Assembly (NCBI GenBank): GCA_017513195.1
Contig: JAFXGM010000005.1
Span: forward strand, 46,704 to 110,703
Direction of reading: 5' to 3'
DNA from: Clostridia bacterium
GTDB taxonomy: Bacteria > Bacillota > Clostridia > Oscillospirales > Acutalibacteraceae
Length of the DNA: 64,000 nt
The translations under genes and the position numbers were made by a program. The notes under the pieces were generated by a model. It was not told where the DNA came from and did not search any database. It was given only the letters and a program-made list of their open reading frames with translations. This document shows, piece by piece, positions 1 through 64,000 of the stretch (positions are counted from its first letter, which is position 1; each line of letters starts with the position of its first letter).

Positions 1-524
1 GGCGGATAAGCACAAAAATTCTTAAATACATCTTGAACTCTTTTCCAATAAAATTGCCTTTCAACACAATCATTATAGCAATAAAAATTATTGTCAATTA
101 TTGGCTCTATAGACTTAATCTTTTTATTAGCATCAAAAATCCAAACCACTCTGTAACCACAGTTTATATAAAACTTATTTCTTGTTGTAAAATCTTCGTA
201 TGAAATCGGACTATGTTGAAATTCAAAAATTGTATTTTCGAATATCGCATCCGCACGATGAATTTCACCATTCTTTTCAATTATTTGTTCTCGACATTCG
301 ATTGGAAAACATTCCTGCCAATTATAATGCCATTCGCTCATATCATATTTCCAATTATCAAGACAATCTGTGCCTCGTTTGTGTGCAAAATGCATTTTGA
401 CACTTGTTGAATTTTGTGCTTTTATAGAAAGTTTATTATTACAAATAGGGCAAAAATATTCCTCTCCTTCAATAGCATCTTCTATAGAAACTCTCTTTTT
501 ATCTTTACCAATTGCAACAAACAT
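1..524 (-). CDS. CoiA-like competence/nuclease protein, C-terminus beyond window
   Basis: The reading frame starts at ATG 522-524 behind an AAGGGGTG ribosome site and runs off the left edge, giving 174 visible residues. A CPIC pair sits at residues 25-28, followed by His residues in MHFAHKR (44-50), a likely zinc ribbon. Then R90-A-D92 and E101-F-Q103 form the D...ExQ signature of PD-(D/E)xK nucleases, as in the CoiA family linked to competence and DNA processing. The family assignment rests on this order (zinc ribbon, then EFQ-type nuclease core, then aromatic-rich tail). The gene is separated from the GH38 gene by a terminator and has no visible partner here. Role in DNA uptake is inferred from family; it could be a phage or defence-type CoiA-like nuclease. 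Confidence 0.72.
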   Translation of the reverse strand, partial: MFVAIGKDKKRVSIEDAIEGEEYFCPICNNKLSIKAQNSTSVKMHFAHKRGTDCLDNWKYDMSEWHYNWQECFPIECREQIIEKNGEIHRADAIFENTIFEFQHSPISYEDFTTRNKFYINCGYRVVWIFDANKKIKSIEPIIDNNFYCYNDCVERQFYWKRVQDVFKNFCAYP

Positions 525-580
525 AATATTCACCCCTTAATAAAAATATATTATAACATTAAGTCGCATTATAAACAACT

Positions 581-607
581 AAAAAGCCGAGAAAATCTCG
601 GCTTTTT
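581..607 (-). terminator. Intrinsic terminator after GH38 gene
   Basis: A perfect 12-bp stem (AAAAAGCCGAGA / TCTCGGCTTTTT) with a 3-nt loop lies 8 nt past the GH38 stop and carries a T-run on the minus strand. Confidence 0.9.
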
Positions 608-614
608 ATATAAA

Positions 615-3600
615 TTATTTCGCAAACTTAAGTGTTACTATCTCAAAGTTTGACACAGGAACGGTGACCTTGTTGCCGTCGAATTTAAGTTCCTCTATTT
701 CGTTTTCCATAAGGTCGCAAAGATATGCCGCCTTAAAGCCGTCTGCTACGGTGATGGTAGCGTTTGCACGGCGGTTAAATGCATCGTACATACGCACTAT
801 CATGCCGTCGTCTGCCTCTGCCTTTTTAACCGTTTCAACAATAACGTTTGGCTTGTCGCAAGAAACAAGCGAGAAGGTATCGGCAAGCGAGCCGCTGTTT
901 GCCTTGACCTCGGCTACGGTAAATGGCTGATTTAGCGCATACGCTTCGTTTATAAGACTTGCATCGCAGAAATTGCCCTCATAAGTCATAATTGAATAGG
1001 TAAGCTTATGCTCGCCCTGGTCGGCCTCGGCATTGGGGTACTGACTACATTTAAGCACAGTAAGTTTCATTGTACTGCCCTCGGTATTAAAACCGTATTT
1101 GCAGTCGTTAAGCAGTCCCACACCATAACCGCTATCAGCAACGGTAATCCACTTGTGAGCGCAAACCTCAAATTTAGCGGCATCCCAGCTGGTGTTTGCG
1201 TGGGTTGGACGCTCGATATGACCGAACTGTGTCTCATAAGTTGCGGTATTGGCAAGCACGTCCACAGGGAAAGCAACCTTTAATACCTGATGATGCTCGT
1301 GCCAGTCGAGTGTGGTGTCAAAGTCAATACGACCTGTATCGGAATAGAGCCAAATGTTTTGTGCAATTTCGGAATCGAGGTATTTTTTAACCACCTTAAA
1401 GCCTGCGCGAGAGCCGTCGATAATAGGTGTAATGGTAGCCTCGTCATCAAGCACCCATTTCTTTTCCTTATAATAATCGGTGATTTCCCAGTTATCATAA
1501 AGGCGTGGGTAATCCTCGAATGCTTGGAATTCGTTGCCTAATTCGCCCTGCTTTAACACCTGTCGGTCTGCCTTTTTGTCATAAAGCTCTACTATTCTAC
1601 CCGCGTTATCGAGTGTCATTTTATAGAACTTGTTTTCGGCGGTAAGGCCGTTCAGTGTAACGTCAGCTTTATCGTTGTAGCTGTTTATAACCTTAAAGCC
1701 GAATGCAGGAATGCTGTCGGTAAGCTCTACTGTTTTACCGCCTACAGTTGCAATACCCTTACGTTCAAAGCCTGATGGGTTGTAAACCAATACACCGCCG
1801 TCTGTGGTAATATTGTTTGCAATAACATCCATCTTTTCATTTATAACGCTGTCGGTATATTCGGCAATTTGTTTGTAATCGATATCGGTGCCGTCATAAA
1901 CCTCTTTAATAGAAGAACCGGGGATAATATCGTGGAACTGGTTGTGAAGAACAAGGTTCCAGTTGTGATATAGACCCTTTGCGTCGTAATTACTGCCAAG
2001 CATTGAGCCTATGTATGAAAGCCCCTCTGCCTTGCCGAGTGCCATTTCGCTTAGTCGGTTGCCGCGCTTGTTTTTTGCCATAGAGGTATATGTGCCGCGG
2101 TGCAGCTCAAGATATAGCTCGCCCACCCATTTTGGTGTGCGCTTTAGTTTCTTACAAGCGGCGTCAAATTCCTCTCGCTTGGTGTCAAGATGCTCTAGTA
2201 ATGTTGGCAATTTTGTAACCGGCATACCGGGAATACCCTTTGCCATACGGCGCTGTTTTTCAAGCATTTCTTTGGTAGGACCGCCGCCGCCGTCACCAAA
2301 GCCGTAGGTTGTAAGCGCGTGGTTAGAGTACTGCTTGTTTGCAAACTTGTTCCAAGTGCCCTTGATTTCATTAGGATTGTTGTGCGCTACGTAGGTTGTA
2401 TATCTGTCGGGGTCTATGCCGTGATAGGCCTGTGCGGTAATAAAGTTTGTAAATATTTCGGTACCATCAAGGCCCTGCCACATAAACGTGTCAACAGGCA
2501 TTGTATTGGTTTCGTTCCAAGAAATTTTAGAGGTTACAAAGTGGCGAATACCACTCTTTTTAAGTATCTGAGGTAGTGCAGCAGAATAGCCGAAAACGTC
2601 GGGCAAGAAGAGTATTTTATTTTCAACACCAAACTCGTCTTTAAAGAACTTTTTGCCCTGATAAATTTGACGAACAAGGCTTTCGCCGCTTATAAGGTTA
2701 CAGTCAGCTTCAACGTACATTGAGCCTTCAGGCTCCCATCTGCCCTCGGCAATAAGCTGCTTTAATTCCTCATACTTTTCGGGAGCCTCTTCCTTTAGAT
2801 AGCGGTAAAGCTCGGGCTGAGAAAGCATAAACTTATATTCGGGGTACTTTTTCATAAGCGCCAATGCGTTTGTAAAGCTGCGCTGAATTTTTTCTCTTGT
2901 TTGTGCACGCGCCCAAAGCCATTCTATGTCGATATGGGTATGAGCTATGCAGTCAACAATAGGCTTGCCCTCTTCGGTGCAAAGCTTGTCGTAAAATTCT
3001 TTTGCAATAAAGTCTCCGGCTTTAGCAACACTTGCCTTATACTCGTCGCTGCGGGGCTTGCGAAAATCTATAAGGTTACAGGTTTGCTCAAGCACGGGTA
3101 TAATGATTTCGTGTGGATCCTCGTTTTGCTTGTGCATCATAAATACGTCATAGGGCACACGAATATCATAGTAAAGTTGTTCGCTTTTTTCGTCTAATTC
3201 AAACATAGACATAAAAAGCGGAACGTTGTTTTTTTCAAGTCCTAAATAAAAATAGTTGTACATGGTATATTCGGTATCAGCATCAAGATAAATCTCGGTG
3301 TGGTTGGTGTCTATACCCTGTACCATTTCGCCGTTTAAGAAAATAAGGCCCTGTGGATTTGTGCCGTCCCACTGACCTTCATAGCCTGTGGTGCACTTAA
3401 TATAATAAGAAGTATTCTCTTTTTTAGGCGGAGTTTTAAAACTGGTTCTAATCCAGTAGTGCGCGTCACGGCCGGTCATTCGGGTATCTCGGGTAAAGGG
3501 TCGCCACGCGGCATCATCACCGGGTAAAATGTTGTCGGTTTTGTAGTCACACTGCAAATATTCGGCATCTACAATGTCGTAGAGCTTTGTGTTTGCAAAC

Positions 3601-3650
3601 TGATTAAGTTTTTGCCATGTTATTCTGATTTTTTCATCAATAAATGCCAT
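615..3650 (-). CDS. Alpha-mannosidase, glycoside hydrolase family 38
   Basis: A 1011-residue GH38 enzyme, a size usual for the family. It has an N-terminal beta domain (to about residue 230) and a catalytic (beta/alpha)7 domain with the zinc motif HTHIDIEW near residue 245 and LPDVFGYS, whose Asp is the family nucleophile. The helical segment QFHDIIPGSS and a large C-terminal beta-sandwich region follow. GH38 enzymes hydrolyse alpha-linked mannose with retention, using Zn2+. No signal peptide is seen, so it likely acts in the cytoplasm on imported mannosides. ATG 3650 is chosen because AAAGGCGG lies just upstream; an in-frame TTG 18 nt earlier overlaps that site. An AraC regulator is divergent and a GH130 phosphorylase lies beyond it, which supports N-glycan or mannan use. 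Confidence 0.95.
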   Translation of the reverse strand: MAFIDEKIRITWQKLNQFANTKLYDIVDAEYLQCDYKTDNILPGDDAAWRPFTRDTRMTGRDAHYWIRTSFKTPPKKENTSYYIKCTTGYEGQWDGTNPQGLIFLNGEMVQGIDTNHTEIYLDADTEYTMYNYFYLGLEKNNVPLFMSMFELDEKSEQLYYDIRVPYDVFMMHKQNEDPHEIIIPVLEQTCNLIDFRKPRSDEYKASVAKAGDFIAKEFYDKLCTEEGKPIVDCIAHTHIDIEWLWARAQTREKIQRSFTNALALMKKYPEYKFMLSQPELYRYLKEEAPEKYEELKQLIAEGRWEPEGSMYVEADCNLISGESLVRQIYQGKKFFKDEFGVENKILFLPDVFGYSAALPQILKKSGIRHFVTSKISWNETNTMPVDTFMWQGLDGTEIFTNFITAQAYHGIDPDRYTTYVAHNNPNEIKGTWNKFANKQYSNHALTTYGFGDGGGGPTKEMLEKQRRMAKGIPGMPVTKLPTLLEHLDTKREEFDAACKKLKRTPKWVGELYLELHRGTYTSMAKNKRGNRLSEMALGKAEGLSYIGSMLGSNYDAKGLYHNWNLVLHNQFHDIIPGSSIKEVYDGTDIDYKQIAEYTDSVINEKMDVIANNITTDGGVLVYNPSGFERKGIATVGGKTVELTDSIPAFGFKVINSYNDKADVTLNGLTAENKFYKMTLDNAGRIVELYDKKADRQVLKQGELGNEFQAFEDYPRLYDNWEITDYYKEKKWVLDDEATITPIIDGSRAGFKVVKKYLDSEIAQNIWLYSDTGRIDFDTTLDWHEHHQVLKVAFPVDVLANTATYETQFGHIERPTHANTSWDAAKFEVCAHKWITVADSGYGVGLLNDCKYGFNTEGSTMKLTVLKCSQYPNAEADQGEHKLTYSIMTYEGNFCDASLINEAYALNQPFTVAEVKANSGSLADTFSLVSCDKPNVIVETVKKAEADDGMIVRMYDAFNRRANATITVADGFKAAYLCDLMENEIEELKFDGNKVTVPVSNFEIVTLKFAK

Positions 3651-3688
3651 AAATAGTCCGCCTTTCAAACATATAGTTTTATGATTTT

Positions 3689-3717
3689 ATTTTATTATTA
3701 AACCGCTTGAAATTCAA
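3689..3717 (-). promoter_or_regulatory. Promoter of GH38 gene
   Basis: On the minus strand TTGAAT (3712-3717), a 17-bp spacer and TAAAAT (3689-3694) form a sigma-A-type promoter facing the mannosidase. The -35 lies inside a palindrome, so a regulator bound there would affect this promoter. Confidence 0.6.
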
Positions 3718-3718
3718 G
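3706..3718. promoter_or_regulatory. Palindrome CTTGAAATTCAAG, candidate operator
   Basis: A perfect 13-bp palindrome sits in the divergent region between the GH38 gene and its AraC-type neighbour and overlaps the GH38 -35 element. Position suggests an operator; AraC proteins usually prefer direct repeats, so another binder is possible. Confidence 0.4.
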
Positions 3719-3767
3719 TGGTAATGTGATACTATAATTATGGTATTTTGATATTTGCGGAGGCGCT

Positions 3768-4610
3768 ATGGAACCGAAACTGCTTACAAATGAATACGAA
3801 TTTAATAATAATCTTGAATGCTTATACCGCTATGTTTACAGTGATACCGAGCATTTTGACCCACACTATCACGAATTTTATGAGTTCTTTATCATTTTAG
3901 AGGGTAATGCCTATCACCTTATAAACGGCAGTAAAACCAAGCTCACCAAGGGCAGCCTTGTGTTTATTCGCCCTAGTGACACGCACGATTATGTAGCTAT
4001 AAATTCAAAACCGTTTGTTTTTTTAAACATTTCTTTTTCTGCAAATACGGCTGCAAAAATATTTGATTTTTTAGGTGACGGTTTTCCAAGCAAGCAGCTT
4101 ATAAGCTCGCCAATGCCGCCCGAAATTCACCTCAATGACTATGACCTGAAGCGTTTTACCAACCGTTTTGAAAGCATAAAGGCCATAGATCCACAAAACA
4201 CCCCCGCGCTTAAAACCGCGATGAGAAGCTTTTTGTTCAATACCTTTACGCGCTATTTTGCCGCAGGTGAGCAAATACACGAGGATATGCCCGTATGGCT
4301 TGAGCAAATGTGTGAAAAAATGAAACGTGACGGTAATTTTGCGCTCGGTTCTGATTACTTTTTTAGTCTAAGCGACAAAAGCCGCGAGCATATATCGCGC
4401 TCAATTAAACAATATACCGGTATGACGGTCAGCGAATATATAAATTCACTGAGGCTTAACTTTATTGCAAATATGCTTCGCAATTCTAACTACAGCATAT
4501 CGCAAATTATTTTCGATAGTGGTTTTAATAATATTAGCTGGGCATCGGAATGTTTTAAATTAAAATACGGTGTCACAATGCGTGAATACCGACAAAAAAC
4601 ACTTGACTGA
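3768..4610 (+). CDS. AraC-family transcriptional regulator with cupin sensor
   Basis: A 280-residue protein. Its N-terminal cupin-type sugar-sensing domain (residues about 20-110) includes the HFDPHYHEFYEFF histidine-rich strand and a KGSLVFIRPSDTH turn. The C-terminal double helix-turn-helix (about 180-280) contains the AraC hallmarks YTGMTVSEYINSLR and SQIIFDSGFNNISW. It starts at ATG 3768 after GGAGG. It is transcribed away from the GH38 mannosidase across about 100 bp, so regulating that gene, probably in response to a mannoside, is the natural inference. The stop codon lies within the following terminator stem. Confidence 0.9.
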   Translation: MEPKLLTNEYEFNNNLECLYRYVYSDTEHFDPHYHEFYEFFIILEGNAYHLINGSKTKLTKGSLVFIRPSDTHDYVAINSKPFVFLNISFSANTAAKIFDFLGDGFPSKQLISSPMPPEIHLNDYDLKRFTNRFESIKAIDPQNTPALKTAMRSFLFNTFTRYFAAGEQIHEDMPVWLEQMCEKMKRDGNFALGSDYFFSLSDKSREHISRSIKQYTGMTVSEYINSLRLNFIANMLRNSNYSISQIIFDSGFNNISWASECFKLKYGVTMREYRQKTLD

Positions 4611-4628
4611 ATTTTCAGTCAAGTGTTT
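4597..4628. terminator. Bidirectional terminator between convergent AraC and GH130 genes
   Basis: A 14-bp stem (AAACACTTGACTGA / TCAGTCAAGTGTTT). The AraC stop TGA at 4608-4610 is part of the left arm. A/T runs on both sides fit termination from either direction. Confidence 0.85.
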
Positions 4629-4634
4629 CTAACT

Positions 4635-5624
4635 TTAAAGCGAATTTTCTTTTGTAAATTTAATAAGCTCGTCAACGGTTGTAAAGGCTACGCCTACGTA
4701 AGTGTCAGCCGCACCGTAGTAAAGAGCTATTCTGCCTGTGTCGGCATCGCATAGAGTTGATACAGGGAACACAACGTTTGGCACGTCGCCCACGCACTCG
4801 TAAAGCTCGCGAGGGCTTAGTATGTATTTCTTACTGCGGTAAAGAACCTTTGTAGGATCATCCAAATCAAGAATAGCCACCCCCGCATAATAGCAAAGAC
4901 CGTTACAGGTTTTCTTTACACCGTGATAGATAAGCAGCCAACCCTCATCGGTCTCGATAGGGGTAGGTCCACTACCTATCTTACAAGATTGCCAGCCGCC
5001 TTTTGGCCCCATAACAAAGCTATGGTGTCCCCAAAATTCCAAATCCTTACTCTTGCTTGCATAGATACTGCCAACGGTTGGAAGATTTGGTGCCATTGGG
5101 CGAGAAAACATCAGGTAGTAGCCGTTTATCTTGCGAGGAAATAGTGAGCCATTGCGGTTATATGGCAAAAATGGATTTTGCATAAGGTGAAAACTTTCGA
5201 AATCCTCGGTCCAAGCCATACCTAAGGTTGGGTCCCAGTTGCTTGTTGCTGAATTTCTGCACCAGATGATATAATACTTGCCTTCAAGCTCACAAATACG
5301 TGGGTCATAGCCATATTCATAACGCTGACCTTCAACCTCGTTTTCAAACTTGAGCGGCTCGTCGTCAATATCCCAGTTGATACCGTCTTTACTTTTTCCC
5401 TTATGAAGAAGCGGAAGCATATCGGTTTTATCGCAACGGAATATGCCGCGGAATTCACCCTTATACGCTATAACAGAGCTGTTAAAAAGACTGTTTGCGT
5501 CCTCAATATCGTCACGCGTAAGAATTGGATTGTGGCTGCTGCGCCAACAAACATCTTTACAAGAAGCAGGCTTTTCTTCCCACGGGATATTTGGTATAGA
5601 TGTACCGTTAAGTACCTTTGCCAT
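4635..5624 (-). CDS. GH130 beta-mannoside phosphorylase-type enzyme
   Basis: A 329-residue protein of the five-bladed beta-propeller GH130 family. Visible signatures are YDPRICELEGKYYIIW (catalytic-side strand), GSLFPRKINGYYLMFSRP, and GPTPIETDEGWLLIYHGV. GH130 enzymes phosphorolyse beta-1,4- or beta-1,2-mannosidic bonds to mannose-1-phosphate; a minority are hydrolases. ATG 5624 follows AGGAG at about 5632-5636. The longer frame upstream has no ribosome site. Substrate (mannosyl-glucose, mannobiose or Man-GlcNAc) cannot be fixed by eye. Neighbouring GH38 mannosidase and AraC regulators suggest a mannoside locus. A second GH130 lies at 27583-28590. Confidence 0.9.
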   Translation of the reverse strand: MAKVLNGTSIPNIPWEEKPASCKDVCWRSSHNPILTRDDIEDANSLFNSSVIAYKGEFRGIFRCDKTDMLPLLHKGKSKDGINWDIDDEPLKFENEVEGQRYEYGYDPRICELEGKYYIIWCRNSATSNWDPTLGMAWTEDFESFHLMQNPFLPYNRNGSLFPRKINGYYLMFSRPMAPNLPTVGSIYASKSKDLEFWGHHSFVMGPKGGWQSCKIGSGPTPIETDEGWLLIYHGVKKTCNGLCYYAGVAILDLDDPTKVLYRSKKYILSPRELYECVGDVPNVVFPVSTLCDADTGRIALYYGAADTYVGVAFTTVDELIKFTKENSL

Positions 5625-5655
5625 ATAATCAACTCCTAATTTATTTTTCAACATA

Positions 5656-5684
5656 AATATAGCATTTATCGCAAAAAATAACAA
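5656..5684 (-). promoter_or_regulatory. Promoter of GH130 gene
   Basis: Minus strand TTGTTA (5679-5684), 17-bp spacer, TATATT (5656-5661) preceded by TGC (extended -10). It lies in the 77-bp gap between the AraC gene and GH130, so GH130 can be expressed apart from the upstream operon. Confidence 0.55.
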
Positions 5685-5701
5685 GAAGTATTTAAACCTT
5701 T

Positions 5702-6511
5702 TCAGGAATTATTTTTACTTTTTACGTACTCTTTTGGTGTAATTCCATACTTTTGTTTAAATCGACGGCTAAAATTACGTACGGTACCAAAACCGCTTTC
5801 AAGGCAAGCGTCAATTACCCTATTTCCATTTCTGAGTAGCTTTTGAGCATAATCGAAACGCTTTTCTGCAAGGTAATCATTAAAACACATACCCGTACGG
5901 CGCTTAAATTCGCGGCTAAAGTATGCCGGCGAAATATTAAACCGGTCTTTTATTACATTAAGGGTAATTTCTTGTCTGAAATTTATATTTATATATCCTA
6001 TCGCCTGCGAAACGCCGTCTGAAGCATACTTTTGTTCAAAGCTAAACGCCTTACTGCCAAAAAGGTCAAGAATAATTATTTCTATAACATTTTTAATTTG
6101 TAAAATAGCGTAGTTACGGTTAGCTTTAAAAACCTTTACAAGATATTCTAAATCGGCAACCGTTTTTTCGCCTACACCCTTTACAATATCGGCGTTAAGG
6201 AAGCCAAGTATTTGCGCAATTTCTGGTGACATATCTTTTGCAAAAAAGTGAAGTGTTATGGTTTTTATATTTTGGGTTTCAAAGCCATGAAAATCCATAG
6301 GAGTAATAAACAGCAAATCACCCTTTTGCACAGAATATGACTTATCGTTTATAAGATGGGTGCCGCTACCCTCGGTTATATATTCTATTTCATAAAAATC
6401 GTGCTGATGAAGTGGATGATTTTGGTTAAGCACATTTTCACAAACCAAAAAATCCCCTATTTTTCGTCGGTGCTGTTGGTTGTATATTAAAGGAATATTT
6501 TTCTTTTTCAT
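5702..6511 (-). CDS. AraC-family transcriptional regulator
   Basis: A 269-residue regulator. Its N-terminal cupin domain (HPLHQHDFYEIEYITEG near residue 35; KGDLLFITPMDFHGF) precedes a C-terminal AraC double HTH (ITLNVIKDRFNISPAYFSRE and VIDACLESGFGTVRNFSRRF, about 165-265). Start ATG 6511 is preceded by AGGAAAA. It begins only 4 nt after the DUF4097 gene stop, so it is the last cistron of the padR operon. The GH130 gene follows 77 bp downstream with its own promoter and is a plausible target. Having a sugar-type AraC protein at the end of a PadR/DUF1700/DUF4097 operon is unusual. Confidence 0.88.
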   Translation of the reverse strand: MKKKNIPLIYNQQHRRKIGDFLVCENVLNQNHPLHQHDFYEIEYITEGSGTHLINDKSYSVQKGDLLFITPMDFHGFETQNIKTITLHFFAKDMSPEIAQILGFLNADIVKGVGEKTVADLEYLVKVFKANRNYAILQIKNVIEIIILDLFGSKAFSFEQKYASDGVSQAIGYININFRQEITLNVIKDRFNISPAYFSREFKRRTGMCFNDYLAEKRFDYAQKLLRNGNRVIDACLESGFGTVRNFSRRFKQKYGITPKEYVKSKNNS

Positions 6512-6515
6512 AAAA

Positions 6516-7475
6516 TTATTTTCCTACATTTATTTGAATGTCGCCTGTGTCGGTGGTTATTTCGCATCTGCCACCCGTTATAGTTTTAGGAACGTCAATA
6601 TCGCCTGTTTCGCTTCTACATATAAACACTTTATCAGTAAGCAAAGTGCCACTAACATCACCAGTGTCGGTTGTTATATAAAGCTCCTTAGCATCGCAAC
6701 CATCAAATTTAATATCTCCTGTGCTTCTCGTAATCTCAAAAACACCTGCTGCGTCAACATCCTTTAATGTGATATCACCCGTGCTACCGTTAGAAATTAA
6801 ATTATTACATTTTATATTAATAAAGTTTGTTTTTCCGGTAGATACATTTGCTTCAATTTTAGAACTACATTCAACCGATTTTGCATTTATTTGGCCGGTG
6901 GAGGTTGTAAGCGTTATATTGCCGGCGCTTGTATTTTCAACATTGATTTGTCCCGTAGATAGCTTGATTTTTAAATTGTCTACAACTGCAGCTTTACAGT
7001 TTACATCTCCCGTAGAAGCCTTAATATCAACACTTTTAAAGGAGAAATTGTTTGGTATTTCAATATTGCCCGTGCTTGAATTTATTACAAGCGACTCGTA
7101 TTCATCTTGCGGCAGGTGCACCGTGATTTCGGGTGTTCTAAAGGAAAAAACTGTTATTTGCTCATACCATTTTCTCGTATCGTTTATCTCGATAGTAAGA
7201 GTTTCGTTTTGCACCTTTGCTGTGTGACCCACCTTGGCTGGTTGCTTAACGTCTACCAAGCACTCGCTATCACCTTTAACAAACGTTATATTTGATTCGT
7301 TTGCGTTTATTAATACCTTTTTAAAGCTTTCATCTATGCGATATACCTTGGTTATATACTCCGTAGTGTCAAGACTGTTAAAGTCCCAGTTGATTATGCT
7401 CATCATACTTACAAAAATGATACCGCCTGCAACAATAAAACATATTGCCGCAATTATCCATTTTTTTGTTTTCAT
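6516..7475 (-). CDS. DUF4097-family protein with STGDI beta repeats, membrane-anchored
   Basis: A 319-residue protein. It has an N-terminal membrane anchor (residues about 5-28), then about ten repeats of roughly 20 residues centred on S/T-x-TG-D/Q/N-I (for example STGNI, STGDV, STGQI, DTGDV, ETGDI). This is the DUF4097 (putative adhesin) pattern, predicted to stack as a beta-solenoid outside the membrane. Its ATG overlaps the DUF1700 stop by 4 nt, so the two are translationally coupled. The PadR-DUF1700-DUF4097 order is a common Firmicutes module thought to respond to envelope conditions; the molecular function is unknown. Confidence 0.85.
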   Translation of the reverse strand: MKTKKWIIAAICFIVAGGIIFVSMMSIINWDFNSLDTTEYITKVYRIDESFKKVLINANESNITFVKGDSECLVDVKQPAKVGHTAKVQNETLTIEINDTRKWYEQITVFSFRTPEITVHLPQDEYESLVINSSTGNIEIPNNFSFKSVDIKASTGDVNCKAAVVDNLKIKLSTGQINVENTSAGNITLTTSTGQINAKSVECSSKIEANVSTGKTNFINIKCNNLISNGSTGDITLKDVDAAGVFEITRSTGDIKFDGCDAKELYITTDTGDVSGTLLTDKVFICRSETGDIDVPKTITGGRCEITTDTGDIQINVGK

Positions 7476-8077
7476 TGCGCTCTCTCCTTTCTTAAAAAGC
7501 AGGATTTAATTCGGAGCGTTAATTTTTTGGTAAGCAGTACCATACCTTTGGTAGATGCTCTGCACACAAAGAAGAAAAGTATGCTAATACCTATTAGAAC
7601 CAGCGCTGCCGCCACCATAATAGAAGCCGCAAAAATATCTCCCTCACTTGCAAATAGGCACACCGACGCTATCGCGCCGCCAAGTGCACTGCCGCAAAAA
7701 GCCGCTTCACACGCCCAAAGTGACACCACCGCCGCCCACAGCGATACGTAAACCGAAACCACAACCGCGATTGCAGCAATCAGTAATGACAGCCATATTG
7801 GCGAGCCTAGTATTAAAAACATTATCTCTAACGTGCTTATTTTGTGCTTTGGTTTTATTCTTTGTTTTACAAGCTTAAGTATCGGAGTATCTGCTAATAT
7901 TTGCTTTGCAATTTCTTGCGGATTACCTACCTGCGATACCGAATCCTCTTCTGTAAAGCCATCTTCTATGTGGTCGTCAATTATTTCACTATAATAATCT
8001 AACGAGCTTTGTATATCATTGTCGGGTAGACCGCATAAAATTTCCTTAAGCTCGGTTAAAAATTGTGACTTGTTCAT
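7472..8077 (-). CDS. DUF1700 / HAAS-domain membrane protein
   Basis: A 201-residue protein. It has an N-terminal helical HAAS region (MNKSQFLTELKEILCGLP, then DYYSEIIDDHIEDG near 27-40) and at least three hydrophobic segments between about residues 80 and 185. The DUF1700/HAAS family is nearly always paired with a PadR regulator, and it is thought to be the membrane partner of that regulator. ATG 8077 has a strong GGGAGG site. The start lies inside the padR 3' end (32-bp overlap) and the stop overlaps the DUF4097 start. Role is inferred from family context only. Confidence 0.85.
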   Translation of the reverse strand: MNKSQFLTELKEILCGLPDNDIQSSLDYYSEIIDDHIEDGFTEEDSVSQVGNPQEIAKQILADTPILKLVKQRIKPKHKISTLEIMFLILGSPIWLSLLIAAIAVVVSVYVSLWAAVVSLWACEAAFCGSALGGAIASVCLFASEGDIFAASIMVAAALVLIGISILFFFVCRASTKGMVLLTKKLTLRIKSCFLRKERAQ

Positions 8078-8387
8078 CTTGAGCCTCCCTTGTTACAAAG
8101 TTGTAAATCGAGATTATCTCTTGCCATTCAAGTTTAAAATCTTCTATTCTTTTAAGACCTGCCTGCGTTATGTGATAATATTTTCTAAGTCTACCGTTGT
8201 GCTCAACGCTTCTTGCGGTAAGCTGATTTGCCGATTCGAGTCGGCGCAAAATTGGATATAATGTTGATTCGGAAATTTCCACAAAAGGTTTAATATCTTT
8301 TATAATCTGATATCCGTAAGAATCCTCGCTTTTTATTGCTGCAAGAACACAAATATCTAAAAGTCCACGTTTTAGTTGAATGTCCAT
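8046..8387 (-). CDS. PadR-family transcriptional regulator
   Basis: A 113-residue winged-helix protein of typical PadR-s2 length. It starts with QLKRGLLDICVLAAIK, then SYGYQIIKDI, STLYPILRRLESANQL (recognition helix and wing), and ends in a short dimerisation helix. ATG 8387 follows AGGGAGG; an upstream in-frame start has no ribosome site. It heads an operon with DUF1700, DUF4097 and AraC genes. A consensus promoter lies directly upstream with the repeat TATAACAC overlapping the -10, a likely autoregulatory site. A back-to-back promoter for the zinc-ribbon membrane protein lies 9 bp away and may be co-controlled. Confidence 0.92.
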   Translation of the reverse strand: MDIQLKRGLLDICVLAAIKSEDSYGYQIIKDIKPFVEISESTLYPILRRLESANQLTARSVEHNGRLRKYYHITQAGLKRIEDFKLEWQEIISIYNFVTREAQDEQVTIFNRA

Positions 8388-8409
8388 GCTATACCTCCCT
8401 TTGTATAAC

Positions 8410-8438
8410 ACTATATAACACACAGTATTGTTTGTCAA
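8410..8438 (-). promoter_or_regulatory. Promoter of padR operon
   Basis: Minus strand TTGACA (8433-8438), 17-bp spacer, TATAGT (8410-8415), then a short leader to the AGGGAGG site. Confidence 0.8.
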
Positions 8439-8447
8439 GTTTTTTCA

Positions 8448-8476
8448 TTGACATTGTTCGACTGCTTTGTTATAAT
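8448..8476 (+). promoter_or_regulatory. Consensus promoter of zinc-ribbon membrane protein gene
   Basis: TTGACA (8448-8453), 17-bp spacer, TATAAT (8471-8476): a perfect sigma-A consensus. Its -35 is 9 bp from the -35 of the divergent padR promoter. Confidence 0.88.
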
Positions 8477-8507
8477 TATTTCATAATATTTTAAGGGGGA
8501 TTTTATT

Positions 8508-9074
8508 ATGACAATGGATGTAGTTTCTATTCTTGCGGCAATCACCGCTCTTGCCGCTGCTATTCTAGCATTTATTTTTATCGTTCCTGAAAAAAGACGT
8601 GTAAAACTTAACCAGTTTGGTAAATTTTTACATGACTTGTGCAACTTCAAATTCTTGATTATTGAAAAGATTTTGCAGTTCTGCTATGTGCTTGCAACGG
8701 CTTTTTCTATCGCAGCAGGCTTCTTTATGCTGTTTGCAGTAGAAGAACATTATAGCTACAGTTACTACGGTGGTGGCTATAGTTATTCAGAATGGATAGG
8801 TTATTACGGCTTTATTGTAATGATCCTTGGACCTATCGCTGTAAGAATCGGTTACGAGTTAATGATGATGGCATTGCTTGCTGTTAAAAACATCATTCAA
8901 ATAAACAACAAGCTCAAAAATCAGAACGAAGAAACTGCTGATGCTGATCCATTTACAGCACCTACTGTAACTGAGTACATACCTCAGCAACAACCTGTTG
9001 TGAACGCTTTCTGCCCGAACTGTGGAACTCCAAAAGCTCCGGATGAATTTTGTCCTAACTGCGGTCAGAAATAA
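8508..9074 (+). CDS. Membrane protein with C-terminal double zinc ribbon
   Basis: A 188-residue protein of unknown function. It has an N-terminal membrane helix (about 5-25), two central hydrophobic segments (about 55-75 and 95-120) separated by a Tyr/Gly-rich stretch, a charged linker, then two CPNCG knuckles at the C-terminus (about 164-188). Such DUF4282-like membrane proteins with terminal zinc ribbons are common in Firmicutes; the exact family is not certain. It starts at ATG 8508 after AAGGGGGA, behind a perfect promoter, so it is probably well expressed. Its promoter lies back to back with that of padR. Confidence 0.78.
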   Translation: MTMDVVSILAAITALAAAILAFIFIVPEKRRVKLNQFGKFLHDLCNFKFLIIEKILQFCYVLATAFSIAAGFFMLFAVEEHYSYSYYGGGYSYSEWIGYYGFIVMILGPIAVRIGYELMMMALLAVKNIIQINNKLKNQNEETADADPFTAPTVTEYIPQQQPVVNAFCPNCGTPKAPDEFCPNCGQK

Positions 9075-9089
9075 TTCATTTGTAAAATT

Positions 9090-9122
9090 AAAACTGCGTG
9101 AAATAATTTCACGCAGTTTTTT
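9090..9122. terminator. Bidirectional terminator
   Basis: A 13-bp perfect stem (AAACTGCGTGAAA / TTTCACGCAGTTT, loop TAA) followed by a T-run on the plus strand. It separates the convergent zinc-ribbon and heparinase-like genes. Confidence 0.9.
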
Positions 9123-9127
9123 ATTTT

Positions 9128-11074
9128 TTAAATTTCGTTATCAAGTATTTCCATTTGAACTTTAAACTTATGTGTTTTTGCTTTGTCGCTAGGTGAAATT
9201 ATTACCTTTCCCCAGCCACACTCACGGTTCTCGGTTTTATCGCTTGGAACAGGAATACCAACTGTGGTAAAGCGCATATCGCCACCGCCAATGTCTGTAA
9301 TGCTTGCGTTTTGTGGCTCAAGCACTGTGCAACGCAATTTGCCGCCCTTGTGTGTGATAGTAATCACATTACCGTTAATGATTGGTTCTTCCATCATGTG
9401 CAAATGGAAGCATTTGATAAATTCTTCACTTTTGGCGGTTACTTCATCTTCGACTGTAAAGACACCGTTTTCGCCCAATTTTGGCAAGAAGGTCATTTTT
9501 CTTATCACCTTATCACAAGTGTGAGCATAGGCAGTAGTTAAATCGCCAACAACTTGAACCTCGTCTTCGGTTTCGGTATGCGATAACACCTTTGCCATTT
9601 GGCAATCACGTTGCCAAGCTGCCGCTAAATCGGGTTCAAGATTATAGTCGGTGGTAGGTTTTGGCCTGCGTGTTCCGCCATCGTTTATAAGGTCAAAATC
9701 TTTGCCCCATTCCGTTATGTGGCCAAGTGTTTTAACCTCGGGATCGCGAATGGTAAGACAGTTGTGTGACGAAGTAACGGTATCATAGTTGTAAAAATGC
9801 TCGCAACCGTACCAGTAATATGCGCCTGAGCTTGATGCCAATATACCATTGTGATATATCTGAAAATCACCCGTGTCATAATGCTCGTGTCCCTCGCACC
9901 AAAGCTCACCTATCTTCATATAAATGGTAGTGTTTTTTTCTTCATCCTTATAAATTGTAGTACCTGCGGGATATTTAAAATGCCTTGTCTTTTCGTAAGG
10001 CGCAGGTGTGACTGGTGGCGCAATAAGGTTAAACACCAAATGCACTACCGGTGAATAAAGCCCCTCGCCATAAGTGGTATCTTTATAAAGGTCTCTGCCG
10101 TAGTGGGTAGGCATCATAACCTCGTCACGATAGTTATCCAGAAAGTCTTTTTTATAATTGGTGTTACCCGACGCAGCTGCTGCAAAAAAGTTTACGATGG
10201 TAAACGGATGCTTTACAACATGGCCGCCACCCTTGTCATCATTACAGTCGTTACCAATGCGCAGGCTTTCACCATCGGCACGCGTTAAATAGTGGTAACT
10301 ATCGGCATTCTCGACACAGCGGTCAAATATTCGCTGACCGCTCATTTGATAGAAAATAAGCTGTGCCCAAAGAGCCGACACCTGACGGTAGCTACCATAA
10401 GCGGGACCTTGATTATGAAGTCCGCAAGAAAAACTAAATTTGTAAAAGGGCACCAAGTCGTCAATTATTCTACCAACGATAAAATCGTAAATGTCGGGAC
10501 GCTCGTCGTAAGTAGCAATTGAGAACGCCAACATATCGCGAAGATACTGCGCCTCATGAGAATGTGAATGGGTATTACGCTGTTTAACAGGTGGGTAACC
10601 CACCTCCATAGCGGCTTCTAAAAACTGCTCACACTTTTCTATAAAAAACAATTTTTCTTGTTCACTTAAATACTTGTAAAGCCAGTCGTATACAAGCGAT
10701 ACAACAAAAACCACGTGGCCGGTATGACGGCAAAGCATAAGGTTTACATTGCGGTCAATGCTATAGCGCTCTACTATCTTTTTAGTGTTATCGATAACGT
10801 CACGTGCCTTTTTTTCATCATCCTCTACCCACGCTTCAAAAGCCTTTGATTCTATCATAAAGCAAACCATCAGGTTGTATTTACCTGTGGCTATATCGTC
10901 ATAAAACTGACGAAAATCTTTTTTGCATATACGCTTCCACAGCTCATAAGCACGGCGATTTTCCTCGTGTGCAAAATTGTTTACAATTCTTTGCTTGTCC
11001 GACTGTCTGAACATAACGCGCGGATGCTCGTTAGGTGGAGTTATATATGGTTTTTTATAAGGTGAATTAAGCAT
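9128..11074 (-). CDS. Heparinase II/III-like polysaccharide lyase family protein
   Basis: A 648-residue protein with the layout of heparinase II/III and alginate/oligo-uronide lyases. An N-terminal alpha/alpha-toroid (to about residue 330) includes QRNTHSHSHEAQYLRD and the HNQGPAYGSYRQ motif. A C-terminal beta-sandwich contains GHEHYDTGDFQIYHNGILAS and TVTSSHNCLTI, the conserved His/Tyr-rich strands of this superfamily. These enzymes cleave uronic-acid polysaccharides by beta-elimination. No signal peptide is present, so an imported oligosaccharide substrate is likely. ATG 11074 follows AAGGAG. It is 10 nt downstream of a D-2-hydroxyacid dehydrogenase gene, presumably the same operon, with a divergent AraC regulator. 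Exact PL family not determinable here. Confidence 0.8.
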   Translation of the reverse strand: MLNSPYKKPYITPPNEHPRVMFRQSDKQRIVNNFAHEENRRAYELWKRICKKDFRQFYDDIATGKYNLMVCFMIESKAFEAWVEDDEKKARDVIDNTKKIVERYSIDRNVNLMLCRHTGHVVFVVSLVYDWLYKYLSEQEKLFFIEKCEQFLEAAMEVGYPPVKQRNTHSHSHEAQYLRDMLAFSIATYDERPDIYDFIVGRIIDDLVPFYKFSFSCGLHNQGPAYGSYRQVSALWAQLIFYQMSGQRIFDRCVENADSYHYLTRADGESLRIGNDCNDDKGGGHVVKHPFTIVNFFAAAASGNTNYKKDFLDNYRDEVMMPTHYGRDLYKDTTYGEGLYSPVVHLVFNLIAPPVTPAPYEKTRHFKYPAGTTIYKDEEKNTTIYMKIGELWCEGHEHYDTGDFQIYHNGILASSSGAYYWYGCEHFYNYDTVTSSHNCLTIRDPEVKTLGHITEWGKDFDLINDGGTRRPKPTTDYNLEPDLAAAWQRDCQMAKVLSHTETEDEVQVVGDLTTAYAHTCDKVIRKMTFLPKLGENGVFTVEDEVTAKSEEFIKCFHLHMMEEPIINGNVITITHKGGKLRCTVLEPQNASITDIGGGDMRFTTVGIPVPSDKTENRECGWGKVIISPSDKAKTHKFKVQMEILDNEI

Positions 11075-11084
11075 ATTTATCTCC

Positions 11085-12089
11085 TTAAAATTTAGACATA
11101 CTTGTTGCTTTTGATGCTAATATTTCATTTTTTACAGGTATACCCTTATCAATAAAATCCGCGCTTTCTTGAAGCAAATCATGGGTAAGCACCGCACGCA
11201 AATTAACCGTAACACCCGCTTGATGCGGAAGCATCAAAACGTTAGGCAAAGCAAGCATTGGGTTATCCATATTAATTGGCTCGCTTTCATAAACATCAAG
11301 TGCCGCTTTAAAGTCACCTTTTTCAAGATGCTTTATCATAGCCTGCTCATCAATCACCGCACCGCGAGCGGTATTAACAAGCAATGCGCCCGGTTTAATT
11401 CTCGACAATAACGCATCATCAATCATATGATGTGTGCTGTTGTTGTAAGCAAGGTGTATTGATATAATATCACAGGTTTCAAAAATTTCTTCCATGGTGC
11501 ACTGTGTAAAGCCAAAAAGTTTTTTATCTTCTTCGGGCAATTCGCGGCGGGCACTTATTTTCATATCAACGTCAAAAGTACTAAGCATTTTTGCAACATA
11601 GCGTCCCACACCGCCGTAACCAACAAGACCTACCTTTTTGTATAAGACGCTATCGGTATAATCGTCTATTTCGCGCCAAATTCTTTTTTCTTTTAATCTG
11701 TCGTTATAAAAAGGAATGTCGCGCATTGCCGCAAGCATATATGCCACAGCACCTTCGGCGGTAGATTTTGAAAAATAGTCAAAACCGCTTATTACTTTTA
11801 TGTCGCGTTCATAAACCTCGTCGCACACTACGGGTGCTACGGTAGAGCCCAAGTGTGTTAATAGTTTTAATTTGGGTGCGCAATCTAAAATCTCGAGACT
11901 AAGTGCAGGCGAACCCCAACAGGTAACGTAGGTATCACAATCCCTGATTTTTTCTTTTAATTCTTCAATACCTTCTACCGCGGTATCAAGCCAAACTATT
12001 TCACCAAGTGATTCTGCAAACTTAATGTTTTCTTCAGTAAAAAAAGTGTCAAAAGTTTTATCCTTTTTTATGGCAACTAAAGCTTTCAT
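11085..12089 (-). CDS. D-isomer-specific 2-hydroxyacid dehydrogenase
   Basis: A 334-residue NAD-dependent dehydrogenase. It has the Rossmann loop VGLVGYGGVGRYVAKML near residue 150, the KPGALLVNTARGAVID strand with catalytic Arg, the Glu-containing DVYESEP, and the catalytic His in LPHQAGVT. Family members reduce 2-keto acids or oxidise D-2-hydroxy acids; phosphoglycerate dehydrogenase-like sugar-acid enzymes are also in this group. ATG 12089 is chosen for the GAGAGGTG upstream. It is the first gene of an operon with the heparinase-like lyase, so reduction of a keto-sugar acid released from uronides is a reasonable inference. Confidence 0.88.
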   Translation of the reverse strand: MKALVAIKKDKTFDTFFTEENIKFAESLGEIVWLDTAVEGIEELKEKIRDCDTYVTCWGSPALSLEILDCAPKLKLLTHLGSTVAPVVCDEVYERDIKVISGFDYFSKSTAEGAVAYMLAAMRDIPFYNDRLKEKRIWREIDDYTDSVLYKKVGLVGYGGVGRYVAKMLSTFDVDMKISARRELPEEDKKLFGFTQCTMEEIFETCDIISIHLAYNNSTHHMIDDALLSRIKPGALLVNTARGAVIDEQAMIKHLEKGDFKAALDVYESEPINMDNPMLALPNVLMLPHQAGVTVNLRAVLTHDLLQESADFIDKGIPVKNEILASKATSMSKF

Positions 12090-12125
12090 ACTACACCTCT
12101 CATAATATCGTAATTGTTCATTTTT

Positions 12126-12154
12126 ATAATATAACAAAAAAATGTTTTTTTCAA
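12126..12154 (-). promoter_or_regulatory. Promoter of dehydrogenase/lyase operon
   Basis: Minus strand TTGAAA (12149-12154), 17-bp spacer, TATTAT (12126-12131). Confidence 0.6.
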
Positions 12155-12196
12155 TATAATTCACGCTCTATTTATATAACAATTCGCTCATTTGCC

Positions 12197-12225
12197 TTGA
12201 CAAGATTTTAAAATTTTATTACAAT
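12197..12225 (+). promoter_or_regulatory. Promoter of AraC regulator gene
   Basis: TTGACA (12197-12202), 17-bp spacer, TACAAT (12220-12225), about 30 bp before the ATG. Confidence 0.75.
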
Positions 12226-12254
12226 AGGTCTATCTTTTTAAAAGGACTTGTTTT

Positions 12255-13049
12255 ATGAACACCATTAAAGATTTTGATAATTTTACAGCAAATCCCATAA
12301 CAGCCTTTAAAAACGCGGGTTATTACAGGCATAGAACCGGTTGGAACTGTACCCAAAAGACAGAACACGCTGTATTTTTTTGTGTAGAATCGGGGAAAAT
12401 GCAAGTTTATACAAAAGATCTTAACAGCATTTGTAGTGCCGGAGACATAGTTTTTATTAAAAGTTTTGAAGCGGTCAAGTTGACAAATGCTTCTAGCGAA
12501 GATCTGTCATATTATTTTGTTTCTTTTTTCTGTGAACGCGACTTTGATTTCCAAATAAACACAATAACAAAAGAGGCTAACGCCTTAAGACTTTTCAAAG
12601 ATATCAGCGAAACACATCGCTCGGGTGCATATCTTTCTAAGATTAAAATCGCTGAGTTGCTTTTAAAACTGATTTATATGCTTTGCTACCAAAGTTTGCA
12701 AAAGAGCAAGTATTATGCTGACACTCACAAACTTTTATCAACGGTTGAATACATAAATATAAATTATTACAAGAAGATAACTCCCGAATACCTTTCCAAA
12801 CTTTCGGGTTATTCACCCGCACATTTACGACGACTCTTTATTAAAAATTTTGGCGTTCCGCCAACCGAATATATTTTAAACAAAAAGGTTGATATGGCAA
12901 AAGAGATACTGCTTGATGCGCCAGAAAAAACAATTCAAGAAATAGCCGATTTAGTAGGTTTTTGCTCGGCATCATATCTGTGCAAAACGTTTAAAAGCAG
13001 GGTTGGAATATCACCAGCCGAATACAAGAGACGAAATTCTTACATTTAA
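12255..13049 (+). CDS. AraC-family transcriptional regulator
   Basis: A 264-residue regulator. The N-terminal domain is a cupin-type fold (residues about 25-95, poorly conserved; GDIVFIKSFEAVKL is the turn before the last strands). The C-terminal double HTH (about 160-264) shows ITPEYLSKLSGYSPAHLRRL and IQEIADLVGFCSASYLCKTF. Start ATG 12255 after AAAAGGAC and a consensus promoter. It is divergent from the dehydrogenase/heparinase-like operon, which it most likely controls. A terminator directly follows. Confidence 0.88.
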   Translation: MNTIKDFDNFTANPITAFKNAGYYRHRTGWNCTQKTEHAVFFCVESGKMQVYTKDLNSICSAGDIVFIKSFEAVKLTNASSEDLSYYFVSFFCERDFDFQINTITKEANALRLFKDISETHRSGAYLSKIKIAELLLKLIYMLCYQSLQKSKYYADTHKLLSTVEYININYYKKITPEYLSKLSGYSPAHLRRLFIKNFGVPPTEYILNKKVDMAKEILLDAPEKTIQEIADLVGFCSASYLCKTFKSRVGISPAEYKRRNSYI

Positions 13050-13064
13050 ATCTGATAAATATAT

Positions 13065-13088
13065 AAAGCACCGCTAGAGCGGTGCTTT
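13065..13088. terminator. Bidirectional terminator between AraC gene and atp operon
   Basis: Stem AAAGCACCGCT / GCGGTGCTTT with a short loop and a T-run on the plus strand; on the minus strand it sits 4 nt past the atpC stop and ends the atp transcript. Confidence 0.88.
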
Positions 13089-13092
13089 GTTT

Positions 13093-13352
13093 TTAATCCC
13101 ACTTGAAATCACTGCAAAGCAGTGTGGTTTTATCGTTTTGAACGGTAAGAATTCCACCGCCGATAGTAGCGGTCTTTTCGCTCGATTCCGACAAGGCAAT
13201 CTTGCACTTTCCGGGCTTTACCGCCGTTATAAATGGAATATGCCCTGCCATTACAGCAAGCTCACCCTCGGTGCCACGAACAACCAAGATTTCGGCATTG
13301 TCATCAAACACACTACCGTCAGGTGTAGAGATTATAAGCTTATAGGTATTCA

Positions 13353-13353
<1 letters not shown>
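13093..13353 (-). CDS. atpC: F1 ATP synthase epsilon subunit, short form
   Basis: The epsilon subunit joins the gamma shaft to the c-ring. This protein is 86 residues and contains only the N-terminal beta-sandwich (NTYKLIISTPDGSVFDD, EGELAVMAGHIPFITA, IGGGILTVQNDKTTLL). The usual length is about 130-140 residues, with a C-terminal two-helix domain that can inhibit ATP hydrolysis. Here the stop is followed within 4 nt by the operon terminator, so there is no leftover frame for that domain. It overlaps the atpD stop by 1 nt. Loss of the helical domain predicts weaker epsilon-type inhibition. Confidence 0.93.
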
Positions 13354-14774
<1,421 letters not shown>

Positions 14775-14777
14775 TTA

Positions 14778-15584
14778 TCAGTTGCCTGCACCGGCAACAA
14801 TTTCAGTAATTTCTTGTGTAATCGCACCCTGACGCGCGCGGTTATACTCAAGCTGTAGTTCGTCAATCATTTGCTGTGCGTTTTTACCCGCAGAATCCAT
14901 TGCCATACGACGTGCAGCAACCTCACTTGCAAAACTTTCACGAACGCAGGATACAATCATACCCGAAAGGTATTCGGGCACTGCTATATCAAGTATTGTG
15001 CACTCATCAGGTTCAAAAACTGCTGCTGTGTTTTGAGCATTTTCGCTTTTAGTAAGTGGTAATACCCACTTTATATCGGGCGTTTGAGTCATCATTGAGA
15101 TATAGTTTGTAGAAACTATACCGAGTCGGTCAAATTCGCCGTTTGCAAACTGTTCGCAAAGCTCTTTAGCAAGACGGAAAGCATCAGCGGCATAAAACTT
15201 TTCGCTTGATACTATTTCTTTGCCGTATCTTTCGCAAGCACGTTTACCAATAGGTATAATTTCGGCTTCATTAAAATCGCGAACAGTACGGAAAATGTTG
15301 GCGTTGTAGCCACCTGCCAAGCCTCTGTCGCCCGCAATCACTATAAGTCGGGTTTTACCACCGTCTTTATACTCGCGCATAAACGGACTGCTTTGACAAT
15401 CGGGTACTGCAGTTAGTAAATCAACTACATTTTGCACAGCTTTTTCATACTGGCGACCGGCCGCCATTGCAAGATTTGCCTTACGCATTTTAGAAGATGC
15501 CACAAGACCCATCGCCTTTGTCAGATGGAGCGTTGAGTCAACACTTTTTATACGCAGTTTGAGCGTTTTGGTGTTTCCTGACAT
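14778..15584 (-). CDS. atpG: F1 ATP synthase gamma subunit
   Basis: A 268-residue central stalk subunit, slightly short of the usual 285. The N-terminal helix LKLRIKSVDSTLHLTKAMGL and the C-terminal helix EYNRARQGAITQEITEIVAG are the coiled-coil shaft. IVIAGDRGLAGGYNANI is the conserved strand of the globular domain. The C-terminal end is immediately followed by the stop, with no extension. It lies 6 nt downstream of atpA in the atp operon. Confidence 0.97.
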   Translation of the reverse strand: MSGNTKTLKLRIKSVDSTLHLTKAMGLVASSKMRKANLAMAAGRQYEKAVQNVVDLLTAVPDCQSSPFMREYKDGGKTRLIVIAGDRGLAGGYNANIFRTVRDFNEAEIIPIGKRACERYGKEIVSSEKFYAADAFRLAKELCEQFANGEFDRLGIVSTNYISMMTQTPDIKWVLPLTKSENAQNTAAVFEPDECTILDIAVPEYLSGMIVSCVRESFASEVAARRMAMDSAGKNAQQMIDELQLEYNRARQGAITQEITEIVAGAGN

Positions 15585-15590
15585 CTATCG

Positions 15591-17084
15591 TCACCTCGTC
15601 ATTTCACTAAGGGTTTCTTCAAGTGATGCTATATCTTCATCTTCGAAATAACCCTCTTCAAAACGCTTTAGCAACGCTGATTTCTGGTTTTGTAATTTTT
15701 CGTACAAACGCTCTTCAAAATCCTTTACCTTATTTACAGGGATTGTATCAAGCCAGCCCTTTGTAACGGCATAAATTATTGCAACCTGACAACCAACGGA
15801 GATTGGGTTGTTACGGCTTTGCTTTAGTACCTCAACTATACGCTCACCAAGCGCAAGACGCGCCTTTGTATCAGCATCAAGGTCACTACCAAACTGAGCA
15901 AACGCCTGAAGCTCACGATACTGTGAATATAAAAGTTTAAGTTCACCGGAAACCTTTTTCATACTCTTTTTCTGAGCAGAGCCACCAACACGGCTTACGG
16001 AAATACCGGGGTTTATAGCCGGCATAACGCCAGCGTGGAAAAGCTCGGTTTCAAGGAATATTTGTCCGTCGGTAATAGAGATAACGTTTGTCGGAATATA
16101 TGCCGAAACGTCACCCGCTTGTGTTTCAATTATAGGCAGTGCCGTAATTGAACCGCCACCGTATTCGGGTGCCACGCAAGCAGCGCGTTCAAGCAAACGC
16201 GAATGCAAATAGAATACGTCGCCGGGGTATGCCTCACGGCCGGGTGGACGGCGGATAAGAAGCGACAGCGCACGATATGCTACTGCGTGCTTACTTAAAT
16301 CGTCATATATTATAAGAACATCCTTACCCTGTGCTCTGAAATATTCTGCCATAGCACAACCTGAATATGGCGCGATATACTGCAAGGGGGCACTCTCGGA
16401 CGCCGACGCTGATACTACAATTGTGTAGTCCATAGCGCCTGCTTTTGTAAGGTTGTTTACAAGGCTTACAACCGATGTGTTCTTTTGACCGATTGCTACG
16501 TAAATACATATAACGTCGGTGTTCTTTTGATTTATAATCGTATCAATTGCAATTTCGGTTTTACCTGTTTGACGGTCGCCAATTATAAGCTCACGCTGGC
16601 CGCGACCGATAGGTATCATACTGTCAATAGCCTTAATACCTGTCTGTAACGGTACCGATACGCTCTTACGTTCAATAATACCGGGAGCCTCGGCTTCAAT
16701 AGGACCCCATCCGCTATACTCAATCGGTCCTTTACCGTCAATCGGCTCACCAAGTGCGTTTACAACACGGCCGAGCATTTTTTCACCTACAGGCACCGAC
16801 AAAACCTTGCCTGTACGACGAACAACAGTACCCTCGCGGACGCTGTTTTCGTTTGAAAGCATAGCTACAGATACGGTGTCTTCCTCAAGGTTTTGAGCAA
16901 GACCTGCCGAGCCATCTTCAAATTCGAGTAGCTCGTTTGCCATACAGTTTGTGAGGCCATAAACACGTGCGATACCGTCACCGACAAGAATTACTCTGCC
17001 GGTTTCTTTCATTTCGATTTGTGAGCGATAATTTTTTATCTGCTCTTTTATAATATAGCTAATTTCTTGTTGCTTTTCGCTCAT
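15591..17084 (-). CDS. atpA: F1 ATP synthase alpha subunit
   Basis: A 497-residue non-catalytic nucleotide-binding subunit. It has Walker A GDRQTGKT near residue 170, [16 protein letters not shown] (Walker B), and the Arg-finger region [11 protein letters not shown]. The N-terminus begins [19 protein letters not shown], the usual delta-contact helix. The start overlaps the atpH stop by 4 nt (coupled), and atpG follows after 6 nt. Confidence 0.98.
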
Positions 17085-17611
17085 ACGCTAATCACTTCCC
17101 TTGCGCGTTTTAAGTTGGATTTAACGCTACCGTCAAGCAGCTGTCCGTCAAGCTCGACCGCTATACCGCCAATCACCGTACTGTCAATAACACAATTAAG
17201 CATTATCTTTTTACCAGTGCGCTTTTCGAGCGCTTTGGTAAGCTCTGTTTTTTGAGTGTCGGTTAGCTCGACCGCAGTTTTCACAACGGCTACGGCGGTG
17301 CCGCTTGCCCACTCGCGAAGTCGGTAAAACTCGCTTGCACTTTCAAAAAACTGCTCGGCCTTTGATTGCTCGCACATTAACTGTAAAAAGGATAAAATGT
17401 GTGTATTAACCTTACCCTCAAATGCAGCGGCCAGTGCCGTTGTGCGCTCGCTCTTCGGAATGCTGGGGGTTGCTAAAAATTGTAGATATTCAGGACTGTC
17501 TTTGAAAACATCTTCTACAAATTTTAAATCCTTATAAAATTCGTCTATTAAATTTTCTTCGCGCGCCAACATAAACAGCGCCTCGGCATAGTTGTTACCT
17601 GTCGCTGCCAT
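17081..17611 (-). CDS. atpH: F1 ATP synthase delta subunit (OSCP)
   Basis: A 176-residue peripheral stalk subunit. An N-terminal helical bundle ([34 protein letters not shown]) is followed by the C-terminal segment with [20 protein letters not shown], the family's conserved end motif. It overlaps atpF by 1 nt and atpA by 4 nt, so the three are translationally coupled. Confidence 0.95.
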
Positions 17612-18111
17612 TATTCGTCACCTATTTTACTAATAAAATCATCAATAAGCGCCTTGTGATCGTCGGCATTAACCTCACGCTCAAGCATTTTTTCTGCCAA
17701 AGCGGTAGAAACGTCTACAATCTGCTCTTTTATGGTTTCGCCCACACGCTTGCGCTCAAGTTCGGCATCCTCTTCTGCTTGACGAATAATACCGTCAGCA
17801 GTAGCCCTTGCGTCCTCGATAATTTTGTCACCGCGCATCTTTGCAGCATCCGCCGCTTCTTTTACGATGCCTTCGGCCTCTGCCTTTGCACCCGCCAAAC
17901 GCTCGGTAAGCTCGGCTTGGGCTTGCTCAGCACTGCTCTTTGCGGTCTCGGCATCGGCATACCGGCTTTCGATTTCTGCTTCGCGCTGTTTAAGCATTTT
18001 TGTAACAGGCTTATACAAAAACTTTTTAAGCAATAAAAACAAAATTGTAAGGTTAGCAAGGGATATGAGTATCTGCCATAAATTTACGGATATAATATCC
18101 AACGGTTGCAT
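17611..18111 (-). CDS. atpF: F0 ATP synthase b subunit
   Basis: A 166-residue peripheral stalk subunit. It has one N-terminal membrane helix (residues about 8-28, ending LLKKFLYKPVTKML), then a long Ala/Glu/Lys-rich coiled coil (about 35-150) forming the stator, with a C-terminus that contacts delta. Length and layout are standard. It lies 16 nt after atpE and overlaps atpH by 1 nt. Confidence 0.95.
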   Translation of the reverse strand: MQPLDIISVNLWQILISLANLTILFLLLKKFLYKPVTKMLKQREAEIESRYADAETAKSSAEQAQAELTERLAGAKAEAEGIVKEAADAAKMRGDKIIEDARATADGIIRQAEEDAELERKRVGETIKEQIVDVSTALAEKMLEREVNADDHKALIDDFISKIGDE

Positions 18112-18127
18112 TTACTTTTCCCCCGAA

Positions 18128-18409
18128 TTATTTTACTGCGTTAAGCAAAATATTTACAAGCATATCAGGTGCAACAAATATTAGCAAAATTGCAATAACA
18201 AGCGCATAAAGACCTGTAGTTTCTGCAACAGCGCAACCCATAAGCATTGTAGTAGTAACCGAGCCTTTACATTCTGGTTGACGACCTATTGCTTCACAAG
18301 CTGCAGCTACGGCGTTACCTTCACCAATACCAGGGCCTATACCTGCTATCATTGCAGCACCTGCACCCAATGCACAACAACCTAAAATAATACCAATTGC
18401 GAGTTCCAT
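18128..18409 (-). CDS. atpE: F0 ATP synthase c subunit with two-carboxylate ion site
   Basis: A 93-residue two-helix rotor subunit. Helix 1 has PGIGEG (Glu30 where Na+-type rings usually have Gln), the polar loop is GRQPE, and helix 2 has AETTGLY with the ion-carrying Glu63 and Thr64. Glu-Thr/Ser after the key Glu is the Na+-ligand pattern known from Ilyobacter tartaricus. A second carboxylate in helix 1 is known from Fusobacterium nucleatum. So this rotor is predicted to be Na+-coupled with the two-carboxylate motif; that is inference from sequence. Both helices are long and the loop sits in the expected place. Confidence 0.95.
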
Positions 18410-18436
18410 AATATTTTCCTCCGTTTATATAAATTT

Positions 18437-19366
18437 TTATTTTTTAGACCTTGCTGTTTTTTTTGCTCTGCGGGCAAAGTAATCTTCCTCTGGGAAACCG
18501 CTTGCTATATAAAGCATTGTAAGCATCGCAAATATGAATGCCTGCAAACAACCGCTAAACAAATCAAAATAAACCGATAATATTGCCGGTAGACCTACCT
18601 GTAAAAATGGTATTTCACCGAGGAATCCCGGCAACCAACCAAGCAACATATTTGAAAGTCCTTGAAGTCCTGCGCCGACCAACACCGAAATAACCGCACC
18701 TGATAAAACATTTCCGTAATGACGGAATGCCATTGAAATTGGCGTTGCAACCTCGCTTATAATGTTAAGCGGCGAAAGAAAGGGCACTGGATCACCAAAA
18801 CTTTTTATATAGTGTAGCGGACCACATTTCATCTTATAGTACGTTATGAGTATAAATACAAGTATTGCCCAACCACCTACTATATTAATGTCAGACGTTG
18901 GCGCATAAAGACCTAACAGCGCCATTAGACTCGAAAAAGCGGAAAGCCCCATTATAGCCGCAACAAACGGCGCAAAGCCAGAAAAATAATCACTCATGTT
19001 GGTTTTAACCAAAGACTGCGTTTGCTTTACTATCCATTCAGCTATATGCTGACGACGAAGTTCAGCTTTAACTGTAATGCCGTGAGTAAAATACAGACAC
19101 AAAAAGAATATTGTTATTATTACCAGCGCCGAGTTTACCTGCGATTCGGTTATGGGCAAATTTTGCAAAGGCATTGGAATTGTAAAATAAACCAACGCAC
19201 CCGAAACACTAATACCCTCACTTGCAGGATTAAAAAGAATTTTAAGCACCATACCAAAAACAAGAGGCAAAATAGCACCTACAAGAAGTAGTATGTCAAC
19301 TGTTCTAAATCCGATACTTCTATGAGTTTTCGTAAAGCAACACCTCCTTAAAAAGCATCTATACAA
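18437..19366 (-). CDS. atpB: F0 ATP synthase a subunit, start codon uncertain
   Basis: A membrane subunit forming the ion half-channels. It carries several membrane helices, the essential Arg in MAFRHYGNVLSGAVI, and the C-terminal helix CLQAFIFAMLTMLYIASGF. The open frame begins with TTG 19366, directly after the atpI stop and without a ribosome site. The only strong Shine-Dalgarno (AAGGAGG, 19343-19349) lies inside that frame, 9 nt before an ACG codon (19331-19333) that would start a natural-looking N-terminus (KTHRSIGFRTVDILLL after the initiator). No in-frame ATG, GTG or TTG lies near that site. The real start is therefore either the weak TTG, a non-canonical ACG, or an ATG lost through mutation or base-call error. 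Confidence 0.93.
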   Translation of the reverse strand: MYRCFLRRCCFTKTHRSIGFRTVDILLLVGAILPLVFGMVLKILFNPASEGISVSGALVYFTIPMPLQNLPITESQVNSALVIITIFFLCLYFTHGITVKAELRRQHIAEWIVKQTQSLVKTNMSDYFSGFAPFVAAIMGLSAFSSLMALLGLYAPTSDINIVGGWAILVFILITYYKMKCGPLHYIKSFGDPVPFLSPLNIISEVATPISMAFRHYGNVLSGAVISVLVGAGLQGLSNMLLGWLPGFLGEIPFLQVGLPAILSVYFDLFSGCLQAFIFAMLTMLYIASGFPEEDYFARRAKKTARSKK

Positions 19367-19367
19367 A

Positions 19368-19772
19368 TTATTGGTTTTTATTCATTAAAGGTCGCAGCAT
19401 AATTGCAATACGCGGAAAAATAAGCGGTATCACAACTGCAATTGAATTTAAAAATGGAACTAAAATACCAATCACAGCTAAAACAAAAATTCCCGCAAAC
19501 CGCAAACTTTGCGATGCCTTTACTGTCTGACGTGCATCTTTTTCATCCTGTGTTACAGCCTTTTGAACAAAAAGCCCCATTACAAAAAAGTTGCCTATAG
19601 CCACTGCAGAACCCCAAAAGTTGCCAAGCAGTACTGTATAATTCCATTTGCCAATTATTAAAAACACCGCCTGCATAAGCACACTAAATATTACCACAAG
19701 AAAGGCTATATATTTTGTCTCATTTATTACAGTTTTGTTAACTTTCATAAAATCAAAACCATTCTTTCCCAT
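19368..19772 (-). CDS. atpI: ATP synthase subunit I-like membrane protein
   Basis: A 134-residue protein with four hydrophobic segments (about 20-42, 45-68, 90-108, 110-128), the position and topology of AtpI, which helps c-ring assembly and possibly ion uptake. Identity rests on place (first gene of the atp operon) and topology; sequence conservation in this family is low. ATG 19772 is used, with an in-frame ATG at 19748 as an alternative. Neither has a strong ribosome site. Confidence 0.8.
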   Translation of the reverse strand: MGKNGFDFMKVNKTVINETKYIAFLVVIFSVLMQAVFLIIGKWNYTVLLGNFWGSAVAIGNFFVMGLFVQKAVTQDEKDARQTVKASQSLRFAGIFVLAVIGILVPFLNSIAVVIPLIFPRIAIMLRPLMNKNQ

Positions 19773-19781
19773 TTTATTAGT

Positions 19782-19810
19782 ATTTTATCATACTCGCGCA
19801 ATTATGTCTA
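19782..19810 (-). promoter_or_regulatory. Promoter of atp operon
   Basis: Minus strand TAGACA (19805-19810), 17-bp spacer, TAAAAT (19782-19787) with an upstream TG (extended -10), 10 bp before the first atpI start codon. Confidence 0.5.
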
Positions 19811-19872
19811 CAAAAAATAAAAATTTAACAAAATATTTTTATTATTTATATTACATACTATATTTGTTCATT

Positions 19873-19914
19873 AAAAAACCACCCATCACATATATATTTG
19901 TGGGGTGGTTTTTT
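19873..19914. terminator. Hairpin with T-runs on both strands over the bofA start
   Basis: Arms AAAAAACCACCC (19873-19884) and GGGTGGTTTTTT (19903-19914) with an AT-rich loop. It can terminate on either strand. The two possible TTG starts of the following gene (19898 and 19913) lie in its loop and right arm, so it may also hide the translation start. Confidence 0.65.
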
Positions 19915-20173
19915 GAAAGCTCTTGGAATTTTGGCAATTATATGGTTATCTCTTTGTGCATTCGCCTTACTTATATTGCACATAAAAAGTCATCGACTTA
20001 TAAAATCGGTATTTTTAAATGCTGTTTTTGGATTTGTTGCAATAGCTATTATCAATTTAACACGCAGTCTTACCGGTGTGTTTGTTCCGCTTAATTGGTG
20101 GACGGTTGCCGGCAGCGGAGTTTTTGGGCTGCCGTGCGTTTGCGGAATAATTTTGGCACAAATTATTATATAA
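19898..20173 (+). CDS. bofA: BofA-like pro-sigmaK processing inhibitor
   Basis: A 91-residue membrane protein from the first TTG (86 residues from TTG 19913, which lies 4 nt after GGGGTGG). It has an N-terminal helix (about 5-28), the KSHRLIKSVFLNAVFGFVAI helix, then INLTRSLTGVFVPLNWWTV and a hydrophobic end with GVFGLPCVCGIIL. This matches BofA, which in sporulating Firmicutes holds the SpoIVFB protease inactive during sigmaK activation. Length and order fit the family. No ATG start exists. It is good evidence that the organism belongs to a spore-forming lineage. Confidence 0.8.
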   Translation: MWGGFLKALGILAIIWLSLCAFALLILHIKSHRLIKSVFLNAVFGFVAIAIINLTRSLTGVFVPLNWWTVAGSGVFGLPCVCGIILAQIII

Positions 20174-20203
20174 AAAACCGAGCATCTAGTATTTAGATGC
20201 TCG
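20172..20203. terminator. Terminator between bofA and manA
   Basis: Stem CGAGCATCTA / TAGATGCTCG followed on the minus strand by GTTTTTT, ending the manA transcript; on the plus strand it follows the bofA stop. Confidence 0.85.
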
Positions 20204-20210
20204 ATTTAAT

Positions 20211-21167
20211 TTACATATGCGAATACATTATTTCTGCTGTTCCGGTAAGTCTTACCTTTAAGCCTGCCGGCACAAATACGCTGTCGCCTTTTTTGAGCCG
20301 CATCATACCACCCGTGTATGATAGAGTTGCAGCGCCATCTAAAATAAGCAACGATATAAAGCTATCGTTATCATAAATGCCAACGTTGCCGTCAAGGTGT
20401 ATAAGCTCGGTTGTAAAATACTCGCAAGAGGCAAGCTCTCTCACAGTGCCAAACGGATAGAGTGTTACGTCGCCCACCGCACCATAAGGCTTTGTTGGTT
20501 TTTGTGTTTTAGTAACCTCGACCGCCTGCTTTATATGAAGCTGACGTGGCTTACCGTCGGCACCAAGTCGTCCATAATCTGACACGCGATAAGTGGTGTT
20601 AGAGTTTTGCTGTACCTCGGCAATCAATATACCTTTGCCAATAGCGTGCATGGTGCCTGCCTCTATAAAGAATACATCACCCTTTTTAACCGGTACGTAA
20701 TTGCAAACGGGCGAAAGGTTATTGTTGTTTATTCTTTCCAAAAACTCACCACGGGTTATATCTTGATTAAAACCGTATATAAGCTTTGCATCTTCATCGC
20801 AATCAACAACATACCACATTTCAGTTTTACCGTATTCGCCCTCATTTGCAAGAGCGTACTCATCGTTGGGATGCACCTGAACAGACAACCTGTCCTTTGC
20901 GTCAATAAGCTTTATAAGAATTGGAAAATATGTAAAGTCAGCACATTTTTTGCCCAAAGAAGCTTGTCCCCAGGCTTCAACCGCCTGTTGCAAGGTAAGC
21001 CCTGCAAGTTCACCGTTGCGAACAATACTGTTGCCGTCCTTGTGGCAAGAAAGCATCCAAGCCTCTGCCGCCTTTTCTTTATCGGTTTCAAAACCATATT
21101 CATCAATCAGTCGTCTACCGCCCCAAAGATAATCTTTGAGTGGCGCTTTTAGTAACAAAGGATACAT
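20211..21167 (-). CDS. manA: Mannose-6-phosphate isomerase, class I
   Basis: A 318-residue type I phosphomannose isomerase that converts mannose-6-phosphate to fructose-6-phosphate. It shows DYLWGGRRL at the N-terminus, KLIDAKDRLSVQVHPNDEYA with two zinc ligands, EAGTMHAIGKGILIAEVQQN (zinc His and substrate region), and a C-terminal cupin with KKGDSVFVPAG. ATG 21167 follows GGGGAGG. It stands alone under its own promoter and completes the path from mannose released or phosphorylated by the GH38/GH130 enzymes into glycolysis. Confidence 0.96.
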   Translation of the reverse strand: MYPLLLKAPLKDYLWGGRRLIDEYGFETDKEKAAEAWMLSCHKDGNSIVRNGELAGLTLQQAVEAWGQASLGKKCADFTYFPILIKLIDAKDRLSVQVHPNDEYALANEGEYGKTEMWYVVDCDEDAKLIYGFNQDITRGEFLERINNNNLSPVCNYVPVKKGDVFFIEAGTMHAIGKGILIAEVQQNSNTTYRVSDYGRLGADGKPRQLHIKQAVEVTKTQKPTKPYGAVGDVTLYPFGTVRELASCEYFTTELIHLDGNVGIYDNDSFISLLILDGAATLSYTGGMMRLKKGDSVFVPAGLKVRLTGTAEIMYSHM

Positions 21168-21200
21168 ATATTAGCCTCCCCTACTTTTATTTATATAGAT

Positions 21201-21229
21201 ATTATATCATTATATCCTGCATCAATCAA
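21201..21229 (-). promoter_or_regulatory. Promoter of manA
   Basis: Minus strand TTGATT (21224-21229), 17-bp spacer, TATAAT (21201-21206). Confidence 0.65.
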
Positions 21230-21362
21230 GCATTGATTAAAAATATGTTGAAAAAAGACGATTTTTAGCATCAAAACGTGAGTGAATTTTATAAAACTTT
21301 TTTAATTTCTGTTTTACATAAATTTTTTATTCACTTTATTTTTGCATATAGTTTTATTCCAC

Positions 21363-21452
21363 TTATCAACCGAGTTTTCCACCAAAAAACTGTCGAAAAA
21401 CTGCTTTTTATCGCATTTCCGTTTTTTAAACGGTGGAAAACTCGGTTGATAA
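21363..21452. repeat. Perfect 21-bp inverted repeat in gene-free stretch
   Basis: In the roughly 390 bp without a gene between manA and the next small gene, arms 21363-21383 and 21432-21452 are exact 21-bp inverted copies (TTATCAACCGAG... / ...CTCGGTTGATAA) around a 48-bp AT-rich spacer. The A/T-rich surroundings also hold TTGTAACC repeats (about 21520-21535). No open frame is convincing here. Function unknown: a large RNA stem, a protein-binding site or a small palindromic element. Confidence 0.75.
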
Positions 21453-21561
21453 TGTGAAAAACTTTTAGGTTGTTTTGGTTTACATAATGCTAAAAAATGC
21501 AACATTTTCCAATAAAATTGTAACCTTTTTGTAACTTGATTTTTTATGTCACATACCCTTA

Positions 21562-21825
21562 TCACATCAAAATATACAAAAGCGCCAAAAAAAGCCACAT
21601 ATCATGCGAATCATTTGATAATATTAGAACAATCCCCAATATCAGCAGCTCGTCACTTGATAACGATAGCCCACCGTTTGCGATTGTGATTTTATGCTGA
21701 TTTTCGCCTGATTTTTCTGCCTTTCTATTGCCGCTGTTACGCACTTTTGATGCTTGTTTATTCATTTTGAACAGTTCTTCTATAGCGCGATTTTTAATAC
21801 TGGAAAAATCTTGCATATCATTCAA
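21562..21825 (-). CDS. Small conserved hypothetical protein
   Basis: An 87-residue protein from a TTG start with GGGAG 10 nt upstream (no ATG with a ribosome site is in frame; ATG 21816 is the alternative). The N-terminus QDFSSIKNRAIEELFKMNKQ is amphipathic, the middle is basic, and the C-terminus is hydrophobic (SSDELLILGIVLILSN, LFLALLYILM). I do not recognise a named domain. It is the last of three small genes on the minus strand, 14 nt from its neighbour. Confidence 0.6.
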   Translation of the reverse strand: MNDMQDFSSIKNRAIEELFKMNKQASKVRNSGNRKAEKSGENQHKITIANGGLSLSSDELLILGIVLILSNDSHDMWLFLALLYILM

Positions 21826-21839
21826 TAATTATGCACTCC

Positions 21840-22205
21840 CTAAAATTCAAACATTCCGCTATCCTTTAAAAACGGCAGCAGATCAATGAGTTTAAGTAGC
21901 TTTATAGCGGCATCTACCTTTTCTTGCCTGGGTGTGCTAAGATGAGGCTTTAGAGCAAGTAATAATCTTGAGCGATTATCATCTTGTTTTGATTTAAGCC
22001 GCGACATTACGCTCATTATTTTACCTATTTGTGCAGGGTCTATGCCGTCACCAAACAGTGAGTTTATGTCAAAATCAGATTTTGCGGCGTTTTCTGTTTT
22101 AGTTTTTTCGTCTTTACCTAAAATATTTTCTGCCATTTCGCGAACGCGATTAAGGCTGTCAGGGTCGTTAAGCAGCTCCGCCAATTTTTCGCTTATGTCA
22201 TCCAT
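21840..22205 (-). CDS. Conserved hypothetical protein
   Basis: A 121-residue soluble, helical protein starting at ATG 22205, which overlaps the previous small gene by 8 nt. It contains NDPDSLNRVREMAENILG near the N-terminus, DPAQIGKIMSVMSRLKS in the middle and LALKPHLSTPRQEKVDAAIK followed by LLKLIDLLPFLKDSGMF at the end. No catalytic motif is seen. The spacing indicates co-translation with its neighbours. Confidence 0.65.
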   Translation of the reverse strand: MDDISEKLAELLNDPDSLNRVREMAENILGKDEKTKTENAAKSDFDINSLFGDGIDPAQIGKIMSVMSRLKSKQDDNRSRLLLALKPHLSTPRQEKVDAAIKLLKLIDLLPFLKDSGMFEF

Positions 22206-22404
22206 TCTTTTTTCCGCCTAATATTTTCATAAGTTTTTGTGCAGCATCACTGCTTAAAATCTTTTTCAACTTGTCTTTATCGTTTATAACTTCTTGTATT
22301 TTTTTACGATCGGCTTCATTAAGGCTGGACATAACAGCCTCGGTGTCCCCTTTTCGCGCAGCGTCAATTGTTTCTTTGCTTATTTTGTCAAAATTATTAT
22401 TCAT
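22198..22404 (-). CDS. Small helical conserved hypothetical protein
   Basis: A 68-residue protein starting at ATG 22404, behind GGGGG. It is predicted all-helical and highly charged (FDKISKETIDAARKGDTEAV, LNEADRKKIQEVINDKDKL) and ends in KKNG. The longer frame upstream runs into the repeat element and is not credible. First gene of a three-gene group; function unknown. Confidence 0.65.
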   Translation of the reverse strand: MNNNFDKISKETIDAARKGDTEAVMSSLNEADRKKIQEVINDKDKLKKILSSDAAQKLMKILGGKKNG

Positions 22405-22430
22405 TTGATTTTCCCCCAAAAATATAGTAT

Positions 22431-22610
22431 TATAATGGTTATTAGAGGTGGAAATAGCAAATTCTTGCGATTTCCACGCCAAATCAAGGATTTGGCAACA
22501 AGTTTTCTTTGAAAACTTTACCGTATCCATTATCAATGATGTTGCTTTAGAGCCATTATGTCGGCTCTTTGTGGAAATATAAAATATTTCCACCTTCAAC
22601 AATCATTATA
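22431..22610. repeat. Multi-hairpin repeat element, copy 1
   Basis: A 180-nt element with a second copy at 34809-35018. It starts TATAATGGTTATT and ends CAACAATCATTATA, an imperfect terminal inverted repeat that extends into GTGGAAATA on both sides. Inside is a chain of hairpins: GTGGAAATAGCAA/TTGCGATTTCCAC, GCCAAATC/GATTTGGC, AAGTTTTC/GAAAACTT, GAGCC/GGCTC, and GTGGAAATAT/ATATTTCCAC. Stems are conserved between copies while loops differ. It lies directly upstream of the phosphodiesterase gene. A small mobile element (MITE-like) or structured RNA are both possible. Confidence 0.85.
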
Positions 22611-22641
22611 TGTATATACTATGTTGAAAGTGGGTGTATTT

Positions 22642-23115
22642 ATGCGAATTGCAGTTATTTCTGACTCGCACGGTCACGGCAGTATTGTAGATAGAATTAT
22701 ACGTCGCGAAGCGCAGGCAGAGGTTATAATCTTTTTGGGCGACGTAACTAAAGATATTGAAGACTTTACCTACGAATATACCGATAAAAAATTTTACATA
22801 GTAAGCGGTAATTGCGATTTTTTCTCTGATTACCCATATAGCACGGTTGCCGATGTAAACGGTGTTAAAATTTTTATTACACACGGGCACACGCTTGGCG
22901 TTAAGGGTGGGCTTGGCAACTTAATTAAAGCCGCACAGCAACAGGAATGCACCATAGCACTATATGGTCACACCCACGTGCCCGATACAAAATATGTTGA
23001 CGGATTGCACATTGTGAATCCCGGCTCTTGCGCTCGATCACGCGAAGGTGGAAATAGTTACGCGGTAATAGATATTCGGGAAAACGGAATTCTTACAAGT
23101 ATAGTCAGAATATAA
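22642..23115 (+). CDS. YfcE/MJ0936-type metallophosphoesterase
   Basis: A 157-residue calcineurin-like phosphodiesterase. All metal-binding motifs are present: ISDSHG near residue 6, FLGDV, SGNCDFF, FITHGHTLGVKGG and YGHTHVPD, with the family ending NPGSCARSREG. Such proteins hydrolyse phosphodiesters with Mn2+/Ni2+; physiological substrates are unclear. Start ATG 22642 (MRIAVISDSHG); the ribosome site is weak (AAAGTGGG). The longer upstream frame falls in the repeat element and is rejected. The element forms its 5' leader. Confidence 0.92.
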   Translation: MRIAVISDSHGHGSIVDRIIRREAQAEVIIFLGDVTKDIEDFTYEYTDKKFYIVSGNCDFFSDYPYSTVADVNGVKIFITHGHTLGVKGGLGNLIKAAQQQECTIALYGHTHVPDTKYVDGLHIVNPGSCARSREGGNSYAVIDIRENGILTSIVRI

Positions 23116-23149
23116 AAAAGAACCAAACGAATTTTCGTTTGGTTCTTTT
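23116..23149. terminator. Bidirectional terminator
   Basis: Long stem AAAAGAACCAAACGAA / TTCGTTTGGTTCTTTT between convergent phosphodiesterase and YitT genes. Confidence 0.9.
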
Positions 23150-23152
23150 GTT

Positions 23153-24046
23153 TTATTTCTTTATTTTCGCAAAATTTCCAAATGTGTTACCTACGTTTTC
23201 AACAAATGAAAAGGTATTGTCATATTTTTTAAGTATATTTTGGAAATCTACTATCTGATGCTTGTTTACCACGCATATCAAAACGTCTTTTTCTTCCATT
23301 TTATATGCACCAACTGCCGACAACTTTGTAGCCCCGTGATGAAGGTTATGAAGCACCTCTTCACATATTTCGTCAGCGTGTGTGGTGATAACGGTAAATT
23401 TATATGCTTGCTTTGAACCTTGAATAATTACGTTGCCCAAAAAGGTTGATATAAAGCAATATATTATGCACAGACAAACCGGCTTATAATCGTAGCTCAT
23501 ACTTCCTGTTGCATCGGGCTTTGCGTATACAAAGAAAGATACCACCGCAACTATTGCGTTAAGGGTAAGCGTTATCCAAAAGAAATTAAGATACGGGCGC
23601 TTTATACTTATGTATTTTGACACTATATCCGTGCCACCCGTAGATGCGTTGTGACGGGCACATATACCGTAAACCAAGCCGCCCAAAGTACCGCTTATTA
23701 TTACGGGGTAAATGGTGTCGTGACCGCCCGCGTCATATTGAAAAGTCGAAAATTCAGCCTGCTGAAGCCCTAGATATACGAACGAATAAACAAGACAAAA
23801 TAAAAGTGATTTTTTGGCAAAATCGCGATTCACAAAAAAGTATGCCAATATACAAAGCGGAACGTTTATAAGCAATGACATATAACCTATACTAAAGCCC
23901 GTTTTGTACTGTATCATAGTAGCGATACCATTAATGCCCGCAGGAGCAAAGTTGTTTCTTACAATAAATAATTGATAGGTAATCGCAAGCAATATTGCCG
24001 CCAAAATTATAAACAGGTATGCGTTGAAATTTTTAATTTTTTTCAT
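23153..24046 (-). CDS. YitT family membrane protein (DUF161/DUF2179)
   Basis: A 297-residue protein. Five or six membrane helices (about 8-215) include FAPAGINGIATMIQYKTGFS, and the segment ARHNASTGGTDIVSKY follows, a YitT hallmark. A soluble C-terminal DUF2179 domain (about 220-290) contains HHGATKLSAVGAYKMEEKDV. Function is not established; family members are often annotated as transporters. Start ATG 24046 with a weak ribosome site. It stands alone between two terminators. Confidence 0.9.
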   Translation of the reverse strand: MKKIKNFNAYLFIILAAILLAITYQLFIVRNNFAPAGINGIATMIQYKTGFSIGYMSLLINVPLCILAYFFVNRDFAKKSLLFCLVYSFVYLGLQQAEFSTFQYDAGGHDTIYPVIISGTLGGLVYGICARHNASTGGTDIVSKYISIKRPYLNFFWITLTLNAIVAVVSFFVYAKPDATGSMSYDYKPVCLCIIYCFISTFLGNVIIQGSKQAYKFTVITTHADEICEEVLHNLHHGATKLSAVGAYKMEEKDVLICVVNKHQIVDFQNILKKYDNTFSFVENVGNTFGNFAKIKK

Positions 24047-24094
24047 ATACCATCACCCAAAGCTATTTTAACAAAGGAAAAAATAAAATGCAAC

Positions 24095-24123
24095 AAAAAA
24101 GGCGAGATTTTCTCGCCTTTTTT
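24095..24123. terminator. Terminator after EF-G-like gene
   Basis: Perfect 13-bp stem AAAAAAGGCGAGA / TCTCGCCTTTTTT with a T-run on both strands. Confidence 0.9.
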
Positions 24124-24127
24124 AAAA

Positions 24128-26167
24128 TTATTCTTTATTTGCTTCCTCAATTACTTTTTGAGCAATGTTTGCAGGTACGTTTTCGTATCTTGCAAATTCA
24201 AGTGTAAAGGTAGCAGTACCCTGTGTGAGTGAACGCATAGCTGTAGAGAAATCAGACATCTCGGCGGTTGGAACCTCGCCTATGATTTCCTGCATCTTGT
24301 TTTCAACGGGATTCATACCGATAATTCTACCGCGACGTTTGTTAATATCACCAATAACGTCACCGAGCATATCGTCGGGAACCAAAACCTTAAGCGTGCT
24401 GATAGGCTCAAGAAGTACCGGGCTTGCGTTTGAAATACCTTCTTTAAACGCTATTGATGCTGCCATCTTAAACGCCATTTCAGAAGAGTCAACCGGATGA
24501 TAAGAGCCGTCAACAAGCGTTGCCTTGATACCAACCATTGGATAGCCTGCTAAAACGCCCTTTAGAGTAGAGTCGCGAAGACCTTTTTCGACTGCCGGGA
24601 AGAAGTTCTTTGGCACAGCGCCGCCAAATACCTTTTCTTCAAATACAAGTTCAGTGCTATCACATGGCTCAAATTCAATCCAAACGTCACCAAATTGACC
24701 GTGACCGCCCGATTGTTTCTTGTGTCGGCCTTGTGCCTTAACTGCTTTTTGTATTGTTTCGCGATAAGCAATCTTTGGTTTTGAAAGAACTACGTCACAA
24801 CCAAATTTTGCCTTAAGCTTTGATACTACTATATCGGTATGCTGCTCACCAAGTGTGCTCATAACAAGCTCACGTGTTTCGGTATCATTTTGTACCTTAA
24901 GGGTTGGATCTTCTTCCATGATTCTGTTAAGACCCGAGCTTATCTTTTCTTCGTCGCCCTTCTTTGCAGGGTAGATGGCCGTCTTAAGATTTGGAAGTGG
25001 GAAATCAATAGCCGCAACCGCCACTGTTCCTGTAGCCGACAAAGTGTCACCTGTAATAGTGTCGCCAAGCTTTGATACCGAGCCGATATCACCGGCTGTA
25101 ATTTCGTTTGCATCCTCTTGCTTGCCGCCCTTTAGCCACATAACTTTAGATAGACGTTCTTCTTCGCCTGTGCGGTTATTCTTAAGCTTCATATCACCTG
25201 TAACTTTACCCGAAATAACCTTAAAGTATGAAAGCTTACCAACAAATGGGTCGGCAATGGTCTTAAATACAAACAATGCGTTTTCTTTAGCCGCATCCAA
25301 AGTCACCTTTACGCCGCTTGATAGTGTATAGGTGCTGTCGGCTGCTGATGGTAAAATTTCTGCAATGCTGTCAGCAAACAAGCCTATAGCGTCGCCCGTA
25401 AGCTGTACACCGCAATATACGGGGCAAATATCACCGCTTGCCGTACCGGTTTTAAGACCGGTGGTAATTTCTTCGGCAGTGAGTTCTTCACCCTCAAAAT
25501 ATTTTTCCATTAGTGCTTCATCGGTAGATGCAACTGCCTCAATAAGCATATCACGCATCTGTGAAACCTCGGTGCTGGTGGGCATATCGGTTTCGGTAAG
25601 ATTTATACCATCGGCGGTATATGCCTTATTTACAACCAAGTCAACGTAGCACTGAACAACGTCATCTACTATGTAAGGTACTACAACAGGGCAAACAACC
25701 GCACCGTAATTTGCAACAAGGGCTGAAATTACGCGGTAGAAGTGAGCGTGTGTAGAATTTAGCTTACCAATAAAGAAACCAACTGCTTTACCAGCAGCCC
25801 TTGCTTTATCAAATGCTTGTTTGGCACCTACGGTAAGACCTGATTTACCCGAAATAGTAACTATAACGCTATCTGCAGCGGCAAGCGCTTCGGTTACTCC
25901 ACCCGCAAAGTCAAAAAGTCCCGGCGCGTCAATAAGATTTAATTTAACGTCGCCCTTTTCCAATGCGTAAACTGAGGTAGAAACCGAACAACCGCGTTTC
26001 TTTTCTTCTGCATCAAAATCAAAAACCGAGGTACCCTCTGATGTATTACCTATTCGCTCCACTGCTTTGGAATGGTAAAGAATGGCGCTTGCAAGTGTGG
26101 TTTTGCCCGAATTACCATGACCCAAAAAGGCAATGTTTTTAATTTTGTCAGCTGAATAGTTTTTCAT
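24128..26167 (-). CDS. EF-G-like translation GTPase (FusA2 type)
   Basis: A 679-residue paralogue of elongation factor G with all five domains: GTPase (1-270), domain II (about 290-370), then domains III-V ending VIEEANKE. The GTP-binding loops differ from true EF-G: G1 is GHGNSGKTT, G3 is DAPGLFDF (no catalytic His) and G4 is GKLN instead of NKMD. Domain IV keeps QSGGHGQFGDVWIEFEP. ATG 26167 follows GGAGG; the longer frame is not needed. Such proteins occur beside a normal EF-G in many Clostridia and their role is not settled. It is monocistronic with its own promoter. Confidence 0.9.
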   Translation of the reverse strand: MKNYSADKIKNIAFLGHGNSGKTTLASAILYHSKAVERIGNTSEGTSVFDFDAEEKKRGCSVSTSVYALEKGDVKLNLIDAPGLFDFAGGVTEALAAADSVIVTISGKSGLTVGAKQAFDKARAAGKAVGFFIGKLNSTHAHFYRVISALVANYGAVVCPVVVPYIVDDVVQCYVDLVVNKAYTADGINLTETDMPTSTEVSQMRDMLIEAVASTDEALMEKYFEGEELTAEEITTGLKTGTASGDICPVYCGVQLTGDAIGLFADSIAEILPSAADSTYTLSSGVKVTLDAAKENALFVFKTIADPFVGKLSYFKVISGKVTGDMKLKNNRTGEEERLSKVMWLKGGKQEDANEITAGDIGSVSKLGDTITGDTLSATGTVAVAAIDFPLPNLKTAIYPAKKGDEEKISSGLNRIMEEDPTLKVQNDTETRELVMSTLGEQHTDIVVSKLKAKFGCDVVLSKPKIAYRETIQKAVKAQGRHKKQSGGHGQFGDVWIEFEPCDSTELVFEEKVFGGAVPKNFFPAVEKGLRDSTLKGVLAGYPMVGIKATLVDGSYHPVDSSEMAFKMAASIAFKEGISNASPVLLEPISTLKVLVPDDMLGDVIGDINKRRGRIIGMNPVENKMQEIIGEVPTAEMSDFSTAMRSLTQGTATFTLEFARYENVPANIAQKVIEEANKE

Positions 26168-26217
26168 AAGTGTATCCTCCTTGTGAACTTTCACCAAAAA
26201 GTTCTGGTTATTGGTTA

Positions 26218-26246
26218 AGTATATCACATTGTTTTAGCAATTACAA
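26218..26246 (-). promoter_or_regulatory. Promoter of EF-G-like gene
   Basis: Minus strand TTGTAA (26241-26246), 17-bp spacer, TATACT (26218-26223). Confidence 0.6.
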
Positions 26247-26300
26247 CTAAAATTTTAAAAAATTTTAATATCTTTTGTTTAATTCTCACAAATTGTAACT

Positions 26301-26334
26301 TTTTGTAACCTTTTGGGGCTTAAAGGTTACAAAA
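26301..26334. promoter_or_regulatory. Perfect 13-bp palindrome TTTTGTAACCTTT, candidate operator
   Basis: Arms TTTTGTAACCTTT (26301-26313) and AAAGGTTACAAAA (26322-26334) around an 8-nt GC-rich loop, with further TTGTAAC copies at 26293 and 26345. It is not followed by a T-run, so a protein site is more likely than a terminator. It lies between the EF-G-like gene and the secreted-protein gene. Confidence 0.5.
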
Positions 26335-26423
26335 TTGAAAACATTTGTAACCAAATTGTTCCTTATTTTTTTTGAAGTTATATGTATAATATAATACATA
26401 AACTGTGAAAGGAGTTGTAAGTG

Positions 26424-27011
26424 ATGAAAAAGATTTTAAGTATCGCCTTGTGCGTGATTGTGTTAGTGGCCTTATCATCTCTTGTTGCTCCTTCTGCAAG
26501 CGAAACTACTAAAGTTTCGGCTGCTACCGCTAATGAGGTTGCAACAAACCCATTGGAAACTCGTTTTCTAAACATGCTAAACCGCAACTTTGTTTACAAT
26601 GGCGACTTTGATAGCGCCGACACCATTATCAATAATGCGTCGCTGGCACTTCTTGATTTGCGCGACAGCACAAACGAGGATTACATTGCCGACGCTTACG
26701 TAAAAAGCTTTGTTAAAGATATGTATGGCATTGAAATTGCCGATATGTCGGGTCTTAACGCAGAGTTTCCTCAGATTGACGGCTTCCTGTACGTTGTTCC
26801 CCGTGGCTATACCAGTTATAACCACACCATAGTTTCAATAGAAGAGAACGAAGACGGCAGTTTCACAGTTGTAAGTGATGCAATAATCAAAGGTCACGAC
26901 GCTGCAGGCAAATCACAAAAGGTTGTTTCACTTTTTGTAAAGAACAGTGATTCAGCATTTGGCTATAATATGATTTACAGCAATATAATTGCGAATTCTA
27001 CCGATATTTAA
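26424..27011 (+). CDS. Secreted protein of unknown function
   Basis: A 195-residue protein. A clear signal peptide (KKILSIALCVIVLVALSSLV, cleavage likely near the ASETT or VSA region) is followed by a short low-complexity linker and a mature domain of about 155 residues. The domain contains NMLNRNFVYNGDFDSADTII, SFVKDMYGIEIADMSGLNAE and GSFTVVSDAIIKGHD. No Cys or known catalytic motif is visible and I do not recognise the family. Start ATG 26424 lies 9 nt after AAAGGAG; a GTG just before it is possible. It is monocistronic and ends in a terminator. Confidence 0.8.
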   Translation: MKKILSIALCVIVLVALSSLVAPSASETTKVSAATANEVATNPLETRFLNMLNRNFVYNGDFDSADTIINNASLALLDLRDSTNEDYIADAYVKSFVKDMYGIEIADMSGLNAEFPQIDGFLYVVPRGYTSYNHTIVSIEENEDGSFTVVSDAIIKGHDAAGKSQKVVSLFVKNSDSAFGYNMIYSNIIANSTDI

Positions 27012-27018
27012 TGAATTT

Positions 27019-27049
27019 ACGGGCAAATTAAATTTGTCCGTATTTTTTT
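27019..27049 (+). terminator. Terminator of secreted-protein gene
   Basis: Stem ACGGGCAAATT / AATTTGTCCGT (with a G-T pair) followed by TATTTTTTT. Confidence 0.85.
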
Positions 27050-27060
27050 GAAAATTTTTC

Positions 27061-27089
27061 TTGACAAATTGCCTCATAGAATATATAAT
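27061..27089 (+). promoter_or_regulatory. Consensus promoter of tRNA-Met/tRNA-Glu
   Basis: TTGACA (27061-27066), 17-bp spacer, TATAAT (27084-27089), 31 bp before tRNA-Met. Confidence 0.88.
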
Positions 27090-27119
27090 GTTTTGGCACG
27101 GTAAAAAACTGAGACATAT

Positions 27120-27196
27120 GGCTGTATAGCTCAGTTGGCTAGAGCATGCGGTTCATACCCGCAGTGTCATTGGTTCGAATCCAATTACAGCCACCA
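27120..27196 (+). tRNA. tRNA-Met (CAT)
   Basis: Full cloverleaf: acceptor GGCTGTA pairs with TACAGCC, anticodon stem GCGGT around CAT, T-loop GGTTCGAATCC, encoded CCA. The acceptor starts with a paired G-C, so it is an elongator rather than an initiator; a tRNA-Ile with modified CAT cannot be fully excluded. Confidence 0.92.
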
Positions 27197-27200
27197 ATTC

Positions 27201-27276
27201 GGCCCGTTGGTCAAGAGGCCTAAGACACCGCCCTTTCACGGCGGTAACACGAGTTCGAATCTCGTACGGGTCACCA
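27201..27276 (+). tRNA. tRNA-Glu (TTC)
   Basis: Acceptor GGCCCGT pairs with ACGGGTC; anticodon loop CTTTCAC in a CCGCC/GGCGG stem gives TTC; T-arm ACGAGTTCGAATCTCGT; CCA encoded. Four bases separate it from tRNA-Met and both share a promoter. Confidence 0.95.
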
Positions 27277-27312
27277 AAAAAGCAGATACCCTTTGGGGTG
27301 TCTGCTTTTTTC
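27276..27312 (+). terminator. Terminator of tRNA pair
   Basis: Stem AAAAAAGCAGATACCC / GGGTGTCTGCTTTTTT directly after tRNA-Glu, continuing as TCTTTT. Confidence 0.9.
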
Positions 27313-27552
27313 TTTTATTTTGAGTACGAGATTTGAAAAGCACGGTTGGCGAAAGACAATTCTAAATGTCCGGTGGACATTTAGAAAGTGCGGGTGCTTG
27401 GTCTTCGGCGTTGCCGTCGAGCGAATCGGACTTGTGCAACAATGAGAATAAATAAAAGGCAGAACACCTATAAGGGTGTTCTTTTTATTTTTTTGCACGA
27501 GATTCGAAAAACACGGTTAGGCATATACCGATGACAAGAGTCTAGTAATTTT
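27313..27552. other. Gene-free stretch with tRNA-like T-arm remnants and hairpins
   Basis: About 240 bp without a convincing gene. It contains two degenerate direct repeats, ACGAGATTTGAAAAGCACGG (27326-27345) and ACGAGATTCGAAAAACACGG (27498-27517). Their first half resembles the reverse complement of the tRNA-Glu T-arm. Between them are a 25-bp palindrome (TCTAAATGTCC / GGACATTTAGA, about 27360-27384) and a terminator-like hairpin at 27461-27492 (AGAACACC / GGTGTTCT plus T-run). It may be a decayed integration site or tRNA duplication scar. Confidence 0.5.
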
Positions 27553-27582
27553 AAAAAAGCAAGGCAAAAAGCCTTGCTTTTT
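27553..27582 (-). terminator. Terminator of GH130/MATE/acetyltransferase operon
   Basis: Stem AAAAAAGCAAGGC / GCCTTGCTTTTT directly after the GH130 stop on the minus strand, with T-runs on both strands. Confidence 0.88.
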
Positions 27583-28590
27583 CTATTTTTCTTCCGTACA
27601 AAGTCCTATCAAATCATCTACATTAGCTGTTGCTAAACACTCTACCGTATCTGATGCACCGTAATAGATTTTTACTTCACCATTGTCCTCAAGTATCATA
27701 CCGCCGGGGAATATAACGTTTTGGCGTAGTCCCTCATCTACCTCATAATCGGTTTCAGGTGCTATGAGTGGCAGCTTGCTCATACCTATTACCTTTGACG
27801 GGTCCTCTAAATCAAGTAGCATAATTCCCGCACAGTAACGCTTTTTCCAGGTCTCCTCCCAACCGTTTTTGCCACGTGTGTGGTCAATATCTACTGTATG
27901 AAAGGTTGTAAGCCAGCCCTTTTCGGTTTTTATAGGTGGTGCTGCAGGACCAATTTTATCATTAGCATAAGGCACGTGCTCTACACCCATAACAAGTTTG
28001 TTATTACCCCAAAATTTAAGATCGGGCGACTGCGCAAACCATATATCAAAACGGTCTACTCCACCGCGCGAATAAACAGGAAAAGGTCTTTCAAGACGTG
28101 TATATAATCCGTTTATCTTTTCGGGGAACAGTACCATATTTCGATTATCTGGTGCCGATATGCTCATAATCTCTAATCGCTCAAGATCGTGAATTATGCC
28201 CACGCCGCCGTGCACACCGTGTTTGGTGTCAACCGCAAAGCACATATGAAGCACTCCATCTATTACGGTAAGGCGAGGGTCATATATGCGTAAAATCTCA
28301 TCGGTTTCAATTGCCGACTGCGGTATAAACGGCTTGTCGCTTACTGTCCAATGAATGCCGTCGTCGCTTGTAGCAAGGCCTAAATCAATTCGTGATAAAG
28401 GCATAGTTCCGTAACCATTTGTACGAACGTCGTTACGAAAAACCATAATGTATTTACCGTCCCACTTTGTAATGCCCGCATTGTAGATACAGGTAGCCTC
28501 GTAGGGAATGTCTTTCATAGAAAGAATTGGGTTGCCCTCGTACCGCTTGATGACGGGCGATGATTTAAGTTCGGGAAAAACCTTTGGCAC
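27583..28590 (-). CDS. GH130 beta-mannoside phosphorylase-type enzyme (second copy)
   Basis: A 335-residue GH130 protein, distinct from the one at 4635-5624. Signatures: YEGNPILSMKDIPYEATCIY at the N-terminus, YNAGITKWDGKYIMVFRND, LGLATSDDGIHW, RIYDPRLTVIDGVLHMCFAV, NMVLFPEKINGLYTRLERP and GPAAPPIKTEKGWLTTFHTV. This form resembles mannosyl-glucose or mannobiose phosphorylases. Start is GTG 28590, 7 nt after AAAGGAG. It is the third gene of an operon behind an acetyltransferase and a MATE transporter. It likely yields mannose-1-phosphate in the cytoplasm; substrate linkage is not determined. Confidence 0.92.
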   Translation of the reverse strand: MPKVFPELKSSPVIKRYEGNPILSMKDIPYEATCIYNAGITKWDGKYIMVFRNDVRTNGYGTMPLSRIDLGLATSDDGIHWTVSDKPFIPQSAIETDEILRIYDPRLTVIDGVLHMCFAVDTKHGVHGGVGIIHDLERLEIMSISAPDNRNMVLFPEKINGLYTRLERPFPVYSRGGVDRFDIWFAQSPDLKFWGNNKLVMGVEHVPYANDKIGPAAPPIKTEKGWLTTFHTVDIDHTRGKNGWEETWKKRYCAGIMLLDLEDPSKVIGMSKLPLIAPETDYEVDEGLRQNVIFPGGMILEDNGEVKIYYGASDTVECLATANVDDLIGLCTEEK

Positions 28591-28611
28591 AATAAAACTC
28601 CTTTTTGTATA

Positions 28612-29982
28612 TTAAATATCCTTTGCTAAAACCTTATGACGCCGCCACATTCCTGACAAGAAGTATATCACACCGGGAACAGCAAATCCGTAGGGCGCTA
28701 GTCCATAGCCCAGCACAAAGCCGTAAAAGCCCCAATCAAAATATATGCCAAACAGCCAGCTTAGACCTATACGCAATATTACACCGTCTAAAAGTGCCAA
28801 CACCATAGAAAGTCTTGCGTTGCCAATGCCTTGTATAAGCGCACCCGTGCCGCGCATCATAGCGAGTGCCGGGAACATCCACAGTATTGCCTTTATAAAC
28901 GTTGACGACATTTCGTGAACGGCAGTATCGTTAGAAAACAGCATAAACATCTGCTTACCAAAGAATATGTAAAGTGCTATAAACACAACCGTCCAAATGC
29001 CTGAGAAAATCCAAGCACTATAAACCACTCGTTTGGCGCGGTCTTGCCTTTCGGCACCAATGTTTTGACTTACCATCGGCATAGCCGCGTGGTGTATGCC
29101 CTGAGAAATCTTGTTGATAATATCGTCAATCTTAACCCCTGCACTAAACGTAGCCGAGGCAACAACACCAACACTGTTTATCATAGAGTTTACAAACAGC
29201 ATTGAAATGTTTATACAACCCGATTGTATAGCCATTGGCGTACCGATTGACGCCATCATTTTGGCATACTGTCGGTTTATTTTAAAGCTATTACGCTCAA
29301 AGTCAAAACCAAATGACTCTTTGCGTTTGTAAAGATAAAAAAGCGAAAACACAAAAGATACTGCTTGTCCAATAATTGTAGCGTACGCGGCACCTGCTAC
29401 ACCCCAACCTAAAAGACCGGTGAACAATAAATCGAGCACCAAATTTACAACAGACGCAATAGCAATAAACAAAAACGGTCTTTTTGAATCGCCCATACCG
29501 CGCAGTACTGCCGATACCATATTATAGCCAGCAGTAAAAACAAGGCCTGCCGCACATATTATCATATATTGCATTGCCATATCATAAGACTCTTTTGGTA
29601 TGTTCATAACGTCTAAAATAACACTACGAAGCACCAAAATTATAGCCGATAACGCAACCGCCAAAATAAGAACAAGGCTAAAAAGTGTGCCTATGATATT
29701 GTTTGTTTCTTTTTTCTTGCCTGCACCAAGTGCCTGAGCCAAAAGCACCTGCCCCGCGTTAGAAAAGCCAAGGCATACCATAGTAGCAAAGTTTACAATC
29801 TGACTGCTCTGCCCTACCGCCGAAATGCCGGCAGTACCAACGTATTCTCCAACAATTATCATATCTATTGTGCTGTAAAGCACCTGCATAGCATTTGACA
29901 GCATAAACGGCAGCATAAAAAAGAACATCTGCCGCATTATTGGCCCTTTTGTAAAATCCTTCGAAATTGTCCTGCTAGACAC
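28612..29982 (-). CDS. MATE-family efflux transporter
   Basis: A 456-residue protein with twelve membrane helices arranged as two homologous halves. It has the MATE start TKGPIMRQMFFFMLPFMLSN and the loop VGEYVGTAGISAVGQSSQIV after helix 2. MATE proteins export drugs or metabolites using Na+ or H+. The start is GTG 29982, 3 nt after the acetyltransferase stop; the ribosome site (AGAGATG) is modest. A GH130 gene follows after 21 nt. The pairing with sugar enzymes may be coincidental, or the protein may export a modified sugar or compound. Confidence 0.92.
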   Translation of the reverse strand: MSSRTISKDFTKGPIMRQMFFFMLPFMLSNAMQVLYSTIDMIIVGEYVGTAGISAVGQSSQIVNFATMVCLGFSNAGQVLLAQALGAGKKKETNNIIGTLFSLVLILAVALSAIILVLRSVILDVMNIPKESYDMAMQYMIICAAGLVFTAGYNMVSAVLRGMGDSKRPFLFIAIASVVNLVLDLLFTGLLGWGVAGAAYATIIGQAVSFVFSLFYLYKRKESFGFDFERNSFKINRQYAKMMASIGTPMAIQSGCINISMLFVNSMINSVGVVASATFSAGVKIDDIINKISQGIHHAAMPMVSQNIGAERQDRAKRVVYSAWIFSGIWTVVFIALYIFFGKQMFMLFSNDTAVHEMSSTFIKAILWMFPALAMMRGTGALIQGIGNARLSMVLALLDGVILRIGLSWLFGIYFDWGFYGFVLGYGLAPYGFAVPGVIYFLSGMWRRHKVLAKDI

Positions 29983-29985
29983 CTA

Positions 29986-30558
29986 TTATTTCATCTCTTC
30001 TTCTGTTAATTTGCGGTAAACCTTACAAGGATTGCCAAAGGCCATAACCCCTTCGGAAACATCCTTGGTAACAACACTGCCCGCACCTATTATAACGTTA
30101 TTGCCAATAGTAACGCCCGGCATTACGCGAACCCCTGCGCCAATCCAAACGTTATCGCCCACCGTAATGGGCTTTGCATATTCTATACCGGCGTTACGCT
30201 GACTAACGCTTACGGGGTGGCCCGCAGTATAAAAGCCACAGTCGGGCGCAATAAATACGTTGTTTCCAAAACGCACCTTAGCACCATCAAGTATTACGCA
30301 ATTATGATTGGCAAAAAAATTATCACCCACACTTACGTTATATCCGTAATCGCACCAAAACGGAGATAGCACCATTGTGTTTTGTCCGTGTGAGCCTAAA
30401 ATATCATCAAGCAGTTTTGATTTGTTTTCAAAATCTGCAGGAGGTAACCGATTATATTCGTGACATTTTTGCTTGCAAGACATTATTTCAATTCCTAATT
30501 CCTTATCATAATTAGGATTATAAAGCTGCCCTGCATCGCGTTTTTGTTTTTCGGTCAT
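29986..30558 (-). CDS. Maltose/galactoside O-acetyltransferase-type hexapeptide transferase
   Basis: A 190-residue left-handed beta-helix acetyltransferase. The N-terminal mac domain (KRDAGQLYNPNYDKEL) is followed by hexapeptide turns (FWCDYGYNVSVGDNFFANHN, VRFGNNVFIAPDCGFYTAGH with the catalytic His, GDNVWIGAGVRVMPGVTIGN). It transfers acetyl from acetyl-CoA to a sugar hydroxyl, which can make the sugar exportable. ATG 30558 follows GGCGGTGAT. First gene of an operon with a MATE exporter and GH130. Confidence 0.92.
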   Translation of the reverse strand: MTEKQKRDAGQLYNPNYDKELGIEIMSCKQKCHEYNRLPPADFENKSKLLDDILGSHGQNTMVLSPFWCDYGYNVSVGDNFFANHNCVILDGAKVRFGNNVFIAPDCGFYTAGHPVSVSQRNAGIEYAKPITVGDNVWIGAGVRVMPGVTIGNNVIIGAGSVVTKDVSEGVMAFGNPCKVYRKLTEEEMK

Positions 30559-30628
30559 AGTATCACCGCCAAAATTTCATTATCTACATTTTAACACATT
30601 AAAATAATATTTCAATATATAACCAATT

Positions 30629-30662
30629 AAAAAACCACAGTCTTTGATAAAACTGTGGTTTT
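30629..30662. terminator. Terminator after rubredoxin gene
   Basis: Stem AAAAACCACAGT / ACTGTGGTTTT with T-runs on both sides, 15 nt beyond the rubredoxin stop on the minus strand. Confidence 0.85.
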
Positions 30663-30676
30663 ACTTTAATTTTGCG

Positions 30677-30832
30677 TTATTCCTCGCTAAAATCGTCTTT
30701 ACCTACGCCGCAAAGCGGACATACAAAATCGTCAGGTAAATCTTCAAACTTTGTGCCTGCTGCAATACCGTTATCAGCATCGCCTAAATCCTCATCATAA
30801 ACCCAACCGCAAATGTTGCATACGTATTTCAT
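30677..30832 (-). CDS. Rubredoxin
   Basis: A 51-residue protein with the two iron knuckles [10 protein letters not shown] and [11 protein letters not shown], plus the conserved aromatic and Pro residues of rubredoxin. It is a one-electron carrier in the cytoplasm. ATG 30832 follows GGGAGG. It lies 20 nt downstream of the flavodiiron protein gene, which already has its own rubredoxin domain. The separate rubredoxin may relay electrons from an NADH:rubredoxin reductase to that enzyme or to a peroxidase. The gene is complete at normal family length (about 52). Confidence 0.95.
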
Positions 30833-30852
30833 ATTGTTTTCCTCCCAAAAAT

Positions 30853-32643
30853 TTATTTTATTTCCTCAAAATCGGCGGCGCCGTGTTTGCAAAGCGGACA
30901 TACGATATCTTCGGGTAAGGTTTCACCCTCGTAAACATAGCCGCAAATCTTGCAAACAAAACCTTTAACGCCATCGGTTTGTGGTTTCGGTTTAACGTTT
31001 TCAAAGTAATAGCTGTACGTCATGGTTTCTTTGTCAGAAAGCACGCGCGCCTCGGTAATTTCGCAAATAAACATGCCGTGTGTGTCAAGGTCAACGTACT
31101 GGTCAACCTTAAGCGAAATAAACGAATTGATATGACGTGGCAAAAACACAAGTCCGTTATCGGAACGAAGCGGTTCACAATCTGCAAACTTATCAACGTT
31201 TCTGCCACTCTCAAAGCCAAATTTTTCAAACACAGCAAAAGGAGCATCGGTGTTTAACACATTTATATTCATTTTGCCTGTCTGCTTAATAATGTGGTGA
31301 GAGTAGTTTTCTTTATTTATGGTTACGGCAATCTTATTTGGTGTGTTTGTAACCTGTGTTACGGTGTTAACAATAAGACCATTGTCTTTTTTGCCGTCAT
31401 TGCAGGTTACAACGTAAAGACCGTAGCCAATGTTAAAGAGCGCCGAAAGGTCGTTTTTATTGGCAGTAGCATCTTGTTGAGCCAAATACTCCATACAAAG
31501 CTCATCGGCAAGGGCATTGAGCTGTTTGCCGCTTTCTTCATTAAGTGCCGACAAAATTTTAACCGTGTTTTCGGCAAAGGTAATGTTTTTACTTTTTTCA
31601 AACATTTCTTTCATAACCTTTGCGGCAAGCGGAGCCCAGGTACCATTTTCAATAAATGCTACGGTGCGGTTTTGAAAATTGCGCTCGGTAAGATGATTTA
31701 TGAACTCGCGCATAAAGGGGAATATTTCGGCGTTATAGGTAGTAGTAGCAAGCACCAATTTGCTATAACGGAATGCGTCCTCTACAGCCTCTGCCATATC
31801 ACAGCGCGCAAGGTCGTTTATAACAACCTTGGGGCATCCGTTTGCACGAAGCTTATCAGCAAGCTGATATACCGCCTTTTTAGTATTGCCGTAAACCGAG
31901 GTGTAGGCAATAACTATACCCTCTTCTTCTATCTGATAGCTTGACCATATATTATAAAGGTTAAGATAATAGCCAAGATTTTCGGTAAGCACCGGTCCGT
32001 GAAGCGGACAAATTTTTTCTATCTGGAGTGTAGCCGCTTTCTTAAGAAGCGCTTGCACCTGTGCGCCGTATTTGCCAACTATACCTATATAATAACGTCT
32101 TGCTTCGCACGCCCAGTCTTCGTCGGTGTCGGGGGTGCCAAATTTTCCAAAGCCATCGGCAGAGAACAAAACCTTGTCGGTACTGTCATAAGTGACAATA
32201 ACCTCGGGCCAGTGCACCATAGGCGCTGTTACAAAGGTAAGATTGTGTTTGCCAAGACTTAAAGCATCGCCCTCACCCACAATAAGACGGTTGTCGGTAA
32301 AATCGGTGCCAAAAAACTGCTGCATCATATTAAACGCTTTAGCAGACGATACTATAGTAGCATTGGGATATCGCTTAATAAAATTCACTATGTTCGCCGA
32401 GTGGTCAGGCTCCATATGCTGAATTATAAGATAGTCGGGAGCCTTATCACCCAAAGTGTTTTGAACGTTATCAAGCCACTCGTGTGTAAACGCGGCATCA
32501 ACCGTATCCATTACAGCGATTTTGTTATCTAATATAACATAGGAATTGTACGATATGCCGTTAGGAACAATATATTGACCTTCAAACAAATCTATCTTTT
32601 TATCGTTTACGCCTACGTATTTAATGTCGTTTGTAATAATCAA
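30853..32643 (-). CDS. Flavodiiron protein fused to flavin reductase and rubredoxin domains
   Basis: A 596-residue four-domain oxygen/NO reductase. The beta-lactamase-like diiron domain (1-250) has HMEPDHSAN, a VHWPEV His, the FSADGFG Asp and CPLHGP. A flavodoxin domain (about 255-390) opens with [15 protein letters not shown] flavin-reductase-like domain (about 400-550) has [22 protein letters not shown]-terminal rubredoxin (about 555-596) has [10 protein letters not shown] and CPLCKHG. Such fusions can pass electrons internally from NAD(P)H-type donors to the diiron site to reduce O2 to water. Start ATG 32643 after GGAGG. The rubredoxin gene follows. It marks an anaerobe coping with oxygen. 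Confidence 0.94.
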
Positions 32644-32695
32644 CCTATTTGCCTCCAGTTTTTGTGATTATTATATGCAGATTTTATACCGTTAA

Positions 32696-33280
32696 TCATT
32701 CGGTTCTAATAGTTATCTTTTCTATTATTGGTTGCTGTGCTGCAGGAATGGTTCCATTACCGTCGGTAGGGGTTGCCGACTCACAAATTTCGTCCACAAC
32801 ACTCATACCATCAACTACATAACCGAACGTAGCATAGTTTCCGTCAAGGAAGGTGCTATCCTCGTGCACAATAAAGAACTGTGAGCTAGCACTGTCGGGG
32901 TGGTCGGAGCGAGCCATAGATATAGCACCACGTATGTGCGAAAGCGGATTGTTGTGTCCGTTTGATGCAAACTCACCAACGATTGTCTTGCTTGAGCCAC
33001 CTGTTCCATTACCCTCCGGGTCACCGCCCTGCATCATAAAGCCCTCCATTATTCTGTGGAAGGTAAGACCATCATAAAAGCCCTCTTTGGCTAGCTGCAC
33101 AAAATTTTCGCAGGTAATGGGCGCACTTTCAAAATCAAGCTCTACCGTTACGGTGCCATAATCCTTTATTACAATATCAGCGTACGTTGTATCTGCGCCG
33201 CCACAGCCTGTAAGGCAGGCAAGCATTGCAACTACAACCATTATAATTATAATACTTTTGCTTTTAAAATTTTTAATCAT
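32696..33280 (-). CDS. Lipoprotein cyclophilin-type peptidyl-prolyl isomerase
   Basis: A 194-residue protein with a lipoprotein signal (hydrophobic helix, then LTGC at about 23-26) and a compact cyclophilin domain. The active-site region FYDGLTFHRIMEGFMMQGGD is present, along with GAISMARSDHPDSASSQFFI and DGNYATFGYVVDGM. It catalyses proline isomerisation, presumably helping extracellular proteins fold. It stands alone with its own promoter. Confidence 0.95.
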   Translation of the reverse strand: MIKNFKSKSIIIIMVVVAMLACLTGCGGADTTYADIVIKDYGTVTVELDFESAPITCENFVQLAKEGFYDGLTFHRIMEGFMMQGGDPEGNGTGGSSKTIVGEFASNGHNNPLSHIRGAISMARSDHPDSASSQFFIVHEDSTFLDGNYATFGYVVDGMSVVDEICESATPTDGNGTIPAAQQPIIEKITIRTE

Positions 33281-33330
33281 TTGTTCTGCTCCTTATAACT
33301 TTTGTTTTAGTAAAATCATTATTTTAATTG

Positions 33331-33359
33331 ATTATATCATACGATTTTTTTACAGTCAA
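33331..33359 (-). promoter_or_regulatory. Promoter of cyclophilin gene
   Basis: Minus strand TTGACT (33354-33359), 17-bp spacer, TATAAT (33331-33336). Confidence 0.78.
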
Positions 33360-33369
33360 CCGATAAAAT

Positions 33370-33393
33370 AAGTTCTCGCTTTTGCGAGAACTT
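33370..33393 (-). terminator. Terminator of cysteine desulfidase gene
   Basis: Stem AAGTTCTCGC / GCGAGAACTT with a TTTT/AAAA loop followed by ATTTTATC on the minus strand. Confidence 0.85.
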
Positions 33394-33407
33394 ATTTAAA
33401 GTGCTTA

Positions 33408-34679
33408 TTATTCTTTAAGCATTAGTCGCACAATCTCTTTGTCGGTCTGCTTCATACCAACCTTGCCTATGTAACCTACACAGCTGATAGTTTCGCCCGC
33501 ATCCTCTTTTAAAACGCCGGTAAATGCCTCGTAGGTTTTGTCACGCATTGCAAGTGCGTGCGCAAGCATTGCCGCGTCAAGCGCCGATGCTATTTTTGCA
33601 GCGCACGAGGTTTTGGCTCCATCGCAAATAACACCGGGAATATTAGCAAGCGTGTTATCGATGGTGTTTTTTATTTGTGTAACACTGCCACCTACTATAT
33701 ATGTAATAGACGCTCCCGCCGCGCAGGACGCTGATATTGCGCCGCAAAACGCCGACAACTTGCCTATAAACTCTTTTTGATAAACGGTAAGCAGTCCCGA
33801 AAAGACAAGCGCACGGTAAAGCTTTTCTTGTGGTATGGATTTTTCGCGTGCATAAACTATAACGGGAACGCTTGATGCAATGCCCTGATTGCCACTGCCC
33901 GAATTTATTATAACCGGCATGTCGCAGCCATCCATACGCGCCTCGCTTGCCGCTGCGGCATAAGCACGCATTCGTGTTACAACATCCTCTGGGTACGCAT
34001 CACGAATAACCCTGCCAATACCTACCCCATAGTCGCCTGCCATACCTTCATAGGCTATGTCCATATTGCATTGTATAACGCGGTCTAGTATTGGCTTTAC
34101 GAGCGATATATCCACCGTATCGGCAAATTCTTTTATGTTTTCAACACTAAGAGCCGAACGGTCGGCAACTGTGGGCTCGCCATCTATGGCATCGCTTTTA
34201 AATATTTCTTGATTATTTTTTGTAATTCGCACTATGTTTATATGGTCGTAACGCACCTCTACCGTAACGACGTCGCCATTTGCCCTTGCCTCAATTATAA
34301 AATGTAGCGGTATTTCGGAGTCGAGGTATTCTACAGTGCACTTTTTGTCTTGCAAAAATTGTTTTGCCGCGGCACGCGTATCGGGGGTTACTGCCTCTAA
34401 TACCTCCATAAGTCTGTGAGCATCACCGCCAAAAGCACCTAGCGCACAGGCTGGCTCAATGCCCGTAAGGCCTTCAGAATTGGGTATTGCCACACAGCGA
34501 ACGTTTTTAATAATATTGCCGCTGCAGTAAGCCACAATGCTTTCGGGGCTTGTACCCAAAACCTCGCGCGCACGCGCCGAAGCAAAGGCCAGCGCAATCG
34601 GCTCGGTACAGCCCATAGCAGGGATTAATTCTTCCTTTAAAATATTTAGGAAATCGGATGAGATTTTTTGTTCTAACAT
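33408..34679 (-). CDS. L-cysteine desulfidase / serine dehydratase alpha-type (CyuA family)
   Basis: A 423-residue member of the UPF0597/CyuA family, related to the alpha subunit of L-serine dehydratase. It shows ELIPAMGCTEPIALAFASA with the family's first Cys, NIIKNVRCVAIPNSEGLTG, INSGSGNQGIASSVPV, and the C-terminal GVICDGAKTSCAAKIASALD with Cys residues that would hold the [4Fe-4S] cluster. These enzymes degrade cysteine to pyruvate, ammonia and sulfide, mainly in anaerobes. ATG 34679 follows GGAGGAG. No cysteine transporter is adjacent. Serine as substrate remains possible. Confidence 0.88.
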   Translation of the reverse strand: MLEQKISSDFLNILKEELIPAMGCTEPIALAFASARAREVLGTSPESIVAYCSGNIIKNVRCVAIPNSEGLTGIEPACALGAFGGDAHRLMEVLEAVTPDTRAAAKQFLQDKKCTVEYLDSEIPLHFIIEARANGDVVTVEVRYDHINIVRITKNNQEIFKSDAIDGEPTVADRSALSVENIKEFADTVDISLVKPILDRVIQCNMDIAYEGMAGDYGVGIGRVIRDAYPEDVVTRMRAYAAAASEARMDGCDMPVIINSGSGNQGIASSVPVIVYAREKSIPQEKLYRALVFSGLLTVYQKEFIGKLSAFCGAISASCAAGASITYIVGGSVTQIKNTIDNTLANIPGVICDGAKTSCAAKIASALDAAMLAHALAMRDKTYEAFTGVLKEDAGETISCVGYIGKVGMKQTDKEIVRLMLKE

Positions 34680-34706
34680 ATTACTCCTCCAAAAATTTAT
34701 GTATGT

Positions 34707-34735
34707 ATCATATCATATTTTTGAATTTTTTTCAA
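34707..34735 (-). promoter_or_regulatory. Promoter of cysteine desulfidase gene
   Basis: Minus strand TTGAAA (34730-34735), 17-bp spacer, TATGAT (34707-34712). Confidence 0.6.
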
Positions 34736-34786
34736 TATTTGCACTCTTTTTGTCAACAAGTTTAGTTTTGTGAATATTAATTTTTC

Positions 34787-34814
34787 TTGACAAATCAAAC
34801 ATATGGTTTATAAT
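34787..34814 (+). promoter_or_regulatory. Promoter overlapping the left end of repeat element copy 2
   Basis: TTGACA (34787-34792), 16-bp spacer, TATAAT (34809-34814). The -10 is the first six bases of the repeat element, so transcripts would begin inside the element and run on into the Mn riboswitch. Confidence 0.68.
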
Positions 34815-35018
34815 GGTTATTGAAAGTGGAAATAGTAGATTTTGCTATTTCCACGCCAAATCTTTGATTTGGCAACAAGTTTTCTTGGAAAACTTGACCA
34901 TAGCCATTATCGATGATATTGTAAAACAACCTAATTTTAAAAATTTGGTTGTTTTAGAGCCGATAAAATCGGCTCCTTGTGGAAATATTTCATATTTCCA
35001 CATACAACAATCATTATA
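34809..35018. repeat. Multi-hairpin repeat element, copy 2
   Basis: A 210-nt copy of the element at 22431-22610, same orientation. It has terminal inverted repeats (TATAATGGTTATTG / CAACAATCATTATA, 12 of 14 bases complementary) extending to GTGGAAATA. Internal hairpins, in order: GTGGAAATAG/CTATTTCCAC, GCCAAATC/GATTTGGC, AAGTTTTC/GAAAACTT, AACAACC/GGTTGTT (absent from copy 1), GAGCCGAT/ATCGGCTC, TGTGGAAATAT/ATATTTCCACA. It lies between a promoter and the Mn riboswitch. About 180 shared positions with changes mostly in loops argue for selection on structure or recent spread. Confidence 0.85.
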
Positions 35019-35061
35019 ATGGTAAATGTAATCTGTTGATTACGCAATTAAAAATATCGTT

Positions 35062-35191
35062 TTCGATATGGGGGAGTAGCAAGCGCACCTAGTGCGTTGC
35101 AAGTCAACAATCTCGATTTTTTATAAAATCTGGCTTGCCTTAAATTGTGAGACTCATGTAGAGCCTTTACAAAGGTTGTACATGGTGTCTT
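35062..35191 (+). ncRNA. yybP-ykoY (Mn2+) riboswitch
   Basis: The conserved aptamer strings are present: GGGGGAGTAGC at the 5' side, GCAAGTCAACAAT, then TGTGAGACTCATGTAGAGCC and a second arm ending CATGGTGTC. The yybP-ykoY class senses Mn2+ and controls Mn-handling transporters. The next gene is a cation/Ca2+ exchanger-type transporter, a known target class. The terminator at 35207-35241 is the expression platform, so metal binding would favour read-through. Boundaries are approximate. Confidence 0.82.
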
Positions 35192-35206
35192 TATTTTTTG
35201 TTTTTC

Positions 35207-35241
35207 ACCGAGTGCAGCGTTTGTTGCGCTCGGTATTTTTT
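35207..35241 (+). terminator. Riboswitch-controlled terminator
   Basis: Stem ACCGAGTGCAGC / GTTGCGCTCGGT (two imperfect pairs) with TATTTTTTA following, between the aptamer and the transporter's ribosome site. The CACC before it can pair with GGTG at the aptamer's 3' end, a possible switch helix. Confidence 0.8.
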
Positions 35242-35269
35242 ATGCAAATAAAAAAAGGAGAAATCTATT

Positions 35270-36277
35270 ATGAGCTTACCCATTGTTTTATTATTGTATT
35301 TTATTTCCGGTGCGGCACTTGTTTTCTTTTCTATGAAATGTGCCGACTACGTTGACCTGCTTGACAAAAAAACAAATATGTCAGGTGCGTTTATCGGCGG
35401 TGTTATTCTTGCAGCTATCACTTCCCTGCCCGAGCTTATTACCAGTATCTCGGCAGTAACGGTGGTCAATAAACCCGAATTGATTATTGGTAACGTGCTG
35501 GGCAGTAACGTTTTTAACCTGGTTATTTTCGGTGCAACAACAGCCCTTTCTGTTAAGGCGTTTGCTAATGCAAAGGTTGGCAAATCGCACCTTGCCACCA
35601 TTATTTGCACAATCGTTGCCGACTTGTTAATGCTTGGTACCTTTATTATAGGCGCTAACAACACACGAATACCATATATACAAATAAATGCCGCTTCTCT
35701 TATTATTTTGGTTATTTACTTTATTTCACTTAAGTTTCTTGCAAACGATGACAACGAAAACGACGAGGAGGATAATTCCTCACTTACGCTTAAGCAGATT
35801 ATAACTCGTTTTATAATTATGGCGGTAGGCCTTGTAGCTATGAGCTTTGCCGTAACCTATTTCACCGATATAATCGACGAAAAATTAAAGCTTGGTGCTT
35901 CTTTTGCAGGCGCGCTTTTCTTGGGTGTTGTTACATCCCTTCCCGAACTTTCATCAAGTATTACACTCGTTCGCAAGCGCAACTTTAACGCAATGGTTGG
36001 TAACGTCGTTGGCAGCAATATGTTTAACTTTACCATCTTTAGTGTTGCGGACTTTATTGCAGGAAAAACACCTATCTATTCATTAAATCCCGATAAAGCA
36101 ACCCTTAATATGCTTTACTTTGGCATTATATCAACCGTTTTGGTGGCAACATCAATCCTGCTTCAAAGGCAGTTTAAAAAATCAAATCCAACCAAGGGTA
36201 CAAAGCTTGCAATATACGCGGTGCTTGGCATTGCAGTTTGTGCATCCTATGTAACCTGTATGGCATTGTCGAGATAA
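35270..36277 (+). CDS. Cation (Na+/Ca2+-type, probably Mn2+-linked) exchanger, CaCA family
   Basis: A 335-residue membrane protein with ten to eleven helices in two inverted repeats. Each repeat has the alpha motif GAFIGGVILAAITSLPEL...GNVLGSN (first) and GASFAGALFLGVVTSLPEL...GNVVGSN (second). The acidic loop at about 160-172 (NDDNENDEEDN) may sense metal. CaCA exchangers swap divalent cations for Na+ or H+. The Mn2+ riboswitch directly upstream indicates Mn2+ export or homeostasis as the likely job. ATG 35270 follows AAAAAAGGAG. Confidence 0.92.
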   Translation: MSLPIVLLLYFISGAALVFFSMKCADYVDLLDKKTNMSGAFIGGVILAAITSLPELITSISAVTVVNKPELIIGNVLGSNVFNLVIFGATTALSVKAFANAKVGKSHLATIICTIVADLLMLGTFIIGANNTRIPYIQINAASLIILVIYFISLKFLANDDNENDEEDNSSLTLKQIITRFIIMAVGLVAMSFAVTYFTDIIDEKLKLGASFAGALFLGVVTSLPELSSSITLVRKRNFNAMVGNVVGSNMFNFTIFSVADFIAGKTPIYSLNPDKATLNMLYFGIISTVLVATSILLQRQFKKSNPTKGTKLAIYAVLGIAVCASYVTCMALSR

Positions 36278-36285
36278 GTTTTGAT

Positions 36286-36319
36286 AAGTCAAGAGTAATT
36301 TTTTACTCTTGACTTTTTT
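36286..36319 (+). terminator. Terminator of exchanger gene
   Basis: Stem AGTCAAGAGTAA / TTACTCTTGACT followed by TTTTTC. Confidence 0.9.
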
Positions 36320-36382
36320 CTTGCAATTTTAAAGTATATATTGTAAAATTTCATTGTAATAATTTTCTTTAGGAGTAGCGTT

Positions 36383-37492
36383 ATGAAAAGTTACGATATT
36401 GCCGCATACATTTGGCCGGCATATACAGGTGATGAACCTCGAACAAAAATCTTTTGGGATGAAGAAATCGGCGAGTGGCAGACCGTACGTGATGCGTATG
36501 GTTATGTTAAAGATAACGGTTATGTGTGGAATCGCAAACCACTTTTAGGCTTTCAAAACGAGGCGGACCCCACGGTTATGGAGCAACAAATTAAACTGGC
36601 TCTCGACCACGGTGTAAACGTATTTATATACGATTGGTATTGGTACGACGACCGTCCGTTCCTTGAGCAGTGCCTAAACGACGGATTTTTAAAGGCAAAA
36701 AACTGCAAGGATATGAAATTTTACATTATGTGGGCAAACCACGACGCTAACTACACCTGGGATCGCAGAAATGCAGGCAAGCTGTGGGATACCATATGGC
36801 GTGGCGACGTAACAATAGACCAATTTTATAATATCGGTCGCAGATGGATTGACCAATATTTTAAATGTGAAAACTATTATAAAATAGACAACAAACCTGT
36901 TGTTAGCATTTATGCTCTTAAAAACTTTGTAAAGGGCTTTGGCAGTCTTGAAAACACACGCAAGGCTATGCAGTGGCTTGATGACGAATGCAAAAAAGAG
37001 GGCTTTGGCGGCGTGCATTTTCAGTTTGTGCGTTGGAACGGCAAGAGCGAGAATATATCGGGTGTTGACGGAGGCACTATTGAAACCACCAACGAGCTTA
37101 TCAGTGAGCTTGGATTTTCTTCACTTACACATTATCAGTTCGTTCACTTTACACCTATTGACCGCGACTATTTAGAGCTTTTACCTGATGTTAAAAAAGA
37201 ATGGGAAACGGTTGCCGAAATATATCATGTTCCATATTTTCCTCACGTTTCAATCGGTTGGGACAATAACCCCCGTTTTAAAGATTTTAGCTGGGGCGTT
37301 TGCAAAAACAACACACCGGAAAATTTTGAAAAGGCTTTGCGCGAGGCAAAAGATTTTGCCGACAAAACAGGCGTTTCACTTATCACTATTAACAGCTGGA
37401 ATGAATGGACCGAAAGCAGCTATCTATTGCCCGATAACGTAAACGGTTACGGGTATTTAGAGGCGGTTAAAAAAGTGTTTAAAGAAAAGTAA
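36383..37492 (+). CDS. GH99-like (WbsX-type) glycan-processing protein
   Basis: A 369-residue TIM-barrel-type protein of the GH71/GH99-like/WbsX group. It shows IAAYIWPAYTGDEPRTKIFW at the N-terminus, GVNVFIYDWYWYDDRPFLEQ, KIDNKPVVSIYALKNFVKG and INSWNEWTESSYLLPD, a conserved acidic motif of the family. Relatives include endo-mannosidase-like hydrolases and enzymes in polysaccharide loci. No signal peptide, so cytoplasmic. ATG 36383 follows AGGAG. It is monocistronic and a hairpin repeat serves as its terminator. Activity cannot be fixed from the sequence alone. Confidence 0.85.
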   Translation: MKSYDIAAYIWPAYTGDEPRTKIFWDEEIGEWQTVRDAYGYVKDNGYVWNRKPLLGFQNEADPTVMEQQIKLALDHGVNVFIYDWYWYDDRPFLEQCLNDGFLKAKNCKDMKFYIMWANHDANYTWDRRNAGKLWDTIWRGDVTIDQFYNIGRRWIDQYFKCENYYKIDNKPVVSIYALKNFVKGFGSLENTRKAMQWLDDECKKEGFGGVHFQFVRWNGKSENISGVDGGTIETTNELISELGFSSLTHYQFVHFTPIDRDYLELLPDVKKEWETVAEIYHVPYFPHVSIGWDNNPRFKDFSWGVCKNNTPENFEKALREAKDFADKTGVSLITINSWNEWTESSYLLPDNVNGYGYLEAVKKVFKEK

Positions 37493-37493
37493 T

Positions 37494-37627
37494 GCAGCCC
37501 CTTGCCTTCCTCTGATGAGGAAGGTGGATTTTGCGTAGCAAAAGACGAAAGGAGAGAAAAAAACAGACTCTCTCCCTCAGTCATTTTTACAAAATGACAG
37601 CTCCCTCGTCAGAGGGAGCCTTTTTTA
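37494..37627. repeat. Palindromic intergenic repeat (MITE-like) acting as terminator
   Basis: A 130-nt element right after the GH99-like stop. It is made of hairpins CCTTCCTC/GAGGAAGG, TTTTGC/GCAAAA, GTCATTTT/AAATGAC and GCTCCCTC/GAGGGAGC followed by TTTTTT. Ends CCTTCCTCTGATGAGGAAGG and CTCCCTCGTCAGAGGGAG are related inverted sequences. From memory, very similar TCCCTCRTCAGAGGGA elements are widespread in gut Clostridia; this could not be searched here. Confidence 0.7.
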
Positions 37628-37636
37628 TACGCAGCT

Positions 37637-38071
37637 TTATAAATATTCTTGCATCTGCTTGCGCAGCTTTTCTTCCAGCTTTATAAGCCGCTTGCAAATA
37701 TCTTTTGATACCTCGTCTGCCGCTTTATATTCGTTTAGATAGCGATTAAGCGATTTAATACCCATATCGCAGCCATCGGTCATAAGGTCGGCTATAGTAT
37801 TGTCGGAATCATCCATACCTAGCTTCATTGTGGTTTTCATCCACGACATACCCTTTGCCATTGGGTTTGGGTCCTTGCCTTCGTCGTGATATTTACCTAA
37901 AAGCTGTTGCAATTCCTTGTCAAGCTCGTCGTGCTCGTCCTTACAAGCGTTAAGACACTCACGCATTTTATTGGATTTTACGTGGTCATACACGTCGTGA
38001 ATAGATTTTACACCCATTTTTATGCCCGCATCACACTCGCGAAGCAGCTTTATTGTATCTTGCTCTACCAT
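37637..38071 (-). CDS. Four-helix ferritin-like protein (DUF2383-like)
   Basis: A 144-residue, all-helical, Lys/Asp/Glu-rich protein: DTIKLLRECDAGIKMGVKSI, CKDEHDELDKELQQLLGKYH, then TDGCDMGIKSLNRYLNEYKA and a C-terminal KLEEKLRKQMQEY. This resembles DUF2383/ferritin-like stress bundles, with Glu/His positions that could bind metal, but the match is by eye. ATG 38071 lies just past a hairpin whose 3' arm contains the AAAGGA ribosome site; the GTG 9 nt upstream is too close to it. Last gene of a five-gene minus-strand series. Confidence 0.7.
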   Translation of the reverse strand: MVEQDTIKLLRECDAGIKMGVKSIHDVYDHVKSNKMRECLNACKDEHDELDKELQQLLGKYHDEGKDPNPMAKGMSWMKTTMKLGMDDSDNTIADLMTDGCDMGIKSLNRYLNEYKAADEVSKDICKRLIKLEEKLRKQMQEYL

Positions 38072-38075
38072 AAAA

Positions 38076-38116
38076 AACACATCCTTTCGGTGTTAGTATT
38101 ACCGAAAGGATGTGTT
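38076..38116 (-). terminator. Terminator hairpin containing the next gene's ribosome site
   Basis: A 16-bp perfect stem (AACACATCCTTTCGGT / ACCGAAAGGATGTGTT), 9-nt loop, and on the minus strand a T-run, then ATG 38071. The Shine-Dalgarno AAAGGA of that gene lies inside the 3' arm. It can terminate the upstream operon and hide the downstream ribosome site. Confidence 0.82.
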
Positions 38117-38120
38117 GGTA

Positions 38121-38690
38121 TTAATTTTCTTTTAAATCAAAAAGCTTTTTATTGTATATTAAAAGCAAGTTATTCTTTTTATCGTTTGAAAACACCAAAT
38201 AAAAATCATCGTCAATATGAGAGTAGTTGTATATACCCTGATCGCTCATATTGTACATTTTACTCCATTTGTAATGCCTGTTCTCAAAAGAAGCAGCAGT
38301 ATGAAGATATATTCTATACTTTCCGCCTTTGGCAAAACAAAATTCATAATAAGCACGTGAATATTTGCCGCCGTGCTCAATTTTTTCTTTTATTTCTACC
38401 AACCGATCTTCAACTATTACCAGATTTTTACTTGTTATTTTTCTGCCTATTATTGGTATAAAAAGTGCATATATTCCGGCCACTACACCCAATATTCCTA
38501 TTATTGCCAAAAATATTGCCATTATCTTGAGCCCGTCCCAAAATTCGCCCGCAAGCAACAAAAGAATTGTACTCAATATAGCCAATACCAAAAAGGTTGT
38601 TATACTAGGCTTGTATAATTCTTTAATATCTTGTTTAATGTTTTGAAGAGTTAGTGTTTCTTTAGGTATTTTATTTAAATGTTCACTCAT
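38121..38690 (-). CDS. Membrane protein of unknown function
   Basis: A 189-residue protein: 27 cytoplasmic residues, two membrane helices (about 30-50 and 55-80), then a soluble domain of about 105 residues with GRKITSKNLVIVEDRLVEIK and ending LLIYNKKLFDLKEN. No recognised family. ATG 38690 lies after TAGGACTC; the GH110-like stop is 11 nt upstream, so it belongs to the same operon. The C-terminal part looks like a PH-like beta domain, an impression only. Confidence 0.72.
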   Translation of the reverse strand: MSEHLNKIPKETLTLQNIKQDIKELYKPSITTFLVLAILSTILLLLAGEFWDGLKIMAIFLAIIGILGVVAGIYALFIPIIGRKITSKNLVIVEDRLVEIKEKIEHGGKYSRAYYEFCFAKGGKYRIYLHTAASFENRHYKWSKMYNMSDQGIYNYSHIDDDFYLVFSNDKKNNLLLIYNKKLFDLKEN

Positions 38691-38700
38691 AAAAAGAGTC

Positions 38701-40416
38701 CTATCTGCAATTACTTGCTTCTATTTTTAGCGGAGTTTGTTTACCGTCAACCAATATTTCACCCTTTATATTAGCATCTACACAATACGAAAGGATGACG
38801 TCTGCCACCGCGCAATCGGTATTGTCACGGACTATTTCGTTATCATAAAACTCAAGATTTTTACAAGAATATGCATAAATTACTGTCTGATCCGACACTG
38901 TAAACTTATTTTTGTGTATCTTAATGTTTTTATGATATGGTTGCTCTGTTTCGGGCTTTGGCACTACGGGGCAGATACTTATCACCCCGTTGCAAAACTG
39001 ATACATAGAGCTCATACATTCCTTACCAAAGGTGTTTTCGGTAATTTCTACATCGTGGCACTCACCCGATTCAAACCAACCGTTAGAGTCGCCCGCTACC
39101 AAAATGGCCGAGCCCGAGGACTCGAAATAGTTACCCTTTATCAGCACCTTTTTTGGTGTGGAAATAAGCAGTCCGCGCGCGCGGCAGCTACCAAAATAGT
39201 TGCCCGTGCACTCAAAGCTTGCAGTATTAGTAAGATTATCGAGCGCAAATTCTTCGCCGCTGTTTATAGCGTCAAGAATCTCATCGGGAATTTCCTCTTC
39301 AAAAGTGAGTATAAAGGTCTTATCGGTTTGAAGTTTATATTCATTTGCCTTAACGTGACACGCGCCGCTCATATTGCCGCGCTTTATAAAGACTATATCA
39401 TCGCCCTGCTTTGCCCAATAATGAAAACCGCACGCCTGACGATGACCATAGGTGCAAAGCACGGTTTTATTATCTATAACCTCTGATAAGATAACGCAAC
39501 AGCTATGCACGTTTATCGGGTCGTCCATAAGTGCGTGGAATTTACAGTCCTTTATAACCACGTGACCCGATACGTTTGTTATGTGCATGCCGTCGTCACG
39601 TCCGCTTGAAACAAAGCGACCGCACTGATTGTTTGGCAAAAAGTCAACACTTTGGTATGTTAAGTTATGGCAAAACTGTGCAAGGCAGCCCAGTCCTCCA
39701 CAAGAATAAAAGGTTGTGTTTTTTACGGTTATATCGCGACATCGCTCACAAAAAACGCCTGCGTGTATGCGCACGTTGTGCCTAATGTTTAATAGGTCGC
39801 CTGCCACGAGCTTTTTAGGCTCTTTAAACTCAAGTCGATACACACTATTTCCCAGCGGTGTTACCGAGTTATAGTAAATGTCGCCCGTGTTTTTACGAAC
39901 GGTAAATTTTTCGCTTTCAAAGGCTATGGCATTATTGGTGGATTTGTACCACTCGCCGGCGCCAACGTAAAATTCAAACGTGTTATCTGCAATGCGGTGA
40001 GGAAAAGCATCGGGGTCAACAAAAATCTCTGCACCTACCTCGTCGCACGAAAGCACCTTACCCTCGGCGGCAAGTGGGTATTTCCAATCAACGTAAAAGC
40101 CATCAAGTGTAACGTTTTCGCACTCGTCCAGTGTAAAAACCTGCATGTGCCCCTCTAATAAAAATTTGGCGCCGCAACCGCGCAAAACACAGTTTTTCAT
40201 ACCCTTTAGCCATAGTGCAAGCGTTCTGTACGGTTGAGGGTCAGAATTTGAAATGCGATAGTCATATCGCATTTCCTCATGTGGTGAAAAATAATATTCA
40301 TCCGCCTCAAATACAAACTCGGTATCTTGGGGATTTTCTATAAACAACTTATAAAGCGCGAGCGTGATATCGGTTTTGGGTAAAATGCCCCATTCACGCA
40401 GTATGATGGTTTTCAT
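38701..40416 (-). CDS. GH110-like right-handed beta-helix protein (alpha-galactosidase-like)
   Basis: A 571-residue parallel beta-helix protein. After an N-terminal helix and strands come repeated beta-helix coils (LKGMKNCVLRGCGAKFLLEG, CRDITVKNTTFYSCGGLGCL, VVIKDCKFHALMDDPINVHS, KKVLIKGNYFESSGSAILVA). The GRDDGMHITNVSG and MDDPINVHS segments resemble the acidic active-site strands of GH110 alpha-1,3-galactosidases. GH110 enzymes remove terminal alpha-galactose, for example from blood-group B-type glycans. No signal peptide. ATG 40416 follows AAAGGAG. Another PbH-type glycan enzyme is possible. Confidence 0.75.
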   Translation of the reverse strand: MKTIILREWGILPKTDITLALYKLFIENPQDTEFVFEADEYYFSPHEEMRYDYRISNSDPQPYRTLALWLKGMKNCVLRGCGAKFLLEGHMQVFTLDECENVTLDGFYVDWKYPLAAEGKVLSCDEVGAEIFVDPDAFPHRIADNTFEFYVGAGEWYKSTNNAIAFESEKFTVRKNTGDIYYNSVTPLGNSVYRLEFKEPKKLVAGDLLNIRHNVRIHAGVFCERCRDITVKNTTFYSCGGLGCLAQFCHNLTYQSVDFLPNNQCGRFVSSGRDDGMHITNVSGHVVIKDCKFHALMDDPINVHSCCVILSEVIDNKTVLCTYGHRQACGFHYWAKQGDDIVFIKRGNMSGACHVKANEYKLQTDKTFILTFEEEIPDEILDAINSGEEFALDNLTNTASFECTGNYFGSCRARGLLISTPKKVLIKGNYFESSGSAILVAGDSNGWFESGECHDVEITENTFGKECMSSMYQFCNGVISICPVVPKPETEQPYHKNIKIHKNKFTVSDQTVIYAYSCKNLEFYDNEIVRDNTDCAVADVILSYCVDANIKGEILVDGKQTPLKIEASNCR

Positions 40417-40434
40417 AAGTTTAGTCTCCTTTTT

Positions 40435-40728
40435 TTAAACCTCAAAATCAAGGCACAATCTTGTTTGGGTAAAGGGGCGCACAAAGGTATCGGCAACGTG
40501 CACGTGCTCGGGGTGGGTAGCGTAGCCCTTTAAAGAAGCCTCGTCCTCAAAAACCGAGTAGAGCATTACGTCGGCATTAGATGATGCAAGGCCTGCAGTT
40601 TGCACCTCAATTTCGATAAGACCGGGTATTTTACCAAAAAGGCCCTCAAGACCGTTTTTTATTCCCTCTTTAACCGAATCGTTATTGTGTTCCTCTTTTA
40701 ATTTCCACAAAATTATATGCTTTACCAT
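40435..40728 (-). CDS. Dabb-domain (stress-responsive A/B barrel) protein
   Basis: A 97-residue dimeric alpha/beta barrel protein. It shows MVKHIILWKLKEEH, GLEGLFGKIPGLIEIEVQTA, and the C-terminal SLKGYATHPEHVHVADTFVR, which carries the conserved HPxH motif. Function in this group is poorly defined, often stress-related or small-molecule processing. ATG 40728 is chosen because AAGGTGG lies 8 nt upstream. It sits between the ADP-ribosylglycohydrolase and the GH110-like gene, 18 nt from the latter. Confidence 0.9.
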   Translation of the reverse strand: MVKHIILWKLKEEHNNDSVKEGIKNGLEGLFGKIPGLIEIEVQTAGLASSNADVMLYSVFEDEASLKGYATHPEHVHVADTFVRPFTQTRLCLDFEV

Positions 40729-40804
40729 CACTTTTGCCACCTTAAAATATATTAGCTTTTGTCTCTCGTGTCCGAAAAAGAACTGGTCTAAAAACCTGAT
40801 TTTC

Positions 40805-41617
40805 TTACAATGTTTCACAATATTTGTCTTTAAAATCCAAAACAACCTTTTTTAAGGTGTAATCAATTTTCCTGTCGCAAAAATCAGAAATATGTTTTGG
40901 GATTTCCTTATAATATGCTTCAGCAATTCCTCCGGCTATGCACGCTTCTGTATCAGCATCGCCACCAAGAGATACCGCATTTCGAATCGCACTTTCGTAA
41001 TCAGTGGAGTCTAAAAAAGCGATGATTGCAGGAGGCACGCTATAAGACGCTCTACTATCAAAAACATAATTATTTCTTATTTCGTCAAGATTTTTTGAAA
41101 GATTATAGTGGAATTTGTTTTCTAAAAAACTACGAATTTCATCCTTGCTTTTTCTATTCCGAGCGAAAAAAACTGCCGTTGCAACCGCTTGCGCTGCTTT
41201 TATTGCTTCGCTGTTTTTATGCGTAAAAAAACAATTTGCTTTTGCTTGAAGAAGCACTTGATCAATAGTATCATACGCATAACCAATCGGCACAGAACGC
41301 ATCGCTGCACCATTAGCATAGCTTCGGTTTACTTTATATGTATCAGACCTTGCCCATTCCGAAAACATATTGCCAAATCCCGCATGCGGATAGAATGAAT
41401 AATATTGGCGAAACTGTCCTGCATATTCCAAACCGCGTTTTCGAATATTCCAACGGGTAATAGTATCAGGATTATTTAATATTGATTTGCAAACAGCAAC
41501 TGTTAAAACAGTATCATCGGTAAATGTGCTGTCCTTTTGGAATTCAAAATCATAATCCTTTGTACAATGAGTTTCATAGTACGAACCTATTATGTCGCCA
41601 TATATTGCACCGAACAT
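40805..41617 (-). CDS. ADP-ribosylglycohydrolase family protein
   Basis: A 270-residue DraG-like protein. Mg2+ ligands are visible in STFTDDTVLT (near residue 32) and SLGGDADTEACIAGGIAEAY (near 225), the two signature motifs. Members remove ADP-ribose from proteins, RNA/DNA or metabolites. ATG 41617 follows GAGGCG. Its promoter is one end of hairpin-array repeat A, and the same promoter block drives the unknown cassette at 43249-44229. It leads an operon with Dabb, GH110-like and two small genes. No ADP-ribosyltransferase partner is in view. Confidence 0.93.
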   Translation of the reverse strand: MFGAIYGDIIGSYYETHCTKDYDFEFQKDSTFTDDTVLTVAVCKSILNNPDTITRWNIRKRGLEYAGQFRQYYSFYPHAGFGNMFSEWARSDTYKVNRSYANGAAMRSVPIGYAYDTIDQVLLQAKANCFFTHKNSEAIKAAQAVATAVFFARNRKSKDEIRSFLENKFHYNLSKNLDEIRNNYVFDSRASYSVPPAIIAFLDSTDYESAIRNAVSLGGDADTEACIAGGIAEAYYKEIPKHISDFCDRKIDYTLKKVVLDFKDKYCETL

Positions 41618-41638
41618 ATCATCATCGCCTCTATGTGT

Positions 41639-41667
41639 ATTATAGCATAAAATCGGTGGAGGGGCAA
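41639..41667 (-). promoter_or_regulatory. Promoter at the left end of hairpin array A
   Basis: Minus strand TTGCCC (41662-41667), 17-bp spacer, TGC then TATAAT (41639-41644), an extended -10. The same block recurs at 44263-44291. Confidence 0.82.
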
Positions 41668-41673
41668 GGTTTT

Positions 41674-41882
41674 AGTGATATTCTGTGCTCCGCACAGAGT
41701 GATATTTTCACTTCGTGAAAGTGATATTGAAACCTACGGTTTCAGTGATATTATATTCGCCTTTAAAACTCGCAAAGCGAATATCACTTGAACGAAGTTC
41801 AAATATAACTGCGAAGCAATATAACTCGCCGCCGGCGAATATAACTGAAAAAACTCTTGTTCTTTCGAACAAGAGTTTTTTC
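41674..41882. repeat. Hairpin array A
   Basis: Four AGTGATATT linkers (41674, 41698, 41720, 41744) each precede a short hairpin (CTGTGC/GCACAG, TTCAC/GTGAA, GAAACC/GGTTTC). After a centre with ATTCGC/GCGAAT come four inverted linkers AATATCACT or AATATAACT (41780, 41802, 41818, 41838) with hairpins TGAAC/GTTCA, TGC/GCA and CGCCG/CGGCG. It ends in a 15-bp terminator stem (AAAAAACTCTTGTTC / GAACAAGAGTTTTTT, 41848-41882) that would end the cassette transcript. The gene-free stretch 41618-41948 is essentially this element plus its promoter. Confidence 0.9.
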
Positions 41883-41948
41883 TGGGTAGTTTGAACTTAA
41901 TGACACGTATAAAATGTGCCTGAAAGCCAAAGGTTTTCTACAATTTTT

Positions 41949-43196
41949 TTACATACCCGTAACATCTATGCGCGGTACGAAAGCTCCGTCCGGTGCTGAG
42001 GAACGGTCTATGCCAAGTTGCTTATCCATAATTGCCTGCGCACTTTTCATAAATTCGGCAGGGTTATCAATATTAAAACTTGCCGCATTTATCTTAGTAT
42101 CCCTTTCTTCATAATCAAAATGGTGCACAAGAGTTCTTATTATATCATCTGCCATTGCTGCATATTTTTCGGAGATTTTTCCTTTTCTTTTGAGCTTTCT
42201 AACCTCTGACAAAAGACCATAATAATCCTCTTCTTTTGAGGTTTCCATCAACCTGTTTATTTGCAAAACTCTTGCATCGGGGTGATTTTTAAAATCACCA
42301 TTTTTTAAATATTTATCGGCTTTTCCTTCAAGTTTTCTCTTTTCTGAATTTGTAAGTAAATCCGTATCGGTTTGTCCGAATAAATACTCAGCAATTTCAA
42401 AAATCGCATCAGGGTCGCCCAATTTTGCTGCTTCCTCCAATAATTTCCTATCTATTGGTGAAGAATTTTTTGATTCTTGATAAAGCTTTCTACCTTGGCT
42501 TAATCGTTCGTTCTTTTCCTTTTCTTCAAGATATTTAATTGCGTTAGGATTACCAAGTTTCGCTGATTCTATAACAAGTTGTATATCTCCATCTATACCG
42601 CGTCTGAACATATCTTCAGTTTGGGCAAGTTTTTCCGCCTCAATGGCTTGCATGCGCTTTTCGCTATTTAATCTTTGTTGTTTCAAATCAAAAGTTCTCT
42701 TAAGCCCCTCCAGCTCTTTTTTAGCCTTCTTTTTCTTGTCATTGTTGATACTTATATCTGAAAAAAGAAAATATATTCCGCTTGGTATAATAAAAATACC
42801 TGCAGAAAAAACACCCGTAAGAAGCATGGTACCCAGCATATAAAAAAACTTTTCCCTTTGAAAAATACTAACAATTGCCGCCTCAAGCATTATCACCAAT
42901 ACGCCTAATCCTATAACCTTCCAAAAATCAGATTTATCTAAAGCAAAATTAGCCATATCGATTTTAAACAAATTCAAAAAGTAAGTTCTCATCGGTTCGT
43001 ATACTATCGCGAACACAATAAATCCTAAATACACAAGAACTGTCAAAATTCCTATAAGAATCCTTTTATTATCCTTTTTGCTATCGGCAACTATCTTCTC
43101 CTGCTCTTTTACCTTAGAGTCGGTATATTTAACCTCTTTCTCTAATTCCTTTATTGTTGCAAGATATTTATCAGGATTTAATACTCTTCCATTCAT
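41949..43196 (-). CDS. Unknown membrane protein with coiled coils and Sel1-like repeats
   Basis: A 415-residue protein. An N-terminal coiled coil (about 8-45) is followed by two pairs of membrane helices (about 48-70 and 92-150), then a second long coiled coil rich in Lys/Glu. A helical region follows with ESAKLGNPNAIKYLEEKEKN and EEAAKLGDPDAIFEIAEYLF, which look like Sel1/TPR-type repeats. It ends RIDVTGM. ATG 43196 lies 9 nt after AAGGAG. The gene after it upstream has the same layout and a similar tail (GIDSRGM), so the two probably form a complex. Function unknown; the pair is bounded by hairpin arrays A and B. Confidence 0.75.
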   Translation of the reverse strand: MNGRVLNPDKYLATIKELEKEVKYTDSKVKEQEKIVADSKKDNKRILIGILTVLVYLGFIVFAIVYEPMRTYFLNLFKIDMANFALDKSDFWKVIGLGVLVIMLEAAIVSIFQREKFFYMLGTMLLTGVFSAGIFIIPSGIYFLFSDISINNDKKKKAKKELEGLKRTFDLKQQRLNSEKRMQAIEAEKLAQTEDMFRRGIDGDIQLVIESAKLGNPNAIKYLEEKEKNERLSQGRKLYQESKNSSPIDRKLLEEAAKLGDPDAIFEIAEYLFGQTDTDLLTNSEKRKLEGKADKYLKNGDFKNHPDARVLQINRLMETSKEEDYYGLLSEVRKLKRKGKISEKYAAMADDIIRTLVHHFDYEERDTKINAASFNIDNPAEFMKSAQAIMDKQLGIDRSSAPDGAFVPRIDVTGM

Positions 43197-43248
43197 AGAC
43201 AAATTCTCCTTAAAATAAAATTTTCTATTATTTCAAAAACGCTTTTAA

Positions 43249-44229
43249 TTACATTCCTCTTGAATCAATTCCTTTTCCGCCCATCATTCCACTCGAAACT
43301 GCGTGCCACGCTTCATCTTCAGTCAACTCAGCCGAGGAATTGTTGCCACCAAAATTCAAACCACCGGAGTAATACTCCATCTCATACTTAGAGGAACTAT
43401 AATACTGCCCTTTTGCCAACGCGTTTTTCGTGATTTCCTCTATTCTTCTTATGCAATAATCGCGCTGTTCTTTTGGAGTCAACCAAACTTTTTCTTCACA
43501 CTTCAAAACAATATATTCATATTTTTCCGCTTCCCGATAACCAATATCATATAAAAATTCAACCCAGGAATATAACTTTTGATACATTGTATCACTTTTG
43601 GCACCGTTTTTTAAAGTTACCAGCCATCCCTCCAAATTATTGATGATATCTTTCATAGGAACTTCATTAGCAAGTTGTTTATACTCAATAATTTTTTTAA
43701 GTTCCTGTTGTTTCTCTTTCTGCTTCTCTTCTATTTTTTCCTTTTCTTTCCGCAATTCATAAATTTCTCTCAATTGTTTCCTAGCCATTATACGAGGGAA
43801 TAGCGTAAATATTATATTGATATTTAAAAGCTCCCAAGTAAAAAATCCTATTACAAAAAATAAAACGTTTTTCCAAAGTAATGTAACAATATCCGTAAAA
43901 TTCAAAACAAAAAAATCAGGAATCCAAGCAAACGGATATATATTATATCTTGAAAGACAATAAACAATGAGTAGAGATAAAATATATAAAAGAATATAAT
44001 GTAGAATATTGTACTTAACTGACTTACTATATCTTTTCCATTCTTTTGTTTTTTGCAAATTGATGATTTCCTGTTTCTTACGCCCAATTTCCAGTTGAAA
44101 AGTATTAATTTGTTCATTGAGTTTTCCTTCTGCATTTTCAACCTTTTCAGCAGTTATTTCTCCACCAAATCGACTTTTTTTAAATGTGCGATAATTATCA
44201 AGAAACGAACTCATTTCTAAAAATTCCAC
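43249..44229 (-). CDS. Unknown coiled-coil membrane protein, partner of the next gene
   Basis: A 326-residue protein. It has an N-terminal coiled coil (about 20-65), two membrane segments (about 75-95, 115-145), a very charged coiled coil (about 150-190, many Lys/Glu), a helical domain with EFLYDIGYREAEKYEYIVLK, and a Gly/Ser-rich end finishing GGKGIDSRGM. Start GTG 44229 lies 8 nt after GGTGGT; ATG 44214 is the alternative. The base composition is more AT-rich than that of the neighbours. No family is recognised. It is first in a two-gene operon driven by the promoter at the edge of array B. Confidence 0.7.
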   Translation of the reverse strand: MEFLEMSSFLDNYRTFKKSRFGGEITAEKVENAEGKLNEQINTFQLEIGRKKQEIINLQKTKEWKRYSKSVKYNILHYILLYILSLLIVYCLSRYNIYPFAWIPDFFVLNFTDIVTLLWKNVLFFVIGFFTWELLNINIIFTLFPRIMARKQLREIYELRKEKEKIEEKQKEKQQELKKIIEYKQLANEVPMKDIINNLEGWLVTLKNGAKSDTMYQKLYSWVEFLYDIGYREAEKYEYIVLKCEEKVWLTPKEQRDYCIRRIEEITKNALAKGQYYSSSKYEMEYYSGGLNFGGNNSSAELTEDEAWHAVSSGMMGGKGIDSRGM

Positions 44230-44262
44230 GAATAAACACCACCAAAATCAACTTTTGAACAC

Positions 44263-44291
44263 ATTATAGCATAAAAGTGGCGGAGAGGCAA
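44263..44291 (-). promoter_or_regulatory. Promoter at the left end of hairpin array B
   Basis: Minus strand TTGCCT (44286-44291), 17-bp spacer, TGC then TATAAT (44263-44268), nearly identical to the promoter block beside array A. Confidence 0.82.
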
Positions 44292-44297
44292 GGTGTT

Positions 44298-44513
44298 AGT
44301 GATATTGAAACCTGCGGTTTCAGTGATATTCAATAAGGTGCGTAGCACCGTCATTCTTCGTAGCAAGATTTATCTTGCGGAGAAATATTCGCCTCTTAAA
44401 CTCGCGAAGCGAATATCACTTGGAGTTTAGTCCAAATATCACTGCGAAGCAATATAACTCGCCGCCGGCGAATATAACTAAAAAACTCTTGTTCTTTCGA
44501 ACAAGAGTTTTTT
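44298..44513. repeat. Hairpin array B
   Basis: Same plan as array A. AGTGATATT linkers at 44298 and 44322 are followed by GAAACC/GGTTTC, then a longer diverged centre with GGTGC/GCACC, GCAAGAT/ATCTTGC and ATTCGC/GCGAAT. Inverted linkers AATATCACT (44412, 44435) and AATATAACT (44451, 44471) follow, with hairpins TTGGA/TCCAA, TGC/GCA and CGCCG/CGGCG. It ends in the same 15-bp terminator stem (44480-44513), which serves the tRNA operon. The last 65 bp are almost identical to array A. Confidence 0.9.
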
Positions 44514-44586
44514 GGAGGCACCACCCAGAATCGAACTGGGGATAAAAGCTTTGCAGGCTTCTGCCTTACCGCTTGGCCATGGTGCC
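44513..44586 (-). tRNA. tRNA-Cys (GCA)
   Basis: Minus strand acceptor GGCACCA pairs with TGGTGCC; anticodon GCA in CCTGCAAAG; T-arm CCCAGTTCGATTCTGGG; CCA encoded. Last gene of the five-tRNA cluster, followed at once by the array B terminator. Confidence 0.95.
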
Positions 44587-44611
44587 ATATTCAATTTGTT
44601 GGGGGTTAAAT

Positions 44612-44640
44612 AAAGGGCGCTTACCTTGAAGCGCCCCTTT
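44612..44640 (-). terminator. Hairpin between tRNA-Gly and tRNA-Cys
   Basis: Stem AAAGGGGCGC / GCGCCCTTT (one bulge) followed by ATTTAA on the minus strand. It may partially terminate the cluster before tRNA-Cys or act as a processing site; its first bases touch the tRNA-Gly CCA end. Confidence 0.55.
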
Positions 44641-44715
44641 GGAGCGGATTACGAGGCTCGAACTCGCTACCTCCACCTTGGCAAGGTGGCGCTCTACCAG
44701 ATGAGCTAAATCCGC
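44640..44715 (-). tRNA. tRNA-Gly (GCC)
   Basis: Acceptor GCGGATT pairs with AATCCGC; anticodon GCC in CTTGCCAAG; T-arm GAGTTCGAGCCTC; CCA encoded. Confidence 0.95.
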
Positions 44716-44722
44716 ATAATAA

Positions 44723-44798
44723 TGGTGCCTCCGGTCGGAATCGAACCAACGACACGGGGATTTTCAGTCCCCTGCTCTACCGACTGAGCTACAGAGGC
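44723..44798 (-). tRNA. tRNA-Phe (GAA)
   Basis: Acceptor GCCTCTG pairs with CGGAGGC (one G-T pair); anticodon GAA in ACTGAAAAT; T-arm GGTTCGATTCC; CCA encoded. Confidence 0.95.
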
Positions 44799-44801
44799 AA
44801 A

Positions 44802-44878
44802 TGGCGACCTGGATGGGGCTCGAACCCACGACCTCTAGCGTGACAGGCTAGCGTTCTAACCAACTGAACTACCAGGCC
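44802..44878 (-). tRNA. tRNA-Asp (GTC)
   Basis: Acceptor GGCCTGG pairs with CCAGGTC; anticodon GTC in CCTGTCACG; T-arm GGGTTCGAGCCC; CCA encoded. Confidence 0.95.
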
Positions 44879-44881
44879 AAA

Positions 44882-44957
44882 TGGTGGGAACAACAGGGCT
44901 CGAACCTGTGACCCTCTGCTTGTAAGGCAGATGCTCTCCCAGCTGAGCTATGCTCCC
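44882..44957 (-). tRNA. tRNA-Val (TAC)
   Basis: Acceptor GGGAGCA pairs with TGTTCCC; anticodon TAC in CCTTACAAG; T-arm CAGGTTCGAGCCCTG; CCA encoded. First gene of the cluster Val-Asp-Phe-Gly-Cys. Confidence 0.95.
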
Positions 44958-45003
44958 ACGAAACGCTGGCTCTGTTAATCGCAACTCACCGGCGACGAAC
45001 ACT

Positions 45004-45032
45004 ATAATAGCACACACGCCCAGCATTGTCAA
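45004..45032 (-). promoter_or_regulatory. Promoter of five-tRNA cluster
   Basis: Minus strand TTGACA (45027-45032), 17-bp spacer, TATTAT (45004-45009), about 46 bp before tRNA-Val. Confidence 0.82.
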
Positions 45033-45060
45033 GCATTTTTTTGAAAAATTTAAAAATTTT

Positions 45061-45939
45061 TTATTTTTTCAAAAAGGACCTTATCTCGTCACTTGTAAAG
45101 GTGTAAACGCTGCCGCAAAACTGACAAACGGTTTCGGCTTTTTCCATTTCATCTGCCATCTCTGTAAGCTCTTCTTGGCTTAAAGATTTAAGTGCGCTTT
45201 CAAATCTTTCCCTCGAACAATTACATTTATATGTGACAGTCTGCTCCTCTAGAACCTCAACCTCAAAACCTGTAAGCGCAATCTTTACAATATCAAGTAT
45301 ATCTTTGCCCTCGTCAAGCAGCGTAGTAATAGGCTTCATAACCTTTATGTTAGCCTCTAGCTTATCAATAACCTCGTCATAGCCGTATGCCGCAGGAAGA
45401 AGCTGAATAATATAACCGCCTGCAACGCGTACTGTAAGGTCGGGGTTTACAAGCACACCCAATGCACACACGGTAGGAATTTGCTCGCTTACGGCATAGT
45501 ACGCGGCAATGTCCTCGGCAATTTCGCCCGTAGCAATCGGCACAAAGCCATTATATGGCTCTTTCATTCCTAAATCTTTTATTACATATAAAGTGCCGTC
45601 ACGACCAACCGCGCCGCTAACGTCAAGCTTGCCGTTTTCTTTAAGTGGAATTTCTACCACAGGGTTTACGGCATAACCACGCACATCGCCACAACTATCT
45701 GCTACTGCAATTACTGCTCCGCTTGGACCGTTACCGTCTATTTTTACGGTTATTGTGCTATTTTCGCCCTTTAGGGCGTTGCCCATAAGTGAGGTGGCTG
45801 TAAGCAATCTACCCAAGGCGGCGGTTACAACCGCAGACGTCTTGTGCAGGCTTTCGGCACGAGCTACAATATCTGTACTGTCAAGCGCGGTTGCCATAAC
45901 AAGCCCGTCAGATGTTATGCATCTTATTAGTTTTCCCAT
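45061..45939 (-). CDS. hslO: Redox-regulated chaperone Hsp33
   Basis: A 292-residue Hsp33. Its N-terminal domain (MGKLIRCITSDGLVMATALD, LGRLLTATSLMGNALK, DSCGDVRGYAVNP) is followed by the C-terminal zinc switch CNC...CQFC near residues 235-275. Oxidation of these Cys releases zinc and activates holdase activity. It ends an operon dapF-yerC-methyltransferase-hslO, starting 3 nt after the methyltransferase stop. Confidence 0.96.
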   Translation of the reverse strand: MGKLIRCITSDGLVMATALDSTDIVARAESLHKTSAVVTAALGRLLTATSLMGNALKGENSTITVKIDGNGPSGAVIAVADSCGDVRGYAVNPVVEIPLKENGKLDVSGAVGRDGTLYVIKDLGMKEPYNGFVPIATGEIAEDIAAYYAVSEQIPTVCALGVLVNPDLTVRVAGGYIIQLLPAAYGYDEVIDKLEANIKVMKPITTLLDEGKDILDIVKIALTGFEVEVLEEQTVTYKCNCSRERFESALKSLSQEELTEMADEMEKAETVCQFCGSVYTFTSDEIRSFLKK

Positions 45940-45942
45940 TTA

Positions 45943-46680
45943 TTATTTCACTTTCCTTGTAACGTATACAACACGCTCGGTTGTGCCGGTAGGCGCGTTT
46001 TGGCTCATATCGTCAAAAGCCGCCTCAATTTTAAGCCCTGCCTTTTCGAACGCATTTTCTATTTCATTTTTGGTATAAGCGCGCTCGCAAAAGCTTTCAC
46101 CGGTTCGATAATAAGAATCACCCTGAGGGGTGAAAAAATCAAGATTTATCTCAACTGTATTTTTGCCGTCATATTCGTTTTGCCACACACAATAAACGTC
46201 GTCGGTATCGATAACAAAAGTATTATTACCCAAAACCTCGCTGTGTTTATACTCGGTGTTAAGGTCGAATATAAAAAGTCGGTCTTTTTCAAGAAATAAC
46301 GACACACGCTCTATCGCCTTGCAAAAATTTTCATAATCGGTTATATGATTTAGCGAATCAAGGCAGCAAATGGCTCCGTCAACAGTACCGTATAAATCAA
46401 GCTGCGTCGCGTCTTGGCAAAGATATAAAACATCATTGCCGGCATCAAATGATTTTTCGCGAGCGATTGCCAGCATATCATACGATATATCAACGCCTAT
46501 TACCGAAACGCCCTTCTCGGCAAAACGGTTGCTGAATTCACCCGTACCACAAGCAAGGTCAAGCATTAGCGTTGGCATACGGTCAAAGATTTCAAAAAGA
46601 GAGCAGATGTAATCTGTTCTCTTTTTATAATCAACATCTTGCATTAACGCGTCATACGAGTAAGCAAAATCGCTATACAT
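45943..46680 (-). CDS. Class I SAM-dependent methyltransferase
   Basis: A 245-residue protein with Rossmann motif I LMLDLACGTGEFSNRF near residue 40, motif II VIGVDISYDMLAIA and the motif IV-like GAICCLDSLNHI. It begins MYSDFAYSYDALMQDVDY, a common start of a Firmicutes group often found near hslO or yqeM-like genes. Substrate is unknown. It is 3 nt after yerC and 3 nt before hslO, so all are co-transcribed. Confidence 0.92.
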   Translation of the reverse strand: MYSDFAYSYDALMQDVDYKKRTDYICSLFEIFDRMPTLMLDLACGTGEFSNRFAEKGVSVIGVDISYDMLAIAREKSFDAGNDVLYLCQDATQLDLYGTVDGAICCLDSLNHITDYENFCKAIERVSLFLEKDRLFIFDLNTEYKHSEVLGNNTFVIDTDDVYCVWQNEYDGKNTVEINLDFFTPQGDSYYRTGESFCERAYTKNEIENAFEKAGLKIEAAFDDMSQNAPTGTTERVVYVTRKVK

Positions 46681-46683
46681 ATC

Positions 46684-46953
46684 TTAATCCTTCAAACGCT
46701 CAAGAACTGTTTTTGTGCCCTTGCTCATAGTGCGATTAACGCGGCTAATAGTTGCGGTTGACGCACCTGTTTCTTCAACTATGTCGTTATAGATTCTGCC
46801 TTCACTAAGCATTTTTGCCACAGCAAAGCGCTGCGCCAAAGACTTAATCTCTTTTGGGGTGCACAAATCCTCAAAAAGATGGTGACACTCCTCCTCGGAC
46901 TGAAGTGTCATAACCGCGCTGTAAAGAAGCTTTGAAAAATCTTTTTCTGCCAT
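46684..46953 (-). CDS. yerC: TrpR-like protein YerC/YecD
   Basis: An 89-residue TrpR-superfamily regulator. It shows FSKLLYSAVMTLQSEEECHH, FEDLCTPKEIKSLAQRFAVA and the HTH IYNDIVEETGASTATISRVN. Its role outside trp control is not well defined. ATG 46953 follows AGAGGA; a GTG 18 nt earlier overlaps the ribosome site. It lies 18 nt after dapF. Confidence 0.95.
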   Translation of the reverse strand: MAEKDFSKLLYSAVMTLQSEEECHHLFEDLCTPKEIKSLAQRFAVAKMLSEGRIYNDIVEETGASTATISRVNRTMSKGTKTVLERLKD

Positions 46954-46971
46954 TTTTGTATCCTCTTTCAC

Positions 46972-47817
46972 TTAATATTCATAAACGCCATCAAAAACTT
47001 TTATAGCGGACCCACGCATAAATACCGTGCCGTCGTTTTTGTAGGTTATAAATAAATCCCCACCAACCAGATGAACGGTAATTTCGGTATCGTGCTTGCA
47101 GTAGCCGTTTAGCACCGCCGCCACTGCCGCCGCGCAGGCACCCGTACCGCAAGCAAAGGTTTCACCGCTGCCGCGTTCCCAAACGCGCATTTGCAAGGTA
47201 CTTTCGTCAATAACACGAATAAATTCGGTATTTACCCCTTGAGGAAACATTTCGTGATGCTCAAAATGGGGGCCTATTTTTTCAAGATTTAGACTTTCTA
47301 TCTCGTCACAAAACGTAACCGCGTGGGGATTACCCATAGAAACTGCGGTAATATTATAGCTGTTGCCATCTACCGTTATAGCAGTATCAATTATTGTATC
47401 ACAATCGGCGATTGCAGGAATTTTTTCGGGTGACAACTCTGCCTTGCCCATATCTACCGTTATTGTTTCCGCCACACCGTCTTTATCGGTAATATAAAGC
47501 GTTTTTATTCCGCTTAACGTTTCAATAGTTATGGTGTCCTTATGTGCAATGCCGCTATCATAAACAAACTTACCCACGCAACGAATACCGTTGCCACACA
47601 TTTTGCCTTCGCTGCCGTCAAGGTTGAACATACGCATTTTAGCGTCAGCCATCTTGGACGGACATATTAAAATTACACCGTCAGCACCCACGCTAAAACG
47701 ACGCGGTGACATCATTTTGGCAAGCTCGTTTGGATTGTCTACCTGCTCGGTAAAACAATTTATATACACGTAATCGTTACCGATGCCGTGCATTTTTATA
47801 AACTTGATTTGTGGCAA
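46972..47817 (-). CDS. dapF: Diaminopimelate epimerase
   Basis: A 281-residue enzyme that interconverts LL- and meso-diaminopimelate for lysine and peptidoglycan. It shows IKFIKMHGIGNDYVYINCF, then the first catalytic Cys in KMCGNGIRCVGKF, and the second in ETFACGTGACAAAVAAVL. Start TTG 47817 (PQIKFIKMHG follows) has AGGCGGTGG upstream; the internal ATG of KMHGIGND is the alternative. First gene of the dapF-yerC-methyltransferase-hslO operon. Confidence 0.95.
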   Translation of the reverse strand: MPQIKFIKMHGIGNDYVYINCFTEQVDNPNELAKMMSPRRFSVGADGVILICPSKMADAKMRMFNLDGSEGKMCGNGIRCVGKFVYDSGIAHKDTITIETLSGIKTLYITDKDGVAETITVDMGKAELSPEKIPAIADCDTIIDTAITVDGNSYNITAVSMGNPHAVTFCDEIESLNLEKIGPHFEHHEMFPQGVNTEFIRVIDESTLQMRVWERGSGETFACGTGACAAAVAAVLNGYCKHDTEITVHLVGGDLFITYKNDGTVFMRGSAIKVFDGVYEY

Positions 47818-47834
47818 AAAACCACCGCCTAAAA

Positions 47835-47869
47835 AAATAATGATTGGCACACATAGCACCAATCATTAT
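47835..47869 (-). terminator. Terminator of zinc-ribbon gene, overlapping the dapF promoter
   Basis: Stem ATAATGATTGG / CCAATCATTAT with a T7 run after it on the minus strand. Its 5' arm overlaps the -10 of the dapF promoter, so termination of one gene and initiation of the next share the same bases. Confidence 0.78.
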
Positions 47870-47896
47870 TATAAATTATGATAAAATTAAAGTCAA
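47868..47896 (-). promoter_or_regulatory. Promoter of dapF operon
   Basis: Minus strand TTGACT (47891-47896), 17-bp spacer, TATAAT (47868-47873). Confidence 0.72.
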
Positions 47897-47906
47897 CAAA
47901 AAACTT

Positions 47907-48314
47907 TTATGCTTTAAAGACATAAACTTTAAACTTGTTCTGACATTTTGGGCAAATCGTAGTGTGCTTGCCCTTTTTTCGTGGAAGTCGCAGTACAGCG
48001 TGGCAACGAGGGCATTTTTTATAGACATGGGTATAATCCGCCTTGCGTTGACGACGAATTCCCATTTTATACTGTATGCCAACCTTTAGCTTTGCGGCAA
48101 ATTTGTTTTCACGCTGACGTGCCGAAATGTTGCGCGAAAAAAAGCGGAAAATGGCATAGGTTGTAAGTGCATATACCACTATCTGTAAAACGAGCGACCT
48201 TACAAAGCAGTTGGTTATAGCCAATATAGATGCCAAGCCGAATATAATATAGAACAATTCATCCACACCGTAGCGACCGCTTAAAAAGCGCATAAGTTTA
48301 TATCTAAAATTCAT
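47907..48314 (-). CDS. Small membrane protein with C-terminal zinc ribbon
   Basis: A 135-residue protein: basic N-terminus (NFRYKLMRFLSGRYG), two adjacent membrane helices (about 17-60), an Arg/Lys-rich segment, and a zinc ribbon with CPRC at about 103-106 and CPKC near 123. Many Oscillospirales encode similar proteins; function unknown. ATG 48314 follows AGAGGT. It is monocistronic and ends in the terminator shared with the dapF promoter. Confidence 0.8.
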   Translation of the reverse strand: MNFRYKLMRFLSGRYGVDELFYIIFGLASILAITNCFVRSLVLQIVVYALTTYAIFRFFSRNISARQRENKFAAKLKVGIQYKMGIRRQRKADYTHVYKKCPRCHAVLRLPRKKGKHTTICPKCQNKFKVYVFKA

Positions 48315-48442
48315 ATAATTACCTCTTTCACGTATATTATATACCCTCAAAAACAAATATTTGTGAACGCAAAATTAAAGTTTTTGCATTATTATATAAA
48401 ATGTGTTACAATTACTTAAAATAAGTTTTGGGGAGCAAATTT

Positions 48443-49966
48443 ATGTTTTCAATGGTAAAAAGCGCAGGCATTTTTGGTATCAATTCATATATGATTGAAA
48501 TAGAGGCCGACGTATCGGGTGGATTGCCCAGCTTTGACGTGGTAGGACTGCCTGACACGGCGGTAAAAGAATCTCGTGACAGGGTGCGCGCGGCCATTAA
48601 AAACTGTGGTTATAAGTTCCCCACCGGTAGAATAACGGTAAATCTGGCTCCTGCTGACAAGAAAAAAGAGGGCGCAGTTTACGACCTGCCAATACTTATC
48701 TCTATACTTATAGCATCTAAACAGTTAGATTGCAATACCTGTGATTGCGCTTTTTTAGGTGAGGTGTCGCTCGATGGACAGGTGCGCAGCATTAACGGCA
48801 TTATTGCTATGGTAATTGCCGCAAAGCAAAACGGTATTAAAAATATATTTATTCCCTTTGACAATGCACGCGAGGGCGCCGCGGTAGAGGGTATAAACGT
48901 TTATGGCATTAAAAACATAAAAGAGCTTATCGACCATCTGACAGTCTTTACCACACTTTCCCCTGCAACACCTATACAGTCTGACGAGAGTGCACTAAAC
49001 GCTATGCTTGATTTTAGCGAGGTAAAGGGACAAATTTTGGCCAAAAAAGCCCTTGAAATTGCCGCTGCAGGCGGACATAATTTGCTGATGATCGGTCCTC
49101 CCGGTTCGGGTAAAAGTATGCTTGCAAAGCGACTACCGACCATATTGCCATCTATGACCTTTGAGGAATCTATTGAAACCACAAAAATACATTCGGTAGC
49201 CGGTATACTTGATAAAAATCATCCACTCGTTACAACAAGGCCTTTCCGTTCGCCTCACCATACCGTTTCGTCGGTTGGTCTTTCGGGCGGTGGCACTGTG
49301 CCAAAGCCGGGTGAAATATCTATGGCGCATAACGGCGTACTGTTTTTAGACGAGCTGCCTGAATTTAAACGCGACGCTATGGAAGCGTTGCGCCAACCGC
49401 TTGAAGACGGTACGGTTACGGTGACTCGCGCTTCAGGCAGTGTAACCTACCCTAGCAACATAATACTTATCGCCGCTATGAACCCCTGCCCTTGCGGATT
49501 TTACGGACATCCTACCAAGCCCTGCACCTGCTCACAAAACGCAGTGCATAAATATTTAAATAAGATATCGGGGCCTTTGCTTGACCGATTAGATTTACAT
49601 ATTGAGGTACCACCGGTTGATTACAAAGCGCTTTCGGACAAGGCTCCCGGTGAAACCTCGGCGCAAATTCGCGAGAGGGTAAACCACGCTCGTGCACTGC
49701 AGGTAGAACGCTACCGCGGTACAGGCATCACATGCAACGCACAGCTTACACCATCGCTTTTGCGTAAGCATTGCGTAATGACCGAAGAAGCTAGCGCATA
49801 CCTAAGCCGCAGTTTTGACGCTATGGGACTTTCCGCACGCGCATACGACCGAATACTAAAGGTTGCTCGCACAATAGCCGACCTTAAAGGAAACGGCGAA
49901 ATACAAAAGGACGATATTGGCACAGCTCTACGTTTTAGAAGCCTTGACCGAAAATATTGGGAATAA
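48443..49966 (+). CDS. YifB/ComM-family Mg-chelatase-like AAA+ ATPase
   Basis: A 507-residue protein. An N-terminal ChlI/Lon-protease-like domain (1-180; VSGGLPSFDVVGLPDTAVKE, FLGEVSLDGQVRSINGI) is followed by the AAA+ Mg-chelatase domain (about 190-400) with Walker A GPPGSGKS and Walker B GVLFLDELPEF, and CPCGFYGHPTKPCTCS with its zinc-type Cys. A C-terminal Mg-chelatase helical domain follows. ComM of this family acts as a branch-migration helicase in natural transformation; with the CoiA-like gene this hints at DNA uptake genes. ATG 48443 follows GGGGAG. Confidence 0.95.
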   Translation: MFSMVKSAGIFGINSYMIEIEADVSGGLPSFDVVGLPDTAVKESRDRVRAAIKNCGYKFPTGRITVNLAPADKKKEGAVYDLPILISILIASKQLDCNTCDCAFLGEVSLDGQVRSINGIIAMVIAAKQNGIKNIFIPFDNAREGAAVEGINVYGIKNIKELIDHLTVFTTLSPATPIQSDESALNAMLDFSEVKGQILAKKALEIAAAGGHNLLMIGPPGSGKSMLAKRLPTILPSMTFEESIETTKIHSVAGILDKNHPLVTTRPFRSPHHTVSSVGLSGGGTVPKPGEISMAHNGVLFLDELPEFKRDAMEALRQPLEDGTVTVTRASGSVTYPSNIILIAAMNPCPCGFYGHPTKPCTCSQNAVHKYLNKISGPLLDRLDLHIEVPPVDYKALSDKAPGETSAQIRERVNHARALQVERYRGTGITCNAQLTPSLLRKHCVMTEEASAYLSRSFDAMGLSARAYDRILKVARTIADLKGNGEIQKDDIGTALRFRSLDRKYWE

Positions 49967-49967
49967 A

Positions 49968-50002
49968 AAAAGACCTTGCTAATCACGTTAGCAGGGTCTT
50001 TT
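49968..50002. terminator. Bidirectional terminator
   Basis: Stem AAAAGACCTTGCTAA / TTAGCAGGGTCTTTT between convergent YifB and AI-2E-type genes. Confidence 0.9.
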
Positions 50003-50006
50003 AACT

Positions 50007-51230
50007 TTATTCTTGAGTTTCGTTCGGCTCATCTTCTTGTTGGTATTCTTTGCTTTTTCTGTTTACGTATTCCCTAAACATTACGTACAGCACCGAACAA
50101 ACAGGAACGCTGAAAAGCATGCCCACTATACCAAAAAGTCCTCCACCAACGGTTACCGCAGAAAGCACCCATATGCCCGGAAGCCCTACCGATTTGCCCA
50201 CAACCTTTGGATATATAAGGTTAGATTCTATTTGCTGAAGGACGATTATAAACACAATAAACCAAATTGCACTCATCGGCTCTTCTAATAAAATCAAGAA
50301 TGCGCCCAACGCCGCACCTATAATCGGACCAAAGATTGGGACCAACGACGTAAATCCTATAAGAACCGAAACCACCACGGCATGAGGCATACCAAAAATT
50401 AACATACCTATACAGCAAAGTACGCCTATAATACATGCCTCTGTAAGCTGACCGGTAATAAATTTAGTAAAGACATTATTAGCCAATGAAGTTACTTTTA
50501 TAAACTTTTGAGCTCTTTTAGGTTTTAACAGCACCGATATGGTTTTTGTAGTTTGTTTTCCAATTTTTTCTTTTTGAGAAAGTAAATATATAGAAAATAC
50601 TATACCCAAAACAATATCAACAACCGTAGAAACAATAGAGGTGGTAACATCGACCGTTGTGTCAATCACGTTGTTACCATAGTTGGTTATAAAATCACGC
50701 GCTAACTGCGTAATTTTAGTGGCATTAAACGATATTTCCGGGATTTCAAAATTATATCGTCCCATAAAATCTACCGCACTGTTGTACCAGCCCTCAATCG
50801 TTTTTGCATATTTTGGCATTTTATCCACAAAAGAAACAACGGTATCATTTACAGCGGGAGCAATCATAAACATTATTGCAAATATTGTTCCTACTACTAC
50901 CAGTATGCTAAGTATTAAACAAATTGGCCTTTTAAGTTTATTTACTCTATCTTGATTTTTTCTTTTATGCCAAATCCACATCCAAAAACGTTCTATTGGA
51001 CGCAACAATAAATTAACAACATAAGCGAAGCACAATCCTATTAAAATCGGCGAAAGCACACTAAACACAAAGGAAACCGCAGAAACAATTATTTGATTTT
51101 TTGCCACAATAACGTAAAGCGCAAAAATCATAAATACAATAACAAAAACATATTTCAAAAATCTTCTGTTAAGCGGTAACGTTAATTTTATGCTGTCGTT
51201 TTTTTCGTTGTTTGTTTTTTTATCGTTCAT
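50007..51230 (-). CDS. AI-2E family transporter (UPF0118 permease)
   Basis: A 407-residue protein with about eight membrane helices. The family markers are LSPILIGLCFAYVVNLLLRP in the N-terminal half and GFTSLVPIFGPIIGAALGAF plus VGKSVGLPGIWVLSAVTVGG in the C-terminal half. Members export or exchange various small molecules or Na+; AI-2 transport is proven for few. ATG 51230 begins 1 nt after the TGA of the upstream transporter gene, so the two are coupled. Confidence 0.92.
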   Translation of the reverse strand: MNDKKTNNEKNDSIKLTLPLNRRFLKYVFVIVFMIFALYVIVAKNQIIVSAVSFVFSVLSPILIGLCFAYVVNLLLRPIERFWMWIWHKRKNQDRVNKLKRPICLILSILVVVGTIFAIMFMIAPAVNDTVVSFVDKMPKYAKTIEGWYNSAVDFMGRYNFEIPEISFNATKITQLARDFITNYGNNVIDTTVDVTTSIVSTVVDIVLGIVFSIYLLSQKEKIGKQTTKTISVLLKPKRAQKFIKVTSLANNVFTKFITGQLTEACIIGVLCCIGMLIFGMPHAVVVSVLIGFTSLVPIFGPIIGAALGAFLILLEEPMSAIWFIVFIIVLQQIESNLIYPKVVGKSVGLPGIWVLSAVTVGGGLFGIVGMLFSVPVCSVLYVMFREYVNRKSKEYQQEDEPNETQE

Positions 51231-51231
51231 A

Positions 51232-52494
51232 TCAATCTTTTTCTTCCTCTTCGGACACATCCTGCTTTTCTACCTTTATAGTAGCAGCACGGTGAGAATC
51301 AACCTCGGTAACGGTAATGATAAGGTTTTCAAAAGTAAAGCTATCGTTCACATCAGGAATATTTCCTATCTGTTCCGCAACCCAACCGCCAACAGATACA
51401 CTGTCTGATTCGGTTTTGATATCAAACTCTTCACAAAAATCGTCAAGATTCATGTTGCAATCGATTATAAAGTTGTTTTCGTCAAGCTCTTTAAACTCTT
51501 CAATAACCTCATCGTGTTCGTCCCAAATATCGCCAACAAGCTGTTCGAGTATGTCTTCCATTGTAACGATACCCAGTGTGCCGCCATATTCATCAACAAC
51601 AACCGCGATGTGTGATTTTTCTTTTTGTAGTTTTCTAAGAAGATCATCCGCCATTTCTGACTGATGAACAAAAAGCACGGGAGAGATTATATCTTTTATA
51701 GCTTCTGTGGTTATACCGCTGCCAACGTAAAAGTCTTTTTGATGTATTACGCCGATAATGTTATCAATATTATCCTCGTAAATCGGAATTCGTGAGAAAC
51801 GGGTTCTTGTAAAGGTCTGTGCAATTTCGGTTTTCTTGGAATCAATAGGCAACGCCTCCAAGTCGACACGATGCGTAAGTATATCTTCAGCCTTCAAATC
51901 GGAAAACTCGATCGCATTACGAAGTAGGTCGCCCTCGTCGGTGTCAATATCACCCTCTTGTTCAGCCTCTTCTACCATCAAAAGCAGTTCTTCTTGAGCC
52001 ATATTATCATCTTCATCGTCATCTTTTGGTTTAATAATCATACCAACCAATTTTTTCCAGCCCGAGAAAACGAGATTAAGCGGCATAAGCAACCATATAA
52101 AACTTTTAATGAGTGGTGCTGAAAACATAGCAAATTTTTCGGGGAAATCATTTGCAAGACTTTTTGGTGTTATTTCGCCAAAAATGAGTACAGTAGCAGT
52201 AATAACTATGGTAGATATTGTGGCGCCTAACTCTTCATCTTGAAGATGGTGTGTAAAAACAATGGTACCGAGAGATGCCAAAAGTATGTTTACTATGTTA
52301 TTACCGATAAGTATTGTAGATATTAACCGGTCATATTTTTCTGCCAAATCAAGTGCAAGCTCTGCTTTTTTGTTGCCCTTTTCAGCCATTGCACGAAGTC
52401 GAGTTTTATTTGCGCACGAAAACGCCGTTTCGGTGGCCGAAAAATACGCCGAACCAATAAGGCATATCACCATTATTATAATGTATGTTGTCAT
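51232..52494 (-). CDS. CNNM/CorC-type transporter with CBS domains
   Basis: A 420-residue protein. It has a DUF21 membrane domain (1-190; [38 protein letters not shown]), a CBS pair (about 205-330; [52 protein letters not shown]), and a C-terminal CorC_HlyC domain. CNNM/CorC proteins are linked to Mg2+ and other divalent-ion efflux; older databases call them hemolysins. ATG 52494, with AAGGAG 12 nt upstream. It is preceded by a possible 42-residue leader ORF and followed by the AI-2E-type gene. Confidence 0.93.
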
Positions 52495-52548
52495 TTTAAT
52501 CTTTTACTCCTTAAATATGTATGTTTTTGTCTGATTTTGAGGCTTTTA

Positions 52549-52677
52549 TCAACTCAAAACCCTTTTTAGACGCAAAAAGGCATACCTCTGCTCGAAACCA
52601 AGCATAGGTACGCCGTAATTTATAAACTTTATATTATTAGTATCGCCGTTATCGTCGCTACTATCGCTACTGTCCAT
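52549..52677 (-). CDS. Probable small leader ORF, 42 residues
   Basis: A frame of 43 codons with AGGAGGGT 10 nt before ATG 52677, directly behind a consensus promoter and 54 bp before the CNNM/CorC gene. The peptide has an acidic Asp/Ser start (MDSSDSSDDNGD) and an aromatic/basic end (FEQRYAFLRLKRVLS). No homologue is recalled. A leader controlling the transporter or a small membrane-associated protein are the options. Confidence 0.45.
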   Translation of the reverse strand: MDSSDSSDDNGDTNNIKFINYGVPMLGFEQRYAFLRLKRVLS

Positions 52678-52721
52678 TTAGACAATAACCCTCCTAAAAA
52701 GTATTTTAATTAGCAAAACAC

Positions 52722-52750
52722 ATTATACCAAACACACAACATTAAGTCAA
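52722..52750 (-). promoter_or_regulatory. Promoter of small ORF and CNNM/CorC operon
   Basis: Minus strand TTGACT (52745-52750), 17-bp spacer, TATAAT (52722-52727). Confidence 0.78.
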
Positions 52751-52757
52751 GTACTAT

Positions 52758-54506
52758 TTAGAGTATGCTTTCGCGGTCATATCTCCAAGGGGTGCTTAAA
52801 TGCACTCCGCGTTCTTTGCCGTCCATCCACGCACGGTAGGTGCGTTCTATGTTAGACCACTCATCAAGGCGGGAAATATTGTGTGCGCGAAGATCGGTAA
52901 AAAATCGATTTATTTTTTGTGCGTTATAGTTGCCGCTTAAAATCTCGTTCCAGAAAATGTCGACAAATCTTATCGAAAGTCGTGCCTTCTGCACGCGAGA
53001 AAGGCGTATGCCATCACCTGCCACTGCCTTTTCTGCCTTGTCAAATAAGTCATTATATGTTATCAGCAGTTCCTCGCTTAAATAGTCGGGGCGCTTTGTG
53101 TCTTGTATATAAAGATGGTAATTTTCTTTTTCAACAAAATCACACAGCATATTAAGATATTTGTCTAGATGTGGTGCGGCTTCGCCATAGTAATATTCCA
53201 TAAATTCCTTGCGGTAAGCATCTATATCACAATCGGGATTCCACATAAGCTTGCAAAGCAAATAGGTGCGAAGCTCGTTAAAATCGACGCCGCCGTTTGC
53301 CGCACAATTGGCTTCTTCAAAAACACCCTTTACATTGTATTTTGCCATTGTTTGCAAATTGGGCTGTAGTACGCGCCAGTTTGCAAAAGGCATAGGATAA
53401 AGCGGAAAATTAGAGGTGTAATCCCACACGTAAAGTCGATTGCAAACCTTACTCCATTCGATAAGGTCATCAATAAACACCGTTGTTTTTCCGTTAGGAT
53501 GCTTTACTGCGCGCGAGCGATCGTCACACTTATCATAAGGATGAGCAAAGCAGGTTGAGCTTGCACACAAGCGTACACATACGTTGTGACGGGTTTGTGT
53601 TTTTCTTGAAGCCGGTCTTGTATAGTGATATGCAAGTATATCAAACATAACATCGGGAAATTCGGGCTCTAAAATTTCGGCAACGCGATTAACAAATTTT
53701 ATAAGCGTGCCAACGGGCGAACCCTCTTCTGCATCAGATTTAAGGCAGTTTTCACACTGACAGTTATAAGGATTATCGTTTTGTGAAATAGAGAGTATCT
53801 TTTTATCAGGGTTTGCCTTTAATATTTCACGGGCATTTTTTACAACTATATCAACGAGGTCAGGATTGGTAAGGCATAGCTGCCAATGATCGTTTTCAAC
53901 GTTTTGACGACGACCGTTATAAAAAGAAAAGTATTCAGGATGTGTATCGCGATATTCGTGGTGTGGCACAAGCCACGCGAAGCTATGCGCACCAAGGGCA
54001 TATCTTATGCTGCCGCCAAGCATTTCGGGCACGTCATTCCACCTGCCGTTAACGCGACACTGTGTTGCAAATTTTAAATAATGCGTAACGCTGCCGTAAT
54101 CGGTATCACGAAATTCAAATATAGGCTTTTCTCGTTTGTTTATATCGTCTATTTCAAGCTTTGTAATGGTGGGTATCTTTTCACAGTCCGGTGTAAAAAA
54201 ACGGCAACCTATTATTTCAAGCAGTTCATATCCGCCATAAATTACACCGCGTTTGCCGCCCGTTATATAAAGGCTTTCGTTTTCGGTGTTTATAGAAAAC
54301 TCGTCATCGGCATAATCTTTGTCAAAGCTTATGTATATACCGTTGCCGTCATCGTTTGCCTTAACTTCAAACGGTGCTGTGGTTATTCTTGCAAGATAAT
54401 AACGAAGCTGCGTTGCTATAAACCACGCCTGCGAATCGCTGTTTTCAAAATCTTTTTCGCTTACGTATATCGCACCAAAAGGCGCTCTGTTTTCTGCTAA
54501 TAACAT
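52758..54506 (-). CDS. DUF4838 protein, alpha-glucuronidase-like fold
   Basis: A 582-residue protein. An N-terminal GH20/GH67-type beta domain (1-110; YITGGKRGVIYGGYELLEII) is followed by a DUF4838 TIM barrel (about 115-470). The barrel contains ALGAHSFAWLVPHHEYRDTH, LSISQNDNPYNCQCENC, and YVWDYTSNFPLYPMPFANWR. A C-terminal helical domain ends the protein. The family is regarded as glycosidase-like, with undetermined substrate. No signal peptide is seen. ATG 54506 follows AAAGGAGG. It is divergent from a GH94 phosphorylase gene and may act on the same glycan. Confidence 0.88.
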   Translation of the reverse strand: MLLAENRAPFGAIYVSEKDFENSDSQAWFIATQLRYYLARITTAPFEVKANDDGNGIYISFDKDYADDEFSINTENESLYITGGKRGVIYGGYELLEIIGCRFFTPDCEKIPTITKLEIDDINKREKPIFEFRDTDYGSVTHYLKFATQCRVNGRWNDVPEMLGGSIRYALGAHSFAWLVPHHEYRDTHPEYFSFYNGRRQNVENDHWQLCLTNPDLVDIVVKNAREILKANPDKKILSISQNDNPYNCQCENCLKSDAEEGSPVGTLIKFVNRVAEILEPEFPDVMFDILAYHYTRPASRKTQTRHNVCVRLCASSTCFAHPYDKCDDRSRAVKHPNGKTTVFIDDLIEWSKVCNRLYVWDYTSNFPLYPMPFANWRVLQPNLQTMAKYNVKGVFEEANCAANGGVDFNELRTYLLCKLMWNPDCDIDAYRKEFMEYYYGEAAPHLDKYLNMLCDFVEKENYHLYIQDTKRPDYLSEELLITYNDLFDKAEKAVAGDGIRLSRVQKARLSIRFVDIFWNEILSGNYNAQKINRFFTDLRAHNISRLDEWSNIERTYRAWMDGKERGVHLSTPWRYDRESIL

Positions 54507-54640
54507 AGGTAAAACCTCCTTTGCTTGCTAATTTATATTATAATGTTTAAATTTTCTTTTGTAAACCGTATTTTTGCTTGAAAACAAAACTACTTTATGT
54601 TAAAGTGAAGTTGTTAAAATTATCCGAAAGGATTGGTATT

Positions 54641-57166
54641 ATGAGTTTTGATATTGAGCTTGAAAATCTTATGAAACAGATAAACGATTTTAAGGCAAGC
54701 GAGGACAACAGCCTTCCACAAAACACGTTTTATCTAAACGAAAATCAAATTTTATGCCGCGAGCGTGATTACGGTGTTTCACGTTTTGCGTATGATGCAA
54801 ACGGTCTTGTTGTTTGGGCACGCAGCAGTGGTCACATTGACGCTTACGATTCAACCTTTACCATCTTCCGTGAGCTTAACAATTTTGAAGATGCATCTAT
54901 TGCCTTTATGGGCGGTTTAAAACAAGAAAACGGTGAATATTTCCCAGTTTCACTTTTTGAGTGCCATCGTCAGCTATTTGAAAATATTGATATTAAGCGT
55001 TATGTAGTTTACTCTTTCCGCTATGCTTATTACATAGCAGATACCTCTGACATTACCTTTGCTGTGCGTGTGCATGCCGATATGAACAAGCACATTCACT
55101 TTGCTTTTACCGCAATCAACAAAAGCGACAAGCCACAAAACATTTATATGATGTCTTGTATGGACGCGTGGCTTTTCTACCGCAACAACGGCGGCGTTTA
55201 TGATATAATGAACCGTTTTGGCAAACGTTACCAAAACGGCAACTATCTGCTTCGTTCTTACGGTGACAGTATGACCGTAGGTCGCGCGGCGGTTGGAAAG
55301 GCTCCCGATGCAGAATACCTTACCACACAAAAATCGGCAGTATTAGGCCCCGTTGGCAGACTTATGACCAATGCTGCAAGCCTTAAAAGCGGCGTGTTTG
55401 CCAATGATTCAGCTGCCGCAAACTCGGTTGACGTGCCTGTTTGTGCCGACAGTGCTCACTATACTTTAGACGCAGGCGAATCGGTACGCCGCGAATATGA
55501 GCTTCAGTATTTCCACACAATAGAAGAAGCCGAGGCGGTTATTAATTACAAGCCTGATATAGAAAAAATTGATACCATTCTTTTCGCCGACGAAGAGCTT
55601 GCTCTTTCTAAATTTGCTACAATGCAAACTCGTTTTGAAAACTATAACGGTGACTTTAACGCCAAGGTGCTCAATAAGTTTGTTCGCAATATTCAAAAGC
55701 AGATTTCTTTCTGTGCCCTTGGCAAAAACTACTTTGGTCCTATGATGGGCGTTCGCGACGTTATGCAACAGCTTGAATCGTCGCTTATCTGGCAACCCGA
55801 AGAAAGCCGCGCACAGTTTGTAAACGCGCTTAATCATATTCTTGAAGACGGTAGACCTCCACGTCAGTTCTCTAACCAAGAGAGTGACGATCAGCTACCG
55901 GTGTTTGACCTTCGCAAATTTATTGACCAAGGCGTATGGATTATTACAACACTTCATACATATCTTGCATATACAAACGACTGGTCAATCCTTGACGAAA
56001 AGTGCGGTTATTATGTTGCCGCGCCCGACAATAGCCGTCTTATCGCTAAAAGCGAAATTGTTGATACAGTGCTTGACCATATTGTAAAAATTATGGACTT
56101 TTTGTGCAGTAATATTGACGAAGAAACAGGTTGTTTACATTCTCTTTTTGGCGACTGGAACGATGCACTCGACGGTCTAGGCAAAACAACCGATAAAACA
56201 CGTGAATACGGCACCGGTGTTAGCGTAATGTGCTCATTGCAGCTTTATCAAAACTGCACCGAAATCTGCGAGATTTTAGAGGCTGTTAGTAAATACGCCG
56301 ACAAGGTAGAAAAGTATAAGGATGTCGCAGAAACACTTAAAAACGGCCTTGCAAAATATGCTGTTGATACAAACGATAGTGGTGAGCGCCGCATAGTGCA
56401 CGGATGGGGAGATAATCGCTCATACAAAATCGGCTCTTGGTGTGATCCTGACGGGCTTGCTCGTTATAGCTCTACCGCAAACGCGTTCTGGGCAATTTCG
56501 GGTATGATTAAAAACGACTCTTCTATGAAAGAAGCCGTAATGCAAGCGTTTAAGACTCTTGATTCAAAATACGGCATTATGACCTTTGACAAGGCATTTC
56601 CGCTTGATATGCAAAAGTACGTGGGTCGAATTGCACGTATTTCGGCAGGTACATACGAAAACGCAGGCACATATGTTCACGCAACAATGTTTGCGGTATC
56701 TGCTCTATTCTTAATGGGCGAATCACAAGAGGCTTGGCGTCAGTTTGATTTGGGCACAGTGCTTTCACATGCAGACTGCTCAAAATCACCCTTTGCTATG
56801 CCTAACTCATACTTTAGAAATGAAGAGCTTGGCATTGACGGTCAGTCCTTTGCCGACTGGTATACGGGCAGCGGTACAGTATTTATTAAAAACCTTGTTA
56901 AATTTGGCTTTGGTGTTTGCCCAACGCTTGACGGTCTCGTTATTCAAACAGCAGGTTATATGCCAACGACCGATGCATCAATAGACGTTATTGTTAAAGG
57001 TCACACAATAACCGTTAAATATCAAAACAAGGGTAACGACAGCCGTAAGTTCTTTATAAACGGTAAAGAACTGGACGGCAACTTTGACGAGCTTATGAAC
57101 ACCCAAAAGTTGTTTATACCTACTGCCGACATTACAAGCGGTATGGTTATTGAGGTTATAGACTAA
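54641..57166 (+). CDS. GH94-type glycoside phosphorylase
   Basis: An 841-residue protein with a GH94-like layout. It has an N-terminal beta-sandwich (1-270; CRERDYGVSRFAYDANGLVV), a linker, an (alpha/alpha)6 catalytic domain (about 300-740; SFCALGKNYFGPMMGVRDVM, LFGDWNDALDGLG with the catalytic Asp, NAGTYVHATMFAVSALFLMG, YTGSGTVF in the phosphate site), and a C-terminal jelly-roll end. GH94 enzymes phosphorolyse cellobiose, chitobiose, laminaribiose or beta-1,2-glucan with inversion. The substrate here is not obvious. ATG 54641 follows GAAAGGA. An earlier in-frame start lacks a ribosome site. Divergent from the DUF4838 gene. Confidence 0.9.
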   Translation: MSFDIELENLMKQINDFKASEDNSLPQNTFYLNENQILCRERDYGVSRFAYDANGLVVWARSSGHIDAYDSTFTIFRELNNFEDASIAFMGGLKQENGEYFPVSLFECHRQLFENIDIKRYVVYSFRYAYYIADTSDITFAVRVHADMNKHIHFAFTAINKSDKPQNIYMMSCMDAWLFYRNNGGVYDIMNRFGKRYQNGNYLLRSYGDSMTVGRAAVGKAPDAEYLTTQKSAVLGPVGRLMTNAASLKSGVFANDSAAANSVDVPVCADSAHYTLDAGESVRREYELQYFHTIEEAEAVINYKPDIEKIDTILFADEELALSKFATMQTRFENYNGDFNAKVLNKFVRNIQKQISFCALGKNYFGPMMGVRDVMQQLESSLIWQPEESRAQFVNALNHILEDGRPPRQFSNQESDDQLPVFDLRKFIDQGVWIITTLHTYLAYTNDWSILDEKCGYYVAAPDNSRLIAKSEIVDTVLDHIVKIMDFLCSNIDEETGCLHSLFGDWNDALDGLGKTTDKTREYGTGVSVMCSLQLYQNCTEICEILEAVSKYADKVEKYKDVAETLKNGLAKYAVDTNDSGERRIVHGWGDNRSYKIGSWCDPDGLARYSSTANAFWAISGMIKNDSSMKEAVMQAFKTLDSKYGIMTFDKAFPLDMQKYVGRIARISAGTYENAGTYVHATMFAVSALFLMGESQEAWRQFDLGTVLSHADCSKSPFAMPNSYFRNEELGIDGQSFADWYTGSGTVFIKNLVKFGFGVCPTLDGLVIQTAGYMPTTDASIDVIVKGHTITVKYQNKGNDSRKFFINGKELDGNFDELMNTQKLFIPTADITSGMVIEVID

Positions 57167-57173
57167 TAATCGC

Positions 57174-57202
57174 TTGACAAAAACAAATAAAAGTGATATA
57201 CT
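57174..57202 (+). promoter_or_regulatory. Promoter of asnS-asnA operon
   Basis: TTGACA (57174-57179), 17-bp spacer, TATACT (57197-57202), 8 bp past the GH94 stop. Confidence 0.85.
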
Positions 57203-57207
57203 CACGA

Positions 57208-57494
57208 TATACTTTTAAAAGCTATGATAAAGAAAAGTAACGGTATAAACGGTGCTTAGTGAGTGGCAGATAGTGTAAATGCCTCCATACGCATACCGCG
57301 AAGAACACTTTGGAGCTGCAAACCCAAAAGCTAATCACTTAGTAGGGGCGCCGTAGGCGGCACGTTAAAGCCGATAACAGTTTTTGCTGTGAGCGACCGT
57401 GGCAACACGGTAATACGGGTGGCACCGCGAGTAGTATTAAATGCGCTATTCGTCCCTGATTTTTTCAGAGGATGAATAGCGCTTGTTTTATTTT
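57208..57494 (+). ncRNA. T-box riboswitch, asparagine type
   Basis: The leader has the T-box sequence GGGTGGCACCGCG (57417-57429), a long stem I starting GATAAAGAAAAG, and a specifier region GCGAAGAACACTTTGGAGC with AAC (57304-57306), the Asn codon. A terminator stem (GCGCTATTCGTCC / GGATGAATAGCGC, 57443-57482) plus TTGTTTTATTTT closes it. Uncharged tRNA-Asn would favour the antiterminator and switch on both asnS and asnA. Confidence 0.93.
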
Positions 57495-57521
57495 GCATAT
57501 TAACTTATGGAGTGATAAATT

Positions 57522-58895
57522 ATGAAACACATTGACATTATCGACATTATGAAGGGCGACTATATTGGCAAGTCGGTTACCGTTTGCGGTTGGGTGCGTA
57601 CCTCTCGCGACTCTAAAAATATGGCATTTTTAGAGCTTAACGACGGCACAACGCTTAAACACCTGCAAATAGTAATCGATAAGGCTGTTATGAGCGATAT
57701 TGCCGAATTTATGAAGCTTGGCACCTCACTTAAGGTAGAGGGCACCGTTGTAAAATCGGTTGTAGCCGAAGATTCGGTTGAAATAAACGCCGAAAGCATT
57801 ACAGTGCTTGGTGTTTGCCCACCTGAATACCCATTACAAAAAAAGCGTCACACACTTGAATACTTACGTACAATCCCTGCACTTCGTGTGCGTACCAACA
57901 CCTTTAACGCAGTGCTTCGTGTGCGCTCGGTAATATCGGCTTGTATTCACGAGTTTTTCCAGTGCCGTCACTACACTTATATTCACACCCCACTTATCAC
58001 AGGCAGTGACTGTGAGGGCGCAGGCGAAATGTTTAAGGTAACTACCCTTCCCTTTGACCACGGATTTAAAACCGAGGAAGAGGCTGATGCCGCTGACTTT
58101 TTTGGTCGCCGCGCAGCACTTTCTGTATCGGGTCAGTTAGAGGGCGAGGTTGCCGCTATGGCGCTTGGTAAGATTTATACCTTTGGTCCGTCTTTCCGCG
58201 CTGAAAAGAGCAATACCCCACGCCACGTTGCAGAGTTCTGGCACGTAGAGCCTGAGGTTGCTTTTGCAGAGTTGCCCGACATTATTGAAATTGCCGAGGA
58301 CCTTATCAAGCATATAATTAATACCGTTCTTGAAAAATGCCCCGAAGAGCTTAAATTCTTTAACGCTCATTTTGAAAAGGGACTTATCGAAAAGCTACAA
58401 AACGTTGTAGCAAATGACTTTGCTGTTATGACATACACCGAAGCCATTGAAGCACTAAAGGCAAGCGGCCAAGAGTTCCAGTACCCTGTAGAGTGGGGCT
58501 GCGACCTTATGACCGAGCACGAGCGCTACATTGCAGAAGAAATTTGCAAGCGCCCTGTATTCCTTACCAACTATCCAAAAGAAATTAAGTCTTTCTATAT
58601 GAAGCAAAATGCCGACGGCAAAACCGTTGCCGCAACCGACCTGCTCGTACCAACTGTTGGTGAAATTATTGGTTGTAGCGAGCGTGAGGCTGACCTTGAC
58701 AAGTTGCTCGAAGCTATGAATATTCGCGGTATGAATATAGACGATTACACCGACTATATCTCACTTCGTAAATTTGGCTCGGTTCCACACAGTGGATTTG
58801 GTCTTGGCCTTGAGCGAATTATTATGTATGTTACAGGTGTTCAGAATATTCGTGACGTTATTCTCTACCCACGTACAGTAGGTACTATTTCTTAA
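57522..58895 (+). CDS. asnS: Asparaginyl-tRNA synthetase
   Basis: A 457-residue class IIb enzyme. An N-terminal OB fold (17-110; SVTVCGWVRTSRDSKNMAFL) is followed by the catalytic domain: motif 2 TFGPSFRAEKSNTPRHVAEF, motif 3 GFGLGLERIIMYVTG. SGQLEGEVAAMALGKIY is typical of Asn/Asp enzymes, and HVEPEVAF with EFWHVEPE fits AsnRS. It charges tRNA-Asn with asparagine. Regulated by the Asn T-box just upstream. asnA follows after 14 nt. Confidence 0.97.
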   Translation: MKHIDIIDIMKGDYIGKSVTVCGWVRTSRDSKNMAFLELNDGTTLKHLQIVIDKAVMSDIAEFMKLGTSLKVEGTVVKSVVAEDSVEINAESITVLGVCPPEYPLQKKRHTLEYLRTIPALRVRTNTFNAVLRVRSVISACIHEFFQCRHYTYIHTPLITGSDCEGAGEMFKVTTLPFDHGFKTEEEADAADFFGRRAALSVSGQLEGEVAAMALGKIYTFGPSFRAEKSNTPRHVAEFWHVEPEVAFAELPDIIEIAEDLIKHIINTVLEKCPEELKFFNAHFEKGLIEKLQNVVANDFAVMTYTEAIEALKASGQEFQYPVEWGCDLMTEHERYIAEEICKRPVFLTNYPKEIKSFYMKQNADGKTVAATDLLVPTVGEIIGCSEREADLDKLLEAMNIRGMNIDDYTDYISLRKFGSVPHSGFGLGLERIIMYVTGVQNIRDVILYPRTVGTIS

Positions 58896-58909
58896 TCGGA
58901 AGTGATTTT

Positions 58910-59893
58910 ATGTATAAATCAAAATTAAACGTGCTCGAAACACAGGGCATTATACGTTCTTTGCGCCACAAGTTTGAAGAGCATCTTTGCGACGCACTTA
59001 ACCTGCGCCGTGTATCAGCGCCGCTTTTTGTAAAACGCGGCAGCGGCTTAAACGATGACCTTAACGGCGTTGAACGCCCCGTATCTTTCGACATTTTACA
59101 GTCGGGCGAGGTTGTAGAGGTTGTTCACTCGCTTGCTAAATGGAAGCGTATGGCGCTCGCAAAATATGGTTTTTCCACACATACAGGCCTTTACACCGAT
59201 ATGAACGCTATTCGTCGCGACGAGGTGTGTGATAATATTCACTCCCTCTACGTTGACCAGTGGGACTGGGAAAAGGTTATTACCGATAGCGACCGTACGG
59301 TAGAATTTTTACAAGATACCGTAAGGCGAATCTATGCCGCAATTCTGCTTACAGCCGACTTTGTCGAGCGCAGACACCCCGAGCTTCAAAACTATCTGCC
59401 ACGCGAGATTAAATTTATAACATCGGAAGAATTGCTTGACAAATACCCCACCCTTACCGCAAAAGAGCGTGAAAACGCTATTGCAAAAGAGTGTGGCGCT
59501 GTATTTTTAATGCAGATAGGCGGCCGCCTTTCAAACGGCGAAAAGCACGATGGCCGAGCACCCGACTATGACGATTGGGCGCTAAACGGCGACCTGCTTG
59601 TATATAACCGTGTACTTGACTCGGCGCTCGAGCTTTCAAGTATGGGTATTCGCGTAGATAAAGAAACACTAATAAAACAGCTTACCGCCGAAAACAAGCT
59701 TGACCGATTAGAGCTACCGTTCCACAAGTCGCTTGTAAATGACGAGCTACCTCTTACCATCGGTGGCGGTATTGGTCAGTCAAGGCTTTGTATGCAAATA
59801 CTTCAAAAAGCACATATTGGCGAGGTTCACGCTTCCGTCTGGCCCGAAGAAGAAATTAAAAAATGTGAAGAACTTGGTATCGAACTCTTATAA
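58910..59893 (+). CDS. asnA: Aspartate-ammonia ligase (ammonia-dependent asparagine synthetase)
   Basis: A 327-residue AsnA. It shows TQGIIRSLRHKFEEHLCDAL, PLFVKRGSGLNDDLNGVERP, VHSLAKWKRMALAKYGF, NIHSLYVDQWDWEK and GGGIGQSRLCMQILQKAHIG, all conserved in AsnA. It makes asparagine from aspartate, ammonia and ATP, giving AMP. ATG 58910 follows CGGAAGTG. It shares the T-box with asnS, so the cell raises both synthesis and charging when tRNA-Asn is uncharged. Confidence 0.97.
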   Translation: MYKSKLNVLETQGIIRSLRHKFEEHLCDALNLRRVSAPLFVKRGSGLNDDLNGVERPVSFDILQSGEVVEVVHSLAKWKRMALAKYGFSTHTGLYTDMNAIRRDEVCDNIHSLYVDQWDWEKVITDSDRTVEFLQDTVRRIYAAILLTADFVERRHPELQNYLPREIKFITSEELLDKYPTLTAKERENAIAKECGAVFLMQIGGRLSNGEKHDGRAPDYDDWALNGDLLVYNRVLDSALELSSMGIRVDKETLIKQLTAENKLDRLELPFHKSLVNDELPLTIGGGIGQSRLCMQILQKAHIGEVHASVWPEEEIKKCEELGIELL

Positions 59894-59896
59894 CAC

Positions 59897-59926
59897 AAAA
59901 ATCCCGAACAAATTGTTCGGGATTTT
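59897..59926. terminator. Bidirectional terminator
   Basis: Stem AAAATCCCGAACAA / TTGTTCGGGATTTT between convergent asnA and the P-loop ATPase gene. Confidence 0.9.
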
Positions 59927-59929
59927 ATT

Positions 59930-61006
59930 TTAGCTTAATATTTCAACCGCCTTTTGCTCGGCAAAGAGTGTCATAGATTTAAAATTCATTGAATCAATAT
60001 AATACTTTTCTAACACGTCGTGTACGGCCTTTGCTTTACTTAGCGTTTCTATTGCGCCCAGCAATAATTCGCGCGTCACACGGCGGTTGAAGGTAAGTCG
60101 AGGTCTATATTCCCTCAAAACATTTATATCATAAAATCTACGCGCGTGTATGCGGCGGTGAGACTCACCCCATTTTATATAATCATATTCTCGCACGACC
60201 GCGAGCGAAAGCTCGGGAATTAGTATGTGATCTATGATTTTTGACGGTAAGAAGGGGTTTTTAAGTGTAATTATTTCAAAACCCTTATTGAGTGCCGTTT
60301 CGCGTATTTTTTGCATTATAACATTCGCAACTGTGCCGTATTTATCGTCAATTACAATTATATTTTTATAAAAGTCTTCTACCGTACTTTTAAAAGCTAT
60401 AACACCCTTTGGTGTGACACCGCCAATAAATCGCGTCCATTCGCGCGGTTGGTGTCCAGTTTTCCCGGGAAATAATTTTATTGCTATGTTTTGTGCAAAT
60501 TTTTCACACTTATTATATTTTATAAAGTTTTTTGATAGTTTAAAATTATCAAATATTAGCTCCCCTGCCGCCGATATATAAACCGCGGCTGTTTTGTGAA
60601 GCTTTTTATTTTGAGCGGTAATTGCTATTATTTCCTCTGCCTTTTTACGTAGTTTTTCACCGTTCCAAAACTGTCCCAAATTTATAATTTCTTCGCAAAT
60701 ACCGGCAAATTTAGGTTCTACCACGTGGGGCGCCGTACCGTCTAAAATTATTATTTTTTTATCTTTTATAATTACACCATCCAGACTGTCGGGGTCGGAC
60801 GAACACGGGCAAAGCTCTACGTTATAGCCTATATCTATAGCTTTTACTGCCACGTATTTCATAAAAGAAGATTTGCCGGTCCCGGGTCCGCCCTTTATTA
60901 TGTAAGCGTGCCATCCGTCTGTGTAATCATAATTATCGGCAAAATGCGACACAAACCCCTCACCCGAGTTTGCCGCCAAAAAATACTTTAAAAATCTATT
61001 TTCCAT
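59930..61006 (-). CDS. P-loop ATPase of the PRK06851 type
   Basis: A 358-residue protein. It has FLAANSGEGFVSHFADNYDY at the start, Walker A IKGGPGTGKSSFMKYVA near residue 45, ELCPCSSDPDSLDGVIIKDK (Walker-B-like) and IILDGTAPHVVEPK. A second, similar half (about 200-330) begins FIGGVTPKGVIAF, but its P-loop is degenerate (VIDDKYGTVANVI) while PFLPSKIIDHILIPELSLAV is kept. This matches a Clostridia family of twin P-loop ATPases of unknown role, here with one active site. ATG 61006 follows GGGTGGG. Confidence 0.85.
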   Translation of the reverse strand: MENRFLKYFLAANSGEGFVSHFADNYDYTDGWHAYIIKGGPGTGKSSFMKYVAVKAIDIGYNVELCPCSSDPDSLDGVIIKDKKIIILDGTAPHVVEPKFAGICEEIINLGQFWNGEKLRKKAEEIIAITAQNKKLHKTAAVYISAAGELIFDNFKLSKNFIKYNKCEKFAQNIAIKLFPGKTGHQPREWTRFIGGVTPKGVIAFKSTVEDFYKNIIVIDDKYGTVANVIMQKIRETALNKGFEIITLKNPFLPSKIIDHILIPELSLAVVREYDYIKWGESHRRIHARRFYDINVLREYRPRLTFNRRVTRELLLGAIETLSKAKAVHDVLEKYYIDSMNFKSMTLFAEQKAVEILS

Positions 61007-61069
61007 ATAGAAGCCCACCCAAAACACACAAAAATTTTTCTTTTACATATTATTCTCAACCTAAAGGTT

Positions 61070-61098
61070 TTGACACAGTGCTTTTTTTGTGATAAAAT
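61070..61098 (+). promoter_or_regulatory. Promoter of rnpB
   Basis: TTGACA (61070-61075), 17-bp spacer, TAAAAT (61093-61098), with the expected start at the 5' end of the RNA. Confidence 0.82.
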
Positions 61099-61103
61099 AC
61101 TCT

Positions 61104-61477
61104 TGCGAGTTGGTTACGCGGTTGCGCATAATTTTTTATGTGAGGAAAGTCCGAGCCCCACAGGGCAGAATAACAGCTAACGGCTGCCGAGGGTGACCTT
61201 AGGGAAAGTGCAACAGAGATATACCGCCGTAATGGCTTGGGGCAACCCTTTAACCTTTGCTTTGCAAAGTACCTATTACGGTAAGGGTGGAAAGGCGAGG
61301 TAAGAGCTCACCTGCCGTGTGGAGACACAACGGCACTGTAAACCCTATTTGGAGCAACGCTGACTGTGGCTACACATTGGCCCGATGTGCCACGAAAAGC
61401 GGCTTGAGCGTACAGGCGACTGTACGTCGAGATAGATGACCGCGCACGACAGAACTCGGCTTATAGACCAACTCGCA
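61104..61477 (+). ncRNA. rnpB: RNase P RNA, type A
   Basis: The RNA subunit of RNase P. Conserved parts: P4/P5 region GAGGAAAGTCCGAGC, CAGGGCAGAATAACAGCTAA, GGTGACCTTAGGGAAAGTGC (CRII/III area), GGTGGAAAGGCGAGGTAAGAG, and ACAGAACTCGGCTTATAGACC. The ends GCGAGTTGGT and ACCAACTCGC pair as P1. It has its own promoter and terminator. Tandem loops typical of type A RNA appear present; B-type cannot be fully excluded without folding. Confidence 0.93.
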
Positions 61478-61505
61478 CCAAACTTTATGTTTGGTGCAGT
61501 TTTAT
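61475..61505 (+). terminator. Terminator of rnpB
   Basis: Stem GCACCAAAC / GTTTGGTGC with TTTAT loop, then AGTTTTATT. Confidence 0.88.
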
Positions 61506-61674
61506 TCGCCTTGCGGCGAGTGATATTGCTTCGCAGTGTTATTATGCTGTACATAGTGATATTCGGCTCCGCCGAGTTATAAAAGGGCGAATAAAATATC
61601 ACTGCAACCAAAAGGTTGCAATATCACTTTTGCAAAGCAAAAATATCACTCTTTGCGCAGCAAAGAATAACACT
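61506..61674. repeat. Hairpin array C, beside the four-helix-bundle gene
   Basis: Same plan as arrays A and B. Hairpins CGCC/GGCG, GC/GC, ATG/CAT and CGGC/GCCG are separated by AGTGATATT (61519, 61555) and AGTGTTATT (61535). After a centre, linkers AATATCACT (61595, 61620, 61642) and AATAACACT (61666) separate GCAACC/GGTTGC, TTTGC/GCAAA and CTTTGC/GCAAAG. Hairpin sequences differ from those in A and B, only linkers are shared. It ends about 24 bp before the four-helix-bundle ATG. Confidence 0.9.
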
Positions 61675-61697
61675 CATATAAAAACGAGGTAATGTTT

Positions 61698-62063
61698 ATG
61701 GCAGATAGTGTTTTAAGAGATAAGTCAAAGGAATCTGCAAAAAGTGTTGTTTTTCTTTGTCGTGAGATGAAATTAAACAAAAAAGAGTCCGTGCTTGCAA
61801 ATCAACTTTTACGTTCTGCCACATCTATTGGCGCAAACATACATGAGGCGCAGTACGCACAAGGTCCAAAAGATTTTATTTCTAAACTTGAAATTGCACA
61901 AAAAGAATGTTATGAAACTGAGTATTGGTTAGAACTCTTATTTGAAACTGATTGTATTGACGAAAAAGTATATAAACCATTACAAAGCGACTGTGGCGCT
62001 ATTCGCAGAATGTTAATATCTTCCCTTAAAACCATAAAGGCAAAAAATGATAATAGAGAATAA
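61698..62063 (+). CDS. Four-helix bundle protein (23S rRNA intervening-sequence/S23 family)
   Basis: A 121-residue helical protein: VLRDKSKESAKSVVFLCREM, NQLLRSATSIGANIHEAQYA, GPKDFISKLEIAQKECYETE, then YWLELLFETDCID and a basic end. The RSATSIGANIxEA motif defines this family (related to the avd proteins of diversity-generating retroelements and to proteins in 23S intervening sequences). They bind nucleic acids weakly and lack known catalysis. ATG 61698 (MADSVLRDKS) lies 8 nt after GAGG; ATG 61692 is too close to it. Its leader is hairpin array C. A terminator follows. Confidence 0.9.
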   Translation: MADSVLRDKSKESAKSVVFLCREMKLNKKESVLANQLLRSATSIGANIHEAQYAQGPKDFISKLEIAQKECYETEYWLELLFETDCIDEKVYKPLQSDCGAIRRMLISSLKTIKAKNDNRE

Positions 62064-62068
62064 ATAAT

Positions 62069-62101
62069 AATATCCATCCGCACATAGTACGGATGGATAT
62101 T
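62069..62101 (+). terminator. Terminator of four-helix-bundle gene
   Basis: Stem AATATCCATCCG / CGGATGGATATT followed by GTTGTTTTTG. Confidence 0.85.
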
Positions 62102-62117
62102 GTTGTTTTTGTTCAAA

Positions 62118-62909
62118 TCAAATTTTCCCTGCAGTTTGCTTTTTGAAAAGTTTTTTACCAAAAACTCCGATAATGCCTATAATAAACAGCACTATGCTTA
62201 TCCACTGAGATGTTGAAAAACCAAAGTATATACCTCTGATTGAATCGCCGCGGAAAAATTCAAATATAAATCTGCCTACGGGGTAAACGAGCATATAAAC
62301 GTAAATCATTTTTCCGCTAAACTTTTGCTTTTTGTATAAATACAAAAGCAATGCAAATACCAAAAGATTAAATACGCATTCTACCAGCGATATTGGAAAA
62401 CGTCGCACACCGCCAAAGCCAGGCAATAAATCATTGTGCGGTGCAATAAAGCCAAAGTCGCTTTCTACGCCATAACAACAGCCGCCCAAGAAGCAACCTA
62501 TTCTGCCAAAGGCGTGAAACAAGGGTACGCATATCGCGTATATATCCATAAAGCCTTTTTTTGCCATCGTTTTTTTGCGCTTGCTATATATAGACAAGGC
62601 TATAACTGAACCGATAAATCCGCCGTAAAACACATTGCCGCCAAATATAACTTTTAAATGCTTTAGCTCGAATTTTCCTACTTTAATAAGCGCTATTACT
62701 TTATCAATATGTGTAATACCATAAAGCAAATGCCCACCTATAAGCAAACCGCAAAGCAAAATTAGAAATGTAATAATTACATCCTCAAAACTCATATCCA
62801 ACGGCTTTGCTAGTTTTATGCAAACACATATAGCAATAAAAAAGCCCATAAATGCACATATTGTGTACATTCCAATTGTTTTTCCAAAAATTTCAAAATA
62901 CGGAAACAT
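62118..62909 (-). CDS. lgt: Prolipoprotein diacylglyceryl transferase
   Basis: A 263-residue membrane enzyme that attaches diacylglycerol to the Cys of prolipoproteins. It has seven membrane helices, FYGGFIGSVIALSI, the signature HAFGRIGCFLGGCCYG near residue 135, and VGRFIFEFFRGD...STSQW. ATG 62909 follows AGGTGAT; a GTG 9 nt earlier overlaps it. It would process lipoproteins such as the cyclophilin at 32696-33280. Confidence 0.96.
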   Translation of the reverse strand: MFPYFEIFGKTIGMYTICAFMGFFIAICVCIKLAKPLDMSFEDVIITFLILLCGLLIGGHLLYGITHIDKVIALIKVGKFELKHLKVIFGGNVFYGGFIGSVIALSIYSKRKKTMAKKGFMDIYAICVPLFHAFGRIGCFLGGCCYGVESDFGFIAPHNDLLPGFGGVRRFPISLVECVFNLLVFALLLYLYKKQKFSGKMIYVYMLVYPVGRFIFEFFRGDSIRGIYFGFSTSQWISIVLFIIGIIGVFGKKLFKKQTAGKI

Positions 62910-62926
62910 ATATATCACCTAAACAC

Positions 62927-62964
62927 AAAAATCGCCAATCTGCCTTTTAGAGTAGATTGGCGAT
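62927..62964. terminator. Terminator of small membrane protein gene
   Basis: Stem ATCGCCAATCT / AGATTGGCGAT followed by TTTTTG on the minus strand, 22 bp past the DUF4190-like stop. Confidence 0.88.
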
Positions 62965-62986
62965 TATTTGCACTAATAATTAACTA

Positions 62987-63286
62987 TTAATAGTATGCGT
63001 TGAGAGCATCTTCAAGAGCTGATTCTGCTGCGCTAACGCAAATGATAGCTGAAATCACAACAACAGCGATGATAGCTGTACCGATGATAGAGAGTACAAG
63101 ACCTGCTGTACCCATACCAGTTGGAGCACCAGCTGCCTTAGCCTTATTGCGGCCCATAACTGACAATACGATACCGATGATACCGCAAATCAAACCTACC
63201 CAGCCGTTGATAATCAAACCAACTACTACCGAGCAAATACCGAGTACGAGACCAGCTACTGATAAACCTTTACCATTATTCTGCAT
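62987..63286 (-). CDS. DUF4190-like small membrane protein
   Basis: A 99-residue protein with two hydrophobic halves: GLSVAGLVLGICSVVVGLII and GTAGLVLSIIGTAIIAVVVI, separated by RNKAKAAGAP. This AGL-V-L-x-I-x-G/S layout is DUF4190. Function unknown. ATG 63286 follows GGGGGTG. Its promoter carries a palindrome at the transcription start. Codon choice is markedly biased to common codons, suggesting strong expression. Confidence 0.85.
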   Translation of the reverse strand: MQNNGKGLSVAGLVLGICSVVVGLIINGWVGLICGIIGIVLSVMGRNKAKAAGAPTGMGTAGLVLSIIGTAIIAVVVISAIICVSAAESALEDALNAYY

Positions 63287-63314
63287 AAATACACCCCCGT
63301 AAAAAATTTACAAT

Positions 63315-63330
63315 TTGTACATAAGTACAA
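63315..63330. promoter_or_regulatory. Palindrome TTGTACATAAGTACAA, candidate operator
   Basis: A 16-bp palindrome (6-bp arms, 4-bp centre) covering the expected start site of the DUF4190-like gene, a typical repressor position. The binder is unknown. Confidence 0.5.
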
Positions 63331-63334
63331 TATC

Positions 63335-63363
63335 ATAATAGCACTGCATCGTGATATTGTCAA
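63335..63363 (-). promoter_or_regulatory. Promoter of DUF4190-like gene
   Basis: Minus strand TTGACA (63358-63363), 17-bp spacer, TATTAT (63335-63340). Confidence 0.82.
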
Positions 63364-63461
63364 GAAAAAATGTTATAATTGCCTCATTTTTATCTGTTTG
63401 GGGATTAAAATAACCTATTATGTTCTCGCTTTTGTCTTAATAATTTATTTAGATAATGATA

Positions 63462-63692
63462 TCATTCTTTTGCTTTATATCCGTCCCAGTCTTTGTCTAC
63501 TATTTTTCGGTTTTCTTGCCGCGGTAGACCTTGTGCTATTTTGGGGAAATCGTTGTCGGAATCGCAAGTGGGTTGTATCTCGTATGTTCCATATTTGTTT
63601 ATAAGCTCGTATGCCGTTTCGGGTTGACTTACCACATTATTGGCAGGGATTTGTGTTGGTACGTTTTGTTGTTTTTTTATTTTCTTTTTCAT
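63462..63692 (-). CDS. Small conserved hypothetical protein
   Basis: A 76-residue protein: basic N-terminus (KKKIKKQQNVPTQ), then AYELINKYGTYEIQPTCDSD, NDFPKIAQGLPRQ, and WDGYKAKE at the end. I recall similar YGTYxIQPTxDxDNxFPxIAQGLP proteins in Clostridia, but no function. ATG 63692 follows GGTGAT; the longer upstream frame overlaps the serS promoter and is rejected. Confidence 0.7.
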   Translation of the reverse strand: MKKKIKKQQNVPTQIPANNVVSQPETAYELINKYGTYEIQPTCDSDNDFPKIAQGLPRQENRKIVDKDWDGYKAKE

Positions 63693-63738
63693 ATTATCAC
63701 CATTAATATTGTTAACACAAAATTTACTACTATTCCCT

Positions 63739-63767
63739 TTGACATATATAGATATATATGTTATACT
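63739..63767 (+). promoter_or_regulatory. Promoter of serS
   Basis: TTGACA (63739-63744), 17-bp spacer, TATACT (63762-63767). Confidence 0.82.
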
Positions 63768-63801
63768 ATAAAATACGAAAATGTCCCTTGGAGGAATTAA
63801 A

Positions 63802-64000
63802 ATGCTAGACATAAAGTTTATATGTGAAAATCCCGAACTTGTAAAGAATAATATCAAACGCAAGTTTAAGGATCATAAATTACCACTTGTTGACGAGGCT
63901 ATTGCCCTTTATAACGAAAAGAAGGATGCAAACAACCGTGCAAATGAGCTTCGTGCTAACCGCAACAAAATAAGCAAACAAATTGGTATGCTTATGGCAC
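63802..64000 (+). CDS. serS: Seryl-tRNA synthetase, N-terminal part
   Basis: The first 66 codons of serS, cut by the window edge. MLDIKFICENPELVKNNIKR, then YNEKKDANNRANELRANRNK and ISKQIG, form the N-terminal coiled coil that binds the long variable arm of tRNA-Ser. ATG 63802 follows TTGGAGGA. No T-box is present between promoter and start (35 bp). Confidence 0.93.
   Translation, partial: MLDIKFICENPELVKNNIKRKFKDHKLPLVDEAIALYNEKKDANNRANELRANRNKISKQIGMLMA

Follow-up and report, generated by a model that had tools for sequence, protein, structure and literature searches.

The window, by which we mean the whole 64,000-nt stretch of DNA analysed, carries three hairpin arrays (A, B and C), each with a terminator-type or gene-terminal hairpin at one end, and a four-helix bundle protein gene next to array C (Table 1). 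The word AGTGATATT occurred 14 times in the window, against 0.65 expected from shuffles, and all 14 copies fell within the three clusters. An initial annotation had placed three arrays between 41674 and 44513; A and B lie there, whereas C (61498-61674) lies outside.

Table 1. Coordinates of the arrays and associated features in the window.
Feature	Position	Strand	Remarks
Promoter-like TTGCCC-N17-TATAAT, directed away from array A toward gene 40805-41617	41639..41667	-	by eye
Array A, complete 4+4 linker element (L1-H1-L2-H2-L3-H3-L4-core-H4-L5-H5-L6-H6-L7-H7-L8)	41674..41846	+	cmscan RF01706 47.4 and 44.5 bits; Gut-1 matches on + (left half) and on - (right half)
Array A core strand X (ATATTCGCC)	41753..41761	+	
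Array A X' (GGCGAATAT), H7 3' arm and start of L8, complementary to X	41834..41842	+	
Terminator-type hairpin H8 of array A, directly abutting L8	41847..41882	no strand	
Promoter-like TTGCCT-N17-TATAAT, directed away from array B	44263..44291	-	by eye
Array B, degenerate at 44331-44384 in its left half; right half intact	44298..44479	+	cmscan RF01706 47.4 bits for 44408-44480 on -
H8 of array B, separating it from the tRNA-Cys gene (44516-44586, -)	44480..44513	no strand	
H8 of array C, hairpin at 3' end of RNase P RNA gene (RF00010, 61106-61479)	61475..61497	+	
Array C, a complete 4+4 element facing the other way, located between RNase P RNA and PF05635 gene	61498..61674	-	
Four-helix bundle protein gene (PF05635 / TIGR02436, Avd-like fold)	61692..62063	+	only PF05635 match detected in assembly

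All three arrays are copies of one oriented element of about 175 bp, in which four linkers and three hairpins lead to a core and are then followed by their mirror image. The orientation of the linkers flips at the centre of each array, where the strand (N)TATTCGCC is conserved. This flip had been described in the initial annotation, together with the view that the arrays are neither a CRISPR array nor a simple tandem repeat. Both descriptions held: unlike CRISPR repeats, the linkers reverse orientation midway along the array, and they are separated by hairpins. The linkers are conserved repeats as claimed, but they follow the consensus AGTKATATT with the variants AGTTTTATT, AGTGTTATT and AATAGAACT rather than one fixed 9-mer. 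The initial annotation was right that pairing is kept over stem sequence, but the arrays do have hairpins in common: H6 (GCGAAGC) and H7 (CGCCGCCGGCG) are identical in A and B, H3 is nearly so, and the hairpin slots are homologous from copy to copy. Genome-wide extraction of such units, which the initial annotation had proposed as a check, gave 39 linker-gap-linker matches, corresponding to about 10 elements, versus 0 for a reversed-pattern control. Exactly four linkers per direction were found in 62 of the 107 parsed elements.

In a comparison of 59 full copies, substitutions in the stems were paired (370 two-sided vs 7 one-sided cells). Moreover, 97.4% of the stem cells were paired and the covariation score was 0.557, against 0.131 after shuffling. 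The predicted compensatory changes are thus present, and it is pairing rather than sequence that is maintained, though "perfectly paired" was too strong a description, as array B has a degenerate left half and a mismatch inside H5. The array stems contained 2353 Watson-Crick, 15 G-T, 16 A-C and 26 other mismatched pairs, and the 26 tRNAs used for comparison contained 288 Watson-Crick, 22 G-U, 0 A-C and 2 other pairs. Unlike in tRNAs, a G-U excess was absent from the array stems on either strand, which favours DNA hairpins; strand symmetry together with this lack of G-U excess speaks for DNA over RNA. On the AATATCACT strand, 488 of 549 loops were closed by C-G and 347 of 549 were G..A loops.

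A second level of pairing was found between the 9-nt core strand X and the far end of the element, X', which is made up of the outer hairpin arm and the last linker. X and X' matched at 9/9 positions in 50 of 62 elements (shuffled mean 20.5), and the first base was in step in 60 of the 62, while the number of pair types in X-X' was not above that of shuffles (6 vs 5.7). Pairing among the linkers themselves as a long ladder was considered and is unsupported, because the commonest left linker AGTGATATT and the outer right linker AATATAACT mismatch at one position.

Each half of an array resembles Gut-1 RNA (RF01706) of Rfam, the two halves on opposite strands. The scores in the window halves were 44.5-47.4 bits, just below the gathering score of 50 bits; the family was missed at the Rfam gathering threshold and recovered by E-value search; one relative scored 58.9 bits and others exceeded 90 bits. 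Like Gut-1, the window arrays have three hairpins separated by conserved linkers, and the likeness extends to GTGA(A/T)AT-type linkers and C-G closed TNC loops in each element half. The Rfam model differs in that it covers 77 nt on one strand with three hairpins, whereas the array unit consists of two inverted copies with X-X' pairing and a terminator-type hairpin, in some cases with a linked protein gene. Among 295 sampled genomes of the order, 126 had a match at E<=0.001 and 103 passed the gathering cut-off; in 14 control genomes there was one match (E. coli), below the cut-off. Gut-1 was classed as certainly RNA, not cis-regulatory and found in the human gut only, in Weinberg 2010 (PMC2864571). 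This classification, the matches of both halves and their frequency in the order are what would be expected if one strand encoded a structured noncoding RNA and the other half were a second RNA. Yet the matches lie on both strands, G-U pairs are as scarce as A-C pairs and the arrays are located beyond terminator-type hairpins, and we regard the RNA explanation as quite unlikely.

A terminator-type hairpin was flush with the L8 side in 63 of 69 copies and with the L1 side in 0 of 69, compared with 101 of 5220 random positions. Comparison between relatives, also suggested by the initial annotation, revealed array sites gained, lost or inverted. For example, the terminator at the HIT/AzlD site is intact and empty in genome G010 (GCACCGA-TTAAA-TCGGTGC) and filled in G000, where the element lies between the same terminator arms, separated by 336 nt; in G018 the site is filled in reverse orientation. 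Judged from these sequences, one copy is an insertion in the loop of a terminator that a relative has intact and without the element. Filled and empty versions, as expected of an insertion sequence or MITE, were found at this single site only, with no target-site duplication longer than about 2 bases. Precise loss in G010 is an alternative to gain at this site. The comparison of this one site suggests that the element may move. At 19 of 106 loci the element was enclosed by inverted repeats 10 nt or longer, lying 105-175 nt from L1, versus 6 of 1054 with swapped flanks. Whole-locus linker counts detected no AGTKATATT array at 29 other RNase P loci over the stretches covered; the RNase P locus served here as a marker for array presence only.

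The flush hairpins, and the promoter-like sites that point outward next to A and B, would also fit a transcriptional device, that is, an extended terminator or insulator separating a terminator from the promoter that follows. However, the linkers are not U-tracts and both directions are symmetric, the copy number and sites of the arrays vary between species, and X-X' pairing would have no role, making such a device very unlikely.

Array C lies directly upstream of a gene with profile matches to PF05635 (1.6e-26) and TIGR02436 (8.2e-31), and its product matched 2rld by fold (E 2.2e-08, 50% identity); some unrelated four-helix bundles gave better E-values in the fold comparison than Avd did. PF05635 matches carry the labels "four helix bundle" or "S23" with no function name, and we know of no enzyme activity for this four-helix bundle. 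PF05635 was the largest gene cluster adjoining arrays (5 of 106 elements), and no other gene family recurred as often on the same array side. The same plan with other linkers occurred upstream of PF05635 genes in the order at 34 of 84 loci, with 1 match in 360 control windows (array C itself) and 0 in 252 shuffles; the remaining 50 of 84 loci failed the strict array test. X-X' matches of at least 8 nt, with linker letters excluded, were found in 23 of 32 gene-linked arrays and in 6.4% of 956 different-linker pairs; 9 of the 32 had no 8-nt match. These arrays point to a protein-plus-hairpin-array element that has not been described; among the open-access titles listed, none joined PF05635 to hairpin arrays. 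In PMC10910872, the legend of a figure about CRISPR adaptation modules names the 23S rRNA IVP, which is absent from the section on non-CRISPR arrays. The likeness of the halves to RF01706, the long-range core pairing and the protein gene beside array C were not part of the initial annotation.

With linker labels assigned by hand, linker type followed the PF05635 protein tree and not the host family (21 changes vs 45.8 shuffled). The linker words proposed for the protein clades are AGTKATATT, GTGAAAT, ATGATGT, GTGATGT, AATGAAG, AGCTAAA, ATGATAT and more. Physical linkage by itself accounts for the agreement between tree and linker, which is no proof of recognition, and the arrays could accordingly be REP-like or MITE-like repeats spread by another factor, with the four-helix bundle gene as cargo. 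Gene-less arrays do outnumber gene-linked ones (L116 and L437 occur apart), and an AGTKATATT-type PF05635 gene was absent among the 5 of 7 PF05635 genes covered in array-rich G008 and the 5 of 6 covered in G018; G014 had no PF05635 match in an assembly that is 83% complete. The comparison used draft genomes, a large share of which are metagenome bins. Against simple co-inheritance, the same plan recurs with many different linkers beside PF05635 genes, X-X' is present in most, and no other family is as frequent on the same side. We consider co-inheritance alone unlikely.

Several known systems share parts of this plan. Avd acts with a reverse transcriptase in DGRs, and 23S rRNA intervening sequences are insertions in helix loops of 23S rRNA. 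The latter share the protein family PF05635 (IVP) with our element, but the present arrays are multi-hairpin, have conserved linkers and sit at terminators in spacers. DGR targets were described as DNA hairpins with 5'-GRNA loops in which stem pairing outweighs letters (PMC3240598), and PF05635 as resembling Avd (PMC10053308). The arrays likewise keep pairing over letters and the window PF05635 protein has a fold similar to Avd; however, the arrays are multi-hairpin with linkers, and no reverse transcriptase to go with the Avd-like protein was found in nine array-bearing genomes. REPINs are described as inverted doublets of hairpins dispersed over intergenic DNA; they are predicted to fold into hairpins in ssDNA or mRNA, and a protein gene is linked to them (PMC3116915). 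Our arrays, too, are inverted hairpin units dispersed between genes, some of them with a linked protein gene. The differences are that hairpin letters vary while linkers are kept, that there are 4+4 linkers instead of a doublet, and that in place of an HUH nuclease the proposed partner protein is a four-helix bundle with the Avd/IVP fold.

A Y1 transposase (IS200/RAYT-type) or a reverse transcriptase acting in trans might be thought to move the arrays, given the partnership of Avd and the ssDNA-hairpin recognition described for TnpA of IS200/IS605 (PMC6006769). G000 has one weak Y1_Tnp match (contig C12) and one RVT_1 match (contig C15, not adjoining the array). However, no Y1_Tnp match was found in six array-bearing genomes (G001, G017, G039, G047, G055 and G059) and no RVT_1 match in nine (G008, G018, G024, G025, G039, G047, G054, G055 and G059), absences that are uncertain in drafts. 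A requirement for either enzyme is unsupported, and this mover is highly improbable. Viral spread was also rejected, since among the 80 matches listed only the viral contigs L314 and L316 carry more than one. In the linker scan of named genomes, the matches listed include chance ones outside Clostridia.

We consider it probable that A, B and C are copies of a mobile, REPIN-like DNA palindrome found dispersed in the genome, with an Avd-like PF05635 partner, and not mainly an RNA. The array unit itself is well supported: its architecture, covariation, lack of G-U bias and terminator adjacency, one filled/empty pair and the array-gene linkage were demonstrated. In the proposed mechanism, two inverted Gut-1 units flank core strand X, which can pair with X', and the element would act as DNA hairpins or a cruciform. 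An array with its PF05635 gene would be the complete form and gene-less arrays a dispersed non-autonomous form, comparable to RAYT and REPINs. The PF05635 protein may bind linkers and hairpin shape and may move the arrays; such recognition would preserve linkers and pairing while the stem letters drift. We infer that palindromes are also corrected, and replication slippage perfecting them may contribute to the kept pairing. New copies would insert at intrinsic terminators, often those of stable RNA genes.

More tentatively, it is possible that a large class of hairpin-array elements across bacteria has PF05635 proteins as its specificity factors, with each clade of these proteins reading its own linker word on extruded DNA hairpins, X-X' closing the complex, and arrays being copied or maintained at terminators without a known transposase. 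If true, clade-specific reading of linkers would give the PF05635 family a function, and Gut-1, an Rfam "RNA", would be recast as a DNA element, part of a REPIN-like system in which no HUH nuclease was found. With linker words that track the protein clade, this function comes within reach of tests on small proteins and short DNA molecules. Through Avd, it would also suggest why the target sites of retroelements use DNA hairpins of free stem sequence.

The sequence AGTGATATT occurred 14 times in the window against 0.65 expected, always within arrays A, B and C. A linker-gap-linker pattern gave 39 matches in the source genome, a draft assembly of 1.88 Mb in 47 contigs, and the reversed-pattern control gave none; read out, these matches represented about 10 elements. 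In one orientation, the order of an element is L1-H1-L2-H2-L3-H3-L4-core-H4-L5-H5-L6-H6-L7-H7-L8, in which linkers L1-L4 read AGTKATATT, linkers L5-L8 read its reverse complement and H1-H7 are hairpins. Exactly 4+4 linkers were found in 62 of the 107 distinct elements parsed from the source genome, its relatives and named contigs, the partial ones including contig ends and decayed copies. Hairpins of the same slot were related between copies, with the H3 arm GAAACC in 23, the H6 loop GAA in 33 and the H7 arm CGCC in 57 of the 62 full copies, indicating one family whose stems drift. A further array family in the same genome has ATGATAT linkers (G000:C41:256-373).

Positions of the arrays and neighboring genes in the window
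Feature	Position	Strand or orientation	Family match
Array A	41674-41846		
Gene between arrays A and B	41949-43202	-	no Pfam/NCBIfam match
Gene between arrays A and B	43249-44229	-	no Pfam/NCBIfam match
Array B	44298-44479		
Array C	61498-61674	opposite to A and B	
PF05635 gene	61692-62063		PF05635 (1.6e-26); TIGR02436

Pairing analysis of 59 full copies demonstrated that 97.4% of 1768 cells were paired, and cells altered on both sides numbered 370 (shuffled mean, 106) while those altered on one side numbered 7. Stem covariation reached 0.557 versus 0.131 after shuffling, and fell to 0.111 or less when the partner was shifted by 1-3 columns. To our knowledge, two-sided change nearly without one-sided intermediates is unusual for RNA stems. 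G-U pairs are compatible with a functional RNA strand, and A-C pairs are not. The 105 oriented elements contained 2353 Watson-Crick pairs, 15 G-T, 16 A-C and 26 other mismatches, whereas 26 tRNAs from the window and loci, compared only over acceptor and T stems with the end trimmed for maximal pairing, contained 288 Watson-Crick, 22 G-U, 0 A-C and 2 others. Of 549 hairpins on the AATATCACT strand, 488 were closed by C-G and 347 had a G..A loop; GCGAAGC, the H6 sequence, is a known DNA mini-hairpin of very high stability.

The conserved core strand X, (N)TATTCGCC, is complementary to X', which consists of the H7 3' arm and the start of L8. Of the 62 copies, 50 showed a 9/9 match between the two, compared with a mean of 20.5 and a maximum of 32 after shuffling, and the first base of X, which has three states, tracked its partner in 60 of 62. 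By tool count, X-X' was 98.1% paired with 26 two-sided cells versus 7.2, but the number of pair types (6) did not exceed the shuffled 5.7, and three pairs were invariant. Since X' is also able to pair with the short H7 5' arm, two folds can compete.

A permissive Rfam search matched each half of the element to Gut-1 (RF01706), the halves of array A on opposite strands. The best score was 58.9 bits (locus L151); arrays A and B scored 44.5-47.4, and scores in the window were slightly below the 50-bit cut-off and were missed at the gathering threshold. Of 295 genomes sampled from the order, 126 contained Gut-1, scoring being limited to 15 candidates per genome. The parser gave 25 linker clusters in 22 of 30 fetched Gut-1 loci and none in the other 8; both linker orientations appeared in 22 of the 25, the linker was mostly GTGAAAT, and X was of the TAAATCCACCC or GAAATAAATCC type. 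Gut-1 has been listed as a certain RNA, not cis-regulatory, from human gut only (Weinberg 2010, PMC2864571). Beyond that paper, no mention of RF01706 was found in the open-access literature searched.

On the L8 side, the linker directly abutted a hairpin of 8 bp or longer in 63 of 69 elements; on the L1 side this was so in none of the 69, and at random positions in 101 of 5220. Judged by eye, many of these flush hairpins (H8) belong to genes for protein, tRNA, 5S, tmRNA or RNase P as their terminators. Similarity stopped within 2 bases of L1 and L8 in many cross-subfamily pairs, whereas in other such pairs and in within-subfamily pairs it ran on into the flanks. Genome G010 carries the terminator GCACCGA-TTAAA-TCGGTGC intact at the convergent HIT/AzlD genes. 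In the window's own genome (G000) these arms flank the element at a separation of 336 nt, with H8 toward HIT; in G018 the same arms occur with H8 toward AzlD and additional genes on the HIT side, at a locus that spans the contig break C41/C37 and was matched through the array sequence at both ends. No target duplication above about 2 bases was visible at this site. The G008 site had no array of the AGTKATATT family; its spacer (L264) carries a long palindromic repeat of another kind, GTCATTCTGAG...GAAGAATCTT. Twenty-nine other RNase P loci held at most one strict linker each in the fetched stretches, some of them short.

At 19 of 106 loci the element was enclosed by an inverted repeat of 10 nt or more, with a mostly A-rich left arm that lay 105-175 nt to the left of L1, against 6 of 1054 when flanks were swapped between loci; one of the 19, L055, is tmRNA sequence and not a terminator. 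Five more loci (L116, L120, L220, L242 and L259) had such arms farther out, at distances that make a chance match more probable (52 of 1054 with swapped flanks at any distance). In L220, an IS3-type transposase frame, identified by eye (1233-2087), lies between an 18-nt outer arm and an array. Six copies (L226, L067, L231, L232, L245 and L247) that adjoin tRNA genes or tRNA-like sequence bear, next to L1, a fragment resembling a T arm (GGTTCGAATCC or similar).

Nearest-gene clustering of 106 elements gave a top family of 5 members, each lying on the L1 side with transcription directed away from the element; the second-largest cluster had four members in mixed positions. The window's member of the top family is the PF05635 gene beside array C, the sole PF05635 match in the assembly. 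Its protein model (pLDDT 91.3) matched 2rld (E 2.2e-08) and also 2gsc. Avd (4dwl) matched more weakly (E 0.094, TM 0.72/0.82), as did Avd chains of DGR complexes, and some unrelated four-helix bundles were intermediate by E-value with lower TM. Among 60 genomes searched, the AGTKATATT-type gene was found in G000, G024, G025, G039, G052, G054, G055, G058 and G059, all nine of which have AGTKATATT matches (counts that include the gene's own array); any matches occurred in 31 of 60. G008 and G018 have many matches, yet no AGTKATATT-type gene among the PF05635 genes fetched. In L514 (MT835815.1), a human faecal contig with an unverified phage label, a tRNA, a terminator, an AGTKATATT array and a PF05635 gene stand in a row by eye, the gene being 74% identical to that of the window.

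PF05635 loci of relatives carry arrays that follow the same plan but use other linker words (ATGATGT, AATGATG, GTGATGT, AATGAAG, GTGAAGT, and further ATGAAAT, ATGATAT, AGCTAAA, GCGATAT and more). Ninety-five loci were examined, with an open frame in 93. A strict score (at least 5 exact 7-mers in inverted order) was passed by 34 of 84 upstream regions, 1 of 360 mostly coding control windows and 0 of 252 shuffles; the lone control was array C itself, fetched with the RNase P locus. Of the 84 regions 50 failed, some through variable linkers and others through having simple repeats alone. With linkers excluded, X-X' of at least 8 nt was found in 23 of 32 gene-linked arrays (37 tried, 5 unparsed), versus 6.4% of 956 different-linker pairs and 53% of 36 same-linker pairs. 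GTGATGT pairs occurred in 20 of 60 genomes, and by eye most were single matches lacking a hairpin; multi-match hairpin arrays were in G002, G013, G016, G033, G051 and G059, and from these six the corresponding gene was fetched in G002, G033 and G051. ATGATAT had its top count in G033, which has an ATGATAT-type gene, and was also frequent in G039 and G059, without such a gene among those fetched. tRNA genes were present in 18 of 38 scanned loci (of 47 hand-labelled PF05635 loci). Loci L416, L439, L516 and L518 have PF05635 genes with simple repeats (TTTTTAG, TAGTAAT, GGTGAAAGTGGAAAG, TTAGTGA) instead of hairpin arrays. Six plasmid records from other groups have short repeats around the gene instead of clear hairpin arrays, and three of the six genes sit between what we take to be defence genes; in plasmid loci L515, L519 and L520, the gene lies inside or between type I restriction, DUF1156/Swt1, and DISARM drmD plus MmeI genes, with short-repeat flanks.

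On a tree of 91 PF05635 proteins, linker labels (assigned by hand, 44 'none') required 21 changes versus 45.8 when shuffled, with 0 of 200 shuffles as low. Several one-linker clades span host families, and AGTKATATT needs three changes. This agreement shows a long-lived unit and not by itself recognition.

The conserved linkers, paired stems and X-X', together with terminator adjacency, gene linkage and one filled/empty pair, establish with high confidence a palindromic unit. We hold with moderate confidence that the PF05635 protein acts on the array: the Avd-like protein would bind the linkers and the hairpins of extruded DNA and may promote array copying. The closest case that has been tested is the DGR target, in which the loop is important and the stem must pair but need not have a given sequence (PMC3240598).
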